Origin: Candidatus Zixiibacteriota bacterium
Lineage (GTDB): Bacteria > Zixibacteria > MSB-5A5 > GN15 > FEB-12
DNA: 64,000 nucleotides
NCBI GenBank assembly: GCA_040753875.1
Contig: JBFMDV010000013.1
Span: 1-64,000, forward strand
Direction: 5' to 3'
Within the stretch, counting starts at the first letter, position 1, and every line of letters starts with the position of its first letter. This document shows positions 1-64,000 of this stretch, piece after piece. Under the pieces are notes generated by a model, which worked only from the letters and a program-made list of their open reading frames with translations, did not search any database and had not been told where the DNA came from. The position numbers and the translations under genes are program-made.

Positions 1-824
1 CGGACGAGCCCTGCGAGCGGAGCCCGCGACGGTTCTTCGCCAACGCGAAGGACAATACCTGAGCGGCGCTCAGGGCTGCGGCGGGGCACTCTAACCTGAT
101 CGGAGACACCCGAGAGGTTTTTCGGCAATGGTCGCCAGATGACCGTTCCCTCCATGGCGGGTTCGGGCTGCAGAGACAACCACTCTTACAAACGAGGAGA
201 ACATCAATAATCAGTGGAAGAACGGTAGTGAAAGTGCGGAGAGTGGATGAGCGCGATGGCGGTAGACGGGCAGCCAATCTGATCGAACAACAGGTGTGCA
301 ACGGGTCACATGGCCAAAAGCCGAGGCCAAAAAAAAACGCCCCGCGCCGGGGGGGAGGGGGAACGGCACAGGGCGAAGTAGGCGGCACTGATGCGAAGCA
401 TGGCTAGCAAGGCAGGCCGCCATTTGTTACAACCGAACCGGTCCACTTTGGTTTCCTAAAAAACCGGTTGCCGGTCGATTTCTTTTTCTTTACTCAAAGA
501 ACCAAACTGCCGACCGAACGCCCCAAATCGGCGGCAGTATTCGTAATCAATGTGAGAGTCGAAAATAGTCAAGACCTTTTAGAGAACAGAGTTTGTGTCG
601 CTCGATTCGCCCCCATAACTCATTGATAGACAGGTTCTTTCTTGTTTCGAAGCTTCCTCGAAGCGGGGCGGATCAGCGACTCAAATGGTCAACCGTTTTG
701 AGCGTAAACGGCGTCGATATTTGGTTCTTCTCGAGTAGTGTATTGTAAGTATAATATACGCATGAGATTAGAACGGGATCATCGCCTAAATGGACCACCG
801 GTCTCTGCCGATATAGAGTAGAGT
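1..824. other. Long intergenic stretch, no gene recognised
   Basis: No reading frame here has a convincing start, ribosome site or family signature; the two short minus-strand frames at 211-423 and 673-861 are compositionally odd and unsupported. The stretch holds a 7-bp inverted repeat (CCTGAGC/GCTCAGG, 58-74), a terminator-like element on the minus strand (329-352), and an AT-richer block with nested inverted repeats (about 470-530). It is probably the downstream flank of a gene lying left of the window, or it may encode a small RNA. Confidence 0.5.
329..352 (-). terminator. Possible rho-independent terminator, minus strand
   Basis: Read on the minus strand, CCCC-GGCGC-GGGG is followed by CG and then nine T residues. 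This has the form of an intrinsic terminator, but the stem is only four perfect pairs plus GC-rich flanks, and no minus-strand gene is recognised upstream of it (positions 353-824). It could end a small RNA, or simply be a low-complexity tract. Confidence 0.3.
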
Positions 825-1625
825 ATGCTCTCTGTAACTCAGAAGATATTGCGAATCTCACTTGGCGGTGTTATCAGCACGGCGCTGCTGCTGCTTTGGA
901 GCTGCAATACACCCCCTACCGGTAAAGGGACCGACCAGCAGTACGCGGTCGGCGGTTCGCTGGTTATCAACCTGGACCACGACTCGACGGTCACCGCGGT
1001 GCAGTTTCTCCGCGACCTCGCTGTTGCCAAGAACGCTGATATTCGGCTTGGTACCCGCACCCTTGCGTTCAATAATCAGGCGTATCCGCTTGATTCGGTG
1101 TATTCGCGGATGGTGGATTCTGTCACTGATTACTCGGTCGGAACGCGGTATCTTCGCGTGGCCGACTCGACAGTCTTCGTCGACAGCGCTATCACCACCT
1201 CTCCGGGGACGCTGTCCATACTGACTGTAACACCGGCCAACCGTCTGATTCAGGGGAATGGGCAGGCCTCGCTCACCTGGACAACGTCATCGGGCGCGCA
1301 GGGGTATGTACTGGCGGCTGTTCAGAAGAAAGATGCTTACAGCGGTCCTGCGTACAGCGCATACAATACGTCGATGGCTACGGCGGGTACTTTCCCTCCG
1401 GATGCATTCTCGCTCAGCGTCGGCGACGCCCCGGACACCGGGTGGTATTATCTGTATGTCTATTCGTATACCGGTTCACCCAATAAATCGCTCGCCGACC
1501 TGTCGTTGCCCGCGCCGCTGCCGACTCAACTGGCGAACAACATCAATCACACCGAACTGGCAGGGAGTTTTGGCACGGTAGTAGTGTCCGCTCACGACTC
1601 AGTACATGTCGTGTTCCAGCCGTAG
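825..1625 (+). CDS. Hypothetical lipoprotein
   Basis: A 266-residue protein of unknown function. The N-terminus is a lipoprotein signal peptide: basic residues, a hydrophobic run at about 13-24, and the lipobox LLWSC with the acylated Cys near residue 27. This predicts a protein anchored in a membrane and facing the periplasm or cell surface. The mature part is rich in Ser, Thr, Asp and Val, as in beta-sheet extracytoplasmic domains; residues about 125-235 look like a single Ig/FN3-like fold, which is a guess from texture. A TATAGA box lies seven bases before the ATG and there is no Shine-Dalgarno sequence. The following gene is convergent. No enzymatic motif is visible. Confidence 0.75.
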   Translation: MLSVTQKILRISLGGVISTALLLLWSCNTPPTGKGTDQQYAVGGSLVINLDHDSTVTAVQFLRDLAVAKNADIRLGTRTLAFNNQAYPLDSVYSRMVDSVTDYSVGTRYLRVADSTVFVDSAITTSPGTLSILTVTPANRLIQGNGQASLTWTTSSGAQGYVLAAVQKKDAYSGPAYSAYNTSMATAGTFPPDAFSLSVGDAPDTGWYYLYVYSYTGSPNKSLADLSLPAPLPTQLANNINHTELAGSFGTVVVSAHDSVHVVFQP

Positions 1626-1670
1626 TTATCCAGTTTCCCGGACAATTGCAGGAGCCAAGCTGCTCCGTTC

Positions 1671-1702
1671 GAGATTGCTTCGGCAAAACGCCTCGCAATG
1701 AC
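1671..1702 (+). repeat. GAGATTGCTTCG palindromic repeat, copy 1
   Basis: A 32-bp imperfect palindrome beginning GAGATTGCTTCG and ending CGCCTCGCAATGAC. Its arms are complementary (ATTGC/GCAAT), so it can fold as a hairpin. It sits between two convergent genes. The same element recurs five more times in this window, always between genes. Confidence 0.85.
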
Positions 1703-1736
1703 TGGCACGGTGACTTGTGTTGCGAGACAGCACTTA

Positions 1737-2075
1737 TCAGTACAGTCGTCCGCCAATCTCCGCTGCGTCGACCGGGCTGACCAGCACGATCCCGCCACCT
1801 GTGCGCGGGACACCGAGCAGCAGGACCTCTGACATAAACCCGCCGATGTTCTTCGGCTCGAAATTCACTACAGCTAAGCACTGTTTGCCGAGCAGTTGCT
1901 CGGAAGTGTAGTCTTGTTTGAACCGGGCTGAGGTTTGTTTGATGCCGAGCTCGGGACCGAAATCGATCTTCAGTTTGTACGCCGGCACCCGCGCCCGTTC
2001 GAAATCGGTTACCTCGACTATCACGCCGACGCGGATATCGACCTTTTCGAAGTCGGAGAAAGAGATAGTGTACAT
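1737..2075 (-). CDS. csaA: CsaA-like tRNA-binding domain protein
   Basis: A 112-residue stand-alone tRNA-binding (EMAP/Trbp111-type OB-fold) protein matching the usual length of CsaA, which binds tRNA and was described as a chaperone-like factor in Bacillus. The N-terminal FEKVDIRVGVI and the central KQTSARF and NFEPKNIGGFMSEVLLLG segments are typical of the family. It starts six bases after the stop of the minus-strand nitroreductase gene at 2082-2636, so the two are probably cotranscribed. The protein should be cytoplasmic and homodimeric, which is family knowledge. Confidence 0.88.
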   Translation of the reverse strand: MYTISFSDFEKVDIRVGVIVEVTDFERARVPAYKLKIDFGPELGIKQTSARFKQDYTSEQLLGKQCLAVVNFEPKNIGGFMSEVLLLGVPRTGGGIVLVSPVDAAEIGGRLY

Positions 2076-2081
2076 AGGCGG

Positions 2082-2636
2082 TCAAAACTCGAACCGGTCG
2101 AGACTAATAATCTCACTCAGTTCTTTGCGGGTTCGTGGAGCCTCGTCCTTTGCGCGCGTGCGCTCATCGAGCGACTCGATCGGCCCTTTGTACCCCAACG
2201 CGATCACACACAGGACATGGTAGTCATCGGGGATGGCCAATGCCTCTTTCACCTTCTTGGCATCGTAGCCGGCCATCGGATGCGCCAGCAAGTCCATGTC
2301 GGTAGCGCCCAGCAACAGCGACATCACCGCCAGACCGGTGTTGAACGAGTAATACTGTACCGGATCATCGTCGCGAACACCGTCGTCGGATGGACGAGAG
2401 CAAACAGCGATCAAAATCGGCGCCGCGGCCGCCCATTGATTACCGCGAGCGAGCGCTTTCATGAACCGCTCTTTTTGCGACGGCTCCGACACGAAGATGA
2501 ATCGCCACGGTTGGCTGTTGCTGCCGGAAGGGGACCACTGGATTATTTCATACAGCCGATCCAGTTTGTCCTGCGGCAGCGGGTCCGGCAGATAGGACCG
2601 TTTGCTCTGGCGGCGGAAGAAGATCGAGTCATCCAT
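2082..2636 (-). CDS. Nitroreductase family protein
   Basis: A 184-residue FMN-dependent oxidoreductase of the nitroreductase fold. The N-terminal RRQSKRSYLPDPLP carries the basic residues that contact the FMN phosphate, followed by IIQWSPSGSNSQPWRF, the SxxNxQPW signature of the family. The C-terminal part (ALGYKG) is also typical. The length is normal. Members reduce nitroaromatics, quinones or flavins with NAD(P)H; the physiological substrate cannot be told from sequence. It is the first gene of a probable two-gene unit with the csaA-like gene. Confidence 0.88.
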   Translation of the reverse strand: MDDSIFFRRQSKRSYLPDPLPQDKLDRLYEIIQWSPSGSNSQPWRFIFVSEPSQKERFMKALARGNQWAAAAPILIAVCSRPSDDGVRDDDPVQYYSFNTGLAVMSLLLGATDMDLLAHPMAGYDAKKVKEALAIPDDYHVLCVIALGYKGPIESLDERTRAKDEAPRTRKELSEIISLDRFEF

Positions 2637-2670
2637 GAGTCACCTCCATGTTGTGTCCAATGCACCCTAA

Positions 2671-2716
2671 GAGATTGCTTCGTCGTCACGCTCGACGCGT
2701 GACGCCTCGCAATGAC
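2671..2716 (+). repeat. GAGATTGCTTCG palindromic repeat, copy 2
   Basis: A 46-bp version of the element with a longer centre (CGTCGTCACGCTCGACGCGTGACG), which is itself an inverted repeat. The ends GAGATTGCTTCG and CGCCTCGCAATGAC match copy 1. Confidence 0.85.
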
Positions 2717-2785
2717 GTTCGGGGTGCGGCACCGCTCGGCGCGGGCGCGTTCTATATTCCCGCTTTCGCGGGAATGACACTGCGG

Positions 2786-2833
2786 GTGTCAGTTCACACC
2801 GTCTGTCTGTCGACAGACGGCAGGAACTGACAC
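2786..2833. repeat. 48-bp cruciform palindrome
   Basis: Outer arms GTGTCAGTTC and GAACTGACAC are perfect complements, and inner arms CCGTCTGTC and GACAGACGG (2799 onward) are also perfect. It lies directly after another hairpin, TTCCCGC-TTTC-GCGGGAA (2757-2774). There is no T-run, so it is not a classical terminator; it may be a REP-type element or an RNA-stabilising hairpin. Confidence 0.7.
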
Positions 2834-2880
2834 AACGGTCTCCGCCCCCTCGTCTTCGCTCGGGGCAGCGCCTTCGGGCA

Positions 2881-2901
2881 CCTTCTCCCGAAGGGAGAAG
2901 G
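2881..2901. repeat. CCTTCTCCC hairpin repeat
   Basis: A perfect 9-bp inverted repeat with a GAA loop. A closely similar hairpin (CCTCTCCCC-AAA-GGGGAGAGG), preceded by similar CCCCTC...CTTCGC text, occurs at 50291-50311, so this is probably a second dispersed repeat family. Confidence 0.65.
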
Positions 2902-2963
2902 ATTCGTGTCAGGCGGCGCTGTTAGCCGCGTCGTCGTCGCTTTGCGTCTCGCACTGCAACAGA

Positions 2964-3899
2964 TCAAGCGTTAACGGCAACTTTCACTCGGTAATCACTC
3001 ATCGCGAGCAATGTCTGCTGGCGTGCCCGAACCAGCGATTCCGTCATAACAAAATCCGGGCCGACATATTCAATCATGATCGATGACGTACACGACGCGA
3101 AGCAGCCGGCCTTCCGCAGATCGCCGCCGGTTTTCAGATACTCGAATGTAAATCCGGCCATGTAGGTATCGCCGGCGCCGGTGGCATCGATTAGATCGAC
3201 ATCATACGGCGGGATATCAATAAACGTCGTGCCGTCGTAGATAACCGAACCAAGCTCGGCGAGCGTCACGATCACGAGTTTCGGCCCCCAAGACTTGATC
3301 CGGCGGGCTGCTTCGTACGGGTTCTCGCGGCAGTCGATACCGGTCAGAATCTTCCCCTCAAGTTCGTTCGGTTTGACGATATCGAACAACCCGAGTATCT
3401 GCTCGATCCCCGGTTTCTTCTCGTGGAAGATGCGGCCATCTGGGCCAACACCCCTAATCAGGCCTTGAGGGTCGCAAAAGAACAGACCGCGGAAACGGCG
3501 GCTGATCTCGCGGATATTGTCGAATGACACCTCGCCAAGAATCGGGCCTATCAGAACAGCTTGCGAATCCGTGTACATTGAGGGCGTAAGACCGGCAATA
3601 TTGTCCGCTTTGCCGAGCAGATCGAGCGTGCGGTTGCCGAAGGCGTCGTAGTAGATGAGCGAAAAGCCACCGGTGCCGCTTGACGGTGTAATGACAGGTT
3701 CGATATTGAATCGATGGAGGTCGTGAATGAACTGCTGCTTGAAACCATCCCCAACCGCGCCGACCAGTCGCACCTTTTCACCCAGTTTGCTCAGCGCCAG
3801 CGCGGCGTTGGTGGAGCAGCCGGAGAGAATCCGCTCCTTGGTGTCAACGCGGGGGGTTTTGATATAATCGTATACGGGATTGCCGATAGCCGTGATCAC
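2964..3899 (-). CDS. PfkB-family carbohydrate/nucleoside kinase
   Basis: A 311-residue ribokinase-fold kinase starting at a GTG. The N-terminal part has the family pattern for sugar binding (SGCSTNAALALSKLG, then VGAVGDG), and the C-terminal DATGAGDTYMAGF is the PfkB signature, containing the catalytic Asp and the anion hole. The length is normal. Substrates in the family include ribose, adenosine, fructose and 2-keto-3-deoxygluconate; the overall look is closest to adenosine-kinase-like members, but this is not decisive. It lies 53 bp after the CDP-alcohol phosphatidyltransferase gene on the same strand and may be cotranscribed with it. Confidence 0.85.
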   Translation of the reverse strand: MITAIGNPVYDYIKTPRVDTKERILSGCSTNAALALSKLGEKVRLVGAVGDGFKQQFIHDLHRFNIEPVITPSSGTGGFSLIYYDAFGNRTLDLLGKADNIAGLTPSMYTDSQAVLIGPILGEVSFDNIREISRRFRGLFFCDPQGLIRGVGPDGRIFHEKKPGIEQILGLFDIVKPNELEGKILTGIDCRENPYEAARRIKSWGPKLVIVTLAELGSVIYDGTTFIDIPPYDVDLIDATGAGDTYMAGFTFEYLKTGGDLRKAGCFASCTSSIMIEYVGPDFVMTESLVRARQQTLLAMSDYRVKVAVNA

Positions 3900-3952
3900 A
3901 GGTAGAAGCTGCTCCTTGTCAATTAGTCAGAGAAACGGTTCTGTTGCTTTGC

Positions 3953-4636
3953 TCAGACATGCCGTTTGTTGCCGAGCAGTTTGCGGGCGTAGATGAGGCG
4001 CTGGACGGCGGTGATAAGCGATGTGAGGCCGACGATAATCAGTGCGAACTCCAGCCATCGGCCGCGGGGCCAACTGCCACCGGGGAGATAGATTTCGATA
4101 ATCGCGCCAGCCATGATGAGCAGGAATTTTTCCATCCGCCCCATGATCCCGACTGCGCAGTTTTCGATTTTCCCCATCGATTCGGCCGCCGCACGCGTGT
4201 AGCTGGCGATCAGCATGGCGAACAGTGCGAACAGACCCCATCCGGGATGGGTGACCTTCGACATGGTGATTCCGGCCAGAATGAAGAACTCGCCATAGCG
4301 GTCCGAGACGTGATCGAGTATGCCGCCGAACACTGTCCCCATGTTGCCGGCACGGGCGGTGGAACCATCGAGCATGTCGGTGAACGCGGTCATGAGCATC
4401 CAGAACACGCCCCAGCCCATTTGGGCTTTCCAGAAATAGATGCCAGAAATGAAGGCGCACACGAGCGACGCCGCAGTCAGCATGTTGGGGGTGAGTCCCA
4501 TTTTGAGGCAGATGTGCCCCAGCCCCAGCGACCACCTTTCGTACCACTGGCGTTTGCGCTGGTTGATTGTCAGTGGCGGCTCGTTCTGGACAGTCCTCAC
4601 GGGGCGGAATATAGGTCCACACAAGGCCGCCGTCAA
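3953..4636 (-). CDS. CDP-alcohol phosphatidyltransferase family protein
   Basis: An integral membrane enzyme of up to 227 residues. It carries the catalytic motif of the family, D-G-x-x-A-R-x8-G-x3-D-x3-D, seen as DGSTARAGNMGTVFGGILDH followed by VSD. Several hydrophobic segments surround it. Such enzymes transfer a phosphatidyl or related group from a CDP-alcohol to an acceptor such as inositol phosphate, glycerol phosphate or serine; the acceptor cannot be predicted here. The ATG at 4636 gives an unusual Cys/Pro-rich leader, so translation may begin at an internal GTG near VRTVQNEPP. The neighbouring PfkB kinase could supply a phosphorylated alcohol, which is speculation. Confidence 0.8.
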   Translation of the reverse strand: MTAALCGPIFRPVRTVQNEPPLTINQRKRQWYERWSLGLGHICLKMGLTPNMLTAASLVCAFISGIYFWKAQMGWGVFWMLMTAFTDMLDGSTARAGNMGTVFGGILDHVSDRYGEFFILAGITMSKVTHPGWGLFALFAMLIASYTRAAAESMGKIENCAVGIMGRMEKFLLIMAGAIIEIYLPGGSWPRGRWLEFALIIVGLTSLITAVQRLIYARKLLGNKRHV

Positions 4637-4771
4637 CTGGCGTACGTAGACACTTCCGGTCGTCGCCCTGAGCGTAGTCGAAGGGCGTGCATGGCCAGTG
4701 TGCCAATGGTGGCACGGTTCGTGGTTCGACTCCGCTCACCACGACGCTGTGCGCCACCTGTGCAATACTGA

Positions 4772-4789
4772 CCCGCCCCAAGGGGCGGG
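4772..4789. repeat. CCCGCCCC/GGGGCGGG hairpin
   Basis: A perfect 8-bp inverted repeat with an AA loop, followed by a second GGGTACCCC palindrome. There is no T-run on either strand, so a terminator role is doubtful. Confidence 0.6.
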
Positions 4790-4858
4790 GTACCCCACCG
4801 TAGCCTGCCTGGGAGTAGATGAAGGCTTGCGGTGGGTTTCGTGTTCGAGGTTCGACTC

Positions 4859-4877
4859 GGCTCGTGTGACCCGACCG
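4859..4877 (+). repeat. 19-bp sequence repeated inverted at 20573
   Basis: GGCTCGTGTGACCCGACCG is the exact reverse complement of positions 20573-20591. A 19-base perfect match between two spacers 15.7 kb apart is far beyond chance and indicates a dispersed repeat. Confidence 0.8.
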
Positions 4878-4998
4878 ATTGCGCACCGTTATGATTTCCG
4901 GCAGTTCACACTCGCCCTCGACACTATGTACAGCTATGTAGGGGCTGGATTCGCGATTGTCTCGGGCGAGCAAGAACTGCCGGGACGGGTAAGACCAA

Positions 4999-5030
4999 GT
5001 CATTGCGAGGCGCTTCGCCGACGCAATCTC
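4999..5030 (-). repeat. GAGATTGCTTCG palindromic repeat, copy 3
   Basis: A 32-bp copy in the opposite orientation: it begins GTCATTGCGAGGCGCTTCG and ends GCAATCTC. It faces copy 4 across 23 bp, so the pair could form one large hairpin. Confidence 0.85.
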
Positions 5031-5053
5031 AACTGCTGCCGTGGAAGGAATCC

Positions 5054-5095
5054 GAGATTGCTTCGCCGCCGCGAAGCGCGTCGTCTCGCAATGAC
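5054..5095 (+). repeat. GAGATTGCTTCG palindromic repeat, copy 4
   Basis: A 42-bp copy, GAGATTGCTTCGCCGCCGCG through CTCGCAATGAC, in forward orientation. It ends four bases before the stop codon of the DUF4440 gene. Confidence 0.85.
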
Positions 5096-5099
5096 TGAC

Positions 5100-5519
5100 T
5101 TACGAGTGCGAGGGCATAGCGGTTGGTGTCCCCTGGTGGAACAGCATCCGCCATGAGCCGTCGGCGAGCTTCCAGATGGAACTGCGTAGCGAGTGCTTCG
5201 GCTGACCGTCTTTTACAGAGATCACGACAGCATGGTAGGTCGCCAGCACGATATCGGGTGCCAGTTGGCAAACGGCGAAATCCGTTATCGAAATATCAAC
5301 CGGCGGCTCCTGTGCGAGTTCCTCGATAATCCGCCGCTTGTCGCATATCGTTCCCGATGCCCCGAACTCGATGAAATCGTCGGCGAGAAGTTTGTTCAGT
5401 TCTTCAGATGAACGTCTGATGTCGGGTTGAAGGAGGCGTTGTTCGAGAGAGTAGAGAAGTTGGTGGATGGGGTTATCAGGTTTCATTTGTTGCATGCGTT
5501 GGACATCAGTTATCGGCAA
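5100..5519 (-). CDS. DUF4440 (SnoaL/NTF2-like) protein
   Basis: A 139-residue protein (128 residues if the ATG at 5486 is used) of the DUF4440 family within the NTF2-like superfamily. LYSLEQRLLQPDIRRSSEEL, LLADDFIEFGASG, and the C-terminal WRMLFHQGTP are typical. The fold is a small cone-shaped alpha+beta barrel; the family includes isomerase-like and purely binding proteins, and no function can be given for this one. The gene is isolated on its strand, between repeat-rich spacers. Confidence 0.8.
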   Translation of the reverse strand: MPITDVQRMQQMKPDNPIHQLLYSLEQRLLQPDIRRSSEELNKLLADDFIEFGASGTICDKRRIIEELAQEPPVDISITDFAVCQLAPDIVLATYHAVVISVKDGQPKHSLRSSIWKLADGSWRMLFHQGTPTAMPSHS

Positions 5520-5683
5520 TTTCGGAATTCATCACCCGTTGGGTGCGCTACGGGGCTTCCGCCAATTCGCTAATCGGTCGATCGGTGTTCTCTTCTCGAT
5601 GTTCCATAACTTGCCTCGGCTTAGTATATCACCAGACTGCAAATTCAAGCAACTTGTTTCGCCCCCACTCACCCACTACCGCA

Positions 5684-7791
<2,108 letters not shown>

Positions 7792-7795
7792 TTCG

Positions 7796-8065
7796 ATGGT
7801 GAAACAGACAACCAAGATTGTGAATAAATTGGGGCTTCACGCCCGTCCTGCGGCGATGGTGGTGACGACTGCCTCGCGGTTTGCCTCCGAGGTGTATATC
7901 ACCAAAGACGACCTCCGGGTGAACGGCAAGTCCATCATGGGGGTGATGATGCTGGCAGCCGAAATGGGGTCGGACCTGACAATTGAGGCAAATGGGGAGG
8001 ACGAAAACCAGGCGCTGGCGGAGATTCTGAAAGTCATCGCATCCGGGTTCGGCGAAAACGGCTGA
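7796..8065 (+). CDS. ptsH: Phosphocarrier protein HPr
   Basis: An 89-residue HPr of the PEP-dependent phosphotransferase system. The phosphorylated His is exactly at residue 15 (KLGLHARPAAM). The regulatory serine is at residue 46 within GKSIMGVMML, which is the sequence that HPr kinase/phosphorylase recognises in Gram-positive and many other bacteria. The gene starts four bases after the dprA stop and lies just before ptsI, so HPr and EI form a pair. No sugar permease (EII) and no hprK are in the window, so the pair could serve distant permeases or a purely regulatory PTS. Confidence 0.95.
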   Translation: MVKQTTKIVNKLGLHARPAAMVVTTASRFASEVYITKDDLRVNGKSIMGVMMLAAEMGSDLTIEANGEDENQALAEILKVIASGFGENG

Positions 8066-8139
8066 CATTTGGCTTGCCTGCCGCTTGAGCATTCCCTTAC
8101 TTTCCTTTCGATCTAACGAAGTGCTTGTAAGGTAGCAGG

Positions 8140-9897
8140 ATGCGAACTGGTCGTCGCACATTCAAGGGGCAGCCGATATCGCCCGGTATTGCCATGGGAC
8201 GCACCCGGGTGATCCTTCCGGGGGATATCAAGATAGCCGAAGTGGTGGTAGCGCCATCGCGGGTCAACGATGAGATCGAGGCGCTGGAGCGGGCAGTCGC
8301 AGCTGCTCTGGAAGAACTTCGGGCGATCCGTACGACTGCCGGGAAGAAAGTCGCCGGACCGGTCGCGAAAATATTCGATGCCCAGGTGTTGATCGCGGGG
8401 GATTACGAGTTTCTCAAACAGGTCAAAGAACAGATCACATCGCAGCGACGGAACGCCGGTTTTGTGTACAACTCGCTGGTAGAACGGACCACGGTTCCGC
8501 TCCGGATGTCGCGGGATCCCTACATGCAGCAGATGGCGCTCGATATCGAGGCGGTTTCGCGGAAAGTGCTGTCGCACCTGCAGGGTTCGGGCGAACTTTC
8601 ACAGGCCAATTTCCAGCCGGACACGGTCCTGGTCGGTAAGATGTTCACCCCCGGCGATGTCCTCAGTTATCGCCATCGGAAGGCGGTCGGTTTTCTGGTG
8701 GGCGAGGGGGGACGCAACTCGCACATGGCGCTGATCGCGCGGTCGCTCATGGTGCCTGCCGTGGTGGTGGAAGATATCTGGACACAGGCATGCGATGACT
8801 GCCCGATCATTATCGACGGCAACACGGGTGTGGTAATCGCTCATCCGACAGAGGCTGAGTGGACCGAGTATCAGAAGCTTCGCAAACGCCAAGGTCCGGC
8901 GACTATATTACGCATCAAGAAACTTTCGACCATACCGCCCAAGACGAAAGACGGCAAGCCATTCAAAATAGCGGCCAATTTGGAGCTTCCGGGCCCGATG
9001 GACGAGATCCTGGCCGAGCAACGATTTCCGGTGGGTCTGTACCGGACGGAGTTCATGTACCTCGAGGCCGGGACGTTTCCCGACGAAGAGGCCCAGTACC
9101 AGCATTATGCCGCAATAGCAGAGACGTTCGCGCATTCCGAGGTGATTCTTCGCACGTTTGATATCGGCTCGGACAAGATGCATCCGTCCGGCCAGATGCC
9201 GCATGAGGATAACCCGGCGCTGGGGTTCCGCGGGATCCGCCCCATGCTCGCCATGCCGGAAGTGTTCAAAGATCAGCTCCGGGCGATGCTTCGTGCCTCC
9301 GTGCGAAAGAATCTCAAGATCATGCTTCCCATGGTGTCTGACCTGGCAGAATTCGAAAAGGCACGCAAACTGCTTGGACAGGTAATGCTGGAGCTCAGGC
9401 GCGACCGGATACCCTTTGACGAAAATATCCAACTCGGCATCATGGTGGAGGTCCCCTCGGCGGCGCTGACCGCCGATTGCCTGGCGGAGAAGGTCGATTT
9501 CATGTCGATCGGGACCAACGACCTCACACAATACACGTTGTCGGCCGACCGGAGCAATGGCCGAGTGGCCGATATCTACAGTCCATACCACCCCTCGGTG
9601 CTTCATTTGATCAAGCTGACGGTTGATGCTTGTAAAAAGCGAAGGAAACCGGTATCTATATGTGGGGAGGTGGCCGGGGACCAGTTGGCGCTGCCGCTCT
9701 TTATGGGGATGGGAGTGGACCAGTTGTCCATGAGCCCGGTGAAGATCTTTGATATGTGCCGGCTGGTAAAGCAGTTGGACTCGGAATTGGTCCGGCTGCT
9801 GGTCGGCTCAGTGATGAGCAGCAGTTCGGTGGCAGCGGTGACCCGGAAGCTCCAGAGTTTCCGGGATGCGTTGGAACAAAAACAACCTTTTAGATAA
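8140..9897 (+). CDS. ptsI: PTS enzyme I
   Basis: A 585-residue phosphoenolpyruvate-protein phosphotransferase that starts the PTS phosphate relay by phosphorylating HPr. The N-terminal part is the HPr-binding domain; the phosphohistidine is His195 in GGRNSHMALIAR. The C-terminal TIM barrel has the PEP-binding signature, including GLYRTEFMYL, DIGSDK, GTNDLTQYTLSADR and the active-site Cys508 in SICGEVAGD. The length is normal. It follows ptsH after 74 bp and precedes a PGI/PMI gene, a layout suggesting one operon for entry of hexoses into metabolism. Confidence 0.95.
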   Translation: MRTGRRTFKGQPISPGIAMGRTRVILPGDIKIAEVVVAPSRVNDEIEALERAVAAALEELRAIRTTAGKKVAGPVAKIFDAQVLIAGDYEFLKQVKEQITSQRRNAGFVYNSLVERTTVPLRMSRDPYMQQMALDIEAVSRKVLSHLQGSGELSQANFQPDTVLVGKMFTPGDVLSYRHRKAVGFLVGEGGRNSHMALIARSLMVPAVVVEDIWTQACDDCPIIIDGNTGVVIAHPTEAEWTEYQKLRKRQGPATILRIKKLSTIPPKTKDGKPFKIAANLELPGPMDEILAEQRFPVGLYRTEFMYLEAGTFPDEEAQYQHYAAIAETFAHSEVILRTFDIGSDKMHPSGQMPHEDNPALGFRGIRPMLAMPEVFKDQLRAMLRASVRKNLKIMLPMVSDLAEFEKARKLLGQVMLELRRDRIPFDENIQLGIMVEVPSAALTADCLAEKVDFMSIGTNDLTQYTLSADRSNGRVADIYSPYHPSVLHLIKLTVDACKKRRKPVSICGEVAGDQLALPLFMGMGVDQLSMSPVKIFDMCRLVKQLDSELVRLLVGSVMSSSSVAAVTRKLQSFRDALEQKQPFR

Positions 9898-9911
9898 CAG
9901 GAAACAGAGCC

Positions 9912-10985
9912 TTGGCAGTGTTAGATAATGTCGATACCATTCGCTCGGTCGACCCGGGCAATATGTATAACCGGATTTTCGACTTTCCGGAGCAGGTGGC
10001 CGAGGCGTTCAAACTCGCCGAGGGGTGGAAGGTCAACCCGACCGATTTCGCCGGCGTCAAAAATATCGTCCTGATCGGCATGGGCGGGTCGGCCATCGGC
10101 GGTGACCTGGTCCGCACCTATCTCGGGGCACGACTACAGGTCCCCATGGTGATCTGCCGTCATTACGCCTTGCCGGAATTCGTCGATGATGAGACGCTGG
10201 TGATTGCCTCGTCCTATAGCGGCAATACCGAAGAGACCATGTCGGCGCTCGATGATGCCCTGGGGCGCAAAGCTATGCTGGTGGCGCTCACCACCGGTGG
10301 CATGATGGCGGAAGTTTGCAAATTGAATGATATCCCCATGCTGACCCTTCCGGCCGGTTTGCAGCCGCGTGCGGCGCTGGGGTATTCGATGATCCCGCTG
10401 CTGGTACTCTTCGACCGCATCGGATTGGTCAAAGGGCTGGTCAAGGAGATCCCGCAGACGATCAAAGAGATGCAAATGCGGCGGGAGGTGTATATCGAAG
10501 ACACGCCGACGGAAAAGAATCTGGCCAAAGCGGTCGCCGCCAGACTGCACGGCCGCATTCCGATTATCTATGGCGGTCCGGTGCTCACTGATGTCGTGGC
10601 GGTGCGATGGAAGGGGCAGATGTGCGAGAACGGCAAGAATATGGCGTTCGCCAACCAGTTTCCGGAGTTCAATCACAACGAGTTGGTCGGTTATTGTGAT
10701 GTGCTCAAGCCCCACAAGGACCATCTCGTGGTGGTGATGATTCGGACCGGCGACGATCACCCCAAGGTGACCAAACGGATCGACATTGTGAAAGGGATCA
10801 TCGAGAAGTCCGGCGTGCCGGTGGTGGATGTCTGGGGGATGGGGACAACCCCGCTGAGTCGGCTATTGTCGCTGGTGCAGCTTGGGGATTTCGTCTCCTA
10901 CTATCTGGCGATCCTGAACAACGTGGATCCAACACCGGTGGCGGCGATCGAGACCCTGAAGAAAGCGCTGGCCGAAGGCAACTGA
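9912..10985 (+). CDS. Bifunctional phosphoglucose/phosphomannose isomerase
   Basis: A 357-residue SIS-domain isomerase of the PGI/PMI family, which interconverts glucose-6-P or mannose-6-P with fructose-6-P. Typical motifs are IGMGGSAIGGDLVRTYLG, SSYSGNTEETMS and the C-terminal AFANQFPEFNHNELVG. The start is either TTG 9912 or GTG 9918; AGGAAA at 9898-9903 suits TTG 9912. It follows ptsI after 14 bp. It is probably the cell's phosphoglucose isomerase if no classical pgi exists elsewhere, which cannot be judged from this window. Confidence 0.92.
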   Translation: MAVLDNVDTIRSVDPGNMYNRIFDFPEQVAEAFKLAEGWKVNPTDFAGVKNIVLIGMGGSAIGGDLVRTYLGARLQVPMVICRHYALPEFVDDETLVIASSYSGNTEETMSALDDALGRKAMLVALTTGGMMAEVCKLNDIPMLTLPAGLQPRAALGYSMIPLLVLFDRIGLVKGLVKEIPQTIKEMQMRREVYIEDTPTEKNLAKAVAARLHGRIPIIYGGPVLTDVVAVRWKGQMCENGKNMAFANQFPEFNHNELVGYCDVLKPHKDHLVVVMIRTGDDHPKVTKRIDIVKGIIEKSGVPVVDVWGMGTTPLSRLLSLVQLGDFVSYYLAILNNVDPTPVAAIETLKKALAEGN

Positions 10986-10995
10986 GATTCCGGCA

Positions 10996-11214
10996 GTGGC
11001 GTTCGTATTAAGCAGGGACACATTGATCGAGGATCTGGTACAAGCCCGCCCGGATGCGGTGGGCTTTCTTATTGAGCATGGTCTGCCCTGTGTAGTGTGT
11101 GGCGAGCCATTTTGGGGCACACTGGCTGAACTGGCACAGCAGAAGAACTTCACCGACTCGCAGATCGAGTCCCTGATCGCGGATTTTGGGCGAACCCATG
11201 CCGAAACGGATTGA
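10996..11214 (+). CDS. DUF1858 domain protein
   Basis: A 72-residue protein of the DUF1858 family, a small domain often called the hybrid-cluster-protein-associated redox disulfide domain. It has the expected start (LIEDLVQARPDAVGFLIEHG) and the CxxC pair CVVCG, followed by GTLAELA. It starts with GTG eleven bases after the PGI/PMI stop, and the next gene begins seven bases after its stop, so it is embedded in the operon. The CxxC may act in redox or metal chemistry, but no function is established. Confidence 0.8.
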   Translation: MAFVLSRDTLIEDLVQARPDAVGFLIEHGLPCVVCGEPFWGTLAELAQQKNFTDSQIESLIADFGRTHAETD

Positions 11215-11220
11215 ACAGAT

Positions 11221-12174
11221 TTGTTGCCGAGTCGTCGTTCTTTGTGGATGCATACTTTCGTGCGAGGCCCACGCGTGAGCCGGTCTGAACAGTTCAGCCA
11301 TCAGACAGTTTGCGGGCGTCTGACCGGTCTCTTGGTCGGCGCTTTCTTTGGCATTCTATTGTACCCCGCCATGGCGATGGCCCAGGAGCCGGACAGTACG
11401 CTGTTTCGGAGCGACCGGATCAACGCCCTAATTCTGGTAATAATCTTTTCGACAGCGGTCTTATTGTACACCCGATGGGCGAAACAGGGGAAGCCGCTTT
11501 TCATACGGAAAATCGCCGGGCTGGATGCGATTGAAGAAGCGGTGGGGCGCGCCACCGAGATGGGGAAGCCGGTGCTCTATATCCCGGGGCTTCAGGAACT
11601 CGATGATATTCAAACGATCGCCGGCATTTCGATCCTGGGCCGGGTGGCCAAGATTACGGCCCAGTACGAAACGCCGCTGGTGGTGCCGGTGCGATACCCG
11701 CTGGTTCTGGCGGCCGGCCAGGAAGTGGTCGAACAAGCGTATGTGGAGCAGGGGAAGAAAGATTCCTACAACAAGGATACCGTTCGGTACGTAGCGGGGG
11801 AGCAGATGGCATTTGCGGCGACAGTCAACGGCATGATGATGCGGGAGCGTCCTGCGGCGAATATTTTTATGGGGGCGTTTTTCGCCGAATCACTGCTGTT
11901 GGCCGAAACCGGCAATGCGGCCGGGTCAATTCAGATAGCGGGCACGGCGCTTCCGGAGCAAATCCCGTTTTTTATCGCAGCGTGTGACTACACCCTGATG
12001 GGCGAGGAACTGTACGCGGCTTCGGCATACTTGTCGCACGAGCCGCTGCTGCTTGGCGGGCTCAAGGGACAGGATTTCATGAAAGTGATCATAGCGATCT
12101 GCATTCTCCTGGGGGTCGCTCTGGTGGTGTTCGGAGTGGGGGATCAATTCGTGGAGTTTTTCCGTCACCAATGA
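11221..12174 (+). CDS. Membrane protein, DUF6754-like
   Basis: A 317-residue protein, first of four coupled genes for membrane proteins. The N-terminus has a hydrophobic signal segment ending AMAMA-QEP, a second membrane span (INALILVIIFSTAVLL), a large soluble domain (about residues 80-285, beginning AGLDAIEEAVGRATEMGKPV), and a C-terminal span (VIIAICILLGVALVVFGVG). The soluble domain resembles the uncharacterised DUF6754 family as I recall it. The frame opens at TTG 11221; ATG 11248 is an alternative start. Its stop overlaps the next start (ATGA). The job is unknown. Confidence 0.7.
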   Translation: MLPSRRSLWMHTFVRGPRVSRSEQFSHQTVCGRLTGLLVGAFFGILLYPAMAMAQEPDSTLFRSDRINALILVIIFSTAVLLYTRWAKQGKPLFIRKIAGLDAIEEAVGRATEMGKPVLYIPGLQELDDIQTIAGISILGRVAKITAQYETPLVVPVRYPLVLAAGQEVVEQAYVEQGKKDSYNKDTVRYVAGEQMAFAATVNGMMMRERPAANIFMGAFFAESLLLAETGNAAGSIQIAGTALPEQIPFFIAACDYTLMGEELYAASAYLSHEPLLLGGLKGQDFMKVIIAICILLGVALVVFGVGDQFVEFFRHQ

Positions 12175-12848
12175 AGACCACGGTCCCACTGATTATCGCA
12201 TTCCTGGCCGGACTCGCCATGGTGCTTTCGTTTTTCTCCGGTCCGGGCGTGCCGGTGGTGCGTGATATTTCCGCCGAGTTTCTGATCTGGAGCTCAATCA
12301 TCGGCGGCTTCTCGTTCCTGCTTGGCGTCGTGTCCATCACGCGCGTGAACTGGCGCAAGGTTGCGGCGCGACAGCACGGCTGGGGCTACAATCTGGTCAC
12401 TGTCATTTCGGTGTTTGTCATGGGACTCCCGGCTCTGATACCTGCCGGCTGGCTGCCGGAGGGGATGACATCACTGGCCGGGCGTAACGCGGGATCGGTC
12501 TACGATTGGCTGTTTGTAAACATCATGACCCCCATGAGCCAAACTATGTTCGCAATTCTGGCGTTCTATATTGCCTCGGCCGCCTATCGGGCGTTTCGAA
12601 CCCGCAGCACCGAAGCCACGCTTCTCCTGTTGACCGCCTCGCTGGTAATGCTCTGGCGTGTCCCCATGGGAGAAGCGCTTCTCAACACGATTACCCCGGC
12701 GCTCCCGGATTTCATCAACACCTATATTATGAACGGCGTCAACCTGTCGGTGCAACGCGGTATCATTATCGGGGCGGCACTCGGAGCCGCCACCATGTCG
12801 CTCCGCATAATCCTCGGTATCGAGCGCACGTATATGGGGAAGGGATAA
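12171..12848 (+). CDS. Polytopic membrane protein of unknown function (module gene 2)
   Basis: A 225-residue integral membrane protein with about six predicted spans: TVPLIIAFLAGLAMVLSFF, LIWSSIIGGFSFLLGVVSI, LVTVISVFVMGLPALI, MFAILAFYIASAAYRAF, TLLLLTASLVMLWRV, and a C-terminal hydrophobic stretch containing GIIIGAALGAATMSLRIILG. It has no signature I recognise. The start codon overlaps the stop of the preceding gene and the stop lies three bases before the next start, so the four proteins are probably made together and may form a complex. Confidence 0.7.
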   Translation: MKTTVPLIIAFLAGLAMVLSFFSGPGVPVVRDISAEFLIWSSIIGGFSFLLGVVSITRVNWRKVAARQHGWGYNLVTVISVFVMGLPALIPAGWLPEGMTSLAGRNAGSVYDWLFVNIMTPMSQTMFAILAFYIASAAYRAFRTRSTEATLLLLTASLVMLWRVPMGEALLNTITPALPDFINTYIMNGVNLSVQRGIIIGAALGAATMSLRIILGIERTYMGKG

Positions 12849-12851
12849 CCG

Positions 12852-13700
12852 GTGAATCTCTGGCAGCAACTGGACAAGCTCGACCGTCGCTGGGTCTTCC
12901 TTCTCGTCTGGATCGCCGCTGTTATCCCCCTGATCGTCCCGGCCACGTTCAAGATCAGTATCTCTCCCGAGGGGAAGAGTCTGTTTGAGGCGGTCGACCG
13001 CCTGCCGGACTCGTCGACTGTTATCCTGACGTTCGACATCTGGCCGAACGCGCTGGCCGAGACCGAGCCGATGGAGAGGGCCGCCCTACATCATCTGTTT
13101 CGCAAGAACATGTATGTTATTACCGTGGCCAATATTCCGCTTGGTGGGCCATCGGTGGCCGAGCGTGTGACCCGCGAACTGGCAGCGCAATACGGCAAGA
13201 CGTACGGTGTTGATTATGTCAACCTGGGTTACAAGCCGGGGTATGTGTCGGTTCTGCGGGGGATGGGGACATCGATTGAGGGGATCTTCCCGACTGACAA
13301 CAGCGGGACGCCACTGTCTGAACTTCCGCTCATGCAGCGGGTGAAGAATTACGAGCAGGTCGATTTCATCTTCGTAGTAGCCGACAACGCCACGGTCGAC
13401 TACTGGGTGTCGATAGTCAACGCCCAGTTCAGAAAACCGGTAGGGGCGGGTGTGACCGCAGTTATGGCGCCCAAGCAGTTTGCATATGTTGGATCCGGTC
13501 AGTTGGTAGGACTTCTGGGCGGGATGAAAGGGGCAGCCGAATATGAAAAGCTGGTCGGAAAGAGCGGACTGGCCACCACCGGCATGGGGATGCAGTCGCT
13601 GGTCCATTTCCTGCTCATAGCCCTGATCGTGGTCGGTAACGTGGGGTACATTGTCACTCGGCAGGTTGCACGCACGCGCGAACGGAAGGTGAAGGCGTGA
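12852..13700 (+). CDS. Membrane-anchored alpha/beta protein of unknown function (module gene 3)
   Basis: A 282-residue protein, GTG start, with one membrane span near each end (VFLLVWIAAVIPLIVPATF at about 15-33, and LVHFLLIALIVVGNVGYIV near 250-270). The roughly 210-residue domain between them alternates beta strands and helices (TVILTFDIWPNA, YVITVANIPLGG, FIFVVADNATVDYWV, GVTAVMAP), suggesting a Rossmann-like fold outside the cytoplasm. It has no catalytic motif I recognise. Its stop codon overlaps the start of the next gene (GTGA). Confidence 0.7.
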   Translation: MNLWQQLDKLDRRWVFLLVWIAAVIPLIVPATFKISISPEGKSLFEAVDRLPDSSTVILTFDIWPNALAETEPMERAALHHLFRKNMYVITVANIPLGGPSVAERVTRELAAQYGKTYGVDYVNLGYKPGYVSVLRGMGTSIEGIFPTDNSGTPLSELPLMQRVKNYEQVDFIFVVADNATVDYWVSIVNAQFRKPVGAGVTAVMAPKQFAYVGSGQLVGLLGGMKGAAEYEKLVGKSGLATTGMGMQSLVHFLLIALIVVGNVGYIVTRQVARTRERKVKA

Positions 13701-14323
13701 GCGGCTGGGAGATCTTCCAGATCTGGCTGATGGCGTTTCTCACGCTGGCCATTTTCTCGTTTTTGTACAGAGACAACCCACTGTTCAAGTTCGTCGAGCA
13801 TATGTATGCCGGACTCTCGACCGGCTATTACCTCGGACTGTACTATGATACGGTGATCAAGCAGCGGCTGTGGATGCCTCTGAGCGAACAAGGGGAATGG
13901 TGGTTGATTGTGCCTGGCCTGCTTGGGTTCTTGATGTTCGCCCGGCTCTCCACGCGGTATTCCTGGCTGGCGCGACTGGGACTTGCCTTCGTGATGGGGA
14001 CCACGTCAGGTGTTTACCTGCTATCGGAACTTCACGGCAATGTGCTGGGGCAGATGGTCGGCACGATGTCACCACAGCGAGTTCAGGGGATGGTCAACTG
14101 GTGGCTTACCGCTATCGTAGTTGTGGGGCTTATCACAACTTTGATCTATTTCTATTTTTCCAAGGAGCACCGGGGGGTGTTGGGGGGAACAGCCCGAGTC
14201 GGCATCTGGTTTATTATGGTTTCGTTTGGGGCCCATTTCGGATACACCGTGATGGGGCGGGTATCGCTGCTGATTGGACGGGTCTATTTCCTCTGGAACG
14301 ACTGGATCGGAACGATGCGGTAG
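13697..14323 (+). CDS. Polytopic membrane protein of unknown function (module gene 4)
   Basis: A 208-residue membrane protein, GTG start, last of the coupled set. Predicted spans include IWLMAFLTLAIFSFLY, LIVPGLLGFLMFARL, LGLAFVMGTTSGVYLL, LTAIVVVGLITTLIYFYF and GIWFIMVSFGAHFGYTVM. Charged and aromatic residues (EHMYAGLSTGYYLGLYYD) lie between the first two spans. No family is recognised. It ends five bases before the stop of the convergent AAA+ gene. Confidence 0.7.
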   Translation: MSGWEIFQIWLMAFLTLAIFSFLYRDNPLFKFVEHMYAGLSTGYYLGLYYDTVIKQRLWMPLSEQGEWWLIVPGLLGFLMFARLSTRYSWLARLGLAFVMGTTSGVYLLSELHGNVLGQMVGTMSPQRVQGMVNWWLTAIVVVGLITTLIYFYFSKEHRGVLGGTARVGIWFIMVSFGAHFGYTVMGRVSLLIGRVYFLWNDWIGTMR

Positions 14324-14328
14324 CGAAC

Positions 14329-15717
14329 CTAATCGTCGAACTGAAACTCCAATTGTCCGGAGAAGAGGCGATCCTCGCCTGTGATTGACTTCCTGTGTGT
14401 CTGAAGCTTCTCCATCGCTTCTCGTTGGATATCGGTTCCCAATGCCCCGGTGATTGCTGCAAATAAGGTCATTCCCGTCATCCTGTAGTATGTCGCTTTG
14501 CCCCTCTCTTCGACTGAAAGAAGTTTCTTCTTTACCAGGCCCTTGAGCGCGGCAGAAAAAGCTTGCGGGGTTTTGTAGCCGTATTTTGCAAAGTCTTTTG
14601 GACGACAGCTTTCTTTGTCTGCTACTGCCTTAAGTATATTCGTGGCGGCAGTAGACAACTCAAGATCCTTCGCACGCTCATGCGCAAGTTGCACGAATGC
14701 TGACATTGCGACGTCGGTGGGTATGGGATTTAGGGACGGGTTTACCATAATCACGCTTTTCACGAGGTCACCAGAGGTCTTGAGCGTCTCGCGGATTTCT
14801 CGCATGGAAAAGTGGTGAATTATTTTTATGGTTTCGTCGGTCAAGGGACTCCGAATAGAGTCTTGCTTCCGAAACATCTGCACTCGACGGTCTATCACCT
14901 CTTTCGCCTTCTCATATGTCAAAGGCGGGATGTATAGCTCTGTACCAGACAGATAATTTGCCACCCGGCTAATCTCTGTTTCTATGATACTACCTACTCC
15001 CTTTCTGCCAATGACAGTCCAGTAAATGCCCGGGAGGTCAAACAGCTCATCTCTGGCAGCATTAAAGAAGGTCACCAACCGCTCTTTGGACAGGAGGTCA
15101 AGATTATTGACGAGTATGAACACACCGCGAAATCCGAGCTTCTCTCTTGCAATCTCCACCAAATGCGTCAGGTGAATCCGCCCATTTTTAATGACGTTCT
15201 GTGCCTTTCCCTCAGCCGAACGTCCGAAGTCAAGCCCTGAGCCTAAAAGGGAAGCACCGATGCTGACACCGGCGCCACCGGTCTTAATCATGACATCAAG
15301 AAATACAGATAGAATCTCTTGAACTTCTTTGGGCGGTTCGATCTTTTCCAACCGACAATGCAGTGCGATGCTAATACACACGGACGTAATTGTCTGTTGG
15401 ATGAAAAGGTCTAAGTCGTCCGCCTCCCTGATCTGAATCTTCTCGAAGCAAGGCAGAACCCTGGGAAGTGCAAACCTGAAGCCCTCAGGTTCTTGGTTTA
15501 TGTAGGAAAAGTATTGGCAGGCGTTGACGAAAGTCGTCTTGCCAACGCCGACCTCTCCGGTAACCACTTTTAATGAACGCTCACCGCTTAGAGTATCGAC
15601 TAAATATCTGTTTATCTCTTTGTCGCGGCCGACAAAAAGCTTAATGTCTTGCTCTGTGGGCCGCAGTGGCTCCACGAAGAAAATATCGCGATTGAATCCG
15701 AGATGTGCCCAAATCAA
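14329..15717 (-). CDS. AAA+ ATPase with C-terminal winged-helix-like region
   Basis: A 462-residue P-loop ATPase. The Walker A is GEVGVGKTTF (about residues 53-62) and the Walker B is VFILVNNLDLL, with Asn-Asn-Leu-Asp in place of the usual acidic pair. The last 120 residues resemble a winged helix (DFAKYGYKTPQAFSAALKGL, then KKKLLSVEERGKATYY), as in Orc1/Cdc6-like or transposon-associated ATPases. GC content is visibly lower than in the neighbours, and the gene is alone on its strand between unrelated genes, both signs of transfer. It may regulate transcription, act in DNA processing or belong to a defence-type locus; none of these is shown. Confidence 0.75.
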   Translation of the reverse strand: MIWAHLGFNRDIFFVEPLRPTEQDIKLFVGRDKEINRYLVDTLSGERSLKVVTGEVGVGKTTFVNACQYFSYINQEPEGFRFALPRVLPCFEKIQIREADDLDLFIQQTITSVCISIALHCRLEKIEPPKEVQEILSVFLDVMIKTGGAGVSIGASLLGSGLDFGRSAEGKAQNVIKNGRIHLTHLVEIAREKLGFRGVFILVNNLDLLSKERLVTFFNAARDELFDLPGIYWTVIGRKGVGSIIETEISRVANYLSGTELYIPPLTYEKAKEVIDRRVQMFRKQDSIRSPLTDETIKIIHHFSMREIRETLKTSGDLVKSVIMVNPSLNPIPTDVAMSAFVQLAHERAKDLELSTAATNILKAVADKESCRPKDFAKYGYKTPQAFSAALKGLVKKKLLSVEERGKATYYRMTGMTLFAAITGALGTDIQREAMEKLQTHRKSITGEDRLFSGQLEFQFDD

Positions 15718-15799
15718 GGTACTACCCTATGCTGGATATCAGTCTCCCAGGTACTCAAGACCGTTGCATTTGAAGACTGCGACTCGTATCATAGAACAT

Positions 15800-16885
15800 A
15801 TGAGAGCGAATAGATGCTTGTCAATGGCGGTTTTGGTGTTTTGCGCCGAAATCTTTGTAGTGCTGTCCGGCTGCGGCTATGACCCCGAGACGCCGGTCTA
15901 TGACACGACAAAAAACCCGGACAAGTTCCCGTCGCCGGCTCTTTCGCTCCTTGATGGTGTCCGGTCCGGCAGTCTGGACAGCTACGACACGGTTGTTGCC
16001 TCTTTCGGCAACCTCTACACGGGTAATCCGGAGCTTTTGGATGACTACCGGTGGCGCAAAGTGATCGAACGGCTTGGGGTGCAGTTCAAGTTCAAGGCGG
16101 AGCAAGCTGCTGAAGCCGGGATCGTCGGTTTCGCCCGTGCCGCGCAATTCTACGGCCTGGCCAGCATGGCGCGCCCTCACGACGAGCGGCTTCGAAACCG
16201 CCAGGAGCTGTTCGCCGGGTGGATCCAGGCGATCAGTGATTCCATAATCCCAGGCGACTTCGATCCGGAGAAAGTGAAACTGTCCGAAGCTGACGAGTTG
16301 GCGCTTCTCAAATACTTTGTCCTGGGGGACACCCTTCACCGCGAGTTCGCCCGGCAGTACCTGATTCCGGAACTGCTGGTGATCAACCCACTCGACAAAC
16401 CGGCTTCAACTGAGAATATATCCAGTGCAGACCGATTGTTCCGGGTGCTCCTGGGACTCAAGCAGGAATCACCCCATGGCCGTATCGGTGTCTTCTCGGA
16501 CCCGCCGATCGACCTTGTCGCGGCACAGATAACCCGTCAGTCCGGCGACTGGTGTGCGGCTGAGTTCTACTTCGTCCCACATGAATCGCTGACCGTTAAT
16601 TACACGGTCGCGTTCCGCATTCAGGCGGCGGATTCAAGCGCAAAGGGGGGCACCCTGGCCGATAGTCAGGACCTGGTGTTTGACTTCCGGCCGGTCGTAC
16701 CGACCTCGCGCTGGAAGAGCGGCGAGCCGGCCGGAGTGTACCGGCGGTTTCGCTATGCCGGCCCGGCGGTCGAACTGCAGCTTGGTCTCTATGAACGGGG
16801 CGCCGACAGCGCGCATTTTGTCCGGGTGCTTGAGACAGGCGAGCGATTCCTCACCTTACCGACAAGCACGTTTCAGAGCAAATAG
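15800..16885 (+). CDS. Hypothetical lipoprotein
   Basis: A 361-residue lipoprotein if started at ATG 15800, where a hydrophobic segment (MAVLVFCAEIFVVLSGC) ends in the lipobox LSGC. The frame stays open further upstream but without signal-like sequence. After the Cys comes a Pro/Asp-rich linker, then a helical region (about 60-250) rich in charged residues, and a beta-rich C-terminal part with several Phe/Tyr strands. No family is recognised. It precedes the nucleotidyltransferase gene by 96 bp on the same strand. Confidence 0.7.
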   Translation: MRANRCLSMAVLVFCAEIFVVLSGCGYDPETPVYDTTKNPDKFPSPALSLLDGVRSGSLDSYDTVVASFGNLYTGNPELLDDYRWRKVIERLGVQFKFKAEQAAEAGIVGFARAAQFYGLASMARPHDERLRNRQELFAGWIQAISDSIIPGDFDPEKVKLSEADELALLKYFVLGDTLHREFARQYLIPELLVINPLDKPASTENISSADRLFRVLLGLKQESPHGRIGVFSDPPIDLVAAQITRQSGDWCAAEFYFVPHESLTVNYTVAFRIQAADSSAKGGTLADSQDLVFDFRPVVPTSRWKSGEPAGVYRRFRYAGPAVELQLGLYERGADSAHFVRVLETGERFLTLPTSTFQSK

Positions 16886-16981
16886 CGCAGGGATGCAGCC
16901 GGATTTCCCGGAAGACTCCTGATTGGACTTGTCAGGGACAGTGCCATTGCCTACCTTGGCAGGCGAAGTGAGAGGTCACAC

Positions 16982-17956
16982 GTGAAAGTCATTATCCCAG
17001 TCGCCGGAGTCGGCAGCCGCCTTCGCCCGCACACCTTCACCACGCCCAAGGTTCTGCTCCATGTGGCCGGGCGACCCATCATTTCGCACGTGCTCGAGCC
17101 GATTCTGAAACTGAATCCAGAGGAAGTGGTCTTTGTCATCGGCTTCCGCGGTGATGATATCAGAGAATATATCGAGAAGTCCTACAGCTTCAGGACGTCA
17201 TTCGTCAGGCAGGAGAACCTGCTGGGGCTTGGGTATGCGGTCAGTTTGGCCATGAACCAGATACAAAACGGCCCCGTGCTGGTGGTGCTTGGCGACACGA
17301 TCGTGGAATGCGACCTGCAGAAGTTCGTCTCAGCCGGTGAATACGTTCTGGGCGTTCGGCAGGTGGAAGACCCTCAACGGTTCGGCATCGTCGAGATCGA
17401 GGACGGGACGGTGGTTCGACTCGAAGAAAAGCCCACTAACCCGAAAACCGACCTGGCAGTGATCGGGCTATATTATTTCCAGGACTCCGGCAAGCTCAAG
17501 GCGGCGCTGGATGATCACGTTGCTTCCGGTCGGATCACCCGGGGCGAAGTGCAGTTTACGGATGCTCTCCAGGCCATGATCGAGTCGGGCAGCCGGTTCG
17601 TGCCGTACGAGGTGGCCGAATGGTTCGATTGCGGAAAGAAAGAGACAATCTTAGAAACTAATCGACATCTGCTGAAACGGATGGCGCACCAGACCAGAGT
17701 GGCTGGCTCTACGATTGTCCAGCCTGTGTTTATCGGCGAAGGGGCGGTGGTCAAGCACAGCGTGCTGGGGCCGAATGTCTCGCTCTCGGAGGGAGCCGTA
17801 GTGGAGCATGCCATTCTTCGGGACACGATCGTCGGGCCGCACGCGCGGGTCGAGCATGTGGTGCTCGAAAACTCGCTAATCGGTCATCATGTGGTTATCA
17901 CCGGATCGCCGCGCACGCTCAATATCGGCGATTCCTCCGAGATGATTATCACTTGA
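16982..17956 (+). CDS. Sugar-phosphate nucleotidyltransferase
   Basis: A 324-residue enzyme of the RfbA/GlmU-like nucleotidyltransferase superfamily. The N-terminal signature [16 protein letters not shown] binds the NTP, and [12 protein letters not shown] supplies the catalytic Asp. The C-terminal part (about 230-324) has hexapeptide-like repeats typical of a left-handed beta-helix ([26 protein letters not shown]). It probably makes an NDP-sugar such as dTDP-glucose, UDP-glucose or GDP-mannose; the base and sugar cannot be chosen. The GTG start has GAGAGG upstream. Confidence 0.85.
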
Positions 17957-18002
17957 AAATCATGATCATACACGTATTTCACGCATACAAGGAGTAAGGC
18001 TC

Positions 18003-19166
18003 ATGGCAGGAGGGAATTTCCTCTTCACCTCGGAGTCCGTCACCGAGGGGCATCCCGACAAGCTTTCTGACCAGATATCCGATGGCGTCCTCGACGAGGT
18101 CCTTCGGCAGGACAAACATGGCCGGGTGGCCTGCGAGACATTCGTGACGGTTGGGCTCGTAATCGTCGGCGGCGAAATCACGACGGTCGGTTATGTCGAC
18201 ATTCACACGCTGGTCCGAAAAATCATTCGCGAAGTCGGTTACACCGATCCGCGCATGGGATTCACCTACAATACCTGTGCGATTGTCAACACGATAGGTT
18301 CACAGTCTCCCGATATCGCGCAGGGTGTGAACACCGGTGGCGCGGGTGACCAGGGGTTGATGTCCGGTTACGCCTGTCGTGAGACGAAAGAACTGATGCC
18401 GATGCCGATCATGCTCGCGCACAAGCTGACTCATCGGCTGGCCGAAGTTCGCAAGAAGAAGATACTGGGGTATCTTGGTCCGGACGGCAAATCGCAGGTG
18501 ACTATTGAGTATGTCGATGGGATGCCGGCTCGCGTGGATACAATCGTGATCTCGTCGCAGCATTCCGAGGATATTCTGGACAAAAGTGGCAGGAGGATCA
18601 CGAAGCGGTCTGTGGATGAGATGATCGAGAAGGTGGTGATGCCGGTCATCCCGCACCGCATGATAGACAACAGGACCAAGTTCTACGTGAACCCAACCGG
18701 TAAGTTCGTGGTGGGTGGTCCGCAGTGCGACACCGGCATGACAGGGCGAAAGATCATTGTCGATACCTACGGCGGGATGGCCTCACACGGCGGCGGGGCG
18801 TTTTCGGGCAAGGACCCGACCAAAGTCGACCGCTCAGCCAGCTACATGGCGCGGTATATCGCGAAGAACGTGGTGGCGAGCGGATTGGCGGACAAGTGCA
18901 CCATTCAGTTGGCGTATGCGATTGGCGTAGTCAGACCGGTTTCGATGATGGTGTTTACCGACAACACCAACAAGGTTCCCGAGAAGCGAATCGCTCAACT
19001 CATCAATAAGCATTTCGATCTCACGCCGCGCGGCATTATCAAGTCGCTTAATCTGCTCCGGCCCATCTATCGCAAAACCGCCGCGTACGGGCATTTTGGC
19101 CGGACCGAGAAGGAATTCACCTGGGAGCGGACCGACAAAGCGGCCATTCTGGCAAAGGAAGCGTGA
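18003..19166 (+). CDS. metK: S-adenosylmethionine synthetase
   Basis: A 387-residue MetK that makes S-adenosylmethionine from methionine and ATP. The signatures [21 protein letters not shown] at the N-terminus and [16 protein letters not shown] in the second half are intact, including the metal- and ATP-binding residues. An AAGGAG ribosome site lies upstream of ATG 18003. Its stop overlaps the GTG of ahcY, so the two are translationally coupled. Only 46 bp separate it from the upstream gene, which leaves no room for a SAM riboswitch. Confidence 0.97.
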
Positions 19167-20431
19167 GCGTGATGGCACTGAAATACGATATCGCCAATAT
19201 CAGGCTGGCCAAAGAGGGGCTCCGCAAGATCGAATGGGCCGAGAAAAGCATGCCGGTGCTTCGGTTGATTCGCGAGCGGTTCGCAAAAGAGCAGCCGCTT
19301 AAGGGGACGACCATTGCCGCATGTCTGCACGTGACAACCGAGACCGCCAACTTGATGCGAACCCTGAGCGCGGGTGGCGCGACCGTCGCGTTGTGCGCAT
19401 CCAATCCGCTTTCGACACAGGATGAGACTGCCGCCGCCTTGGTGGCTGAGTTCAAGTTACCGGTCTTTGCCCGCAATGGGGAAAACCACAAGACGTATTA
19501 CAAGCATATTCACCAGTGTTTGGATTTCAAACCGCAGATTACGATGGATGATGGCGCCGATCTGGTGTCGACACTTCATACCGAGCGCAAGAATCTCGCT
19601 CCGAAGGTTTGGGCCGGGACGGAAGAGACAACCACGGGCGTGATACGATTAAAGGCGATGGAGCGGGACGACGCGCTTCTGTTTCCGGTGATTGCGGTGA
19701 ACGAGTCCAAGACCAAGCATTTCTTTGACAATCGGTACGGTACAGGGCAGTCGACAATTGATGGTGTCATTCGCGCCACCAACATGCTGATAGCCGGCTC
19801 GACGGTCGTGATTGCCGGGTATGGCTGGTGTGGCCGTGGTGTGGCGGTGCGGGCAAAAGGGCTGGGTGCGAACGTGGTTGTCACCGAGGTTGACCCTGTG
19901 AAAGCGATAGAAGCCGCGATGGACGGATATCAAGTAATGTCGATGGCGAAAGCGGCGCCGCTGGGGGATCTGTTTATCACGGTAACCGGAGATATTAATG
20001 TCATTCGTCTGGAGCATGCCAAGCGCATGAAAGACGGCGCGGTCATTTGCAACTCGGGGCATTTCAACGTCGAGATCGATCTTGCCTCGATTGCCAAAGC
20101 GGCCTCAAAACGGGGTATGGTCCGCCCGCACGTGGAGGAGTTTACGCTCGCAAAGAAGCGGATCCATGTGCTCTCAGAAGGGCGCTTAATCAATCTTGCG
20201 GCGGCGGAGGGGCATCCGGCGATGGTGATGGATATGTCGTTTGCGAACCAGGCGCTGGCAGCGGAGTATGTGGTGAAGAACCACGCGAAACTTCAGCGGA
20301 AAGTGTACGTGGTGCCGCAGAAGATCGATGAAGCTATCGCGGCGCTCAAGCTGAAATCGATGGGCATCTCGATAGACAAGCTGACGCCTGAGCAGAAGAA
20401 ATATCTTAGTTCGTGGGAGATGGGGACGTAG
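19163..20431 (+). CDS. ahcY: Adenosylhomocysteinase
   Basis: A 422-residue S-adenosylhomocysteine hydrolase, which splits SAH into adenosine and homocysteine with bound NAD. Typical features are [31 protein letters not shown], the NAD-binding loop [11 protein letters not shown], and the C-terminal [16 protein letters not shown]. The start is GTG 19163 (overlapping metK) or ATG 19172. Together with MetK it completes the SAM-to-homocysteine half of the activated methyl cycle by the AhcY route instead of the LuxS/Pfs route. Confidence 0.96.
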
Positions 20432-20466
20432 AGGGTTGGAGTCGGCTATGACTGAAGTAGGCGTAG

Positions 20467-20534
20467 GGCAGAACCCCTTTGTGGTTCTGCCGTTATGCCA
20501 TTACATCGATGGCGGAACCAGAGGCGGTTCCGCC
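20467..20534. repeat. Paired GGNGGAACC hairpins
   Basis: Two perfect 9-bp inverted repeats with related arms, GGCAGAACC/GGTTCTGCC and GGCGGAACC/GGTTCCGCC, separated by 19 bp and flanked by GTAGG and CCTAC. The whole forms one extended palindrome of about 78 bp, a typical extragenic palindromic repeat. Confidence 0.7.
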
Positions 20535-20572
20535 CTACTACAACTACCGCAACTTGAAGTGAATCGTTCATT

Positions 20573-20591
20573 CGGTCGGGTCACACGAGCC
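20573..20591 (-). repeat. 19-bp sequence repeated inverted at 4859
   Basis: CGGTCGGGTCACACGAGCC is the exact reverse complement of 4859-4877. Confidence 0.8.
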
Positions 20592-20714
20592 TGTTTGGCG
20601 CTAATGGACAACTTGCTAATTCAAACGTTGTGAGTGATTTGACGCCTCAAGTCTGCATATAGAACGGCTCGCAAGACCCGACCGAACGGACATGTGAGCT
20701 TCAAGACGCAATGA

Positions 20715-20748
20715 GAGATTGCTTCGTCGCTTCGCTCCTCGCAATGAC
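20715..20748 (+). repeat. GAGATTGCTTCG palindromic repeat, copy 5
   Basis: A 34-bp copy, GAGATTGCTTCGTCGCTTCG through CTCGCAATGAC. It is followed after 15 bp by copy 6 in the same orientation. Confidence 0.85.
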
Positions 20749-20763
20749 GGACTCAAGGAAACT

Positions 20764-20795
20764 GAGATTGCTTCGGCGAAGCGCCTCGCAATGAC
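20764..20795 (+). repeat. GAGATTGCTTCG palindromic repeat, copy 6
   Basis: A 32-bp copy nearly identical to copy 1 (GAGATTGCTTCGGCGAAGCG, then CCTCGCAATGAC). Confidence 0.85.
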
Positions 20796-20830
20796 ACAGG
20801 TTCAGTTTCACCTGGCAGAGAAACGGTGGA

Positions 20831-21616
20831 CTATGTCTTCCTTGCTCTGACCAACAGAATCATGGGGTACGGGGTCGGGCCGGACGGCGGATACCAGTAG
20901 CCGTCCCCTTTGGGAATCCAGTCCTCTTTCACGGGATAAAAACAGAAATCATATTCCCCCAACTTCTCGATTGTCAGCCCAGCGCGAATCAAAGCGTTCA
21001 GGATATTTGCGATAGTGTGCTGCCATTCGACCGACTCGTTCTTCGAGCGATGCTCCCGCACGCAGTAATCCGGCGAATCAATCAGCCGCTCCGGCTCTTT
21101 GCTGAAATAGTTCAGGGTCGTTTCTTCGAAAAGCACCGAGACAGGGTGACTGTCGATAAGCAGGAATATTCCACCCGGTTTGAGATAATGCGCCACCACA
21201 GCAGCCCAGCGCTGCAGGTCAGCCAACCAGATCAAGGCGCCCTACGACTGATAAATAATGTCGAATCGATCATCGATGGCACCAATCAAATCGAGGACAT
21301 CCGAGCGCACAAAGCGCGCCTCGAGTCCCGCCCTGGCTTTGAGTTCATTGGCGCGTGCTATAGAGCGGTCGGAGATATCCACGCCGGTTACAATCGCTCC
21401 CTCACGCGCCCAGGAAAGCGTGTCCTGACCGAACTGGCACTGCAGGTGAAGCAGCTTCTTGCCGCGAACATCGGGCAATTCCTGTCGCTCCAATGGCAAC
21501 AAGCTCGACCGGTCCTGCAGGAATTCTTCGACGTGATACCGCGGATGCGTGTAGTGCAGGTCGACCGTTTCGTTCCAGAGCGCGCGGTTTTTCTCGTGAT
21601 CCGGGTGCGGCATCAT
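20831..21616 (-). pseudogene. Class I SAM-dependent methyltransferase gene with in-frame TAG
   Basis: Read from ATG 21616, the N-terminal two-thirds encodes a class I methyltransferase (LLHLQCQFGQDTLSWAREGA is motif I, TGVDISDRSIARANELKARA is motif II, and FDIIYQS is the motif IV region). A TAG at 21242-21244 then interrupts the frame, and the same frame continues without shift as GALIWLADLQRWA and KPGGIFLLIDSHP to a stop at 20831. Relatives usually have a Tyr at the interrupted position, so a TAC/TAT-to-TAG change is likely. The ATG overlaps the lptG stop. It is either an inactivated gene, a sequencing error, or TAG readthrough. Confidence 0.8.
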
Positions 21617-22701
21617 TTCCTCGCTTTTAGCATCAAAACGATTCCAATGAGAAAGAACACGCTGTTCACACCCCAGACGGCGAAGTCGGCAGGTATCTTC
21701 TCGTTGTATCCTGCCGATTGCATCACTCGGAACAGAATGAAATACAAGAGCGCCAGCACGGCGCCGAGCGCGAACGACACAGCAACACCAGCTCGCCGTG
21801 GATTCGATGCGAACGGCAGGCAAATGAGAATGACGATCACCGATGAGACCGGATACGAGTACTTGATACGGAGGTCAATAGACTCGCGCAAGTGCGGCCC
21901 GCCGGCACGTTTCATCAGGTCGATGTACTGTTTGAGTTCTACGAGTCCCATGTCCTCAGGCTTACCAAGACGTCGCATCAGGTCCTCAGGTTTGTCGGCG
22001 ATGTCGGCTATGGTCATGGTGTCGAACCGTTCGTAGGATTCACGCAAAGAATCCTCGAATATGCGCACACTCCCCTGGAAGGCGTGCCACTGAAAGTCGG
22101 CATACTCAATCCGCTGAGCGGTGACCAGGCTCCTGAGCTGGTTACCGGAAGTCTTGTACAGCTTGAAATCCTGGCCCATGTTGCGGTCAGCATCGAAATT
22201 GGCCAGCGTGTAAAAATAGCCGGGGCTAATCTGGCGGTACAGATTGCGCACTTTGGTCAATTGGTCTTTGGAACGTCGCTCGATCGTGAATTCCTTGATT
22301 TCAAGTCGTCGCTGGTTGAGCGGCGGGAAGATGTATTCGTTGTAATAGAAATGACCCACTGCCAGCATTATGCTGGCGAAGAAATAGGGAAGCGCCACCC
22401 GGTAGAGCGACAGGCCGTTGGCTTTCATGGCCAGGATCTCGTTTCGCCGGGCCAGGATCGAGACCGAGAACAGGGTTGCAAGCAGAACAAAGACCGGCAA
22501 AAACGACTTGACCACCCAGCCGCCGAAATACGCGTAGTATTGCAGCACCTGCAGGAACGGCACATGGTGATCGATGAAATCCCGTAGCTCTTCCACCATG
22601 TTTATGACAATGATCGTCAGCCCGATCGCCATCACCACCACTAACAGGGCGCTTAAGAAGCTCTTCAGCAGGTACTGGTCCAGTTTTCTAATGAGGATCA
22701 T
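21613..22701 (-). CDS. lptG: LptG-like permease, YjgP/YjgQ family
   Basis: A 362-residue inner-membrane permease of the lipopolysaccharide export ABC transporter. It starts at ATG 22701 (MILIRKLDQYLLKSFL), with the two N-terminal spans, a large periplasmic beta-jellyroll region (about 95-260), and three C-terminal spans. It lies just downstream of a second gene of the same family and is separated from it by four bases. LptF and LptG pair with LptB and move LPS from the inner membrane to the LptC/LptA bridge. This implies a diderm envelope; the F/G assignment between the two is tentative. Confidence 0.87.
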   Translation of the reverse strand: MILIRKLDQYLLKSFLSALLVVVMAIGLTIIVINMVEELRDFIDHHVPFLQVLQYYAYFGGWVVKSFLPVFVLLATLFSVSILARRNEILAMKANGLSLYRVALPYFFASIMLAVGHFYYNEYIFPPLNQRRLEIKEFTIERRSKDQLTKVRNLYRQISPGYFYTLANFDADRNMGQDFKLYKTSGNQLRSLVTAQRIEYADFQWHAFQGSVRIFEDSLRESYERFDTMTIADIADKPEDLMRRLGKPEDMGLVELKQYIDLMKRAGGPHLRESIDLRIKYSYPVSSVIVILICLPFASNPRRAGVAVSFALGAVLALLYFILFRVMQSAGYNEKIPADFAVWGVNSVFFLIGIVLMLKARK

Positions 22702-22705
22702 GGCT

Positions 22706-24031
22706 TTAGGATAACCGCCGGAAGAAGGCGAAGATTGGGCGCTCCGACACAACGATATACATGAGATACAGTCCGAGCGCGCCCAGTAAGATATTCGCGC
22801 CCCACATGGCCCAGAACGGCGAAACCATCCCGCGGTCTGCCAAATCCTCGCCACCGATGAGAAACGCCCAATAGATTATAAAAAGTGCGATGGAGATACT
22901 TATCGCCACACCCATGCCGCCTTTGCGCGAGAGAATCCCAAGAGGTGCACCGATGACGATGAACACCAGGCAGGCAGCCGGGATAGAGTATTTCTTATAT
23001 ATCTCGATCTGAAATTTGTCGACAGTTTTTTCGTGGGCGTCCATCTGCTGGCTGCTCCGCTCGACCGTCTTGGCCAGAGCCATGGCATCAGTTCGCACGC
23101 CGAATGTGGCGGCGGAATCCGACAGCAGGACGTGCGGCCGGAACTCGAACGGCTCGGCCAGCAGGTATTTCAACTTGTCGTGTAGACTGGCGGCAATTCG
23201 CTCTCGAAACGGTTCTACCAGAGCTTGCGCCTCAATGACGCGTGTTCGCATGTCGCTGATACTCATCTCCCGGTCGGTGCGATAATCCGAATCGGTGCGG
23301 ACCAGTTCGGACGGCGAGCCGGCGATATTGATTACCTGATTCAGAAAATTGACTTTGCGATAGTTGTCCGGCTCCTGCGTGTCCAGCGAGTGCACTTCAC
23401 CGTTGTACAGGGTGAATTCCATGTTCTTGCCGTTATCGGTCATTTTGAGGAAACCGTACTCGGCCACGATGATGCGCGGCTTGGTCGGGTTTTTGGTCTC
23501 AGTGATGCGGACGCCGTCGACGCGCGAGGTGACGTGATTGATCCGGTCAATCAAGATGAGATAGCCGGGCACATCGGTCACGAATATCCCGGACCGAAAG
23601 ATGAGCGTGGGGCGCATGGCGGAGATATCCCCCCAGAGCATCCGCGCCCGCTTGTTCAGGTCCGGAAGCACTTTGTCGTTGAACTGGACCATTCCGAAGG
23701 CCAGAACCGAGGCGACGGCGAGTAGCGGGATCAGGATATGAAGCAGATTGACGCCGCAGGCCTTGATGGCGGTAATTTCGAAATCGGCGCTCAGCCGCCC
23801 GAACGCCATCAGCGTGGCCACCAGGACGGCCATCGGCACCGATAACGCCAGCATCCAGGCCAGGTTCACGCCGATCAGTTCAAGCACGACCCAGATGGAG
23901 AGATTTTTGTCGATGACGTGGTCGATGATCTTGGGGACGTAATCGATGATCAGCAGAAAGGTGATCGTGAAGAACGCGAACAGAAACGGAGCGATATGCT
24001 CCCTGACGATATAGCGGGCGAGGATTCTCAT
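22706..24031 (-). CDS. lptF: LptF-like permease, YjgP/YjgQ family
   Basis: A 441-residue permease of the YjgP/YjgQ family, longer than the usual 360-400 residues. It begins MRILARYIVREHIAPFLFAF, has further spans near 55-125, a periplasmic domain to about 330 containing a helical insertion (residues roughly 255-330, including RDREMSISDMRTRV-type segments), and three C-terminal spans. It is the first gene of a unit with lptG and the interrupted methyltransferase gene. It is divergent from the yhaM-like gene, with a 107-bp shared promoter region. Confidence 0.87.
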   Translation of the reverse strand: MRILARYIVREHIAPFLFAFFTITFLLIIDYVPKIIDHVIDKNLSIWVVLELIGVNLAWMLALSVPMAVLVATLMAFGRLSADFEITAIKACGVNLLHILIPLLAVASVLAFGMVQFNDKVLPDLNKRARMLWGDISAMRPTLIFRSGIFVTDVPGYLILIDRINHVTSRVDGVRITETKNPTKPRIIVAEYGFLKMTDNGKNMEFTLYNGEVHSLDTQEPDNYRKVNFLNQVINIAGSPSELVRTDSDYRTDREMSISDMRTRVIEAQALVEPFRERIAASLHDKLKYLLAEPFEFRPHVLLSDSAATFGVRTDAMALAKTVERSSQQMDAHEKTVDKFQIEIYKKYSIPAACLVFIVIGAPLGILSRKGGMGVAISISIALFIIYWAFLIGGEDLADRGMVSPFWAMWGANILLGALGLYLMYIVVSERPIFAFFRRLS

Positions 24032-24100
24032 ATCTATGTCGCGTTCATTGACTTATAGCGTTCAAGCGGACTCGATGTTCCCTCGGTGTGACAGTAGGCA

Positions 24101-24130
24101 TTGACCGCTTGGGGGAAATATTGTTATAAT
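24101..24130 (+). promoter_or_regulatory. Promoter of the yhaM-like gene
   Basis: TTGACC (24101-24106), an 18-bp spacer and a perfect TATAAT (24125-24130). The predicted start of transcription is about two bases before the ATG at 24139, so the transcript would be essentially leaderless; no Shine-Dalgarno sequence is present between box and start. Confidence 0.7.
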
Positions 24131-24138
24131 CGGTCGGG

Positions 24139-25098
24139 ATGGAAAGCAAGAAAATCAAAGAGTTCGTCGTTGACGACCAGGTGGAGGGATTCTTCGCGGT
24201 CCGCAGGCGCGAACTGCGCGAATTCCAGCGCGGTATGTTTGTATCGCTCGAATTGGGGGACAACACCGGACGTATCAACGGCGTCATGTGGGAGCCGGAT
24301 CAGTTCGCCCTGACCGAGCTGACCGAGGGGATGGTGGTCAAGGTGCGTGGTGTCGTTACCGAATACAACAAGAAGCTCCAGGTGACGGTCAGCCGCGTCC
24401 GACTGGCCACCGACGATGAATACCGTATCGAAGATATCCTGCCGCATTCGACCCAATCCCGCGATGAACGGCTGGCCCGTATCCGGGCGCTGACCGACAA
24501 GATCGAGAACAGCTATATCAAGGCGCTGGCCGAGTCATTCTGGTCTGACCAATCGTTCCTGGAGGAGTACCTCCGTGCGGCGGCCGGTAAGCTCTGGCAC
24601 CATGCGTATATCGGGGGACTCTCCGAGCATTCGGCCAATGTCGGCGAACTGGCGCTTCGAGTGGCTGCCGGATATGACTTTCTGAACAAAGACTATCTGC
24701 TATTCGGCGGACTGTTTCACGATGCCGGCAAGATCCGGTCGTATTCCGCGGACATGATGATCGATTTCACCGATGAAGGGCGCCTGGTGGACCATATTTC
24801 GATTTGTGATAACTGGATTGCCGAAAGAGCGCACCGAATCGAGGGGTTCCCGGACAAATTACTCGTCAAACTTCGGCACATGATTCTGTCGCATCAGGGG
24901 GAGCGGGATTTTGGTTCGCCGGTAGTCCCTATGATGCCCGAAGCATTCGTGTTGTACTATTGCGATGAGATCGATTCCAAGATGGGGGCGATTGACCGAA
25001 TCCGCGTCCGCCAGGGGGGAACCGGATGGTCGGAGTATGTCAAGATGCTGGACAGGTTTCTGTATTTCGGGGAATCGCCGGGTTCCGACAAGCCATGA
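24139..25098 (+). CDS. yhaM: OB-fold/HD-domain 3'-5' exoribonuclease, YhaM family
   Basis: A 319-residue protein with an N-terminal OB-fold nucleic-acid-binding domain (about 1-95, with YNKKLQVTVSRV) and a C-terminal HD hydrolase domain (HHAYIGGLSEHS, then GGLFHDAGKIRSYS, the HD motif). This is the architecture of YhaM, a metal-dependent 3'-5' exonuclease acting on RNA and single-stranded DNA in Bacillus. The length matches. It is cytoplasmic and probably transcribed alone from the promoter just upstream. Confidence 0.88.
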   Translation: MESKKIKEFVVDDQVEGFFAVRRRELREFQRGMFVSLELGDNTGRINGVMWEPDQFALTELTEGMVVKVRGVVTEYNKKLQVTVSRVRLATDDEYRIEDILPHSTQSRDERLARIRALTDKIENSYIKALAESFWSDQSFLEEYLRAAAGKLWHHAYIGGLSEHSANVGELALRVAAGYDFLNKDYLLFGGLFHDAGKIRSYSADMMIDFTDEGRLVDHISICDNWIAERAHRIEGFPDKLLVKLRHMILSHQGERDFGSPVVPMMPEAFVLYYCDEIDSKMGAIDRIRVRQGGTGWSEYVKMLDRFLYFGESPGSDKP

Positions 25099-25195
25099 GA
25101 GGATCAAATCGAGTGACGCCTGTTGCGATTTGGCCAAATTACTGTAGATTGGGCGCCGGTCCGCTCTGAGGTGGGCTGATATATACGTGTGAGTC

Positions 25196-25283
25196 GGAGA
25201 GATGGCCGAGCGGTCGAAGGCGCACGCCTGGAGAGCGTGTAGACGGCAACGTCTCCTGGGTTCGAATCCCAGTCTCTCCGCCA
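25196..25283 (+). tRNA. tRNA-Ser (GGA)
   Basis: An 88-base tRNA with acceptor stem GGAGAGA/TCTCTCC, anticodon stem CACGC/GCGTG, and loop CTGGAGA giving anticodon GGA (reads UCC and UCU). The long variable arm (about TAGACGGCAACGTCT) is the class II feature of tRNA-Ser. The T loop is TTCGAAT, the discriminator is G, and CCA is encoded. Confidence 0.96.
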
Positions 25284-25289
25284 TGTAGT

Positions 25290-25352
25290 ACATGGAACCA
25301 ATCGCCCTGCGCATTTAGTCGATGATCAGACGTTGAGAATCGCGGTTCGATA
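25290..25352 (+). repeat. Direct repeat A next to tRNA-Ser
   Basis: A 63-bp segment starting ACATGGAACCAATCGCCCT and ending GGTTCGAT. It is repeated with about 80% identity at 25466-25528. The first copy starts seven bases after the tRNA 3' end. Confidence 0.7.
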
Positions 25353-25465
25353 TGTATCCCAAGTCCCCCGCTGATATCGTCAGTCTTACGCTTCGCGGTT
25401 TCCAGTCGAGGGTCTGTGACCTGTCATTTTGGTTTGCCGAGTGTCCCAATCCTTGCACCGAGCCT

Positions 25466-25528
25466 ACATGGAACCAGTCGCCCTCTGCATTCGTTCGACG
25501 ATCAGGCGTTGAAAATCATGGTTCGATG
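25466..25528 (+). repeat. Direct repeat B next to tRNA-Ser
   Basis: The second copy of the divergent 63-bp direct repeat, starting ACATGGAACCAGTCGCCCT. It ends shortly before the DinB-like gene (25556). The pair encloses about 113 bp of non-coding DNA. Confidence 0.7.
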
Positions 25529-25555
25529 CACTTTCAGTAAACAGAGACAGTCTCA

Positions 25556-26242
25556 ATGAAATTCAGTCTCGGCATTGAGGATATGGAACCACGGAACTGG
25601 GTAGCCTGGGTGTTTGAAGTTCCGGGATGTTATGCCCGGGCATCGACTCGTGATGAGGCCATTAGTTCGGTGCCATATGCCCTTGACGAGACTCTGGCAA
25701 GATTAACGCAGGCGAAGTTCCTCGCATTGGGCAGCTTCCAACCACCATTTGAATTCGTTATCGCAGAGGAATTTCGGGCCTTTCAGAGTTCTCCTGACTA
25801 CCTGGTCAACGCATTCTTCGAAAACGACAGGTCCCCGCTCACAGTCGGCGATACAGAGTATGCTGAGTGTCTCCTCGGCCTGAATCGGCGAGAATTACTT
25901 TCCGTGGTCGCTAACTTGCCGGCAGCTATACGAGACAAGCCTATTCCCGGAGAGGTCCAGCGAAACATAAATGGCATTCTCAGGCATATTGGGACGGCCG
26001 AGTGGTGGTACTGGGACCGTCTCGGTTTGGCGTTTCCTCAAGGGGAACGACCGGATGACCCCTTTGAGCTTCTGGCCAAGGTCCGCGATTTCACTTTGAC
26101 GCGCCTGCACGGATTAGTTGGGGATACGCAGACGACAGTATGCTCGGGAGAACAGTGGTCGCCGAGGAAGCTGATGCGTCGTGCGATCTGGCACGAACGG
26201 GTTCACACGCTCCAGATAGCTCGGTATGTGAAGACCATGTAG
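25556..26242 (+). CDS. DinB-like protein with HicB-like N-terminal region
   Basis: A 228-residue protein in two parts. Residues 1-55 (EDMEPRNWVAWVFEVPGCYARASTRDEA) resemble the HicB/UPF0150 antitoxin fold, where GCYARASTRDEAI is the usual strand-turn-helix. Residues 90-228 resemble the DinB four-helix bundle; the potential metal-binding histidines lie in LRHIGTAEWWYWDRL and WHERVHTLQIARYV. DinB-like proteins often bind nickel or zinc and transfer thiols. No partner toxin is adjacent. Both assignments are recalled family resemblance. Confidence 0.6.
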   Translation: MKFSLGIEDMEPRNWVAWVFEVPGCYARASTRDEAISSVPYALDETLARLTQAKFLALGSFQPPFEFVIAEEFRAFQSSPDYLVNAFFENDRSPLTVGDTEYAECLLGLNRRELLSVVANLPAAIRDKPIPGEVQRNINGILRHIGTAEWWYWDRLGLAFPQGERPDDPFELLAKVRDFTLTRLHGLVGDTQTTVCSGEQWSPRKLMRRAIWHERVHTLQIARYVKTM

Positions 26243-26349
26243 AACCGCGCGCAACGAAGAATGGAGCTGCAGCAACTCCGATCATTGCGCCTTAAGTCTT
26301 GAGCGTTCCGTCGTATTGTGGATTCCAGGATGTTGAGAGAATTATACCG

Positions 26350-28092
26350 ATGAGCTATTCAGAACTATGTAAGGTATTCCTAGCCGAACGCGGCACCGTT
26401 CCAGAACCAGACCGTCTTCATAAGTTTTTCCGGGCTTCCTGGGAACATCGTCTCGAAGAGAACCCCGAGTTTGCCACTGAGTTCGGTTACCCGGGGCACA
26501 ATGACCGGTGGACTGATTTGTCTCCAGAAACAATCGCGCGTCGGAAGCGCGAGGTGACTGACCAGTTGAAGGTGCTGCAGTCGATCGATCGTTCTGCATT
26601 GAACGAAACCGATCAACTCAGCTATGATCTATTCGCCCGCTCACTGCAAGACGCCAATGACGGTAATCGGTTCCCCAGCGAACTTCTTCCAATCAGCCAG
26701 ATGCACGGCATCCAGCAGGATATCCCGCGCCTGATGGGCATGATGCCGATTCAGACGAAAGCTCAGATCGGGGACATCCTGGCGCGTCTGGAGAAGATTC
26801 CGGAACTTGTTGATCAGACTCTCGCGCTGCTTGATGAAGGATTACGACAGGGGATTACGCCGCCGCGAGTGACTCTTTCCGACGTCCCCGATCAGGTGAA
26901 AGCACAGGCCGTGAAGGATGTCGAGATGGCTCCTATTCTGTCGCCGATCAGAAAATTCGACGATAGTTGCGCAGAGTCATCGGCGGAGGTGAAGCGAAGC
27001 GCGAAACTCTGTTATCTCGAGAAGGTTGTGCCGGCTTTCGAGAATCTGCGCAGGTATCTCATTGGCAGGTATCTTCCGGGTTGTCGGTCCACAACGGCCT
27101 GGTCCGAATTTCCCGAGGGCAAAGACTGGTATGCCTATCTGGTTCGGCATCATACAACGACTACACTGACTCCTGATGAGGTGCATGAGATCGGTCTGGC
27201 CGAAGTAACGGGGATTCGTCGCGAGATGGAGAGTGTGATCGCACAGACTGGATTCAAGGGGGATTTCGCATCGTTTTGCGACTGGCTAAGGACTGACCAA
27301 CGCTTTTTCTGTGCCACCGCGGCTGAACTGGTAACGAAGTATCGCGAGATCGCCAAGCGAGCGGACCCGGAACTGGCGAAGCTGTTCGGACGACTTCCCC
27401 GGTTGCCGTACGGTGTCATACCGATACCGCCGCACGAGGAGAAATCACAAACCACCGGCTACTACCAGCCCGGCTCGGTCAAGGCCGGTCGTGCCGGATA
27501 CTATTTCGTGAATACCTACAATCTGCCCTCGCGGCCGATCTGGGAGATGGAGGCGCTTTCGCTTCATGAGGCGGTGCCGGGACATCATCTTCAGATCGCG
27601 TTAGCCCAGGAGATGGCGGAGTTGCCGGAGTTTCGCCGCTTCTCATGGATCACAGCTTATGGTGAAGGGTGGGCGCTGTACGCCGAAAGCCTCGGCAGGG
27701 AGATGGGGTTCTATCAGGATCCGTTCTCTCGTTTTGGCCAGTTGACATACGAAATGTGGCGGGCGATCCGATTGGTAGTTGATCCGGGAATGCATGCCAA
27801 GGGGTGGAGCCGTCAGCATGCCATTGACTATTTCAAAGCGAACTCGAGCAAATCGCTTCACGATATCGCCGTTGAGATCGATCGTTACCTGGTCTGGCCG
27901 GGGCAGGCGCTCGCCTACAAGATCGGTGAACTCAGGATCACCCGGCTTCGGAAGAATGCCGAGAAACTCCTGGGGGAGAGGTTCGACATCCGAGCCTTCC
28001 ACGACGAACTGCTACGATATGGCTGCCTCCCGCTCGACACGCTGGAATTGCAGATAGGCAGATGGCTCGAACAGCAGAGCGCCGGTGCTTAG
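26350..28092 (+). CDS. DUF885 family protein, probable metallopeptidase
   Basis: A 580-residue protein of the DUF885 family, with the family-wide HEAVPGHHLQ motif near residue 415 (a zinc-binding HExxxGHH-like pattern), preceded by NTYNLPSRPIWEMEAL and followed by YGEGWALYAESLG. The C-terminal RxxVDPGMHAKGWSR region is also conserved. Members are annotated as uncharacterised peptidases; some are related to dipeptidyl carboxypeptidase-like enzymes. ATG 26350 gives the family-length N-terminus. It has no signal peptide, so it is probably cytoplasmic. It overlaps the convergent receiver gene by four bases. Confidence 0.8.
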   Translation: MSYSELCKVFLAERGTVPEPDRLHKFFRASWEHRLEENPEFATEFGYPGHNDRWTDLSPETIARRKREVTDQLKVLQSIDRSALNETDQLSYDLFARSLQDANDGNRFPSELLPISQMHGIQQDIPRLMGMMPIQTKAQIGDILARLEKIPELVDQTLALLDEGLRQGITPPRVTLSDVPDQVKAQAVKDVEMAPILSPIRKFDDSCAESSAEVKRSAKLCYLEKVVPAFENLRRYLIGRYLPGCRSTTAWSEFPEGKDWYAYLVRHHTTTTLTPDEVHEIGLAEVTGIRREMESVIAQTGFKGDFASFCDWLRTDQRFFCATAAELVTKYREIAKRADPELAKLFGRLPRLPYGVIPIPPHEEKSQTTGYYQPGSVKAGRAGYYFVNTYNLPSRPIWEMEALSLHEAVPGHHLQIALAQEMAELPEFRRFSWITAYGEGWALYAESLGREMGFYQDPFSRFGQLTYEMWRAIRLVVDPGMHAKGWSRQHAIDYFKANSSKSLHDIAVEIDRYLVWPGQALAYKIGELRITRLRKNAEKLLGERFDIRAFHDELLRYGCLPLDTLELQIGRWLEQQSAGA

Positions 28093-28855
28093 CCTTTCTC
28101 CGCCGTTATCCTACTGATATCGATCTTGCCAGTACGATTCATGATCAGGTGGGTCAGTTTGCGCACGATCTCGACGTTCTTAAACGGTTTGGTAATGTAC
28201 CCGTCGGCTCCGGCGCCGATAGCGTCCTCACGGTTGAACTGTTCGCTGCTGCCGGTTATCATGAGCACCGGCAGTGTAGGTCGCTGATCCTTGATGGAGA
28301 CCAGCAGGTCGAAACCGGACATGCCGGGCAGCACGATCTCCGAGATCACCGCCACCACGGGATTGGCGGCCAGTGCCTCCAGCGCCTCCTCACCGCTGTC
28401 GACCACGATCGAGGCGTATCCTTCGCGTTCGACAACCCGCTTGAGCAGATCGGCGATGGTCTTCTGATCGTCCACGATCAGAACGGTGTTGGCGTTCTCA
28501 GCGACCAGCTTCTTGACGTGCGCCAGCAGGTTCTCCTTGATGATGGGTTTCTTGAGGAAGTCACGGGCTCCCAGCTGGATGCTCTTGACAATGATATCGG
28601 GCGCGCCCAACGCGGAGCAGATGAGCACCGGCACTTTGCGGTAGCGCAGGTTCGAATGCAGGAAATTGAGCAACTCAAACCCGTCCTTGCTCGGCATCAT
28701 GATATCGGCAATGATGAGGCGGATCGGACGCTGGGCGTCCAGCGCCTGAATCGCCTGTTTGACGGTGGCGGCCGCCACCACTTCGAATCCCTCGGGCGTG
28801 AGAAAACCATTGATCGTGCCCAGGGTCACCGGATCGTCGTCGACCACAAGTACTT

Positions 28856-28859
<4 letters not shown>
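28089..28859 (-). CDS. Dual-receiver response regulator, second receiver degenerate
   Basis: A 256-residue protein made of two receiver (REC) domains and no output domain. REC1 (1-118) is complete: DDD at 7-9, phosphoacceptor Asp52 in LIIADIMMP, Ser82 and Lys104. REC2 (125-238) has Thr202 and Lys224 but Glu174 in place of the phosphoacceptor Asp (VISEIVLPG). A Glu at this site often mimics the phosphorylated state and cannot be phosphorylated in the normal way. Its ATG overlaps the stop of the hybrid kinase gene upstream (ATGA), so the two are co-translated and probably act in one relay. Confidence 0.9.
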
Positions 28860-32815
<3,956 letters not shown>

Positions 32816-33024
32816 AACTTTCTTCCCGGACCCTTGAATTCCCCTTCAGATTCCTATCGTTTTATATATCGGTCGGTTGGTCCGCCGGTATAGAGGCGTC
32901 GGAGAGCGGTGCATCTATTTTCCATAGTCCGATGGGCGCCGGGCAAGACAACAATTTTGCGTTTGCAGACACATGAATAGTGATGGACTGACAGGCCGAA
33001 CCCTGCAGTCAGAGCGAGTGCAGA

Positions 33025-33465
33025 TCACGACGGCGATGAAGTTGTATGGGGGGACAGCACCCTGCCGATGAGCTGCTTGAGCTGGTCGGGCGGAAACGGC
33101 TTCTTGAGGTACATAGCCGCGCCATGGGCAAAAGCACGCCCCTCATCAAGCTCAGGCTGGCGGGCGGTCAGGAATACGATCGGGACGGATGATAGCTGGG
33201 GTGACGTACGCAGTCGATCGGCTGTTTCGTAGCCGTCCATAATTGGCATGCTGACGTCCAGAATGATCAAGTCCGGTCGCCGCTCCACGGCCAGGCGAAT
33301 GCCTGTTTCGCCGTCACCGGCGTCGATGACATCGTATTCCCCTTCCGCCAGGAGGTGCTGAATGAGCTTGATGACAATGGGGTCATCGTCGACCACCAGA
33401 ATCGTTTTCCTCTGCCGGGGATTGCCTCCGCCGTGCCCTGCCCCGCTTTGTCTCTCTGAACTCAT
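33025..33465 (-). CDS. Single-domain response regulator
   Basis: A 146-residue receiver protein (start at ATG 33465) with DDD in ILVVDDDPIV, the phosphoacceptor Asp in LIILDVSMPIMDG, and the conserved Lys in YLKKPF. There is no output domain, so it is a CheY-like protein that would signal by binding a partner. It lies 209 bp upstream of the hybrid kinase gene on the same strand and is a likely partner of it. The frame is open further upstream to 33576 but the sequence there is unlike any receiver. Confidence 0.88.
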   Translation of the reverse strand: MSSERQSGAGHGGGNPRQRKTILVVDDDPIVIKLIQHLLAEGEYDVIDAGDGETGIRLAVERRPDLIILDVSMPIMDGYETADRLRTSPQLSSVPIVFLTARQPELDEGRAFAHGAAMYLKKPFPPDQLKQLIGRVLSPHTTSSPS

Positions 33466-33692
33466 ATTCAAGCATCTCAGGATCGTACGCATGATTGTCG
33501 GATGTTTTCGGGGTTTCTTGACTATGTGGGATGAACGAAGACCATGCGTCGGGGTGCCCCCCCAGCGACGTCTCATTTCCGCTTGTGCTCACCGCGTCAG
33601 GTGTGGTATGTTGGCGATGTCGCGGCCCGGACGACCGGTAGACACCGGGGGCGCGACGGCGTGAACCGCAACCACCCTTTGATGACACCGCC

Positions 33693-35348
33693 ATGGCAAA
33701 ACTGATAGGCACCGACGGCACCCGGTTATACTCGTTCCCGCTGGAACCGGGCAAGTATCTGATCGGCCGCAACCCAACCTGTGACTTTTGCATACCGGAC
33801 AAAACGGTGTCGCGGTCGCATGCCGAGCTGGAAATGGCCCCATCCGGCGCCGAATTCTATCTGACCGATCTGGACAGCCACAACGGCACAACCGCGAACG
33901 GGCGTCGAATCAGCGTGCGCACCCAGATTAATCCCGGTGATATCCTTATGTTCGGGCAGGCGGAGTTCAAGATCACGCTGGACGATAAACAGGCATCCAC
34001 GATGTCGTCCCTGCCGACCGCCCGGCTGGCTGACGGCAATTTCGAACAATCGGTGTTCTTGTCGCTGCATGAGGCCATGAAACCGTTGCCGAAGCGGGTA
34101 GCTGATATTCCTGAACTGATGCCGACCCTGTTTGAAATGGCCCGCACGCTGGTGTTGCCGGAGCCGAGAGAATCCATGCTGCAGCGTTCGCTTGGCATGG
34201 TGGCCAAAGTGATCCCGGCCGAACGGCTGGCTGTCCTGTTCGTCTCCGACAACCAGGATGAGGTGTATACTGCCGCGACACTCCTGCCGGAGGGGAAAGA
34301 TCCCGGTTCGTTCAGCCTCTCGCGCACGATCCTGAAAGACCTCCTCGGCAACAAGACAGCTATCCTGATCGGGAATCCGTCGGAGGACCCCCGTTTTGCC
34401 TCGCAGCAGTCGATCATCATGTCGGCGCTGAAGTCCGCCATGGCGGTGCCGCTGTTCGATGAGGCCAGGGTGCTGGGGATCCTCTACGTGGATACCACCA
34501 ACCCGATGCACCGGTACAGTAACGAATATCTGCATCTTTTGGCCACGTTCGGAAACATCATCGCCTCACGCCTGGTCAACTACACGCTATTGCAAGAGCG
34601 CGAAGAACGACACGCCCTGGATATGGAACTCCGGCGAGCGTCCTCGATACAGAAAAATCTCCTGACCACAAGCGCTCCCGCGTTCAGGGGATACCGGATC
34701 CACGCGTTTCAGAAACAGTCGCGCTCGGTCGGCGGCGATCTCTACGACGTGACGGTGCTGCCGGATGGACGGCTCGTGTTTCTGGTGGCTGATGTCAGCG
34801 GCAAAGGAATGGGAGCGGCCCTTCTGATGTCGAATATCCTGGCGGCGTTCCGAATCCTGTATGGCGGGTCAGGATTTGAGTTGGGTGAAGTGGTCAGGCA
34901 TGTGTCCACCCAGCTCCTGCGTTACAGCGCGCCGGAGGACTTTGCGACCCTGTTCATCGGCATCGCGAATCCCGACTCCGATCAGATCAGTTTCATCAAC
35001 GCCGGGCATAATCCGCCGCTTCTGGTGCGGCGCGACGGCACCAGGGAATATCTGCAACCCTCCGGCACGATGATCGGGGCTTTCGATTTCAGTGCCTGGA
35101 ATGTCGAGACTCAACGGTTGTTCGACGGCGACTTCGTGTTTATTTTCACCGATGGTGTTACTGAAGCGATGAAAGGGGATCAGCAGTATTCGGATGAGCG
35201 GATGGAGCGGCTGGTGATCGAAGCCAGAGATATGGAACCGGCGGAACTCGCCCGGCGTCTGATGGCGGATATCGATGCGTTCGTGGGTGATGCCCCGCGA
35301 TCGGACGACATTACCATGCTTATACTCAAGAGGGATAGCCGATGCTAA
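33693..35348 (+). CDS. FHA-GAF-PP2C (SpoIIE-type) protein phosphatase
   Basis: A 551-residue signalling protein. Residues 1-95 are an FHA domain with the phosphothreonine-binding residues (YLIGRNPTCDFCIPD, SRSHAEL, SHNGT). Residues about 130-310 look like a GAF domain. Residues about 330-550 are a SpoIIE/RsbU-type PP2C phosphatase with DLYDVTVLPDGRLVFLVADVSG, NAGHNPPLL and FIFTDGVTEA, carrying the metal-binding Asp residues. The gene overlaps the Ser/Thr kinase gene by seven bases, so the FHA domain may read the kinase's phosphothreonines while the phosphatase part opposes it or acts on an anti-anti-sigma factor. This pairing is an inference. Confidence 0.92.
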   Translation: MAKLIGTDGTRLYSFPLEPGKYLIGRNPTCDFCIPDKTVSRSHAELEMAPSGAEFYLTDLDSHNGTTANGRRISVRTQINPGDILMFGQAEFKITLDDKQASTMSSLPTARLADGNFEQSVFLSLHEAMKPLPKRVADIPELMPTLFEMARTLVLPEPRESMLQRSLGMVAKVIPAERLAVLFVSDNQDEVYTAATLLPEGKDPGSFSLSRTILKDLLGNKTAILIGNPSEDPRFASQQSIIMSALKSAMAVPLFDEARVLGILYVDTTNPMHRYSNEYLHLLATFGNIIASRLVNYTLLQEREERHALDMELRRASSIQKNLLTTSAPAFRGYRIHAFQKQSRSVGGDLYDVTVLPDGRLVFLVADVSGKGMGAALLMSNILAAFRILYGGSGFELGEVVRHVSTQLLRYSAPEDFATLFIGIANPDSDQISFINAGHNPPLLVRRDGTREYLQPSGTMIGAFDFSAWNVETQRLFDGDFVFIFTDGVTEAMKGDQQYSDERMERLVIEARDMEPAELARRLMADIDAFVGDAPRSDDITMLILKRDSRC

Positions 35349-38332
35349 GTTCGGGCCAGTCTTTGGCGCAATTTCGTATCGTCCGGATGCTGGGCGAGGG
35401 GGGGATGGGTCAGGTATATCTGGCCGACGATCAGAATTTGCACCGGCAGGTGGCGCTCAAGGTGCTGTCGCCGGAGTTTGTCGGCGATATGGAGCGATTG
35501 GAGCGGTTTCAACGGGAGGCCAAGACCGCCGCACAAATATCCCACCCGCACGTCATGGCGATCTATGACCTGAGCGTGGCGCCCGATCCCGCCAGCGGAC
35601 GCGACCTCAGTTTCATTGTGATGGAGTATGTCAAGGGACGATCTCTGTCGGAATATCTGAAAGGCAGGTCGGGAGACCTGGCGGCCGTGGCGCGGCAGGC
35701 CGAGAAGATAGCATCCGGGCTGGCGGCCGCGCACAAGATCAACGTGGTGCATCGCGATATCAAGGCAGACAATATCCTTGTCGATGAGGACGACCAGCCG
35801 AAGATTCTCGATTTTGGTCTGGCCAAGCCGCTTGACCCGGTGTCATTTGGTGAGAAACAGGGGGGCACGCAGACGGTTTCGCGCGAGCTGACGAAAGCCG
35901 GAAAGATTATGGGGACCGTCTCCTATATGTCGCCGGAACAGATACGCGGCGAAGCCGTGGACACCCGCAGCGACATCTTCTCATTCGGTGTCCTGCTGTA
36001 CCGGATGGCCACCGGTGAGTTCCCGTTTGCTGCAACAACTGAGGTGTCTACCCTGGCGAAGATACTCGAGTCGCGGCACGAGTCGCCGCGCGTCAAAAAC
36101 GACGCGGTGCCGCCTGAGATGGAGCGGATCATCGACAAGTGTCTGCAGAAGGACGCCAATGACCGGTATCAGGACACGCGCGACCTGGTGGTGGATCTTC
36201 GCAATCTCAGGCGCCAGTACGACAGCGGTGTGACCGACCGTGTGTCGACAGTGACCGACCGTCCGACCGAATCCAGGCGCAACTTCTTTGTCAGCCTTGG
36301 CTGGAAGCAGATCGTGCTGATCATGTTCGTGCTTTCGCTTGCGTGGGCTTTCATCATGTCGCGTTCGAGACCGGACGGTTCTGGCTCCGGCTCGCAAGCG
36401 ATAGCTGGTGAAAACGCACTGGCCATCCTCAGTTTCGATAACAAAACGGGAGACGCGACTTTGGACTGGCTCCAGACCGGCCTGCCGGAAATTCTGTTGA
36501 CCGATTTGTCGCAGGACCCATCCGTCAACTTGATCAGCCGACAGCGCATCCTGGACAATTTGAACGAGGCGGAACGAAAGCAGATGGGGGAGGGGTCACA
36601 CGAAGCCTGGACAGAAGCCGCCAAAGGAATGGGCGCGACAACTGTTCTGACGGGTTCGTATTACAAGCTGGGGAATCGCATTCGAATTGATGCGCGGCTT
36701 GAGGACCTTGCAACGGGCAAGATTCTGCTTGGCGAGAAAGTTGTGGGGGATGATCCGTTCGGTCTGGTCGACAGCCTGACCGACAAGATTGCCGCCTCGC
36801 TCAATCTTCGCCACCCTGTGGATGCCCGCAGCGTGGCCACTTACACGTCGTCGTCACCGGAAGCATATCGCAAGTATCTCGAGGGGATGGAGCTGTTCAG
36901 CTCACAGTTGCATGATCAGGCCATAGCCAAGTTCAACGAAGCGATCGCCATTGACTCCACTTTCGCGCTTCCCTATATGCGGATCGGCATGGCCAGTGCG
37001 TTTCAAAGCAAAATGCAGGTAGGAGCACATTACCTGGCGCTGGCCAAGAAGTTCCAGGATAAGCTGCCGCCGCGTGAGCAAACGCTTTTGGATATCTATG
37101 CCGATATCTGGCTGAATCGCAAGTTCAACGATGCCTTTGCCAAGATGGAGGCGATGGTGCGCAGCTATCCGGATGACTACGAAGCACGAACGATCTACGG
37201 TATCCTGATTAACGAATTTCAGCAGGATACGACCAAAGCCTTTGCACAGTTCGACTCAGTGCTCGCAACCAACCCCGGTTTTCAGATGGCGCTTGGCTAC
37301 CTAGCCGAGCAGAACGCGCGGTACGGTCACTACGATGTGGCACTGGAACACATTGGCCGAATCAAGAAATCTCATCCCGAGTCACCTCTGCCATATCGGT
37401 TGGCCGCGGATGTGTACCGACGCATGCTCAAGATCAGTGAAGCAATCACGGAATACCAGACGTTGCTGAGCAAGCACCCGGAAGAAACCGACGCCCTGGT
37501 GAACCTGAGTTTCCTGTATATTCGCAAGCGAGATTTCAGAGCGGCGGAAGAGGCGCTGGAGTCCTACCGGACGGCAGCGGCCAACGACCCGTACAAACTC
37601 GAAGAGTACTGGGATGACAAAGCAATTCTGGTCGACTGGTCCGGCCGGTTCAACACGGCGCTTCAATATCAATTCGAGCGACTGAACCAGGCCAGAAGAA
37701 CCGGCGACAGCATGCATGTCGTCAATGCTCTCAACAGCATCGCGAATCGCCAGGAGCAGCTCGGACGGATTGACAGCAGCCTGTATTACTACGAACTGGC
37801 TGACTCGTGGACAGTGAGCACTCAGATTTCCTCCTACCCCATCCAGTTGGTGGCGGCCGATCCTAAGAACGAACCGAAAGCTCGCCCGCTATTCAAGGCC
37901 GATGTCTCCAATTTTCGTTCCCGCATCCCATCGGATCTGTGGCCGATAGCCGATGCCCTTGAGGAAATTTTTGAAGCCCATTGCGCGGTGGATACCGCCC
38001 GTCTGATCAAGGGGCTGCGCGCCATTATCGATGTCCAGAAAGAGCGAGGCTCCAGCAATATTCGAGAACTGGGCTATACGTTGATCGCCAACGGCCAGTA
38101 CAAAGAAGGCAGGGAATTGCTGGAGCAGTTCGTGTCTGGCAAGCATGAATCGTCATCAGGCTATTACTATCCTATGAACTTGTACATGCTGGGGAAAGCC
38201 AGTGAAGGGCTCGGCGAAAACCAGGACGCCGTCAAATATTATACCGAGATGCTTTCATACTGGGGGACGCCCGAGGTCGAACTCAAAGAAATCAAGGATG
38301 CCCGCGCGCGGCTGGCCAAACTGACGAGTTGA
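35342..38332 (+). CDS. Transmembrane Ser/Thr protein kinase with TPR region
   Basis: A 996-residue kinase. The N-terminal kinase domain (10-275) is complete: glycine-rich loop LGEGGMGQVYL, Lys40, catalytic H137-R-D with Lys141 and Asn144, and D157-F-G, then an APE-like region MSPEQIRGEAVD. A span (VLIMFVLSLAWAFIM) follows at about 325-340. Outside it lies a TolB/FlgO-like region (ALAILSFDNKTGD, LLTDLSQDPSVNLISRQ; about 358-480), then TPR repeats to the C-terminus. The TPRs could bind an outside ligand. It is coupled with the FHA-PP2C gene. Confidence 0.93.
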   Translation: MLSSGQSLAQFRIVRMLGEGGMGQVYLADDQNLHRQVALKVLSPEFVGDMERLERFQREAKTAAQISHPHVMAIYDLSVAPDPASGRDLSFIVMEYVKGRSLSEYLKGRSGDLAAVARQAEKIASGLAAAHKINVVHRDIKADNILVDEDDQPKILDFGLAKPLDPVSFGEKQGGTQTVSRELTKAGKIMGTVSYMSPEQIRGEAVDTRSDIFSFGVLLYRMATGEFPFAATTEVSTLAKILESRHESPRVKNDAVPPEMERIIDKCLQKDANDRYQDTRDLVVDLRNLRRQYDSGVTDRVSTVTDRPTESRRNFFVSLGWKQIVLIMFVLSLAWAFIMSRSRPDGSGSGSQAIAGENALAILSFDNKTGDATLDWLQTGLPEILLTDLSQDPSVNLISRQRILDNLNEAERKQMGEGSHEAWTEAAKGMGATTVLTGSYYKLGNRIRIDARLEDLATGKILLGEKVVGDDPFGLVDSLTDKIAASLNLRHPVDARSVATYTSSSPEAYRKYLEGMELFSSQLHDQAIAKFNEAIAIDSTFALPYMRIGMASAFQSKMQVGAHYLALAKKFQDKLPPREQTLLDIYADIWLNRKFNDAFAKMEAMVRSYPDDYEARTIYGILINEFQQDTTKAFAQFDSVLATNPGFQMALGYLAEQNARYGHYDVALEHIGRIKKSHPESPLPYRLAADVYRRMLKISEAITEYQTLLSKHPEETDALVNLSFLYIRKRDFRAAEEALESYRTAAANDPYKLEEYWDDKAILVDWSGRFNTALQYQFERLNQARRTGDSMHVVNALNSIANRQEQLGRIDSSLYYYELADSWTVSTQISSYPIQLVAADPKNEPKARPLFKADVSNFRSRIPSDLWPIADALEEIFEAHCAVDTARLIKGLRAIIDVQKERGSSNIRELGYTLIANGQYKEGRELLEQFVSGKHESSSGYYYPMNLYMLGKASEGLGENQDAVKYYTEMLSYWGTPEVELKEIKDARARLAKLTS

Positions 38333-38370
38333 CGTACGATTAAGGCCGCCCCCAAGAGTATTATCAACGC

Positions 38371-39012
38371 ATGGAATTCCTGACCGGCTTGTTCGACCTC
38401 TTTCTGCATCTGGATAAACATCTGGCTGAGATCATAACGGACTATGGCGTCTGGACATACGCCATCCTGTTTCTGGTGATCTACATGGAGACCGGGTTCG
38501 TAGTGACGCCATTTCTTCCGGGAGATTCGCTGCTGTTCGCGGCCGGATCGTTTGCCGCCATCGGATCGTTCAATCCGATTTTTCTCTATGTCCTGCTCTG
38601 TTGTGCTTCTATCGCCGGTGATTCCACCAACTATTGGATTGGGCACTTTATTGGGCCGAAAGTGCTGGCCAAGGAGAACAGTCGGATTCTGAAGAAGAAG
38701 TATCTTGATCGGACGCACAAATTCTATGAGAAGTATGGAGGCAAGACGGTGATTATCGCCAGGTTCGTGCCGATTGTCCGTACGTTCGCGCCGTTTCTGG
38801 CCGGCGTGGGGGCCATGAACTATCCGCGGTTTATTGTCTTCTGCGTGATTGGAGCGCTTCTCTGGGTGGGGGGCTTTGTCTGGGCCGGATATTTCTTCGG
38901 AAACCTTCCGTTCGTGAAGGACAATTTTTCGATCGTCATCGTGGCCATCATTCTGATATCAGTGCTGCCGGGGGTGGTGGAGTATTTCCGCCACAGGAAA
39001 AGGAGTTTATAG
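38371..39012 (+). CDS. DedA family membrane protein
   Basis: A 213-residue DedA/SNARE-associated (VTT domain) membrane protein. Recognisable parts are ETGFVVTPFLPGDSLLFAAGS, FYEKYGGKTVIIARFVPIVRTFAPFLAG and four or so spans. DedA proteins are implicated in flipping undecaprenyl phosphate or phospholipids, which in this window would fit the envelope genes. A TATTAT box ends six bases before the ATG, so the transcript may be leaderless; the preceding kinase gene stops only 38 bp upstream. Confidence 0.9.
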   Translation: MEFLTGLFDLFLHLDKHLAEIITDYGVWTYAILFLVIYMETGFVVTPFLPGDSLLFAAGSFAAIGSFNPIFLYVLLCCASIAGDSTNYWIGHFIGPKVLAKENSRILKKKYLDRTHKFYEKYGGKTVIIARFVPIVRTFAPFLAGVGAMNYPRFIVFCVIGALLWVGGFVWAGYFFGNLPFVKDNFSIVIVAIILISVLPGVVEYFRHRKRSL

Positions 39013-39094
39013 TCCGTTCGGCTTGATTGAACACAATAAGGGGCTGGGTCGTCTGTTTAAGAGAGTGATGGGGGAATGGCTTGACGGGAATAGT

Positions 39095-39988
39095 ATGAAA
39101 CCATTGATCGGAATCGCGGCCGCGATTGTCCCGACGCTCTTGTCAGGGTGTGTCTTCCATTCTCGCGCGCCGCACACTGCCATTCTGACCGGGCGAATCG
39201 TCGATTGCCGGACCGGGGAGCCGATCTTCGGAGCCTCCGTACTACTAGTGGGCACCACGATTGGTGCGATGTCGCAAAGTGACGGCTCTTTTGTTGTGCC
39301 AAAGATACAACCGGGGACATACGACTGTGCGTTCTCATCTGTAAGTTATGAGAAGATGCAGATCCAGAGAGTCGCTATTATGAGAGGAGTGGTGTCGTGT
39401 GGTGACGTCGCCCTTTTACACTCTGACCCAGTCGGCCTCATAGCTTCAATTGACACCGCTGACACCGTTCCACCATTAGTGGCTGACCTGTACAATCGAC
39501 GACTTTTCACGTATGAGGATTCTCTAATAAGACGCGCTGAGGGACAGAAGCTGTTCGATGAGGTCGCTGCCGTTCACTTGCGGAATCTGCAGTTCCTGTT
39601 GACAGGTGAAGCCGATTCCCTGGCGTCCAATCTTGATTCCATCTATGCTGATCTCGTAGAGGGTAGCCGCGTACGATACGACACCGCCAGAATCACCCAA
39701 TTCAGAGGCCTCTTCAAATCACGATCCTACAGCAGACTCCGTGGAGTAGCAATGGCCAACTTAGTGGATTTCTCTACCCCTGATTACTATCTCGTCACGA
39801 AATACACACGCTGGAATCACTTGAAACTGGGCGCAAGCTACGCGTTGGGTCTCTTGCGCCAAGGCGACGTCATCGTGGCCTTTCGTTCAAAAGACCCCGA
39901 ACTACTCCCTTTCGGATGGATTGGCGCTTACAGGTTCATTGAGCGCAGATGGATCATGGTCGCTGCAGCACTACCCTGCCGCTGTTGA
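39095..39988 (+). CDS. Lipoprotein with carboxypeptidase-regulatory-like domain
   Basis: A 297-residue lipoprotein if started at ATG 39095 (MKPLIGIAAAIVPTLLSGC, lipobox LSGC); ATG 39068 in the same frame is an alternative. Residues about 30-115 form a carboxypeptidase-regulatory-like or CarbopepD_reg_2-type beta-sandwich (TGRIVDCRTGEPIFGASVLL, then TTIGAMSQSDGSFVVP). The rest (120-297) is charged and mostly helical and is not recognised. The gene is less GC-rich than the core genes around it. It ends 23 bp before a terminator facing rpsA. Confidence 0.65.
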   Translation: MKPLIGIAAAIVPTLLSGCVFHSRAPHTAILTGRIVDCRTGEPIFGASVLLVGTTIGAMSQSDGSFVVPKIQPGTYDCAFSSVSYEKMQIQRVAIMRGVVSCGDVALLHSDPVGLIASIDTADTVPPLVADLYNRRLFTYEDSLIRRAEGQKLFDEVAAVHLRNLQFLLTGEADSLASNLDSIYADLVEGSRVRYDTARITQFRGLFKSRSYSRLRGVAMANLVDFSTPDYYLVTKYTRWNHLKLGASYALGLLRQGDVIVAFRSKDPELLPFGWIGAYRFIERRWIMVAAALPCRC

Positions 39989-40012
39989 TCTTCCTAATTC
40001 CCCCGAACGAAA

Positions 40013-40039
40013 AACGGCGCCCATTTTTCGAGCGCCGTT
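40013..40039 (-). terminator. Rho-independent terminator of the cmk-plsC-rpsA unit
   Basis: Arms AACGGCGC and GCGCCGTT form a perfect 8-bp stem around an 11-base loop. Read on the minus strand, the stem is followed by a T-run (TTTTTCG), 25 bp after the rpsA stop. On the plus strand a weaker CTCTTTTTC follows, so it might also end the lipoprotein transcript. Confidence 0.8.
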
Positions 40040-40063
40040 CTCTTTTTCAATCTATAAAACAGG

Positions 40064-42088
40064 TTACGCTTCAGCCGCACCTGCCTCGGGGGCAGAGTCA
40101 GTCGGAGGCGGGGTTTCCGCCTGGGCGGTCGCTCTGAGTTCCTCCGGCATCGCTTCCGCCATGGCCCGGCTGGCCGAGGTCGGATGCTGTGCCAGATACT
40201 GCTCAAACTCGGCCCGCTCCCGCTTCTTGTAGTACACTACCACCGACAGAATCACCTTGTGCTGATTCTTGTCGAACTCGATGACAGTAAGCGGGATCTG
40301 CTCACCTTCACGGAACACGCCGGTCGGGTCGGTCAGGTCGCGTCCGGCCAGCTGGGCGACCGGCACGAATCCCTCCAGACCTTCGCCCAAGTCCACCACG
40401 ACCCCGCGATCCAGTACCTTGGTGACCATACCAAGACACTCGGCGCCGATGGAGAACCGCTTGGCCAGTTCGGGCCACGGATCATCCATGAGCTGTTTGA
40501 AGCCGAGGGAGATGCGACGGTTTTCGTGATCGATCTTGAGCACTTTCACGTCGACCTTGTCCCCCTTCTTCATGATCTCAGATGGGTGCTGTACCCGCTT
40601 GGTCCAGGACATGTCGGAGATGTGCACCAGACCATCGATCCCTTCCTCGAGTTCGACAAAGGCGCCGAACGCGGTCAGGTTGCGCACCTTGCCGGCTACA
40701 ACTTTGCCGATCGGGTACTTCCCTTCGATAGTAAGCCACGGATCCGGCTCCATCTGCTTGATGCCGAGCGATATCTTCTCGTTCTCTTTGTCGATGGAGA
40801 GCACCACGGCATCAACCTTGTCGTTGACGTTCATGATCTTCGACGGGTGCTTGATATGCTGGGTCCAGGACATCTCGGAAATGTGAATCAATCCCTCTAT
40901 GCCTTTTTCCAGCTCGACAAACGCACCGTAATCGGTGATAGAGACAACGCGGCCGGTGAGCCTGGAACCAACCGGATACTTCTCCTCGATATTCTCCCAC
41001 GGGTACGGAGTCATCTGTTTCAGACCAAGTGAAATGCGCGAGGTCTTGTCATCGTAGTCGAGAATCTTGACGTCGATCTTCTCGCCCAGGGTCACCATCT
41101 CGCTGGGGTGACGAATCCGTCCCCACGACATATCGGTGATATGCAGCAGGCCGTCGACACCGCCCAGGTCGATAAAGACGCCGAAATCGGTGACGTTCTT
41201 GACGATACCCTGGCGAATCTGGCCGACCTGGATCTCGCGAAGCAGGTTGGCGCGCATGCTTTCACGCTCTTCCTCGAGCACCACACGGCGCGACACCACG
41301 ATATTGCGGCGGCTCTTGTTGAGCTTGATGATCTTGACATCGATCATCTGGTTGATGAGAGCGTCGAAATCCGGAACCTGCCGCAGCGATATCTGCGAGC
41401 CGGGGAGGAAAGCGTCGACTCCCATGATATCCACCACCACGCCTCCCTTGATACGGCGGGCGATCTTCCCCTGGATCGTCTCGCCGGAATCATGCACCTC
41501 GCGGATCCGATCCCAGACGCGCATGAAGTCGGCCTTCTGTTTGGACAGAATGAGCTGACCATTGGCATCTTCGATCTGCTCAAGGTAGACATCGATCGGG
41601 TCGCCAACCTTGATGTTCACCGGAACGGTGAACTCGTTGATCGGGATGATCCCCTCGGATTTGAAACCGACATCGACAATGACGTCGGTCATCGTGACGC
41701 CGAGCACCCGGCCGCGGACGATCTCACCTTCCTTGATGTCCTTGATGGTGGAATCATACATCTGGACCATCGCGTCGTACTCCGCCTTGTCGTAGACAAC
41801 GCCGGAGACATCGGTGATCTTGACCGCCTGTACCTCAGTGGGTTCGGCCGGCATCGAAATCTCGATGCGACCCTTGGCTTTTTCGACGACGCGTTGACGA
41901 CGGGTGGTCAGCGCGCGATCAAGCTGCTCCCGCTGGCGAACAACCGCGGCGGAAACATCTTCCACCTCGGTGGGAGACCGCTTGACCAATTTAGTTTTGA
42001 CTTTGACAGTCTTCCTGGCCGTCGACGCTTTTCGTTTGCTCGTCTTGGCGTCGAACGTCGGTTTGGTGGGCTTTTTGGCTACTGCCAT
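40064..42088 (-). CDS. rpsA: 30S ribosomal protein S1
   Basis: A 674-residue S1 with about six S1 RNA-binding domains. After a basic N-terminal extension (about 1-90, Lys/Arg-rich), each domain shows the pattern [30 protein letters not shown], for example [12 protein letters not shown] and [12 protein letters not shown]. The tail is Ala/Pro/Glu-rich. S1 brings mRNA to the 30S subunit and is required in diderms where Shine-Dalgarno sites are weak. A strong AAGGAGG (complement of 42105-42111) precedes the ATG, and a long hairpin sits just upstream of it. Confidence 0.96.
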   Translation of the reverse strand: [674 protein letters not shown]

Positions 42089-42118
42089 CGTGCCTGTAAG
42101 AACCTCCTTAAAACCGCC

Positions 42119-42156
42119 CGATAGTTTGGATTTTTTCCCCGAAAGGAAAACTATCG
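42119..42156 (-). promoter_or_regulatory. Hairpin in the rpsA leader
   Basis: Arms CGATAGTTT and AAACTATCG are perfect complements, and inner TTTTCC/GGAAAA extends them, leaving a small loop. It lies eight or so bases upstream of the AAGGAGG Shine-Dalgarno site of rpsA. Ribosomal protein S1 represses its own translation in E. coli through its leader, so this hairpin could be an autoregulatory site. Confidence 0.5.
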
Positions 42157-42213
42157 AACGTGACTTCTTATGATCTGGTGATTACCACGCGAACAGTAAG
42201 AAGTTAGCTATGC

Positions 42214-42241
42214 TATATACCCAATTCCCGGCCAAAGCCAA
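42214..42241 (-). promoter_or_regulatory. Candidate promoter for rpsA
   Basis: On the minus strand, TTGGCT (complement of 42236-42241), a 16-bp spacer, and TATATA (complement of 42214-42219). It would give a leader of about 120 nt containing the hairpin. The rpsA gene could then be transcribed both from here and from upstream of cmk. Confidence 0.4.
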
Positions 42242-42288
42242 GTGGATTTTTGGGGTGGCTGCTTAGTTTTCTCGGCAACGTGGGGAAA

Positions 42289-42909
42289 TCACTTTAGGTC
42301 GAGGGTACGGTCCCGAATTTCGCCGATCCGCCCCATTATCGCTTCGGAGATCCTCTGGTAGCTCTCTTTTCCATCGGAGAAAGAGGCCGCCCAGTCCGCT
42401 GCAAACGGTTCACCATAGACAATCTGCAGCCGGATTCGCCCCAGAAGGCAGTCCTTAAGTCTGTTGGAGCCATAGACATATCCGGGCACAATCGGACACT
42501 TGGCCCGCATGGCCAGAAGTCCCACTCCTGGTTTTGGGTCAAGAAAACCGTCCCGCTTTGAACGAGTGCCTTCAGGAAATATGGTCAACCCGTAACCGCT
42601 ACGTATCACCTCTTCCGAGAGTTCGAGAGCTGCACGATCGACGGTCCCGCGTTTGACCGGCAGAGCGTTGGTGCGGCGAATGATAGCTCCGAACAGCTTG
42701 TTTCTGAACAACTCCTGCTTGGCGAAGAAGTAGACCTGCCGTGGCGCCCAGCTCCCGACCAGCGGTGGGTCGTACCAGGATATGTGGTTGGTGGCCAGAA
42801 TGAACCCGCCGGATTTTGGGAAATGCTCCTGACCGGTCACTTTGATGCGAAAGACCAGTTTGGAGATGATCCGGGTCAGCGACCAACCGGTGTAATAAAG
42901 GATTTTCAT
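42289..42909 (-). CDS. plsC: Lysophospholipid acyltransferase
   Basis: A 206-residue 1-acyl-glycerol-3-phosphate acyltransferase-like enzyme. The catalytic HxxxxD box is NHISWYD, and the substrate-binding motif is FPEGTRS. The N-terminus holds a hydrophobic segment, so the protein sits at the membrane. It makes phosphatidic acid from lysophosphatidic acid in most members. It overlaps cmk upstream by four bases and leads into rpsA after a 200-bp gap; cmk-plsC-rpsA is a conserved gene order. Confidence 0.9.
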   Translation of the reverse strand: MKILYYTGWSLTRIISKLVFRIKVTGQEHFPKSGGFILATNHISWYDPPLVGSWAPRQVYFFAKQELFRNKLFGAIIRRTNALPVKRGTVDRAALELSEEVIRSGYGLTIFPEGTRSKRDGFLDPKPGVGLLAMRAKCPIVPGYVYGSNRLKDCLLGRIRLQIVYGEPFAADWAASFSDGKESYQRISEAIMGRIGEIRDRTLDLK

Positions 42910-43613
42910 TTTCGGGAAAGCACACGTTCCAGAAGCGCCACGATATTTGCCACTTGTTCGTCGATCGTCATATCGGTCGTGTCGATAGTGAAAGCGTCAC
43001 CGGCTTTTTGGAGAGGGGAATGTTCGCGGCCGGAATCGAACGCATCGCGTCGCTTGAGGTCGGCAATCTGCTCATCGAGCGTGGTGGTGATCCCCATTCT
43101 GGCCAGGTCGAGCATCCGCCGCTCTGCCCTGGTCTCGACGGAAGCATCCAGATACACTTTGATGTCCGCGTGTGGAAACACGACGGTGGTGGTGTCTCGT
43201 CCTTCGGCGACGATCGAGCCGTTCTTGCCGAGTTCCATCTGCCGTGCCACCATTGCTTCTCGCACCGCCTTGTGAGCCGACACCTCTGAAACATGGCGGG
43301 TCACTTCCGGTGTTCGTATCGCCGCGGTCACCTCGACACCGTCGACAAACACGCGGTTGACATCCTCATGCGTCTCGAATGTGATCTTCATTTTCTGCGC
43401 GACGGCGGCAAGTCGGGGGGCATCGTTGGGAGCGATGCGGTTCTGGAGCGCAATTTGTGTCACCGCGCGGTACATGGCGCCGGTGTCCAGGTAGTTGTAG
43501 CCGAGGCGGGCCGCCAGGATCTTGGCGGTTGTCGATTTTCCCGACCCGGCGGGCCCATCGATGGCGATGATGCGCCCCTTCAGCTTGGCAGAGTGATATT
43601 TCTGTTCGGCCAT
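42906..43613 (-). CDS. cmk: Cytidylate kinase
   Basis: A 235-residue CMP/dCMP kinase. The P-loop is DGPAGSGKST; LGYNYLDTGAMYRAVT binds CMP, and RDTTTVVFPHADIKVYLDASVETRAERR is the region of the LID and acceptor contacts. Length fits the bacterial enzyme. TTGACG and TACCTT on the minus strand lie a few bases upstream of the start codon, suggesting a very short leader. It is the first gene of the cmk-plsC-rpsA unit. Confidence 0.94.
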   Translation of the reverse strand: MAEQKYHSAKLKGRIIAIDGPAGSGKSTTAKILAARLGYNYLDTGAMYRAVTQIALQNRIAPNDAPRLAAVAQKMKITFETHEDVNRVFVDGVEVTAAIRTPEVTRHVSEVSAHKAVREAMVARQMELGKNGSIVAEGRDTTTVVFPHADIKVYLDASVETRAERRMLDLARMGITTTLDEQIADLKRRDAFDSGREHSPLQKAGDAFTIDTTDMTIDEQVANIVALLERVLSRK

Positions 43614-43677
43614 GGGGGGAAGGTACGTGGCGGCGAACAGACCGTCAAGCTGCAGCCTTCATTGCTGATACAGAACG

Positions 43678-44358
43678 TCAGAGAATCGTTTGGACTTTGG
43701 CGATGCAGGCCTTGGTATCATTCGCTGGGGAGTTGACAACGGAGGAGACCTCGTAGAAGTCCATCTGCTCGGCTGGGTACGGGCGAAGCAGGGTCGTAAG
43801 CCCTGTGAGATCTGCCGCCTCACGGGTGAGCCAAAGGTTCTCGGAGTCCCGCGGCAGGATCACCGGCATGCGGTTGTGCACCTTTGCGGCCAGTTCGTTG
43901 GGGGAGGTGGTAATGATCGTGAACGATTCAAGGACCAGATCATCGGGACCCATCCATTGATCGAACAGCCCGGCAAATGCAAACGGTTCGCCATTCTTGA
44001 GCACGAACCGCACCGGCACTTTCCCCTTGCCGCTTGGTTTCAATCGCCATTCGTAGAATCCGTCGGCGGGCACCAGGCAGCGCGTGCGTTCAAGCGGACG
44101 GCGGAAGCTCGGCTTCTCAGCCAGAGTTTCGGAACGGGCGTTGATCATCTTGTTGCCGATAGTCTCATCTTTAGACCAGTGTGGCACCAGCCTCCAGCGC
44201 ATGGATCGCACTTCGCGGCGATTTCCCTGAACGATAACGGGCGCCGACTGTCCGGGGGTGACATTGAAGCGCGGTGCTGTCAGATGATCGCCGAAGTTGA
44301 GCTGGAAGCGCTCTTCCCAGGCCTTGATGGCCGACGCGAGTGTGTACCTGCCGCACAT
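43678..44358 (-). CDS. SOS response-associated peptidase (SRAP/HMCES)
   Basis: A 226-residue SRAP protein (YedK/HMCES family) that forms a covalent thiazolidine link to abasic sites in single-stranded DNA through its N-terminal Cys2 after Met removal (MCGRYTLAS). Other conserved parts are ARSETLAEKPSFR, CLVPADGFYEWR and HNRMPVIL. The length is normal. It starts nine bases after the stop of the CNNM/CorC gene on the same strand, so a shared transcript is likely although no functional link is known. Confidence 0.93.
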   Translation of the reverse strand: MCGRYTLASAIKAWEERFQLNFGDHLTAPRFNVTPGQSAPVIVQGNRREVRSMRWRLVPHWSKDETIGNKMINARSETLAEKPSFRRPLERTRCLVPADGFYEWRLKPSGKGKVPVRFVLKNGEPFAFAGLFDQWMGPDDLVLESFTIITTSPNELAAKVHNRMPVILPRDSENLWLTREAADLTGLTTLLRPYPAEQMDFYEVSSVVNSPANDTKACIAKVQTIL

Positions 44359-44366
44359 GCCGAGTT

Positions 44367-45683
44367 CTACTCCCCTTCCTCCGGCGAACCAAGTTTTTCA
44401 ACTTTCATACGCATAATGCGGTTCTTGTCTTTGGCCAGAACGGTGAGTTTGGCGTCGGCAAGCTGCACCGACTCATATCGATCCGGGACCCGCCCAGCCT
44501 CGTCGATGAACAGCCCGGCTATCGTTTCAGCTTCTTCCTCAGGCAGCTTAGTTCCGAGTAACTCGTTCACCTCCCCCGGCCAGACGGAGCCATCGGCATG
44601 TACTACGGTCTCGGATAGCTTGAGCACGGGGGGCGCCTCGGCGTCATACTCGTCCTGGATTTCGCCCACCAACTCTTCGAGAATGTCCTCAAGCGTTACT
44701 ATTCCGGCAGTGCCGCCGAATTCATCGAGAACGACAGCGAGGTGCGCTTTGCCGCGTTGGAATTGGTGAAGTACCCGCGTGAGCGGCATCGAGTCCGGAA
44801 CAAACACCGGGTCGCGCATGAGCTTCCGGACATCCAGCTGCGACCGCTCGGTCAAATCAGTCAGTAGGTCTTTGGTATACAACACTCCAACGACGTGGTC
44901 GACCGTGTTCTCGTACACCGGGTACCGGCTGTAGCCATTTTCGGCGATGATCTTCATCGCTTCCTGGGGCGATGCGTCGGCCGCGATGCCGATAACATCA
45001 GTTCGGGGCTTCATGGCGCGACGAACCGTGGAGTCGGTGAAGGCAAAGACCGACTTGATGAACTCCTCCTCCGTGATCTCGAACAATCCCCGCTTCCGCC
45101 CCTCCACGATGATATGTTCGACCTCTTCTTCGCTGATTACTCCGGTCTCCGGATCCCGCCTGACACCGAGCAGACGTACGATCAAGCGGGCCACCCCGCT
45201 CAGCACGCGTGCGAACACGTACGTGGTCTTGTAAAACAGATTGATCGGACCGGCAACCAGTCGGGCGTATTTCTCGGGATAGGATAATGCGACATACTTG
45301 GGGACCAGTTCCCCCAATACGACCGAAAGAATGGTGATCGGTACAACGACAGTAAGCACCGCCAGCGCCGACGCACCATTGGCCACGAAAGTAATGCTGC
45401 TGGCGCTGTAGTACTTTTCCAGCGATGCCACGATGGTGGCACCCGAGAACACGCCGACTAACGCACCGACCAGGGTGATGCCCACCTGGATGGTCGCCAG
45501 AAATCCTTCGGGATTGTCGTGAAGGCGAGAAGCGGTGGCAGCGCCGAATTTCCCTTCGTCGACTTTCTGTCGCAGTTTGGTTTTGCGGCTGGCAATAACT
45601 GAGAATTCGGAAAGGGCGAAGAACCCGTTTGCGAGGATCAGAATGACGATCGCGCCGATCTCAAGAGCAAGGAGGCTGTCCAT
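44367..45683 (-). CDS. CNNM/CorC family membrane protein (DUF21-CBS-CorC)
   Basis: A 438-residue membrane protein of the HlyC/CorC (CNNM) family. The N-terminal DUF21 domain (about 1-195) has four spans (ALEIGAIVILILANGFFALSEF first), followed by a CBS pair (about 205-330, with MKPRTDVIGIA) and a C-terminal CorC_HlyC domain (about 345-430, ADGSVWPGEVNELL). Relatives export magnesium or cobalt or regulate such transport. An AAAGGTGG ribosome site lies upstream. It is followed by the SRAP gene and preceded by htpX on the same strand. Confidence 0.9.
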   Translation of the reverse strand: MDSLLALEIGAIVILILANGFFALSEFSVIASRKTKLRQKVDEGKFGAATASRLHDNPEGFLATIQVGITLVGALVGVFSGATIVASLEKYYSASSITFVANGASALAVLTVVVPITILSVVLGELVPKYVALSYPEKYARLVAGPINLFYKTTYVFARVLSGVARLIVRLLGVRRDPETGVISEEEVEHIIVEGRKRGLFEITEEEFIKSVFAFTDSTVRRAMKPRTDVIGIAADASPQEAMKIIAENGYSRYPVYENTVDHVVGVLYTKDLLTDLTERSQLDVRKLMRDPVFVPDSMPLTRVLHQFQRGKAHLAVVLDEFGGTAGIVTLEDILEELVGEIQDEYDAEAPPVLKLSETVVHADGSVWPGEVNELLGTKLPEEEAETIAGLFIDEAGRVPDRYESVQLADAKLTVLAKDKNRIMRMKVEKLGSPEEGE

Positions 45684-45742
45684 ATCAGACAGCCACCTTT
45701 CTCACGTTGTTTGAACGGGGAGCCGGAGGCTCGGTGGAACCA

Positions 45743-46612
45743 TCAGCCGACATACGGTTGATACACGGCGGTTTGAGCCAGTTCCTGTAGTTTGGCGATC
45801 CGCTTTTCGACCGGTGGATGGGTGGAAAACAGCGAAGTGAGTCCCTTTCCCGAGAGCGGATTGGCGATCATCAGGTGAGCAGTCGACGGATGCTGATCCA
45901 GGTTCATGCGCACCGGCGCGGTGTGGAGCTTCTTGAGAGCCGAGGCCAGAGGCAGAAACTTGCCCGTGATACGCCCCCCTTCGGCGTCGGCGCCGTATTC
46001 ACGCTGACGCGAGATGGCGAATTGGATGATTATCGCCACCAGCGGCGCCACTATTGCCGCCACCAAAAGACCGATGCCGCCGCCGCGGTTATCATCGTCG
46101 CGCCCCATGCCGCCGAAAATGGCGCTGAAACGCGCAAACTCCGCAATAAGGCCGATCGCGCCTGCGAATGTCGCCGCCACGGTGCCGATCAGCATGTCCT
46201 TGTTGCGGATGTGGGCAACCTCGTGCCCGATAACTCCCTCGAGCTCATCTTCGTTGAGAAGCTCCAATAGTCCCTCGGTGGCAGCTACCGCCGCGTGGTC
46301 GACATCACGACCGGTGGCAAAGGCGTTGGGCGCACGACTCGGTACAATGTACACTTTCGGCATCGGCATCATTGCCTGAGTGGCGACTCGTTTCACCACG
46401 CGGAACAGCTTGGGGTGATCCGCCTCCTGCACCTGTCGGGCACGGTACATCTTCAGCACCATCTTGTCCGAAAACCAGTAGGCAAAGAAGTTCAAGCCGG
46501 TCGCCACCAGGAACGCGATCACCATGCCCTGCGTGCCACCAAACATATTGCCCAGCCACATGAACAGTGCCATGAGGACGAGCATGAGTATTGTCACTTT
46601 GAAGCCGTTCAT
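45743..46612 (-). CDS. htpX: Protease HtpX
   Basis: A 289-residue membrane zinc metalloprotease that degrades misfolded membrane proteins. ATG 46612 gives MNGFKVTILMLVLMALF as the first span. The catalytic HExxH is H130-E-V-A-H134 in GVIGHEVAHIRNKDM; later spans (LLVAAIVAPLVAIIIQFA) and the third zinc ligand region SRQREYGADAEG follow. A GAGAGG ribosome site lies upstream. The frame extends 18 codons further, without family support. It is probably induced by envelope stress, although no such promoter is visible. Confidence 0.95.
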   Translation of the reverse strand: MNGFKVTILMLVLMALFMWLGNMFGGTQGMVIAFLVATGLNFFAYWFSDKMVLKMYRARQVQEADHPKLFRVVKRVATQAMMPMPKVYIVPSRAPNAFATGRDVDHAAVAATEGLLELLNEDELEGVIGHEVAHIRNKDMLIGTVAATFAGAIGLIAEFARFSAIFGGMGRDDDNRGGGIGLLVAAIVAPLVAIIIQFAISRQREYGADAEGGRITGKFLPLASALKKLHTAPVRMNLDQHPSTAHLMIANPLSGKGLTSLFSTHPPVEKRIAKLQELAQTAVYQPYVG

Positions 46613-46745
46613 ATCGTCAATCCTCTCACTTTTCGAACCTCGGCCACAAGGCCGACCGACACTCAATATATTGCGCCAGAATTCGAAAAGTTTCCAAAAT
46701 CGGACAGACCCGTCTTCAACGCCACAATGTGCTCTGTAAGCTCAA

Positions 46746-48815
46746 TCATCTGAACCGTTTCCGGCGAGTGCGACCAAATTCGATCGGCTCGTCGGGCGTG
46801 GTCGGCTCAGGCGTATCCGGAGTGACAGCACTCTGTGACGGTTCAGCCGTTGACTCGTTCCCGGCGCTGTCCGAGCGGGTTCGCTCAAAACGTCGAGCAC
46901 GCGTACGGCCGTATGTCACTTCGGCATCGTCGACTTCGGCATTATGTACGTCCGACCCAGAACCAGCAGTGCCGGCTTCTTCGTCGGAACGATCGGTGGT
47001 GTGGCGAGATACCTCGGTATCCTCAGCCTCTTCGGTGCGTGGCCAGGTTTCGGTCCGCTCGTCGCTTCCCAGACCGATTGATTCCGAGGTCAGTTCGGCA
47101 GCCGGTTCAGGCTCCGGCAGTGGCGCCGGTACCGGGAGATCTCGTTGCTCAGTTGACTCCGGTTCGGAAACATGGCGTGGGTAGCCGGAATCGCGATGAT
47201 CTCGTCGTCCGCGGGGCGGGCGGCGGTCTCGCCGGCCGTGCCGGTCATCCCGATGTGGTCGGTCTTGACCGCGCGAGGGTTCCTCGGTGCGACGCGGTTC
47301 GGTCGGCGGCTCCATCATGACCGCTTCCACATGTTCTCCCTCGATCACGGGGCTCGATTTATCGCTCACCGCAAAAGGAGACCGACGGTCAAAATCCCGG
47401 CGTCGTTCCGGCGGGCGGTCGCGCCTTTCGCTGTCACGCCGCGGACCGCGATCACCAGGACGGCCTCCGAACTGCCGGTCCCGGCGGAACGGTTCGCGCT
47501 CTTGCGGGCGCCCCATCGGGCGGTCCATTTGGCGCGGTCGGTCCTGTCGGAATCCTTCGCCACGAGGCGAAAAAGTCTCGCCCGGTCGTTGGCCCTGCTG
47601 CTCGACCACACGTGCAACGATGGCGGCGCCTACCGCGTCACCCCAAACGCCCGCCTTAACTCGGAACCGGTCGATGATCCAATCGACCAGCAGGATCAAG
47701 CCGAGTCCGGCGAAGGCCGCGGGCGGGAAGTCTGCGATAGCCAGCACGCCGGCGACGGTCAGAAATGCGGCCGACGGCAAACCGGTGGCGGTCATGGACA
47801 AGAGAATCGAAGAAACCACGACCAACAGTACCTGTCCGGCGCCCAAGTCGACCGCAAAGGCTTGCGCGATGAACATAGTGGCGACCACCAAATAGAGTGA
47901 TGTCGCGCCCATGTTGACCATGGCGCCAAACGGAAGCGCCAGGCCGCCGGCACGCTGGTCGACTCGGTTTTTTTCAGTAACACACTGATATGTTACCGGG
48001 AGCGTGGCAGCCGGTGATGATGTCGCAAAGGCGGTGGCCAGCGCCGGCACCATATTGCTCAGGTACTCAAACGGCGGTCGTTTGCCGGCAAATTTGAGGA
48101 TCAAGGGTAACGCGACACCTGCATACAGCAACAACCCCACTACCATCGTGACCGTATACATGGCCAGATTGCCGCCGGCGCCCGCGACCGACTCAGGATT
48201 TTGCGCTACGATAGTTCCCACCAAGGACAGAAGACCGATCGGCGCCACTTTCAGGAGAAGCGTAACCAGCCGGAACAGTGCTTCTCGCAATTCGTGAAAG
48301 AAATGAATGGCCGTGCGACCGCGCGGGCCAAGCGTGACCAGAATGCCCCCTACGAACAATGCCAGGAGGACGTGTCCGAACAAATGTCCCTGGACGATCG
48401 CCAGGATCGGATTGTCCGGAATGAGGGTGGCGAAGAAGTCGGTCAGGGTGCGGACCTCTGGCGCCGGCAGTCCGGCCGGGATCTGCGCGCTGGAGGCATT
48501 CATGCCCTCGCCCGGCGAGATCAGGCCAACCGCTGCGAGACCGATGAGGGCGGCGACAATGCTGATCGCCACGTAGTAGGAAATTGTGACCGCTGCCATG
48601 CGGCCGATTCGGCGTGTGCCGCCAAGTGCGCTGATGCCGGCAATAAGGCTGGTGATGAGCAGCGGCACCATGATGATACGGAGGGCGTTAAGAAACAGCC
48701 TGCCGACAAAACTGGTGGCAAGCATAACGCTCGGCACAAAGTAGCCGAGGAGTCCGCCGAGGAGCACGCCCACGAGCATCCCGAGCAGAACCAGGTTTGA
48801 GATTTTACCTCTCAT
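46746..48815 (-). CDS. Dicarboxylate/amino-acid:cation symporter with Arg-rich C-terminal tail
   Basis: A 689-residue protein. Residues 1-404 are a DAACS (glutamate/dicarboxylate:cation) symporter with eight spans and re-entrant loops; the first loop has ATSSPAATLPV (Ser266-Ser267) and the seventh span has NMGATS where relatives have NMDGT. Residues 405-689 form a tail rich in Arg, Asp, Glu and Pro (RQDRPRQMDRPMGRPQE, RRDSERRDRPPERRRD), with no transmembrane segment, likely disordered and cytoplasmic. No such tail is normal for the family. The altered motifs suggest another substrate. Confidence 0.88.
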   Translation of the reverse strand: MRGKISNLVLLGMLVGVLLGGLLGYFVPSVMLATSFVGRLFLNALRIIMVPLLITSLIAGISALGGTRRIGRMAAVTISYYVAISIVAALIGLAAVGLISPGEGMNASSAQIPAGLPAPEVRTLTDFFATLIPDNPILAIVQGHLFGHVLLALFVGGILVTLGPRGRTAIHFFHELREALFRLVTLLLKVAPIGLLSLVGTIVAQNPESVAGAGGNLAMYTVTMVVGLLLYAGVALPLILKFAGKRPPFEYLSNMVPALATAFATSSPAATLPVTYQCVTEKNRVDQRAGGLALPFGAMVNMGATSLYLVVATMFIAQAFAVDLGAGQVLLVVVSSILLSMTATGLPSAAFLTVAGVLAIADFPPAAFAGLGLILLVDWIIDRFRVKAGVWGDAVGAAIVARVVEQQGQRPGETFSPRGEGFRQDRPRQMDRPMGRPQEREPFRRDRQFGGRPGDRGPRRDSERRDRPPERRRDFDRRSPFAVSDKSSPVIEGEHVEAVMMEPPTEPRRTEEPSRGQDRPHRDDRHGRRDRRPPRGRRDHRDSGYPRHVSEPESTEQRDLPVPAPLPEPEPAAELTSESIGLGSDERTETWPRTEEAEDTEVSRHTTDRSDEEAGTAGSGSDVHNAEVDDAEVTYGRTRARRFERTRSDSAGNESTAEPSQSAVTPDTPEPTTPDEPIEFGRTRRKRFR

Positions 48816-49121
48816 AACGCTTCATACAATGTGACTCGCTCTCAGTGTTGTGATCCAACCGCCATATTCTTGCTTTCGGTCAAGCGAGCCACGGTTTAGA
48901 CTACTTGGGTTGGGTTGATCAGTGGCGCCCCATGGCGCGGTGATATCCCCGGTTGGATCGCTTCGCGAACTGTCGACCCCTCGGTGCAAGGTACCTTCAC
49001 GGGTCCGGACAGCCTGATTACGGCGGCCTCGCCGCCTATCGCTTAACTCCAAAGCGACGTAACGATATGTGACCGCTAAAGATATGGCAAGTGGTTTTTG
49101 GAATGACCGGTGGGCCGGATT
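48816..49121. other. Intergenic stretch, nothing recognised
   Basis: Between two minus-strand genes. It has short palindromes such as GGCGCCCCATGGCGC, but no gene, terminator or repeat of the types seen elsewhere here. Confidence 0.5.
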
Positions 49122-50144
49122 TCAGACCCCCAGCCCTTTGTTCAGCCGCTCCAGGTCGCTGCCCTGACCCATCACCACCAGTATGTCGTTGCCCGCAATC
49201 GGTGTCTGCGAGGCAGGATTGAGGACCATTCGGTTCGCACCCTGCCTGATACCGACGATGGTGACGCCGTAGTCTCGCTTGAGGTTTGAATCCGAGAGAC
49301 TCTTGCCGACGAACGGTGAGCTCTCCGGTACTCGGATCTCTTCGACGAACAATCCTTCTTCACCGCCAATCGCCATCCGCATGAAATCGACTACATTGGG
49401 TCGGAGCGCTGCCATGGCCATGCGAGTACCGCCGAGCACGTGCGGCACGACCACATGATTGGCGCCCGCGCGAAGCAGCTTCTTTTCGCCGTCTTCGTAC
49501 TCGGCGCGTGAAATAATGGTGAGCGAGGCGTTCAGGTAGCGCGCGGTCAAAATAAGATAAACGTTCTGCGCCTCTTGTGGCAGCGTGGTGATCAGGGTTT
49601 TGGCGCGGTCGATCCCAGCTTGTTTCAGTACCTCTTCTTCGGCGGCATCACCGGTGACGAACGGATACCCGGCGTTCTTCACCTGGGCCAGAGCCTCGGG
49701 CTCTTTTTCGATCACCACGAACGGCGCCTTCTTGAGAGCGAGTTCCTGCGCCACCTGCCGGCCGACGCGCCCGTAGCCGGCCACGATACAGTGTTCATTC
49801 ATCTTCTGGATCATATTATTCATCTTCCTTCGTGTCACCATTTCGCCGAACTGGCCCTCGATAACCACCTGTCCGATCACCGAGGCCACGAACCCACCCA
49901 GCGCCACGCCGAACAGGATGAGCACCATGTCGAATAGTTTGCCGTTCGACGAGAGCGCCTCCACTTCACCGTAGCCAACGGTCGAGAGGGTAATGACGGT
50001 CATGTATACGGCGTTGAGCGGGCTCATGCTCTCGATGACCATGAACCCAATCGTTCCAGCGATCAGAAGCGTCAGGAACGCCAGCAAGGCGAGTTGAAGT
50101 TTCTTGCCGGCGCTGAAGTGGTGATTGGCGTTCATTCCTGGCAT
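49122..50144 (-). CDS. TrkA-N potassium channel protein
   Basis: A 340-residue two-span potassium channel with a cytoplasmic RCK (TrkA-N, TrkA-C) domain. The pore has the selectivity filter in TLSTVGYGEVE, flanked by two spans (LALLAFLTLLIAGTIGFMVI and LFDMVLILFGVALGGFVASVIG). The RCK part begins HCIVAGYGRVGRQVAQELA, an NAD/ligand-binding Rossmann fold, and ends with a TrkA-C region near the C-terminus. Start is ATG 50144 or 50135; CCAGGA just precedes 50135. It resembles MthK/YugO-type channels, gated by ligand binding to RCK. Confidence 0.92.
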   Translation of the reverse strand: MPGMNANHHFSAGKKLQLALLAFLTLLIAGTIGFMVIESMSPLNAVYMTVITLSTVGYGEVEALSSNGKLFDMVLILFGVALGGFVASVIGQVVIEGQFGEMVTRRKMNNMIQKMNEHCIVAGYGRVGRQVAQELALKKAPFVVIEKEPEALAQVKNAGYPFVTGDAAEEEVLKQAGIDRAKTLITTLPQEAQNVYLILTARYLNASLTIISRAEYEDGEKKLLRAGANHVVVPHVLGGTRMAMAALRPNVVDFMRMAIGGEEGLFVEEIRVPESSPFVGKSLSDSNLKRDYGVTIVGIRQGANRMVLNPASQTPIAGNDILVVMGQGSDLERLNKGLGV

Positions 50145-50568
50145 GGCTGGCCGGATAGTAGGCACTATCGGTGGGAAACGCCACTCTAAAACACTCGGGC
50201 GGCGGGCGTCTCTGCCCGACACCTGAGTCGACTCAAGAGTTCTGCAAGGCAGGAAACGATCTCGGCCCCTCACCTGTCGCTTCGCGACATCCTCTCCCCA
50301 AAGGGGAGAGGAATTTGTCTGGAATATTAGTAGCGAGCCCACAATCTTCTAACGAAACACTGTCATTATTCTAAGTCCGTTCGACGGGTATTCTTCTGCC
50401 TTCTGAGGAAGGTAGCCGCAGGAGCCGTCCCACGCGAAGTCGACGGACCGGATGGGGGAAATGGCAGAAAAGGACGAAGAAATTTTGATACTGGCTGGAC
50501 CCTGTTGTCATTTTGTCGGTCCCAGATTACCTTTCTATCAAGCACGCCGTTTGCGTGGGAGGGGAGCG
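50145..50568. other. Intergenic spacer between divergent genes with one hairpin repeat
   Basis: A 424-bp region holding promoter space for two divergent genes and a hairpin repeat at 50291-50311. A 40-codon in-frame extension upstream of the VanZ start is open but lacks any family match. There is no other gene. Confidence 0.6.
50291..50311. repeat. CCTCTCCCC hairpin repeat
   Basis: Perfect 9-bp arms CCTCTCCCC and GGGGAGAGG around an AAA loop, preceded by CCCCTCACCTGTCGCTTCGCG. It resembles the element at 2837-2901 in both arm sequence and flank. Confidence 0.65.
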
Positions 50569-50976
50569 ATGTATACTATGCCTGTTGGTACCAGTCCGGG
50601 TAGGGTCTTTGTTCGGTATCATGCGCCGATGCTCTTTTTCGCGTCGGCGATCATAACCGTCTCGTCAATTCCGGACCTCAAGGGTCCGCAACTGCAGTTT
50701 ATTCCCTTCGACAAGCTGGCCCATTTTCTTGAATACGCAGTTTTTGCGATTCTGGCTTATCGCTCCTTCTCGCAATTGGTCCCCCAGATGAATCTCGACC
50801 TTGCGTATGTTCTCTGTCTGCTGTTTGTTGCGCTGTTTGCCGGGTTTGACGAATACTACCAGAGGTATGTTCCCGGCAGATACACAGATGTGAAAGATTT
50901 TGCAACTGACTTAGCGGGAGCGGTGTTAGTGGGGACATTCTTATGGCTCCGCTCTCGTAGAAATGCGCAACCATGA
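50569..50976 (+). CDS. VanZ family membrane protein
   Basis: A 135-residue membrane protein of the VanZ-like family with about four spans. The family motifs are DKLAHFLEYAVFAIL (first conserved His) and DEYYQRYVPGRYTDVKDFATDLAGAVLG. VanZ in Enterococcus gives low teicoplanin resistance, but most members have unknown roles. ATG 50569 is preceded by the strong ribosome site GGAGGGGAG, which decides the start against the longer frame. Confidence 0.85.
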   Translation: MYTMPVGTSPGRVFVRYHAPMLFFASAIITVSSIPDLKGPQLQFIPFDKLAHFLEYAVFAILAYRSFSQLVPQMNLDLAYVLCLLFVALFAGFDEYYQRYVPGRYTDVKDFATDLAGAVLVGTFLWLRSRRNAQP

Positions 50977-51372
50977 TACGAAATGTATCTGTTTGGAACC
51001 TGCACATTTTGGGGCTATTTCCTTGACAAGGGTTGGAGAAATGGTATATTTTGGCCGGTCGACAGGGGAAAAGGGTTGCTGGTATTCCTCACGACAAGGC
51101 CTTTTCTACTTCATGTGGTCTAACAGAGCTGGTTTGTTTAGTACACTGGTAAGAATTTGACACTCGCGTGATTCAGTCACCACTTTGGTAAGCGGCGGCT
51201 ATGTCTCGGGGACCGGTATTGTCCCTTTTCGACAAAGCGCCGCGGCGAAGCAGTGGCATAATCCGGGACCTGTAGTCCGGCCCAAGAGCCCCTGAGCTGA
51301 GACCGGAGATCGCGCGGACAGATAGATATGGGAAACATTCAATTGTCCAACATGAATGGATAGGAGAACAAC
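50977..51372 (+). other. Promoter and ~315-nt structured leader of the giant secreted protein
   Basis: A promoter (51023-51050) is followed by about 315 nt with no coding sequence before ATG 51373. Inside, GCGGCG (51192) pairs with CGCCGC (51239) around a nested stem GGGAC/GTCCC, then CCGG-rich stems and a G/A-rich tail lead to the AGGAG ribosome site. It does not match any riboswitch class I could recall. Confidence 0.55.
51023..51050 (+). promoter_or_regulatory. Promoter upstream of the giant secreted protein
   Basis: A perfect TTGACA (51023-51028), a 16-bp spacer and TATATT (51045-51050). The predicted transcription start near 51057 leaves a leader of roughly 315 nt. Confidence 0.7.
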
Positions 51373-54300
51373 ATGAAGCGATGGTCTCTGTTGCTGGGAC
51401 TCCTTGTCGTCCTGCTAGTGTCGTTCGACACGGCTCATGCCCAGGGTTGGGTAGGCGGCAGCATAGGAGTCGATGCAGTACAGGGTCTGGCCCACGGTGA
51501 CACGGTCTACGTAGGCAGCGACCTTCGATGGATCTTGCGACTTCGCAACGACTCGTTCAATTTCGCCTTCAGCAATGGCTTTAGAGTGTTTACGCCTGAT
51601 GGCGCCACGTGGGACAGTACCCGCGGTGATACACTCGGCTGGCGGCCGGGAGACCCAACGCCCGGAGTGGCGATCCTGGGAAAAGCCAATTTTGATCTGC
51701 CATACGGAATCAACTACTTCCCGCCGAGCCCGTCAACAAGCGTGGGGAGTGATACTGTTGGTTTCATCGCAGCCAAGATATTTGCTACGGGACTTCCTCC
51801 CAATTTCAATGACACGGCATGGGCGGTGACTGCCTTTAACATCAACCCGTCGTCGCATGGAAAACATATCTGCGTTGATTCTACGTGGTTCCGTCCTGGC
51901 GGTACCTGGAAGTGGCAGGCATCCGGTGGAATTCAACGTTTTCCGGCGTGGAGCGGGCAGGTCTGCTATACCATAGTTGATCCGAATCAGCCCACCGCCG
52001 AGTTGGTAGTGGTTCCCGACAGTCTCGGTTTCACGGCCACGGAGGGGGGCGCCAATCCGGCCGCACAGCAGTTCAATGTCTCCGAATTTGGCGGCACCGT
52101 GATTCCGTACAGCGCATCGGAAGCCGGGACCTGGCTTTCGCTCACCAATGCCAGCGGCAATACACCGGCGGATGTCGGCGTGAATGTCGATATTACAGGT
52201 GTCGCAGCAGGCACGTACACCGAATTGGTGACGGTAAGCTCGACTTCGGCACCATCGAAGACGGTCAAGGTTACGCTGGTGGTCAATCCGGCGCCGAAAG
52301 TACTGGTGGTATCGCCTGACACGTTGCGCTTCACTGCCCAGGAAGGGGGCGCGAATCCGGCTTCCCAGAATTTCAACGTGAGCGAAGCGGGCGGCGCGGC
52401 TATCGCCTACACGGCGGGTGAATCTGCTACCTGGCTTTCGCTGACTAATCCATCCGGCACAACGCCCGGCGACGTGACAGTGAACGTCATCATGGCGGGT
52501 GTTACGGCCGGGAGCTATACGGATCTGGTGACGGTGACTGCAGCCGAAGCAAGCAATTCGCCGCAGCTGGTAGTGATCGAACTGACAGTGACACCGGCGG
52601 CCAGCCTAATGGCCATTTCTCCGGATACGCTGAAATTCATCGCGATCGAAGGCGGCCCGAATCCTCCGAACGGGCAATTCCAGGTCACCTCGACCGGCGG
52701 CAGCGTGGACTATTTTGCTGAAGACACCTCAACGTGGTTCTCGCTGTTAAATGAAGACAGTGTCACGCCCGACTCGGTTCAGGTGCTGGTCGACATTACC
52801 GGTCTTGTGCCCGGCAATTATTTCGGCGACGTAACTTTCACTTCAGGTACGGCCGAAAACAGCCCGCAGGCTCGGGTCGTGATGCTGACCGTGGTGGCGC
52901 GTCCGAAGATCCTCGTGACGTCACCTGATACGCTGTACTTTACGGCTGTCGCGGGTGGCGCGAATCCCGCCTCCCAGACGTTTGCCGTTTCCGAACAGGG
53001 TGGCGCGGTAATTCCATATACCTCTCTTGAAGGAGCGTCCTGGCTGAGTTTGACCAACGCGTCAGGGAACACCCCGGACCTTGTCACAGTCAACGTTGAT
53101 ATTGCCGGACTCACAGACGGCAGCTACAGCGAGGCGGTCGTGACAACGTCGGCGGATGCTGTCAATGCCGACACCGTGGTGGTGCTACTCGATGTGTCCA
53201 CGTGTCCACAGTTGATTCTTACCCCGGCGAGCCGAAATTATTCCGTGTACACTAATACATTGCTGGAAATCAGCGATTCCATACAGCTCACCAGAGCTGG
53301 CGGCGCGGCATACGGCTGGAACATACTCAATGATGCCGGATTCCAGATCAACCCGACCTCAGGGGTGACGCCTGGTGTCATGACGATCTATGACACGATC
53401 ACGTATCTCAGCCCCGGGACGTTTACCCGCTGCATTCTAATAGAGGACAGCGCCTGCAGCGCGATCGATTCATTCTGTGTCACGGTCGAAGTCACCGAGG
53501 CGCCGTGCGCCCTGATAGTGACCTCGGATTCACTCCTGTCGTTCAACGTGACACAGGGGGATTCGCTGACCACGCCGGCGGCACGCTCGCTGTTCGTGTA
53601 CAGCTCTGATGATCTGGTCAGTTTCGAGTTTACGGTATCATCGGATTCCGCGTGGGTGCATTTCGCCCCGACTTTCGGCACCTCTCCCGAAAGCATTCTG
53701 GTGTCGGTCGACCCGACTGGTCTGCTGCCCGGTACCTATTTTGCCGACTGCCGCATCAGCACCGATAACATTTATGTATGCGAACCGAAGTTCAAGGTTG
53801 TCACGGTGATGATGACCGTGGTGGACAGCACCGCCAATCAGTTCTGCGCGTGGGTAGTGGACCCCGACGGCATCCAGATCCCTGGCGCTTTCGTGGACCT
53901 GTACGCCAGTTTCCCGGACAGCAACACCTGGCTCGATCGTCAGATATCGGATTCGAGTGGCGCGGTCTGGTTCCCCAGTTTCCCGGATACGTTTGACCTG
54001 TTTGCGCATAAAGACGGGTACTATCCGGCTGTGGCGAACGATCTGTCGTTTGGCAACAAGGGTGTGATGCTGGTGCTTCACCCGCTCCGTCCCGTGGTGG
54101 TCACCAGCCAGTGGGTTGACTACTTCTGCGATAATAATCTCCTAAACGATTATCCGCTGCCGGCCGGATCGGTGGTGGAAGCGACTGAACCGGGCGGATT
54201 GCTGGTCGGTCAGTTCTACGTGACCGAATTCGGCAAGTACGGTTTCATGCCGGTCTATCGTGCTAACGACACGCTGACCGACACGCTGGGCGCCATGACC

Positions 54301-55587
54301 GGCGACGTGCTCACGTTCTGGGTGAACGGACAGATGGCGATCGCCAACGGCGACGTTACTTATCCGGCTGCGTACGACCGGGTCATGGTCTGTCTCAACG
54401 CCGGTGGCGTTATCCAGAAGAACTGCCCGCTCCAAGAAGGCTGGAATCTGGTCTCTTGGAATATCGATACACCGGTTGATTTCCTGCCCGACATACTGGC
54501 GCCGATCGACAGTTGTATCGAAGTGGTGCTTGGATTCGAAGGGGGCGGTCTGACGTACGATCCTACACTGCCGCAGTTCTCGACCTTATGGTATGCCGAC
54601 CATTACAGTGGCTACTGGATAAAGGTCAGGTCGGGTTGCAGCGCCACGTTGTCGCTCACCGGAATTCCGGTCCCCGCCAACACGGCGATCCACGTGTATC
54701 GTGGCTGGAACCTGGTCAGCTATCTGCCGGAGTCCCCGTTGGCGCCGGTTGACGCGCTGTCCTCGATCGCGAGCAATCTCGTTATCGCCTACGGCTTCGA
54801 CAATGGCATCCAGATCTACCGTCCGAGCGGCGGTCAGTTCAATACCCTTACCGAGATGTCGACCTGCCACGGCTACTGGGTCAAAGTGACTCAGAACGGC
54901 GATTTGGTCTATCCGGGAGGCGCCGGCACGACTGTGGCGGCTGTTGAAAATCCGCACAATATCGCGGCTCGTCTGGCGGTTCCGTCGGACATCACGCCTA
55001 CCATGAGCTGGATGAACCTGTATTCTGCCGACCTTACGCTTGATGGCCGGACCGTGAAAGCGGGCACCACAATTACCGCTCATACCGAAAGCGGCGTCAA
55101 AGTGGGCAGCTTCACGCTGGCCAAAGACGGCAGCTTCGGCTTCATGCCGGTGTATGCCGATGATGAAGGTAACGGTCTGAAGCGCGGTGAGACATTCGTT
55201 CTGAAGGTCAACGGCGTGGAGACCAACGAGCAGTTTACCTACGGCACCGACGGTGATCGGCTTGAGGTGGCGGGGTTGACGGCGAAATCCTCGGATGCCA
55301 CCCTGCCGGGCAGCTTCGAGCTCGCGCAGAACTATCCGAACCCGTTCAACCCGTCGACCACTATAAGCTTCTCGCTGCCGGTGGGCGGAAAGGCGAAGCT
55401 CGAGATCTACAACATTCTTGGTGTGCTGGTGGCTACGCCGTATGATGGCGCTGCCGAAGCCGGGAAAACTGACGTGGTGTGGGACGGCAAGAACGCCAGT
55501 GGCGAAACGGTCGCCTCGGGTGTCTACCTCTATCGCCTCACCTCGGGCAGCTTCACCGAAACCAGGAAGATGATGCTCTTGAAGTAG
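51373..55587 (+). CDS. 1404-residue secreted BACON-repeat protein with C-terminal sorting domain
   Basis: A 1404-residue exported protein. It has a signal peptide (LLLGLLVVLLVSFDTAHA). Four clear tandem repeats of about 100 residues begin near residues 213, 313, 415 and 516 (pattern PDTLxFTAxEGGANPASQxF, then TWLSLTNxSG), which are BACON-type beta-sandwich domains; two weaker ones follow. Then come a carboxypeptidase-regulatory-like domain, a GFMPVY domain, a pair of GWNLVS units, and a second GFMPVY domain. The end ELAQNYPNPFNPSTTISFSLP is the sorting/FlgD-like domain used by type IX-like secretion. Binding to glycans or to the cell surface is likely but unproven. Confidence 0.9.
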   Translation: MKRWSLLLGLLVVLLVSFDTAHAQGWVGGSIGVDAVQGLAHGDTVYVGSDLRWILRLRNDSFNFAFSNGFRVFTPDGATWDSTRGDTLGWRPGDPTPGVAILGKANFDLPYGINYFPPSPSTSVGSDTVGFIAAKIFATGLPPNFNDTAWAVTAFNINPSSHGKHICVDSTWFRPGGTWKWQASGGIQRFPAWSGQVCYTIVDPNQPTAELVVVPDSLGFTATEGGANPAAQQFNVSEFGGTVIPYSASEAGTWLSLTNASGNTPADVGVNVDITGVAAGTYTELVTVSSTSAPSKTVKVTLVVNPAPKVLVVSPDTLRFTAQEGGANPASQNFNVSEAGGAAIAYTAGESATWLSLTNPSGTTPGDVTVNVIMAGVTAGSYTDLVTVTAAEASNSPQLVVIELTVTPAASLMAISPDTLKFIAIEGGPNPPNGQFQVTSTGGSVDYFAEDTSTWFSLLNEDSVTPDSVQVLVDITGLVPGNYFGDVTFTSGTAENSPQARVVMLTVVARPKILVTSPDTLYFTAVAGGANPASQTFAVSEQGGAVIPYTSLEGASWLSLTNASGNTPDLVTVNVDIAGLTDGSYSEAVVTTSADAVNADTVVVLLDVSTCPQLILTPASRNYSVYTNTLLEISDSIQLTRAGGAAYGWNILNDAGFQINPTSGVTPGVMTIYDTITYLSPGTFTRCILIEDSACSAIDSFCVTVEVTEAPCALIVTSDSLLSFNVTQGDSLTTPAARSLFVYSSDDLVSFEFTVSSDSAWVHFAPTFGTSPESILVSVDPTGLLPGTYFADCRISTDNIYVCEPKFKVVTVMMTVVDSTANQFCAWVVDPDGIQIPGAFVDLYASFPDSNTWLDRQISDSSGAVWFPSFPDTFDLFAHKDGYYPAVANDLSFGNKGVMLVLHPLRPVVVTSQWVDYFCDNNLLNDYPLPAGSVVEATEPGGLLVGQFYVTEFGKYGFMPVYRANDTLTDTLGAMTGDVLTFWVNGQMAIANGDVTYPAAYDRVMVCLNAGGVIQKNCPLQEGWNLVSWNIDTPVDFLPDILAPIDSCIEVVLGFEGGGLTYDPTLPQFSTLWYADHYSGYWIKVRSGCSATLSLTGIPVPANTAIHVYRGWNLVSYLPESPLAPVDALSSIASNLVIAYGFDNGIQIYRPSGGQFNTLTEMSTCHGYWVKVTQNGDLVYPGGAGTTVAAVENPHNIAARLAVPSDITPTMSWMNLYSADLTLDGRTVKAGTTITAHTESGVKVGSFTLAKDGSFGFMPVYADDEGNGLKRGETFVLKVNGVETNEQFTYGTDGDRLEVAGLTAKSSDATLPGSFELAQNYPNPFNPSTTISFSLPVGGKAKLEIYNILGVLVATPYDGAAEAGKTDVVWDGKNASGETVASGVYLYRLTSGSFTETRKMMLLK
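52006..53220 (+). repeat. Four tandem ~300-bp coding repeats (BACON domains)
   Basis: Within the giant gene, four repeats follow at 300-306 bp intervals, each with the same order of motifs (PDTLxF, GGANP, TWLSLTN, DITG). They have diverged at the DNA level, so recombination between them is not recent. Confidence 0.8.
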
Positions 55588-55613
55588 TCGCGTTTTTGAG
55601 ATACTCTATCGAT

Positions 55614-55637
55614 CCGGCCCCGCCTGGGCGGGGCCGG
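55614..55637 (+). promoter_or_regulatory. Intergenic hairpin between two secreted-protein genes
   Basis: CCGGCCCCGCC and GGCGGGGCCGG form a perfect 10-11-bp stem around a short loop, 27 bp after the stop of the giant gene and about 20 bp before the next start. No T-run follows, so it probably lowers or stabilises transcripts instead of ending them fully. Confidence 0.5.
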
Positions 55638-55657
55638 ACGAACAAGGCGGTGATGTT

Positions 55658-56680
55658 GTGAGAAAGCGCATTGTGATGCTTCTGTTGGCTGCAGGAATAA
55701 CAGTATGTCTTTCCGGGAACCTGTCGGCCCAGATCATACCCACACCGTGGTGGGCAGGCTTCTATGACAGTTTGTATCTTTCCACGTTCAACGGTGATTC
55801 ATTACCGCCCGGTTCGATCATACAGGCTTACGACCCACAGGATGTGCTGTGCGGTCAGGATACGGTTGGTGTAGCGGGGACTTTCGGTTTCATGTCGGTG
55901 TACGGTGACGACGTTGCCAACACGCCGGCTGTCGACGAAGGGGCTGTTGACGGTGACAGTATCAGATTCAAGGTCAATGGCCGCTGGGCGACGGTAACCG
56001 GTGACAACACCTGGGCTGATCAGGTATTGCGACCCGTTTCCCTTTCCGTCACGGGTGCGGTGGTCGCTTTTTCTGCATTGTCGCTTCCGAGGGACACGCT
56101 GGTTCCCTTCAACGACACCATCATGTTGTATGGCAGGATTCAGAATAACGGCGACGGGCTCGACTTTTATGGCGTGAATGTCACCGATTCGAAGGGGTGG
56201 GAAATCATCTATCCGGTGCAATACAACTATGCTGGTCAGGGACAGTGGGTCGACGTATGGTTTGGCGTTGTTGTACCGACCTGGCCGGGGATTGACACGG
56301 TCGAGCACGTTTATTATTCGTTCTTTAGCCACCTTGATACCAGCCAGCACATTGACGATTCGTGCATTTTATTCGTCTCAATTACCGATGTGAACGACGG
56401 CAGCAGTTCGCTGCCGAACGGATTCACGCTGTTCCAAAACTACCCGAACCCGTTCAATCCGAGCACGGTTGTTTCGTTCTCGCTGCCGAGCCGAAGCGCC
56501 GTGCAGTTCGAAGTGTACGATATGCTAGGGCGACAGGTTGAATTCCGAGACCTGGGGAGTCTGAATTCGGGCAACCACGAGATCGAGTTTGACGCTTCAT
56601 CGCTTGCCAGCGGCGTCTATCTGTATCGCATCGTGACCGAAGAGGCGAGCCTCTCGCGGAAGATGATGCTGGTCAAATAG
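55658..56680 (+). CDS. Secreted protein with GFMPVY-type domain and sorting domain
   Basis: A 340-residue exported protein (GTG start) with a signal peptide (VMLLLAAGITVCLSGNLSAQ). Residues about 28-130 repeat the domain seen twice in the preceding giant protein (WAGFYDSLYLS, GTFGFMSVYGDD, IRFKVNGRWA). A central beta-sandwich follows, and the end FQNYPNPFNPSTVVSFSLP is the same sorting/FlgD-like domain ending in KMMLVK. It lies 70 bp after the giant gene, and the two may form a surface system. Confidence 0.88.
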   Translation: MRKRIVMLLLAAGITVCLSGNLSAQIIPTPWWAGFYDSLYLSTFNGDSLPPGSIIQAYDPQDVLCGQDTVGVAGTFGFMSVYGDDVANTPAVDEGAVDGDSIRFKVNGRWATVTGDNTWADQVLRPVSLSVTGAVVAFSALSLPRDTLVPFNDTIMLYGRIQNNGDGLDFYGVNVTDSKGWEIIYPVQYNYAGQGQWVDVWFGVVVPTWPGIDTVEHVYYSFFSHLDTSQHIDDSCILFVSITDVNDGSSSLPNGFTLFQNYPNPFNPSTVVSFSLPSRSAVQFEVYDMLGRQVEFRDLGSLNSGNHEIEFDASSLASGVYLYRIVTEEASLSRKMMLVK

Positions 56681-56708
56681 AATTATCATCCGATCGTGAA
56701 CCTTGGAA

Positions 56709-56730
56709 AACCCCGGCTGCCGCCGGGGTT
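56709..56730 (+). terminator. Rho-independent terminator after the secreted-protein genes
   Basis: AACCCCGGC and GCCGGGGTT form a perfect 9-bp stem with a TGCC loop, followed by TTTC. It lies 28 bp after the stop of the 340-residue protein. Confidence 0.85.
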
Positions 56731-56831
56731 TTTCTTATAGTGGAGTGTGACGGGTGACAGGAGCCTTTGGAAATGCTCTTCGAGTCCGGCAAGCTTCCGG
56801 CGAAATCGGAGCAGTGGTGTCAATTTAGTAG

Positions 56832-56861
56832 TTGCTCGCTGGTTGCGATGGGTGGTATACT
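56832..56861 (+). promoter_or_regulatory. Promoter of the PP2C phosphatase gene
   Basis: TTGCTC (56832-56837), an 18-bp spacer and TATACT (56856-56861). It places the transcription start near 56868, downstream of the ATG at 56848, which supports GTG 56905 as the real start codon. Confidence 0.55.
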
Positions 56862-56904
56862 TTTTGATATATTTGATTTGGACAATTCTGCAGCAAGGAC
56901 ACAT

Positions 56905-57903
56905 GTGCCGCTGAAACTCAAGGTTATCGCCCGCACGGACAAAGGGCTGGTCCGCCCCGGCAATGAGGATTATCTCCATATCGATGACGAAAACCTGGTG
57001 TACGCAGTATGCGACGGTATGGGAGGACACCAGGCCGGTGAGGTAGCATCGATGACCGCCTCAGAAGTTATCAAGACGGCGTTTTTGGAATTTTCCGCGG
57101 AATTGATGCAGGACCCCTTGCTCACGCTGAATCGAACCGTCCCCGGCACCGGCGACCTACTTCTCAAGGCAATTCGCCTGGCCAATCGGGCCATTTATCG
57201 GAAGGCGCAGATGGACCCATCGCTGACCGGCATGGGCACAACGATCATCTCGGTGGCCTGTGAGGCGGACATCATGTCAATCGCTCACGTGGGGGACAGC
57301 CGCGCCTACCGTCTGCGTCAGGACAAGATCGAGCCGCTTACTGTCGACCACTCCTGGGTGGCGGAGATGCAGGCTCAGCAGAATCTCAGCCGGGAAGAGG
57401 CGAACGCGCTGGTGGGAAAGAACATCATTCTGAGAGCACTGGGTGTTCGCGAGAATATCGAGATCGACTACCGCATCATCCGTTTGCAGCCAGGGGATCA
57501 ATTCCTGTTGTGCTCCGATGGTCTCTGTGGATATGCCGATGATGACGAGATTTTCGAGATCGCCCGTCCACGGCGGGACAATCTCGAAAAGATGGCCGAG
57601 GACCTCATCCAGATGGCCAACGACCGAGGGGGGCCGGACAACGTGAGTGTTATCATCATCGAGGTACTGGAGGTGAACAAATCGGTGCTGCCGGAGCTTG
57701 AGGTCATGACCTTCCCGTCCGAATCGCCGGAGGCACTGGAGGCGGAGGATCATTGGATCGATAAGATCCTGGCGCGTCAGCCGACCGTCACGGCGGAAAT
57801 CCAATCCGGGACCGGATCCCCGCGCCCGCTGCTTCTGGCGGGTATTTTCTGCCTGTTTGCGGCCGTGGCTGCCCTCATTGTGTACCTTGTTGCCTTCAAA
57901 TGA
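56905..57903 (+). CDS. PP2C-family Ser/Thr protein phosphatase
   Basis: A 332-residue Stp1/PrpC-like phosphatase. Metal-binding motifs are intact: RPGNEDYL, VCDGMGGHQAGEVAS, VGDSRAYRL and DNVSVIIIEV. A single C-terminal span (LLLAGIFCLFAAVAALIVYLV) anchors it to the membrane with the catalytic domain inside. GTG 56905 has AAGGA at 56894-56898 at proper spacing and fits the promoter; ATG 56848 is upstream of the predicted transcription start. It could reverse the phosphorylations made by Ser/Thr kinases such as the one at 35342. Confidence 0.92.
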   Translation: MPLKLKVIARTDKGLVRPGNEDYLHIDDENLVYAVCDGMGGHQAGEVASMTASEVIKTAFLEFSAELMQDPLLTLNRTVPGTGDLLLKAIRLANRAIYRKAQMDPSLTGMGTTIISVACEADIMSIAHVGDSRAYRLRQDKIEPLTVDHSWVAEMQAQQNLSREEANALVGKNIILRALGVRENIEIDYRIIRLQPGDQFLLCSDGLCGYADDDEIFEIARPRRDNLEKMAEDLIQMANDRGGPDNVSVIIIEVLEVNKSVLPELEVMTFPSESPEALEAEDHWIDKILARQPTVTAEIQSGTGSPRPLLLAGIFCLFAAVAALIVYLVAFK

Positions 57904-58013
57904 TCCGTCTGTCAGGCGGGCCAATCGCTGACCGCATCAATAATTCCCCTGCCGTAATCTCGCGATTCCGATATATACTGTAGCTGCCGGAGATATGCGG
58001 CCAAAGAGCGATT

Positions 58014-59207
58014 ATGATCAGCCAGACAAAAAACGAACAGCCGTTGCTGGGTCTTACTGGTAGGCGAAATTGGCTCATCCTGTGGTTACTCTGGACCGCC
58101 ATAGGGCTCCTTCATGCCGTGCGGTTGTACACGGTCTACAACTTCCGAATGCAGGAGCTGTGGCTGTCGTGGCCGCAGGCTATTGTCTGGTCCCTGATCG
58201 AATGGTATATTTGGGGCCTTCTCAGTCTGGTCATCGTGCGCGTGTGCGTCTGGTTGCCCTTTGATCGCAAGACCTGGAAGCGCAGTCTGTTTCTTCAGAT
58301 TGCCGCAGCCGTGCCAATCGTGCTCTTGCACGTGGTGGTCTGGGCCTCCCTCTCGCGTGCAACAAGTCACTGGTACTACAATAAGGTTACCTCGTTCGCC
58401 GGCACGTATTCTGATGCGATCCTTGGAGGCATAGTGGGTCGCGCCCAGGCGGGACTGCTCACTTACTTTCTGATTGCGGCCGCGGTATACGCCATCCGGC
58501 ACTACCGGAGCCTGAGGGAGCGGGAGGTCCATCTGGCGAGTCTGCAGGCGCAGTTGGCCGGTGCCCGTCTGGAAACACTCAAGGCGCAACTCCATCCCCA
58601 TTTTCTCTTTAACACGCTCAATGCCATCTCGAGCTTGATCCACACCGATCCGGGGCAGGCCGATTATGTCATCGCCCGCCTCAGCGACTTGCTTCGCACC
58701 ACACTTGATTCCTCCGCCAGCCAACAATGGACTCTGCGGCAGGAACTGGCATTCCTGGACTGTTATCTGGATATCCAGAAATGCCGTTTCCCCGATCGAC
58801 TTCGTGTGCGGCAAGATATTGACCCCGATACTCTCGATGCGCTCGTGCCGACAGTGGCTCTTCAACCGCTCGTGGAGAACGCAATCCGACACGGGATTTC
58901 ACACCGGGTTGAGGGAGGGGAGTTGATCATCAGAGGAAGGCGCGAAAACACACAGCTCGTGCTGGAGGTTGCCGACGATGGCCCGGGTTTCGTGAACGGT
59001 AACCGCGACGGCAGCGGGAAGGGGATAGCGTTGACGCGCGACCGCTTGCATCAGTTCTTTGGGGAGAACGGTTCGCTCACGATTACACAACAGCGTCATA
59101 ACGGTGTTCTGGCCTCAATTCGAATTCCCCTCATAATGGATAATCGCAAATGCGAAGATTTCGCGGATCAACAGAATGGATCGCCCGGTTCGAGCGCTGA
59201 TCGTTGA
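58014..59207 (+). CDS. LytS/YehU-type sensor histidine kinase
   Basis: A 397-residue membrane kinase of the His_kinase family (PF06580 type). Four or five spans occupy about 20-165. The phosphorylated His is in LKAQLHPHFLFNTLNAISS, the N box is VENAIRHGIS, and the G-box region is DDGPGFVNG with GKGIALTRDRL. Ligand or membrane signals are sensed by the N-terminal spans. It overlaps the LytTR regulator gene by 32 bp, so the two are a cognate pair. Confidence 0.92.
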   Translation: MISQTKNEQPLLGLTGRRNWLILWLLWTAIGLLHAVRLYTVYNFRMQELWLSWPQAIVWSLIEWYIWGLLSLVIVRVCVWLPFDRKTWKRSLFLQIAAAVPIVLLHVVVWASLSRATSHWYYNKVTSFAGTYSDAILGGIVGRAQAGLLTYFLIAAAVYAIRHYRSLREREVHLASLQAQLAGARLETLKAQLHPHFLFNTLNAISSLIHTDPGQADYVIARLSDLLRTTLDSSASQQWTLRQELAFLDCYLDIQKCRFPDRLRVRQDIDPDTLDALVPTVALQPLVENAIRHGISHRVEGGELIIRGRRENTQLVLEVADDGPGFVNGNRDGSGKGIALTRDRLHQFFGENGSLTITQQRHNGVLASIRIPLIMDNRKCEDFADQQNGSPGSSADR

Positions 59208-59940
59208 TGACGAGCCGCTGGCACGCAAGCGGATCATGACTCTCCTTTCGAGTTTCGCGGACATTACGGTTATAGGCGAGGCGGCCAATGGCGTGGAGGC
59301 GATAGAGGCGATCCGTCGGCGTACCCCCGATCTGGTATTCCTCGATGTGCAGATGCCGGGACTCGATGGGTTCGATGTGATCCGCGAGATAGGTACCGAG
59401 CGAATGCCGATGGTGATCTTCGTGACGGCGTTCGACACGCATGCGGTGAAAGCGTTCGAGGTAAACGCCCTTGATTATCTGTTGAAGCCGTTCGACAAGA
59501 GCCGGTTCGCCAAAGCGCTTGAACGAGCGTTTGGAGAACTGCGGCATCGAAAGCCTGCAGGGCAATTGTCAAATCTGCTGGCTGCTGCCACCATGCGCCC
59601 ACCTGAAGAGATGCGGCTCTTGGTGCGTACGTTCGGTCGTGTAACCATCGTTATAGCCGGACAGATCGATTGGATTCGCTCGGCCGGCAATTATGCCGAG
59701 TTGCACGTCGGCCATGAAACGCACCTGTTGCGCGAGACGATGCAGACTCTCGGCGCGCGCCTCCGGCCGGCCGGTTTCGTGCGGATACACCGCGGTTATA
59801 TCATAAACAAAAGGCGCGTTCGTTCATTGCGAATTCACGACGACGGCGACGGTACCGTCCTGCTTCACGACCATACCGAACTGCCGCTGAGCCGGAGATA
59901 TCGACGAGCGCTCGACCAGATGTTGCACTCAGATCAGTGA
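59176..59940 (+). CDS. LytTR-family response regulator
   Basis: A 254-residue regulator with a receiver domain (1-120; DDEP at 11-14, phosphoacceptor Asp57 in LVFLDVQMPG, Lys in YLLKPF) and a LytTR DNA-binding domain (about 145-250, with IDWIRSAGNYAELHVG and FVRIHRGYIINKRRVRS). LytTR proteins bind promoter repeats and often control envelope, quorum or bacteriocin genes. Its neighbour downstream encodes a secreted beta-helix protein, but control of it is not shown. Confidence 0.93.
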   Translation: MDRPVRALIVDDEPLARKRIMTLLSSFADITVIGEAANGVEAIEAIRRRTPDLVFLDVQMPGLDGFDVIREIGTERMPMVIFVTAFDTHAVKAFEVNALDYLLKPFDKSRFAKALERAFGELRHRKPAGQLSNLLAAATMRPPEEMRLLVRTFGRVTIVIAGQIDWIRSAGNYAELHVGHETHLLRETMQTLGARLRPAGFVRIHRGYIINKRRVRSLRIHDDGDGTVLLHDHTELPLSRRYRRALDQMLHSDQ

Positions 59941-60119
59941 CCTTCAGGTAACGGTCCTCTCCGCTTATCACCCTCAGCCCACCGTCTGTCACTCTTAGCG
60001 CGGCTTTCTGTGCCCTGCGAGTAGCTTACGGCTGAGAAATTGAATCGCTGCTCCGGGCGGGTCATGCTCCGTGCAACGGTTCATCATACGATTGTACTCA
60101 TTGGCACATAGAGGAAACC

Positions 60120-61790
60120 ATGACGCGCACAACCAACGTATGTTCAGCCGCATTGGCAGCGGTGCTGATTGCAGGGTCTGCGTATGCGGCACTGCTGCAG
60201 GTACCGCAGGATTTCAGCACCGTACAGGGGGCAGTCACCGCCGCCGCTACCGGCGATACGGTTCTGGTAAACGACGGGACGTATTATGAAAACATCGGGA
60301 TCACGGGCAAGACCATTGTACTGGCCAGCGAGTTCCTTATCGACGGCGACCCGCAGCATATCTTGAACACCGTGCTCGACGGTTCTCAGCCGTCCCACCC
60401 CGATACCGGGAGTGTACTTCGAGTGTATCAGGCCGGGACGACGATTATTGACGGTTTCTCAATCGTCAACGGCAACGGCACGGCCTGGCGCGATATCTCG
60501 GACAATCGCATTTATCGTGAGGGGGGTGGGATTTTGGTGGAGGCATCGGATCCGATCATCAGAAACAACCTCATTGCCGGAAACAGCGCCACCATTGTCG
60601 GCCCTGGCGTTACCAGCGCCGGCGGCGGGGGAATCCGAGCCGGGTTTACGACAGTGACGCTTGAAGGGAACGTAATTGCGGATAATACCGGGCTGTATGG
60701 TGCCGGGATTGTTCTCTTTCATGCCGGTGGCGTCATTCGCAACAACACGATTGTCCACAACCAGGGTGGCAGCGCTTTCGGAGGTGGCGGCATTTGGGCA
60801 TGGGCCAACAGCATGGTCATTCAGGTTTTCAACAATACTATCGTGAACAACATATCCGCGACGCTTGGTGGCGGCATTGATGTCCAGACCTCCACCCCCG
60901 AGATTCTCAATAACCTCATCTGGGGAAACCAGGCCGTCACCGGTCCGAGCATACAACTACGAGGCGGCACGCTGGGAACGATAGTCCAGTACAATGACGT
61001 ACAAGGTGGTTTCGCCGGCACCGGTAATATCAACCAGACGCCCACACTCAATCTGGCAAACTTCCTTCAGGATGCAACGTCCCCCTGTGTCGACAGCGGT
61101 TCATCATCGGTGATCCATAACGACCCGGAGGACCTGTCCAACCCAGGATTCGCGCTGTACCCGTCACATGGGACGCTGCGGAATGATCAGGGTGCATACG
61201 GCGGTCCGGCGCGTCGGACATATCCCTTGTTCACCGATCCTGTTCTTGCTGTACTCACGGATACCGTGCGCTATGACACGGTACGGGTGGGTCAATTTCG
61301 TTCAATGCCAGTACAGCTCCACAAAGCGAATTTCGGCCTCATCATGATCGATAGCGTGCGATTCCGCGGGTCCTTCGCGTCGGACCTCTCGACTATAACT
61401 ACGTTGCCGCTGGCGGTGGGCCCGGCACTTCCGGATTCTCTTGATTCATTGCAAATAACCTGGACTCCTTCTGATTCGGGTGTCATGCGTGACAACATGC
61501 TGGTGTACCATTCCTGTCTAAGCGTCGCCAACCCCCTCGTGGTGCCGCTTACGGGTTACGCCGATGCCTCATGCTGTCACGGCGTGACCGGGAATCTCGA
61601 TGGTGATGTTTTGGACATGGTCGATATCTCCGACCTGACGGCGCTGGTGGGGTATCTATTTTCAGGAGGGATTATTTCGGATTGCTTTGAGGAGAATGAT
61701 GTCGACCTGTCGGCCAGCGTTGATATCTCTGATCTGACGATAGTCGTGGAGTTCCTGTTTTTTGGAGCCAGTCTGGCCGCCTGCCCCTGA
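60120..61790 (+). CDS. Secreted parallel beta-helix protein with dockerin-like C-terminus
   Basis: A 556-residue exported protein with a signal peptide (ALAAVLIAGSAYAALLQVP). Residues about 25-315 show the repeating pattern of a right-handed parallel beta-helix (IRNNLIAGNSA, LEGNVIADNTG, IRNNTIVHN, FNNTIVNN), as in NosD-type or polysaccharide-acting proteins. After a beta-sandwich, the last 75 residues carry a pair of dockerin-like calcium loops (GNLDGDVLDMVDISDLT and NDVDLSASVDISDLT). No cohesin is seen here. A GAGGAAA ribosome site precedes ATG 60120. Confidence 0.87.
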   Translation: MTRTTNVCSAALAAVLIAGSAYAALLQVPQDFSTVQGAVTAAATGDTVLVNDGTYYENIGITGKTIVLASEFLIDGDPQHILNTVLDGSQPSHPDTGSVLRVYQAGTTIIDGFSIVNGNGTAWRDISDNRIYREGGGILVEASDPIIRNNLIAGNSATIVGPGVTSAGGGGIRAGFTTVTLEGNVIADNTGLYGAGIVLFHAGGVIRNNTIVHNQGGSAFGGGGIWAWANSMVIQVFNNTIVNNISATLGGGIDVQTSTPEILNNLIWGNQAVTGPSIQLRGGTLGTIVQYNDVQGGFAGTGNINQTPTLNLANFLQDATSPCVDSGSSSVIHNDPEDLSNPGFALYPSHGTLRNDQGAYGGPARRTYPLFTDPVLAVLTDTVRYDTVRVGQFRSMPVQLHKANFGLIMIDSVRFRGSFASDLSTITTLPLAVGPALPDSLDSLQITWTPSDSGVMRDNMLVYHSCLSVANPLVVPLTGYADASCCHGVTGNLDGDVLDMVDISDLTALVGYLFSGGIISDCFEENDVDLSASVDISDLTIVVEFLFFGASLAACP

Positions 61791-61877
61791 CGGATCAGGG
61801 TGGATACGCAGGTTTCAAAGACGTCACAGCGATTTCCCAGCCCTTTCATTGGCCATAGACGGGGTCCGACATTTCAC

Positions 61878-61906
61878 TTGTCGGGCCCTGTCACCGGTAG
61901 TATATT
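61878..61906 (+). promoter_or_regulatory. Promoter of tRNA-Arg
   Basis: TTGTCG (61878-61883), a 17-bp spacer and TATATT (61901-61906). The predicted start lies about 13 bases before the mature 5' end of the tRNA at 61926. Confidence 0.6.
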
Positions 61907-61925
61907 GGCCCGCACAAGCGAACAT

Positions 61926-61999
61926 GCGCCCGTAGCTCAACTGGATAGAGCGTCTGGCTACGGACCAGAAGGTTGAGGGTTCAAATCCTTCCGGGCGTA
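61926..61999 (+). tRNA. tRNA-Arg (ACG)
   Basis: A 74-base tRNA with acceptor GCGCCCG/CGGGCGT (a G1:U72 wobble), D-loop AGCTCAACTGGATAGAGC, anticodon loop CTACGGA (anticodon ACG, reads CGU by wobble after editing to inosine) and T loop TTCAAAT. CCA is not encoded, unlike in the tRNA-Ser. Confidence 0.95.
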
Positions 62000-62115
62000 T
62001 TGTTTTACCGTCGAATCCCACATGATTACCGTCTCGAAGAAACCAACCCCCCCGACCTTTTCACACGTGCGTTTTCCCGTTCGTAACCCGAGGAAATCCA
62101 TTATATTGCCGGCCA

Positions 62116-63423
62116 ATGAACGAGCGGATGACCAAAAGAGTATCGCTTCACACCATTGGCTGCCGTCTGAACCAATACGAGACGGAGAAGATGGCGGCCG
62201 AACTGTACCCATACGGTTTCCAGCGGGCCGAACCGGGTGAGATCGCAGATTTGTATATCATCAATACCTGCACGGTAACGCACAAGGCGGATGCCGATTG
62301 CCGTCAGATCATCAAAAGAGCGACTCGCCAGAATCCCGACGCGCGAGTGGTCGTGGCCGGTTGTTACGTAGACAACGACCCGGATCGTGTTGCTGGTCTT
62401 GAAGGGGTCCATACTATCGTACGCAATCATGACAAGAGCCGGATCGCCCAAATTCTTCCCGGCAGGTTTCCTGAACTGTTCGATACCGAGCCGGATATGA
62501 GTTGCTCTACCAATATCAGCGACTTTCACGGACACAACCGGGCTTGGCTGAAGGTCTCCGATGGCTGCAATCAGTGGTGCTCGTTCTGTATCATCCCTCG
62601 TGTGCGCGGGCGACTTCGCAACCGGCCGGCCAACGAGATTATTTCGGAGATCAACAGTCTGGTCTCGAACGGTTACCAGGAAGTGGTGCTGACCGGTGTC
62701 CATCTGGGGCATTACAAGAACCGGACAGTTGAGCCCGAGATGAAGAACCTGGCGGCACTGTGCCGTTTGATTCTTGAGAAGACACCGGTGAGTCGTATAC
62801 GACTCTCCTCGCTTGAGCCACAGACGGTTCGCGAGGAACTGGTGGAGGTGTATGGGCGCTCTGAGGGGAGGATCTGCCGACACATGCATCTGCCGCTTCA
62901 ATCGGGATCGTCGCGCATTCTGAAACTGATGCTTCGCCCGTATGACCAGAACACGTATATCAAACGCGCGAGCGCAGTCAAGGACGCCCAGGCTAACACG
63001 ATCATCGGCGCCGATGTGATTGTCGGGTTTCCCGGCGAGACCAACGAAGATTTCGAACACACGCGAAGACTGGCCGAATCGGGCCTGATTGATTATCTGC
63101 ATGTCTTCAGTTACTCCGATCGACCCGGCACAAAGGCATCGTTGCTTTCCGACAAGGTCGCGCCGGAGATCATCAGGGAACGAAACGCTACTCTCACCGA
63201 AATATCTCAGCGAATCCGCGCGCAGGCTTTGAAGCGCCAGATTGGAGAACGACTTGAGGTCATCGCCGAACACAAGTGTGAGGCGGATGGCTCTTTTTTT
63301 GCAGTGAGCGACAACTACCTCAAGGTGAAATTGCCCTCTCATCTGGAGGGGGGCAAGCGGTTGATTCCGGTGCGTGTGACCGGTGCGACCGACGAATATC
63401 TTCTGGCTGACACAGTTTGTTGA
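62116..63423 (+). CDS. mtaB: tRNA (N6-threonylcarbamoyladenosine37) methylthiotransferase MtaB
   Basis: A 435-residue radical SAM enzyme that adds a methylthio group to t6A37 of tRNAs. The N-terminal UPF0004 domain has TIGCRLNQYETE with one cluster cysteine, then NTCTVT and AGCYVD. The radical SAM cluster is C151-N-Q-W-C155-S-F-C158. The C-terminus holds a TRAM-like region. The MtaB subfamily, not MiaB, is suggested by the N-terminal GCRLNQYE. TATATT lies eight bases before the ATG, with no Shine-Dalgarno sequence. Confidence 0.9.
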   Translation: MNERMTKRVSLHTIGCRLNQYETEKMAAELYPYGFQRAEPGEIADLYIINTCTVTHKADADCRQIIKRATRQNPDARVVVAGCYVDNDPDRVAGLEGVHTIVRNHDKSRIAQILPGRFPELFDTEPDMSCSTNISDFHGHNRAWLKVSDGCNQWCSFCIIPRVRGRLRNRPANEIISEINSLVSNGYQEVVLTGVHLGHYKNRTVEPEMKNLAALCRLILEKTPVSRIRLSSLEPQTVREELVEVYGRSEGRICRHMHLPLQSGSSRILKLMLRPYDQNTYIKRASAVKDAQANTIIGADVIVGFPGETNEDFEHTRRLAESGLIDYLHVFSYSDRPGTKASLLSDKVAPEIIRERNATLTEISQRIRAQALKRQIGERLEVIAEHKCEADGSFFAVSDNYLKVKLPSHLEGGKRLIPVRVTGATDEYLLADTVC

Positions 63424-63605
63424 ACACGAACTAATTTCCCATCGCATCGGAACATTCTTCCAAACCGGCATCACACACCTGTCTGATGGCGGTTTCTGAT
63501 CCCACACTAATTCACAACCGGACAACGGCTTAGCTTGTTGGCCTGCTCGCGGCATGGGCGTTGCATTGCGCTGCTGTGGACAAATAGCATTTGTCGGAGT
63601 CTATC

Positions 63606-64000
63606 GTGGCGAAAGAAACGAAACCGAAAACTGAAGAGACGCCGCAGCCTGATGCCGTGGCCCCCAACACGAAAGCCAAACGGGGACTGCCGGGATGGAT
63701 CTGGTACATCGTGTACGGATTCGCAGGACTGGCGGTGATTGCCGGCATTGCGTTCGGAACCCTCATGCTCGTCGGCAACGACGGGAAGCCGGCTACAGAC
63801 CTGTCAGCCCCAGATACGACACATGCCGTGACGGACAGTCTTGAACACGCCAAACATACTGGGGACTCACTTGCCGATGGTCTTGCGGAATTCGGCCTGT
63901 TGGAGGATTCCACTTCCGAGATAGAGAAGATGCTCAAGAGTATTGAGATACTGGATCAGCCATCGTCTGACGATCTGGTCGAGGCAGACTCGCTCACACT
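63606..64000 (+). CDS. Partial membrane-anchored protein, start only
   Basis: A frame starting at GTG 63606 with GGAG six bases upstream and still open at the window end (131 residues seen). A hydrophilic N-terminus rich in Lys, Glu and Pro (MAKETKPKTEETPQPDA) is followed by a single span (WIWYIVYGFAGLAVIAGIAFGTLMLVG, residues 36-62) and an acidic region with Ser/Asp/Glu. TTGCAT and TAGCAT (63561-63590) may be its promoter. The family is not recognised, since most of the protein is outside the window. Confidence 0.65.
   Translation, partial: MAKETKPKTEETPQPDAVAPNTKAKRGLPGWIWYIVYGFAGLAVIAGIAFGTLMLVGNDGKPATDLSAPDTTHAVTDSLEHAKHTGDSLADGLAEFGLLEDSTSEIEKMLKSIEILDQPSSDDLVEADSLT

Follow-up and report, generated by a model that had tools for sequence, protein, structure and literature searches.

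A conserved four-gene membrane module with DUF6754 proteins, very probably one inner-membrane complex, in Zixibacteria and other mostly uncultured bacteria

Several described systems come close to the four-gene module considered here, each in a different respect. Tol-Pal and ExbB-ExbD-TonB share with it a multi-subunit organisation in the inner membrane (predicted in the case of the module), conserved polar residues within the membrane and periplasmic parts, and their genes lie near the module in several lineages. DHS-like NAD/FAD-binding domains, such as those of Sir2 and the ACDS/CODH epsilon subunit, may be akin to domains modelled in two of the module's proteins, in which six strands likewise alternate with helices. 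The GlmL/MutL family of ASKHA proteins (PF13941) includes a MutL protein encoded beside some copies of the module, yet this protein does not reach the NCBIfam thresholds of GlmL and Or-4, and the genomic partners of the family differ from its own. The module itself touches a described family at one point, DUF6754 (PF20539), which has no assigned function and includes the first protein; the other three lie outside Pfam coverage.

The module was encountered in a window of 64,000 nucleotides, the whole stretch of DNA analysed, from the genome of a Candidatus Zixiibacteriota bacterium. Its four genes, here called g1 to g4, all lie on the forward strand. The DUF6754 protein g1 (317 residues; 11221..12174) is read from a TTG start; about nine codons further on, at or near 11248, an in-frame ATG offers a possible alternative. 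It overlaps g2 (225 residues; 12171..12848), a polytopic subunit with six spans, in an ATGA at 12171. A 3-base gap then leads to g3 (282 residues; 12852..13700), which has a GTG start and encodes a predicted extracytoplasmic Rossmann-like domain between two spans, and a GTGA overlap at 13697 joins g3 to g4 (208 residues; 13697..14323), a polytopic subunit with about seven spans. These lengths and junctions, first given by a sequence-only reading of the window, were borne out when the positions were re-read.

That reading had also noted a DUF6754-like resemblance in g1. The family was right and the claim understated, as g1 is a full member of PF20539, matching profile positions 3-250 of 257 (248/257) with an E-value of 1.1e-117 and 392 bits against a gathering cut-off of 27. 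No Pfam family exceeded its cut-off for g2, g3 or g4 of the window, and scans of 64-71 diverse homologues of each returned weak scattered matches only, including 64 homologues of g2 and 65 of g4. NCBIfam and the anti-phage defence models of PADLOC gave no match for any of the four proteins. Sequence searches of the PDB, also run with the 64-71 homologues each, found nothing credible for g2-g4, and with g1 they found FN3 matches only, to its outer domain. In particular, no MotA/TolQ/ExbB, ExbD/TolR or TonB domain was above the Pfam cut-off in g1-g4 of the window. Membership of a transporter or secretion family, which the sequence-only reading had set as one of its two refutations, was found for none of the four in Pfam, NCBIfam, PADLOC or the PDB sequence searches, nor was any motif for catalysis or transport recognised in them. 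No plasmid record matched g3, no phage record matched g1, and Rfam and promoter scans yielded nothing useful.

The four genes form a unit well beyond this window. Across all fetched loci, covering about a dozen phyla, the order g1-g2-g3-g4 on one strand was found in 176 of the 206 modules starting with g1, a recurrence far beyond chance. The median distance from a stop codon to the next ORF start was 8, 0.5 and -1 bases for g1/g2, g2/g3 and g3/g4, respectively. About half of the incomplete modules run off the end of the sequence; among the others are cases of assembly gaps or split ORFs, and in a few, g1 apparently has no partner genes. One such case is the second large g1 of Cloacimonadota (loci L177 and L187), which lacks g2-g4, and g1 may therefore act alone in such loci. 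Two very long g1 ORFs (L045/L170) run into a stretch of N and were not counted as fusions. In the genome of the window (3.29 Mb), five copies each of DUF6754 and g3 were detected, belonging to five complete modules: that of the window, three in tandem on contig C5 and one on contig C23. The question of whether the four genes occur together elsewhere is therefore answered by a fixed order in many phyla and by five copies within a single genome.

The module is also widespread in certain lineages. DUF6754 was present in all 132 Zixibacteria genomes searched, usually in four to six copies, and g3 in 60 of 60. Among sampled genomes, 57 of 59 Cloacimonadota and 12 of 16 in a Gemmatimonadota sample carried DUF6754, which occurred in none of 14 named control genomes. 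Further members were found in Stahlbacteria/WOR-3, Latescibacterota, Eisenbacteria, Coatesbacteria, Edwardsbacteria, Gemmatimonadetes, Caldithrix, Aegiri-/Fermentibacteria and Riflebacteria. Modules thus range over at least ten phyla (about a dozen by label, the phylum names of module-bearing loci being those given by depositors), mostly uncultured and usually with several copies. A marker gene carried, usually in two to six copies, by every Zixibacteria genome searched and nearly every Cloacimonadota one, for which no characterised homologue was found, suggests, because the module is near-universal in these two groups, a core envelope task in lineages that have mostly not yet been grown.

The history of the copies points in the same direction. 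Trees of g1-g4 built from 167 non-redundant modules gave patristic correlations of 0.76-0.87, and true partners fitted better than swapped ones in 51-53 of the 55 module pairs sharing a locus or genome. Each copy in the genome of the window has its closest relatives in other genomes and not among its own paralogues. Because partners are congruent and nearest relatives lie elsewhere, the paralogues are old, each having kept its own full four-gene set. Inter-subunit mutual information was only marginally above that of a neighbour-swapped control (Neff 135) and gives no clear sign of contacts.

Alignment-averaged hydropathy, combined with the positive-inside rule, was used to derive a topology. 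It predicts two spans in g1, six in g2, two in g3 and about seven in g4, in agreement with the earlier proposal that all four are membrane proteins, g1 and g3 with domains between their spans and g2 and g4 polytopic. In g1, a signal-peptide-like N-terminus is followed by a first span (about 67-85), the DUF6754 domain (about 97-273) and a second span (about 289-307). A signal-peptide-like stretch before the first span was also judged by eye in the window protein and in several orthologues. The 12 residues after the first span contain a mean of 4.5 K/R, and we infer that the DUF6754 domain is cytosolic and the N-terminus outside. For g2, both termini would be inside. The g3 domain (about 35-243) lies between two spans and is flanked by basic N- and C-termini, which would place the termini inside and the Rossmann-like domain outside.

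Conserved residues are found in the three partner proteins. In g2 these are R140/R143, R196 and E218/R219; the second span of g3 carries conserved H252 and N263; and in g4 residues N27, E34, R83, Q119 and R188 are invariant or near-invariant. The two g3 residues, together with N27, E34, R83 and R188 of g4, are polar, (near-)invariant and located in or beside spans. The outer part of g1 is variable, ranging from none to FN3, to regions of about 700 residues in some paralogues, to propeller-like. An FN3 domain is present on the N-terminal (outer) side in most paralogues. The propeller-like region was recognised by eye in one locus (L150).

Predicted structures relate the two soluble domains to each other. 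The AlphaFold model of g3 has a mean pLDDT of 95.6 and a pTM of 0.90, while that of g1 has a mean pLDDT of 86.6, with a core mostly above 90. Both models show an identical order of elements, namely a span, a helix, six strand-helix pairs and a span. Compared with solved structures in VIA-align, the g1 model is best matched by Sir2 (1s7g_D; Z 12.2, 137 residues, rmsd 3.2) and also matches the ACDS/CODH epsilon subunit (Z up to 9.3), and the g3 model matches MT0777 (1kjn; Z 9.8) and the ACDS epsilon subunit (Z 9.6, 146 residues, rmsd 3.2). Foldseek returned no match at or below 1e-3 with either model, and the fold claim is for this reason kept to Rossmann-like, possibly DHS-like. Profile comparison by hhalign did not support sequence homology between g1 and g3 (probability 9%, with just a span aligned), and their likeness therefore lies in the order of elements and in the fold matches that they share. 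Homology between g2 and g4 was likewise not supported (0.7%). Unlike Sir2 and ACDS epsilon, with which they share about 6-12% identity, the g1 and g3 domains sit between membrane spans, and no nucleotide-binding motif was seen in them; in the conserved columns, strand 1 is not followed by a Gly-rich dinucleotide motif, and neither an Fe-S Cys motif nor a haem His pair was seen.

One paralogue group is often found beside MutL and BSH genes, and in the genome of the window beside Tol-Pal. A MutL-family ASKHA protein (PF13941) was encoded within 8 kb in 30 of 100 module-bearing loci, and a protein here called BSH, with 375 residues, a barrel-sandwich and a C-terminal KOW-like motif, in 29 of the 100, directly upstream of g1 in 21. 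The barrel-sandwich is weakly like RnfC_N/NqrA_N, with RnfC_N-like matches in 10 of 17 members. One neighbouring MutL (locus L124) matches PF13941 with an E-value of 1e-124; at 223.6 bits against the cut-off of 475 for the NCBIfam GlmL equivalog NF040745, it ranks as a PF13941 member only. MutL, which as a protein of this family would have an ASKHA fold, contains the phosphate-type motif DCGSTTTKA. In Gemmatimonadetes, Aegiri-/Fermentibacteria and others, a small protein, MutL and BSH repeatedly precede the module in that order, and a MutL-BSH fusion of 1,057 residues adjoins a Cloacimonadota module (L188).

BSH and DUF6754 also tend to occur in the same genomes. In the Gemmatimonadota sample, BSH was present in 12 of 12 genomes with DUF6754. 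Of the four genomes that lack DUF6754, three also lack BSH, and the remaining one has a BSH gene truncated by the contig end, on the side expected to hold the module. Among Zixibacteria, 123 of 132 genomes had BSH. The association has exceptions, as the two Cloacimonadota genomes without detected DUF6754 do carry BSH.

Tol and TonB genes form the second recurrent setting. In the genome of the window, the triple module lies divergent from a row of genes encoding MutL, BSH, TolQ, TolR, a TonB/TolA-like protein, TolB, Pal and a TPR protein. Downstream of the module, WOR-3 has genes for a DUF4388 protein and ExbB-ExbD-ExbD-TonB, and Aegiribacteria for a TonB-dependent-receptor-like protein (judged by eye) and ExbB-ExbD. 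The wider context of the module consists of MutL-BSH together with either Tol-Pal or ExbBD-TonB; these neighbours are found in some paralogue groups only.

The window copy has neither MutL-BSH nor Tol/TonB genes nearby. Its neighbours encode HPr, PtsI, PGI/PMI, a nucleotidyltransferase, MetK and a CVVC protein weakly like DUF1858, the last being the CxxC protein that had been reported together with ptsHI and PGI/PMI. Because this setting belongs to one paralogue group, that of the window copy, mainly in Zixibacteria, ptsHI, PGI and MetK were rejected as functional partners, and the ptsHI/PGI setting is probably not the functional clue. A candidate accessory lipoprotein with the lipobox LSGC is encoded on the forward strand (15800..16885, start estimated). 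Its gene lies directly 3' of g4 in eight other Zixibacterial loci, and in the window a reverse-strand gene is inserted between the two. This gives a weak indication that the lipoprotein belongs with the module.

Several explanations other than a single coupling complex can be considered. That g1-g4 are merely co-transcribed envelope proteins would agree with the inter-subunit coupling signal lying near its control and with the g1 genes that lack g2-g4. However, an invariant order over many phyla, whole sets kept together and partners left unmixed between paralogues are hard to explain in this way, and the proposal is judged improbable. If the proteins do form a complex, it could be a sensory or signalling one, in which a ligand or a cue from the envelope is bound by the outer domains of g1 (FN3, beta-propeller-like or larger) and g3 and passed on to the cytosol by the DUF6754 domain. 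It is indeed in its outer region that g1 varies, DUF4388 is among the genes after g4 in WOR-3, and multiple paralogues would fit different inputs. Nevertheless, no kinase, cyclase, receiver or helix-turn-helix gene was found to recur beside the module, and the polar residues conserved within the spans of g3 and g4 hint at a role beyond anchoring, which leaves this role unlikely.

The two Rossmann-like domains could also belong to an enzyme in the membrane, either an NAD(P)- or flavin-linked oxidoreductase or something like a transhydrogenase. The Sir2 match of g1 and the matches of both domains to ACDS epsilon, all to DHS-like NAD/FAD-binding folds, and the weak RnfC_N/NqrA_N likeness of BSH are consistent with such an enzyme, but the poor Foldseek E-values, the missing cofactor motifs and the fact that a common fold shows no function make it a poor prospect. 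Finally, g3 could be seen as an analogue of GldG/ABC_transp_aux and the module as an accessory to a Gld-type ABC exporter, given that g3 has an extracytoplasmic alpha/beta domain between two spans and that the C23 paralogue adjoins an ABC ATPase and an ABC-2 permease (the permease named from its sequence by eye). ABC genes are common chance neighbours, however, and are missing from most modules; the ABC ATPase neighbours are probably there by chance. The identity of g3 with PF09822 was largely refuted by hhalign against eight ABC_transp_aux proteins of the same phylum (probability 0.3%), and an exporter accessory is thus very improbable indeed.

The favoured reading is that g1-g4 form an inner-membrane complex coupling the cytosol to the periplasm, to which, taken as a whole, a probability of roughly 0.45 is given. 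Its parts differ in strength. That the four proteins constitute one undescribed membrane complex, as first suggested from the window, is very probable and is supported by the conserved unit, the congruence of paralogues and the lack of known families. Under this reading, g2 and g4 would provide a core of about 13 spans acting as a conduit, with the Rossmann-like domain of g1 in the cytosol and that of g3, built in the same order of elements, facing outward. These domains could serve as sensors or drivers on either face, and an energy or ligand state in the cytosol would be communicated through the membrane to the periplasmic side. Coupling of energy or signals in the envelope in this manner, by trans-envelope transport or by a force/signal machine, is a tentative assignment with slightly less than even odds. 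In one paralogue group, MutL together with BSH might supply an ATP-dependent step on the cytosolic face; the chances that MutL is such an ATPase partner seem evenly balanced. Paralogous copies with different outer domains may serve different partners. The boldest version, in which the four subunits would be a hitherto unseen kind of energised envelope machine, core to a dozen mostly uncultured phyla, with a Rossmann-like domain on each face, driven or gated from the cytosol by a MutL-type ASKHA ATPase through a BSH/KOW adaptor and working with Tol-Pal or TonB-ExbBD, is rather doubtful. The defined gene set, topology, models and MutL-BSH link make the function directly testable.

In the literature, a full-text search did not find DUF6754 named, although supplementary tables of novel-family surveys could still hold it, and a search found nothing on PF13941. 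Zixibacteria are not mentioned in the main text of two such surveys, both on novel families in uncultivated taxa (PMC10849945, PMC9727166).

In summary, by the tests made, no described system has the module as a member. Tol-Pal and ExbBD-TonB have another topology and no detected sequence relation to g1-g4, and are neighbours of the module rather than systems that include it; nonetheless, the module may work like these Tol/ExbB-type machines.

The reverse-strand gene at 14329-15717 of the window is probably a horizontal insertion. Its product is an AAA_16-like P-loop protein whose C-terminal part is a MarR_2-like winged-helix region. The gene has a GC content of 0.487 and a GC3 of 0.553, compared with a GC3 of ~0.70-0.74 in the tested neighbours, and separates g4 from the candidate accessory lipoprotein, which in relatives comes immediately after g4. 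Upstream of the module, a small CVVC protein (window 11002-11214) lies between PGI/PMI and g1 and has a weak match to DUF1858, under the cut-off.

Several further proteins accompany modules in other genomes. For instance, a conserved small protein of ~115-180 residues adjoins both the MutL-family ASKHA protein (MutL) and the module in one fetched locus (L124:9219-9569, motif LESAKPLSFIGSQ) and in 11 others, and it belongs to no Pfam family. Elsewhere, MutL is fused to the barrel-sandwich protein BSH in a 1,057-residue protein (L188:3706-6879) directly 5' of a module whose g1 has 1,151 residues. More BSH-type matches in other genomes lie within frames of ~830-1,080 residues. In WOR-3, the genes separating the module from ExbB (L179:11423-14289) include one for a DUF4388 protein and four for small unassigned proteins conserved in five loci.

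The outer regions of g1 paralogues also vary. Some Cloacimonadota g1 proteins (the pair at L177:5197-8124 and 10693-13482; also L187) have extracytoplasmic regions of ~700 residues, and the second copy of the pair is not followed by g2-g4. In another g1 (L150:954-3632), the FN3 domain is replaced by an N-terminal region that, judged by eye, looks like a PQQ/WD-type beta-propeller.
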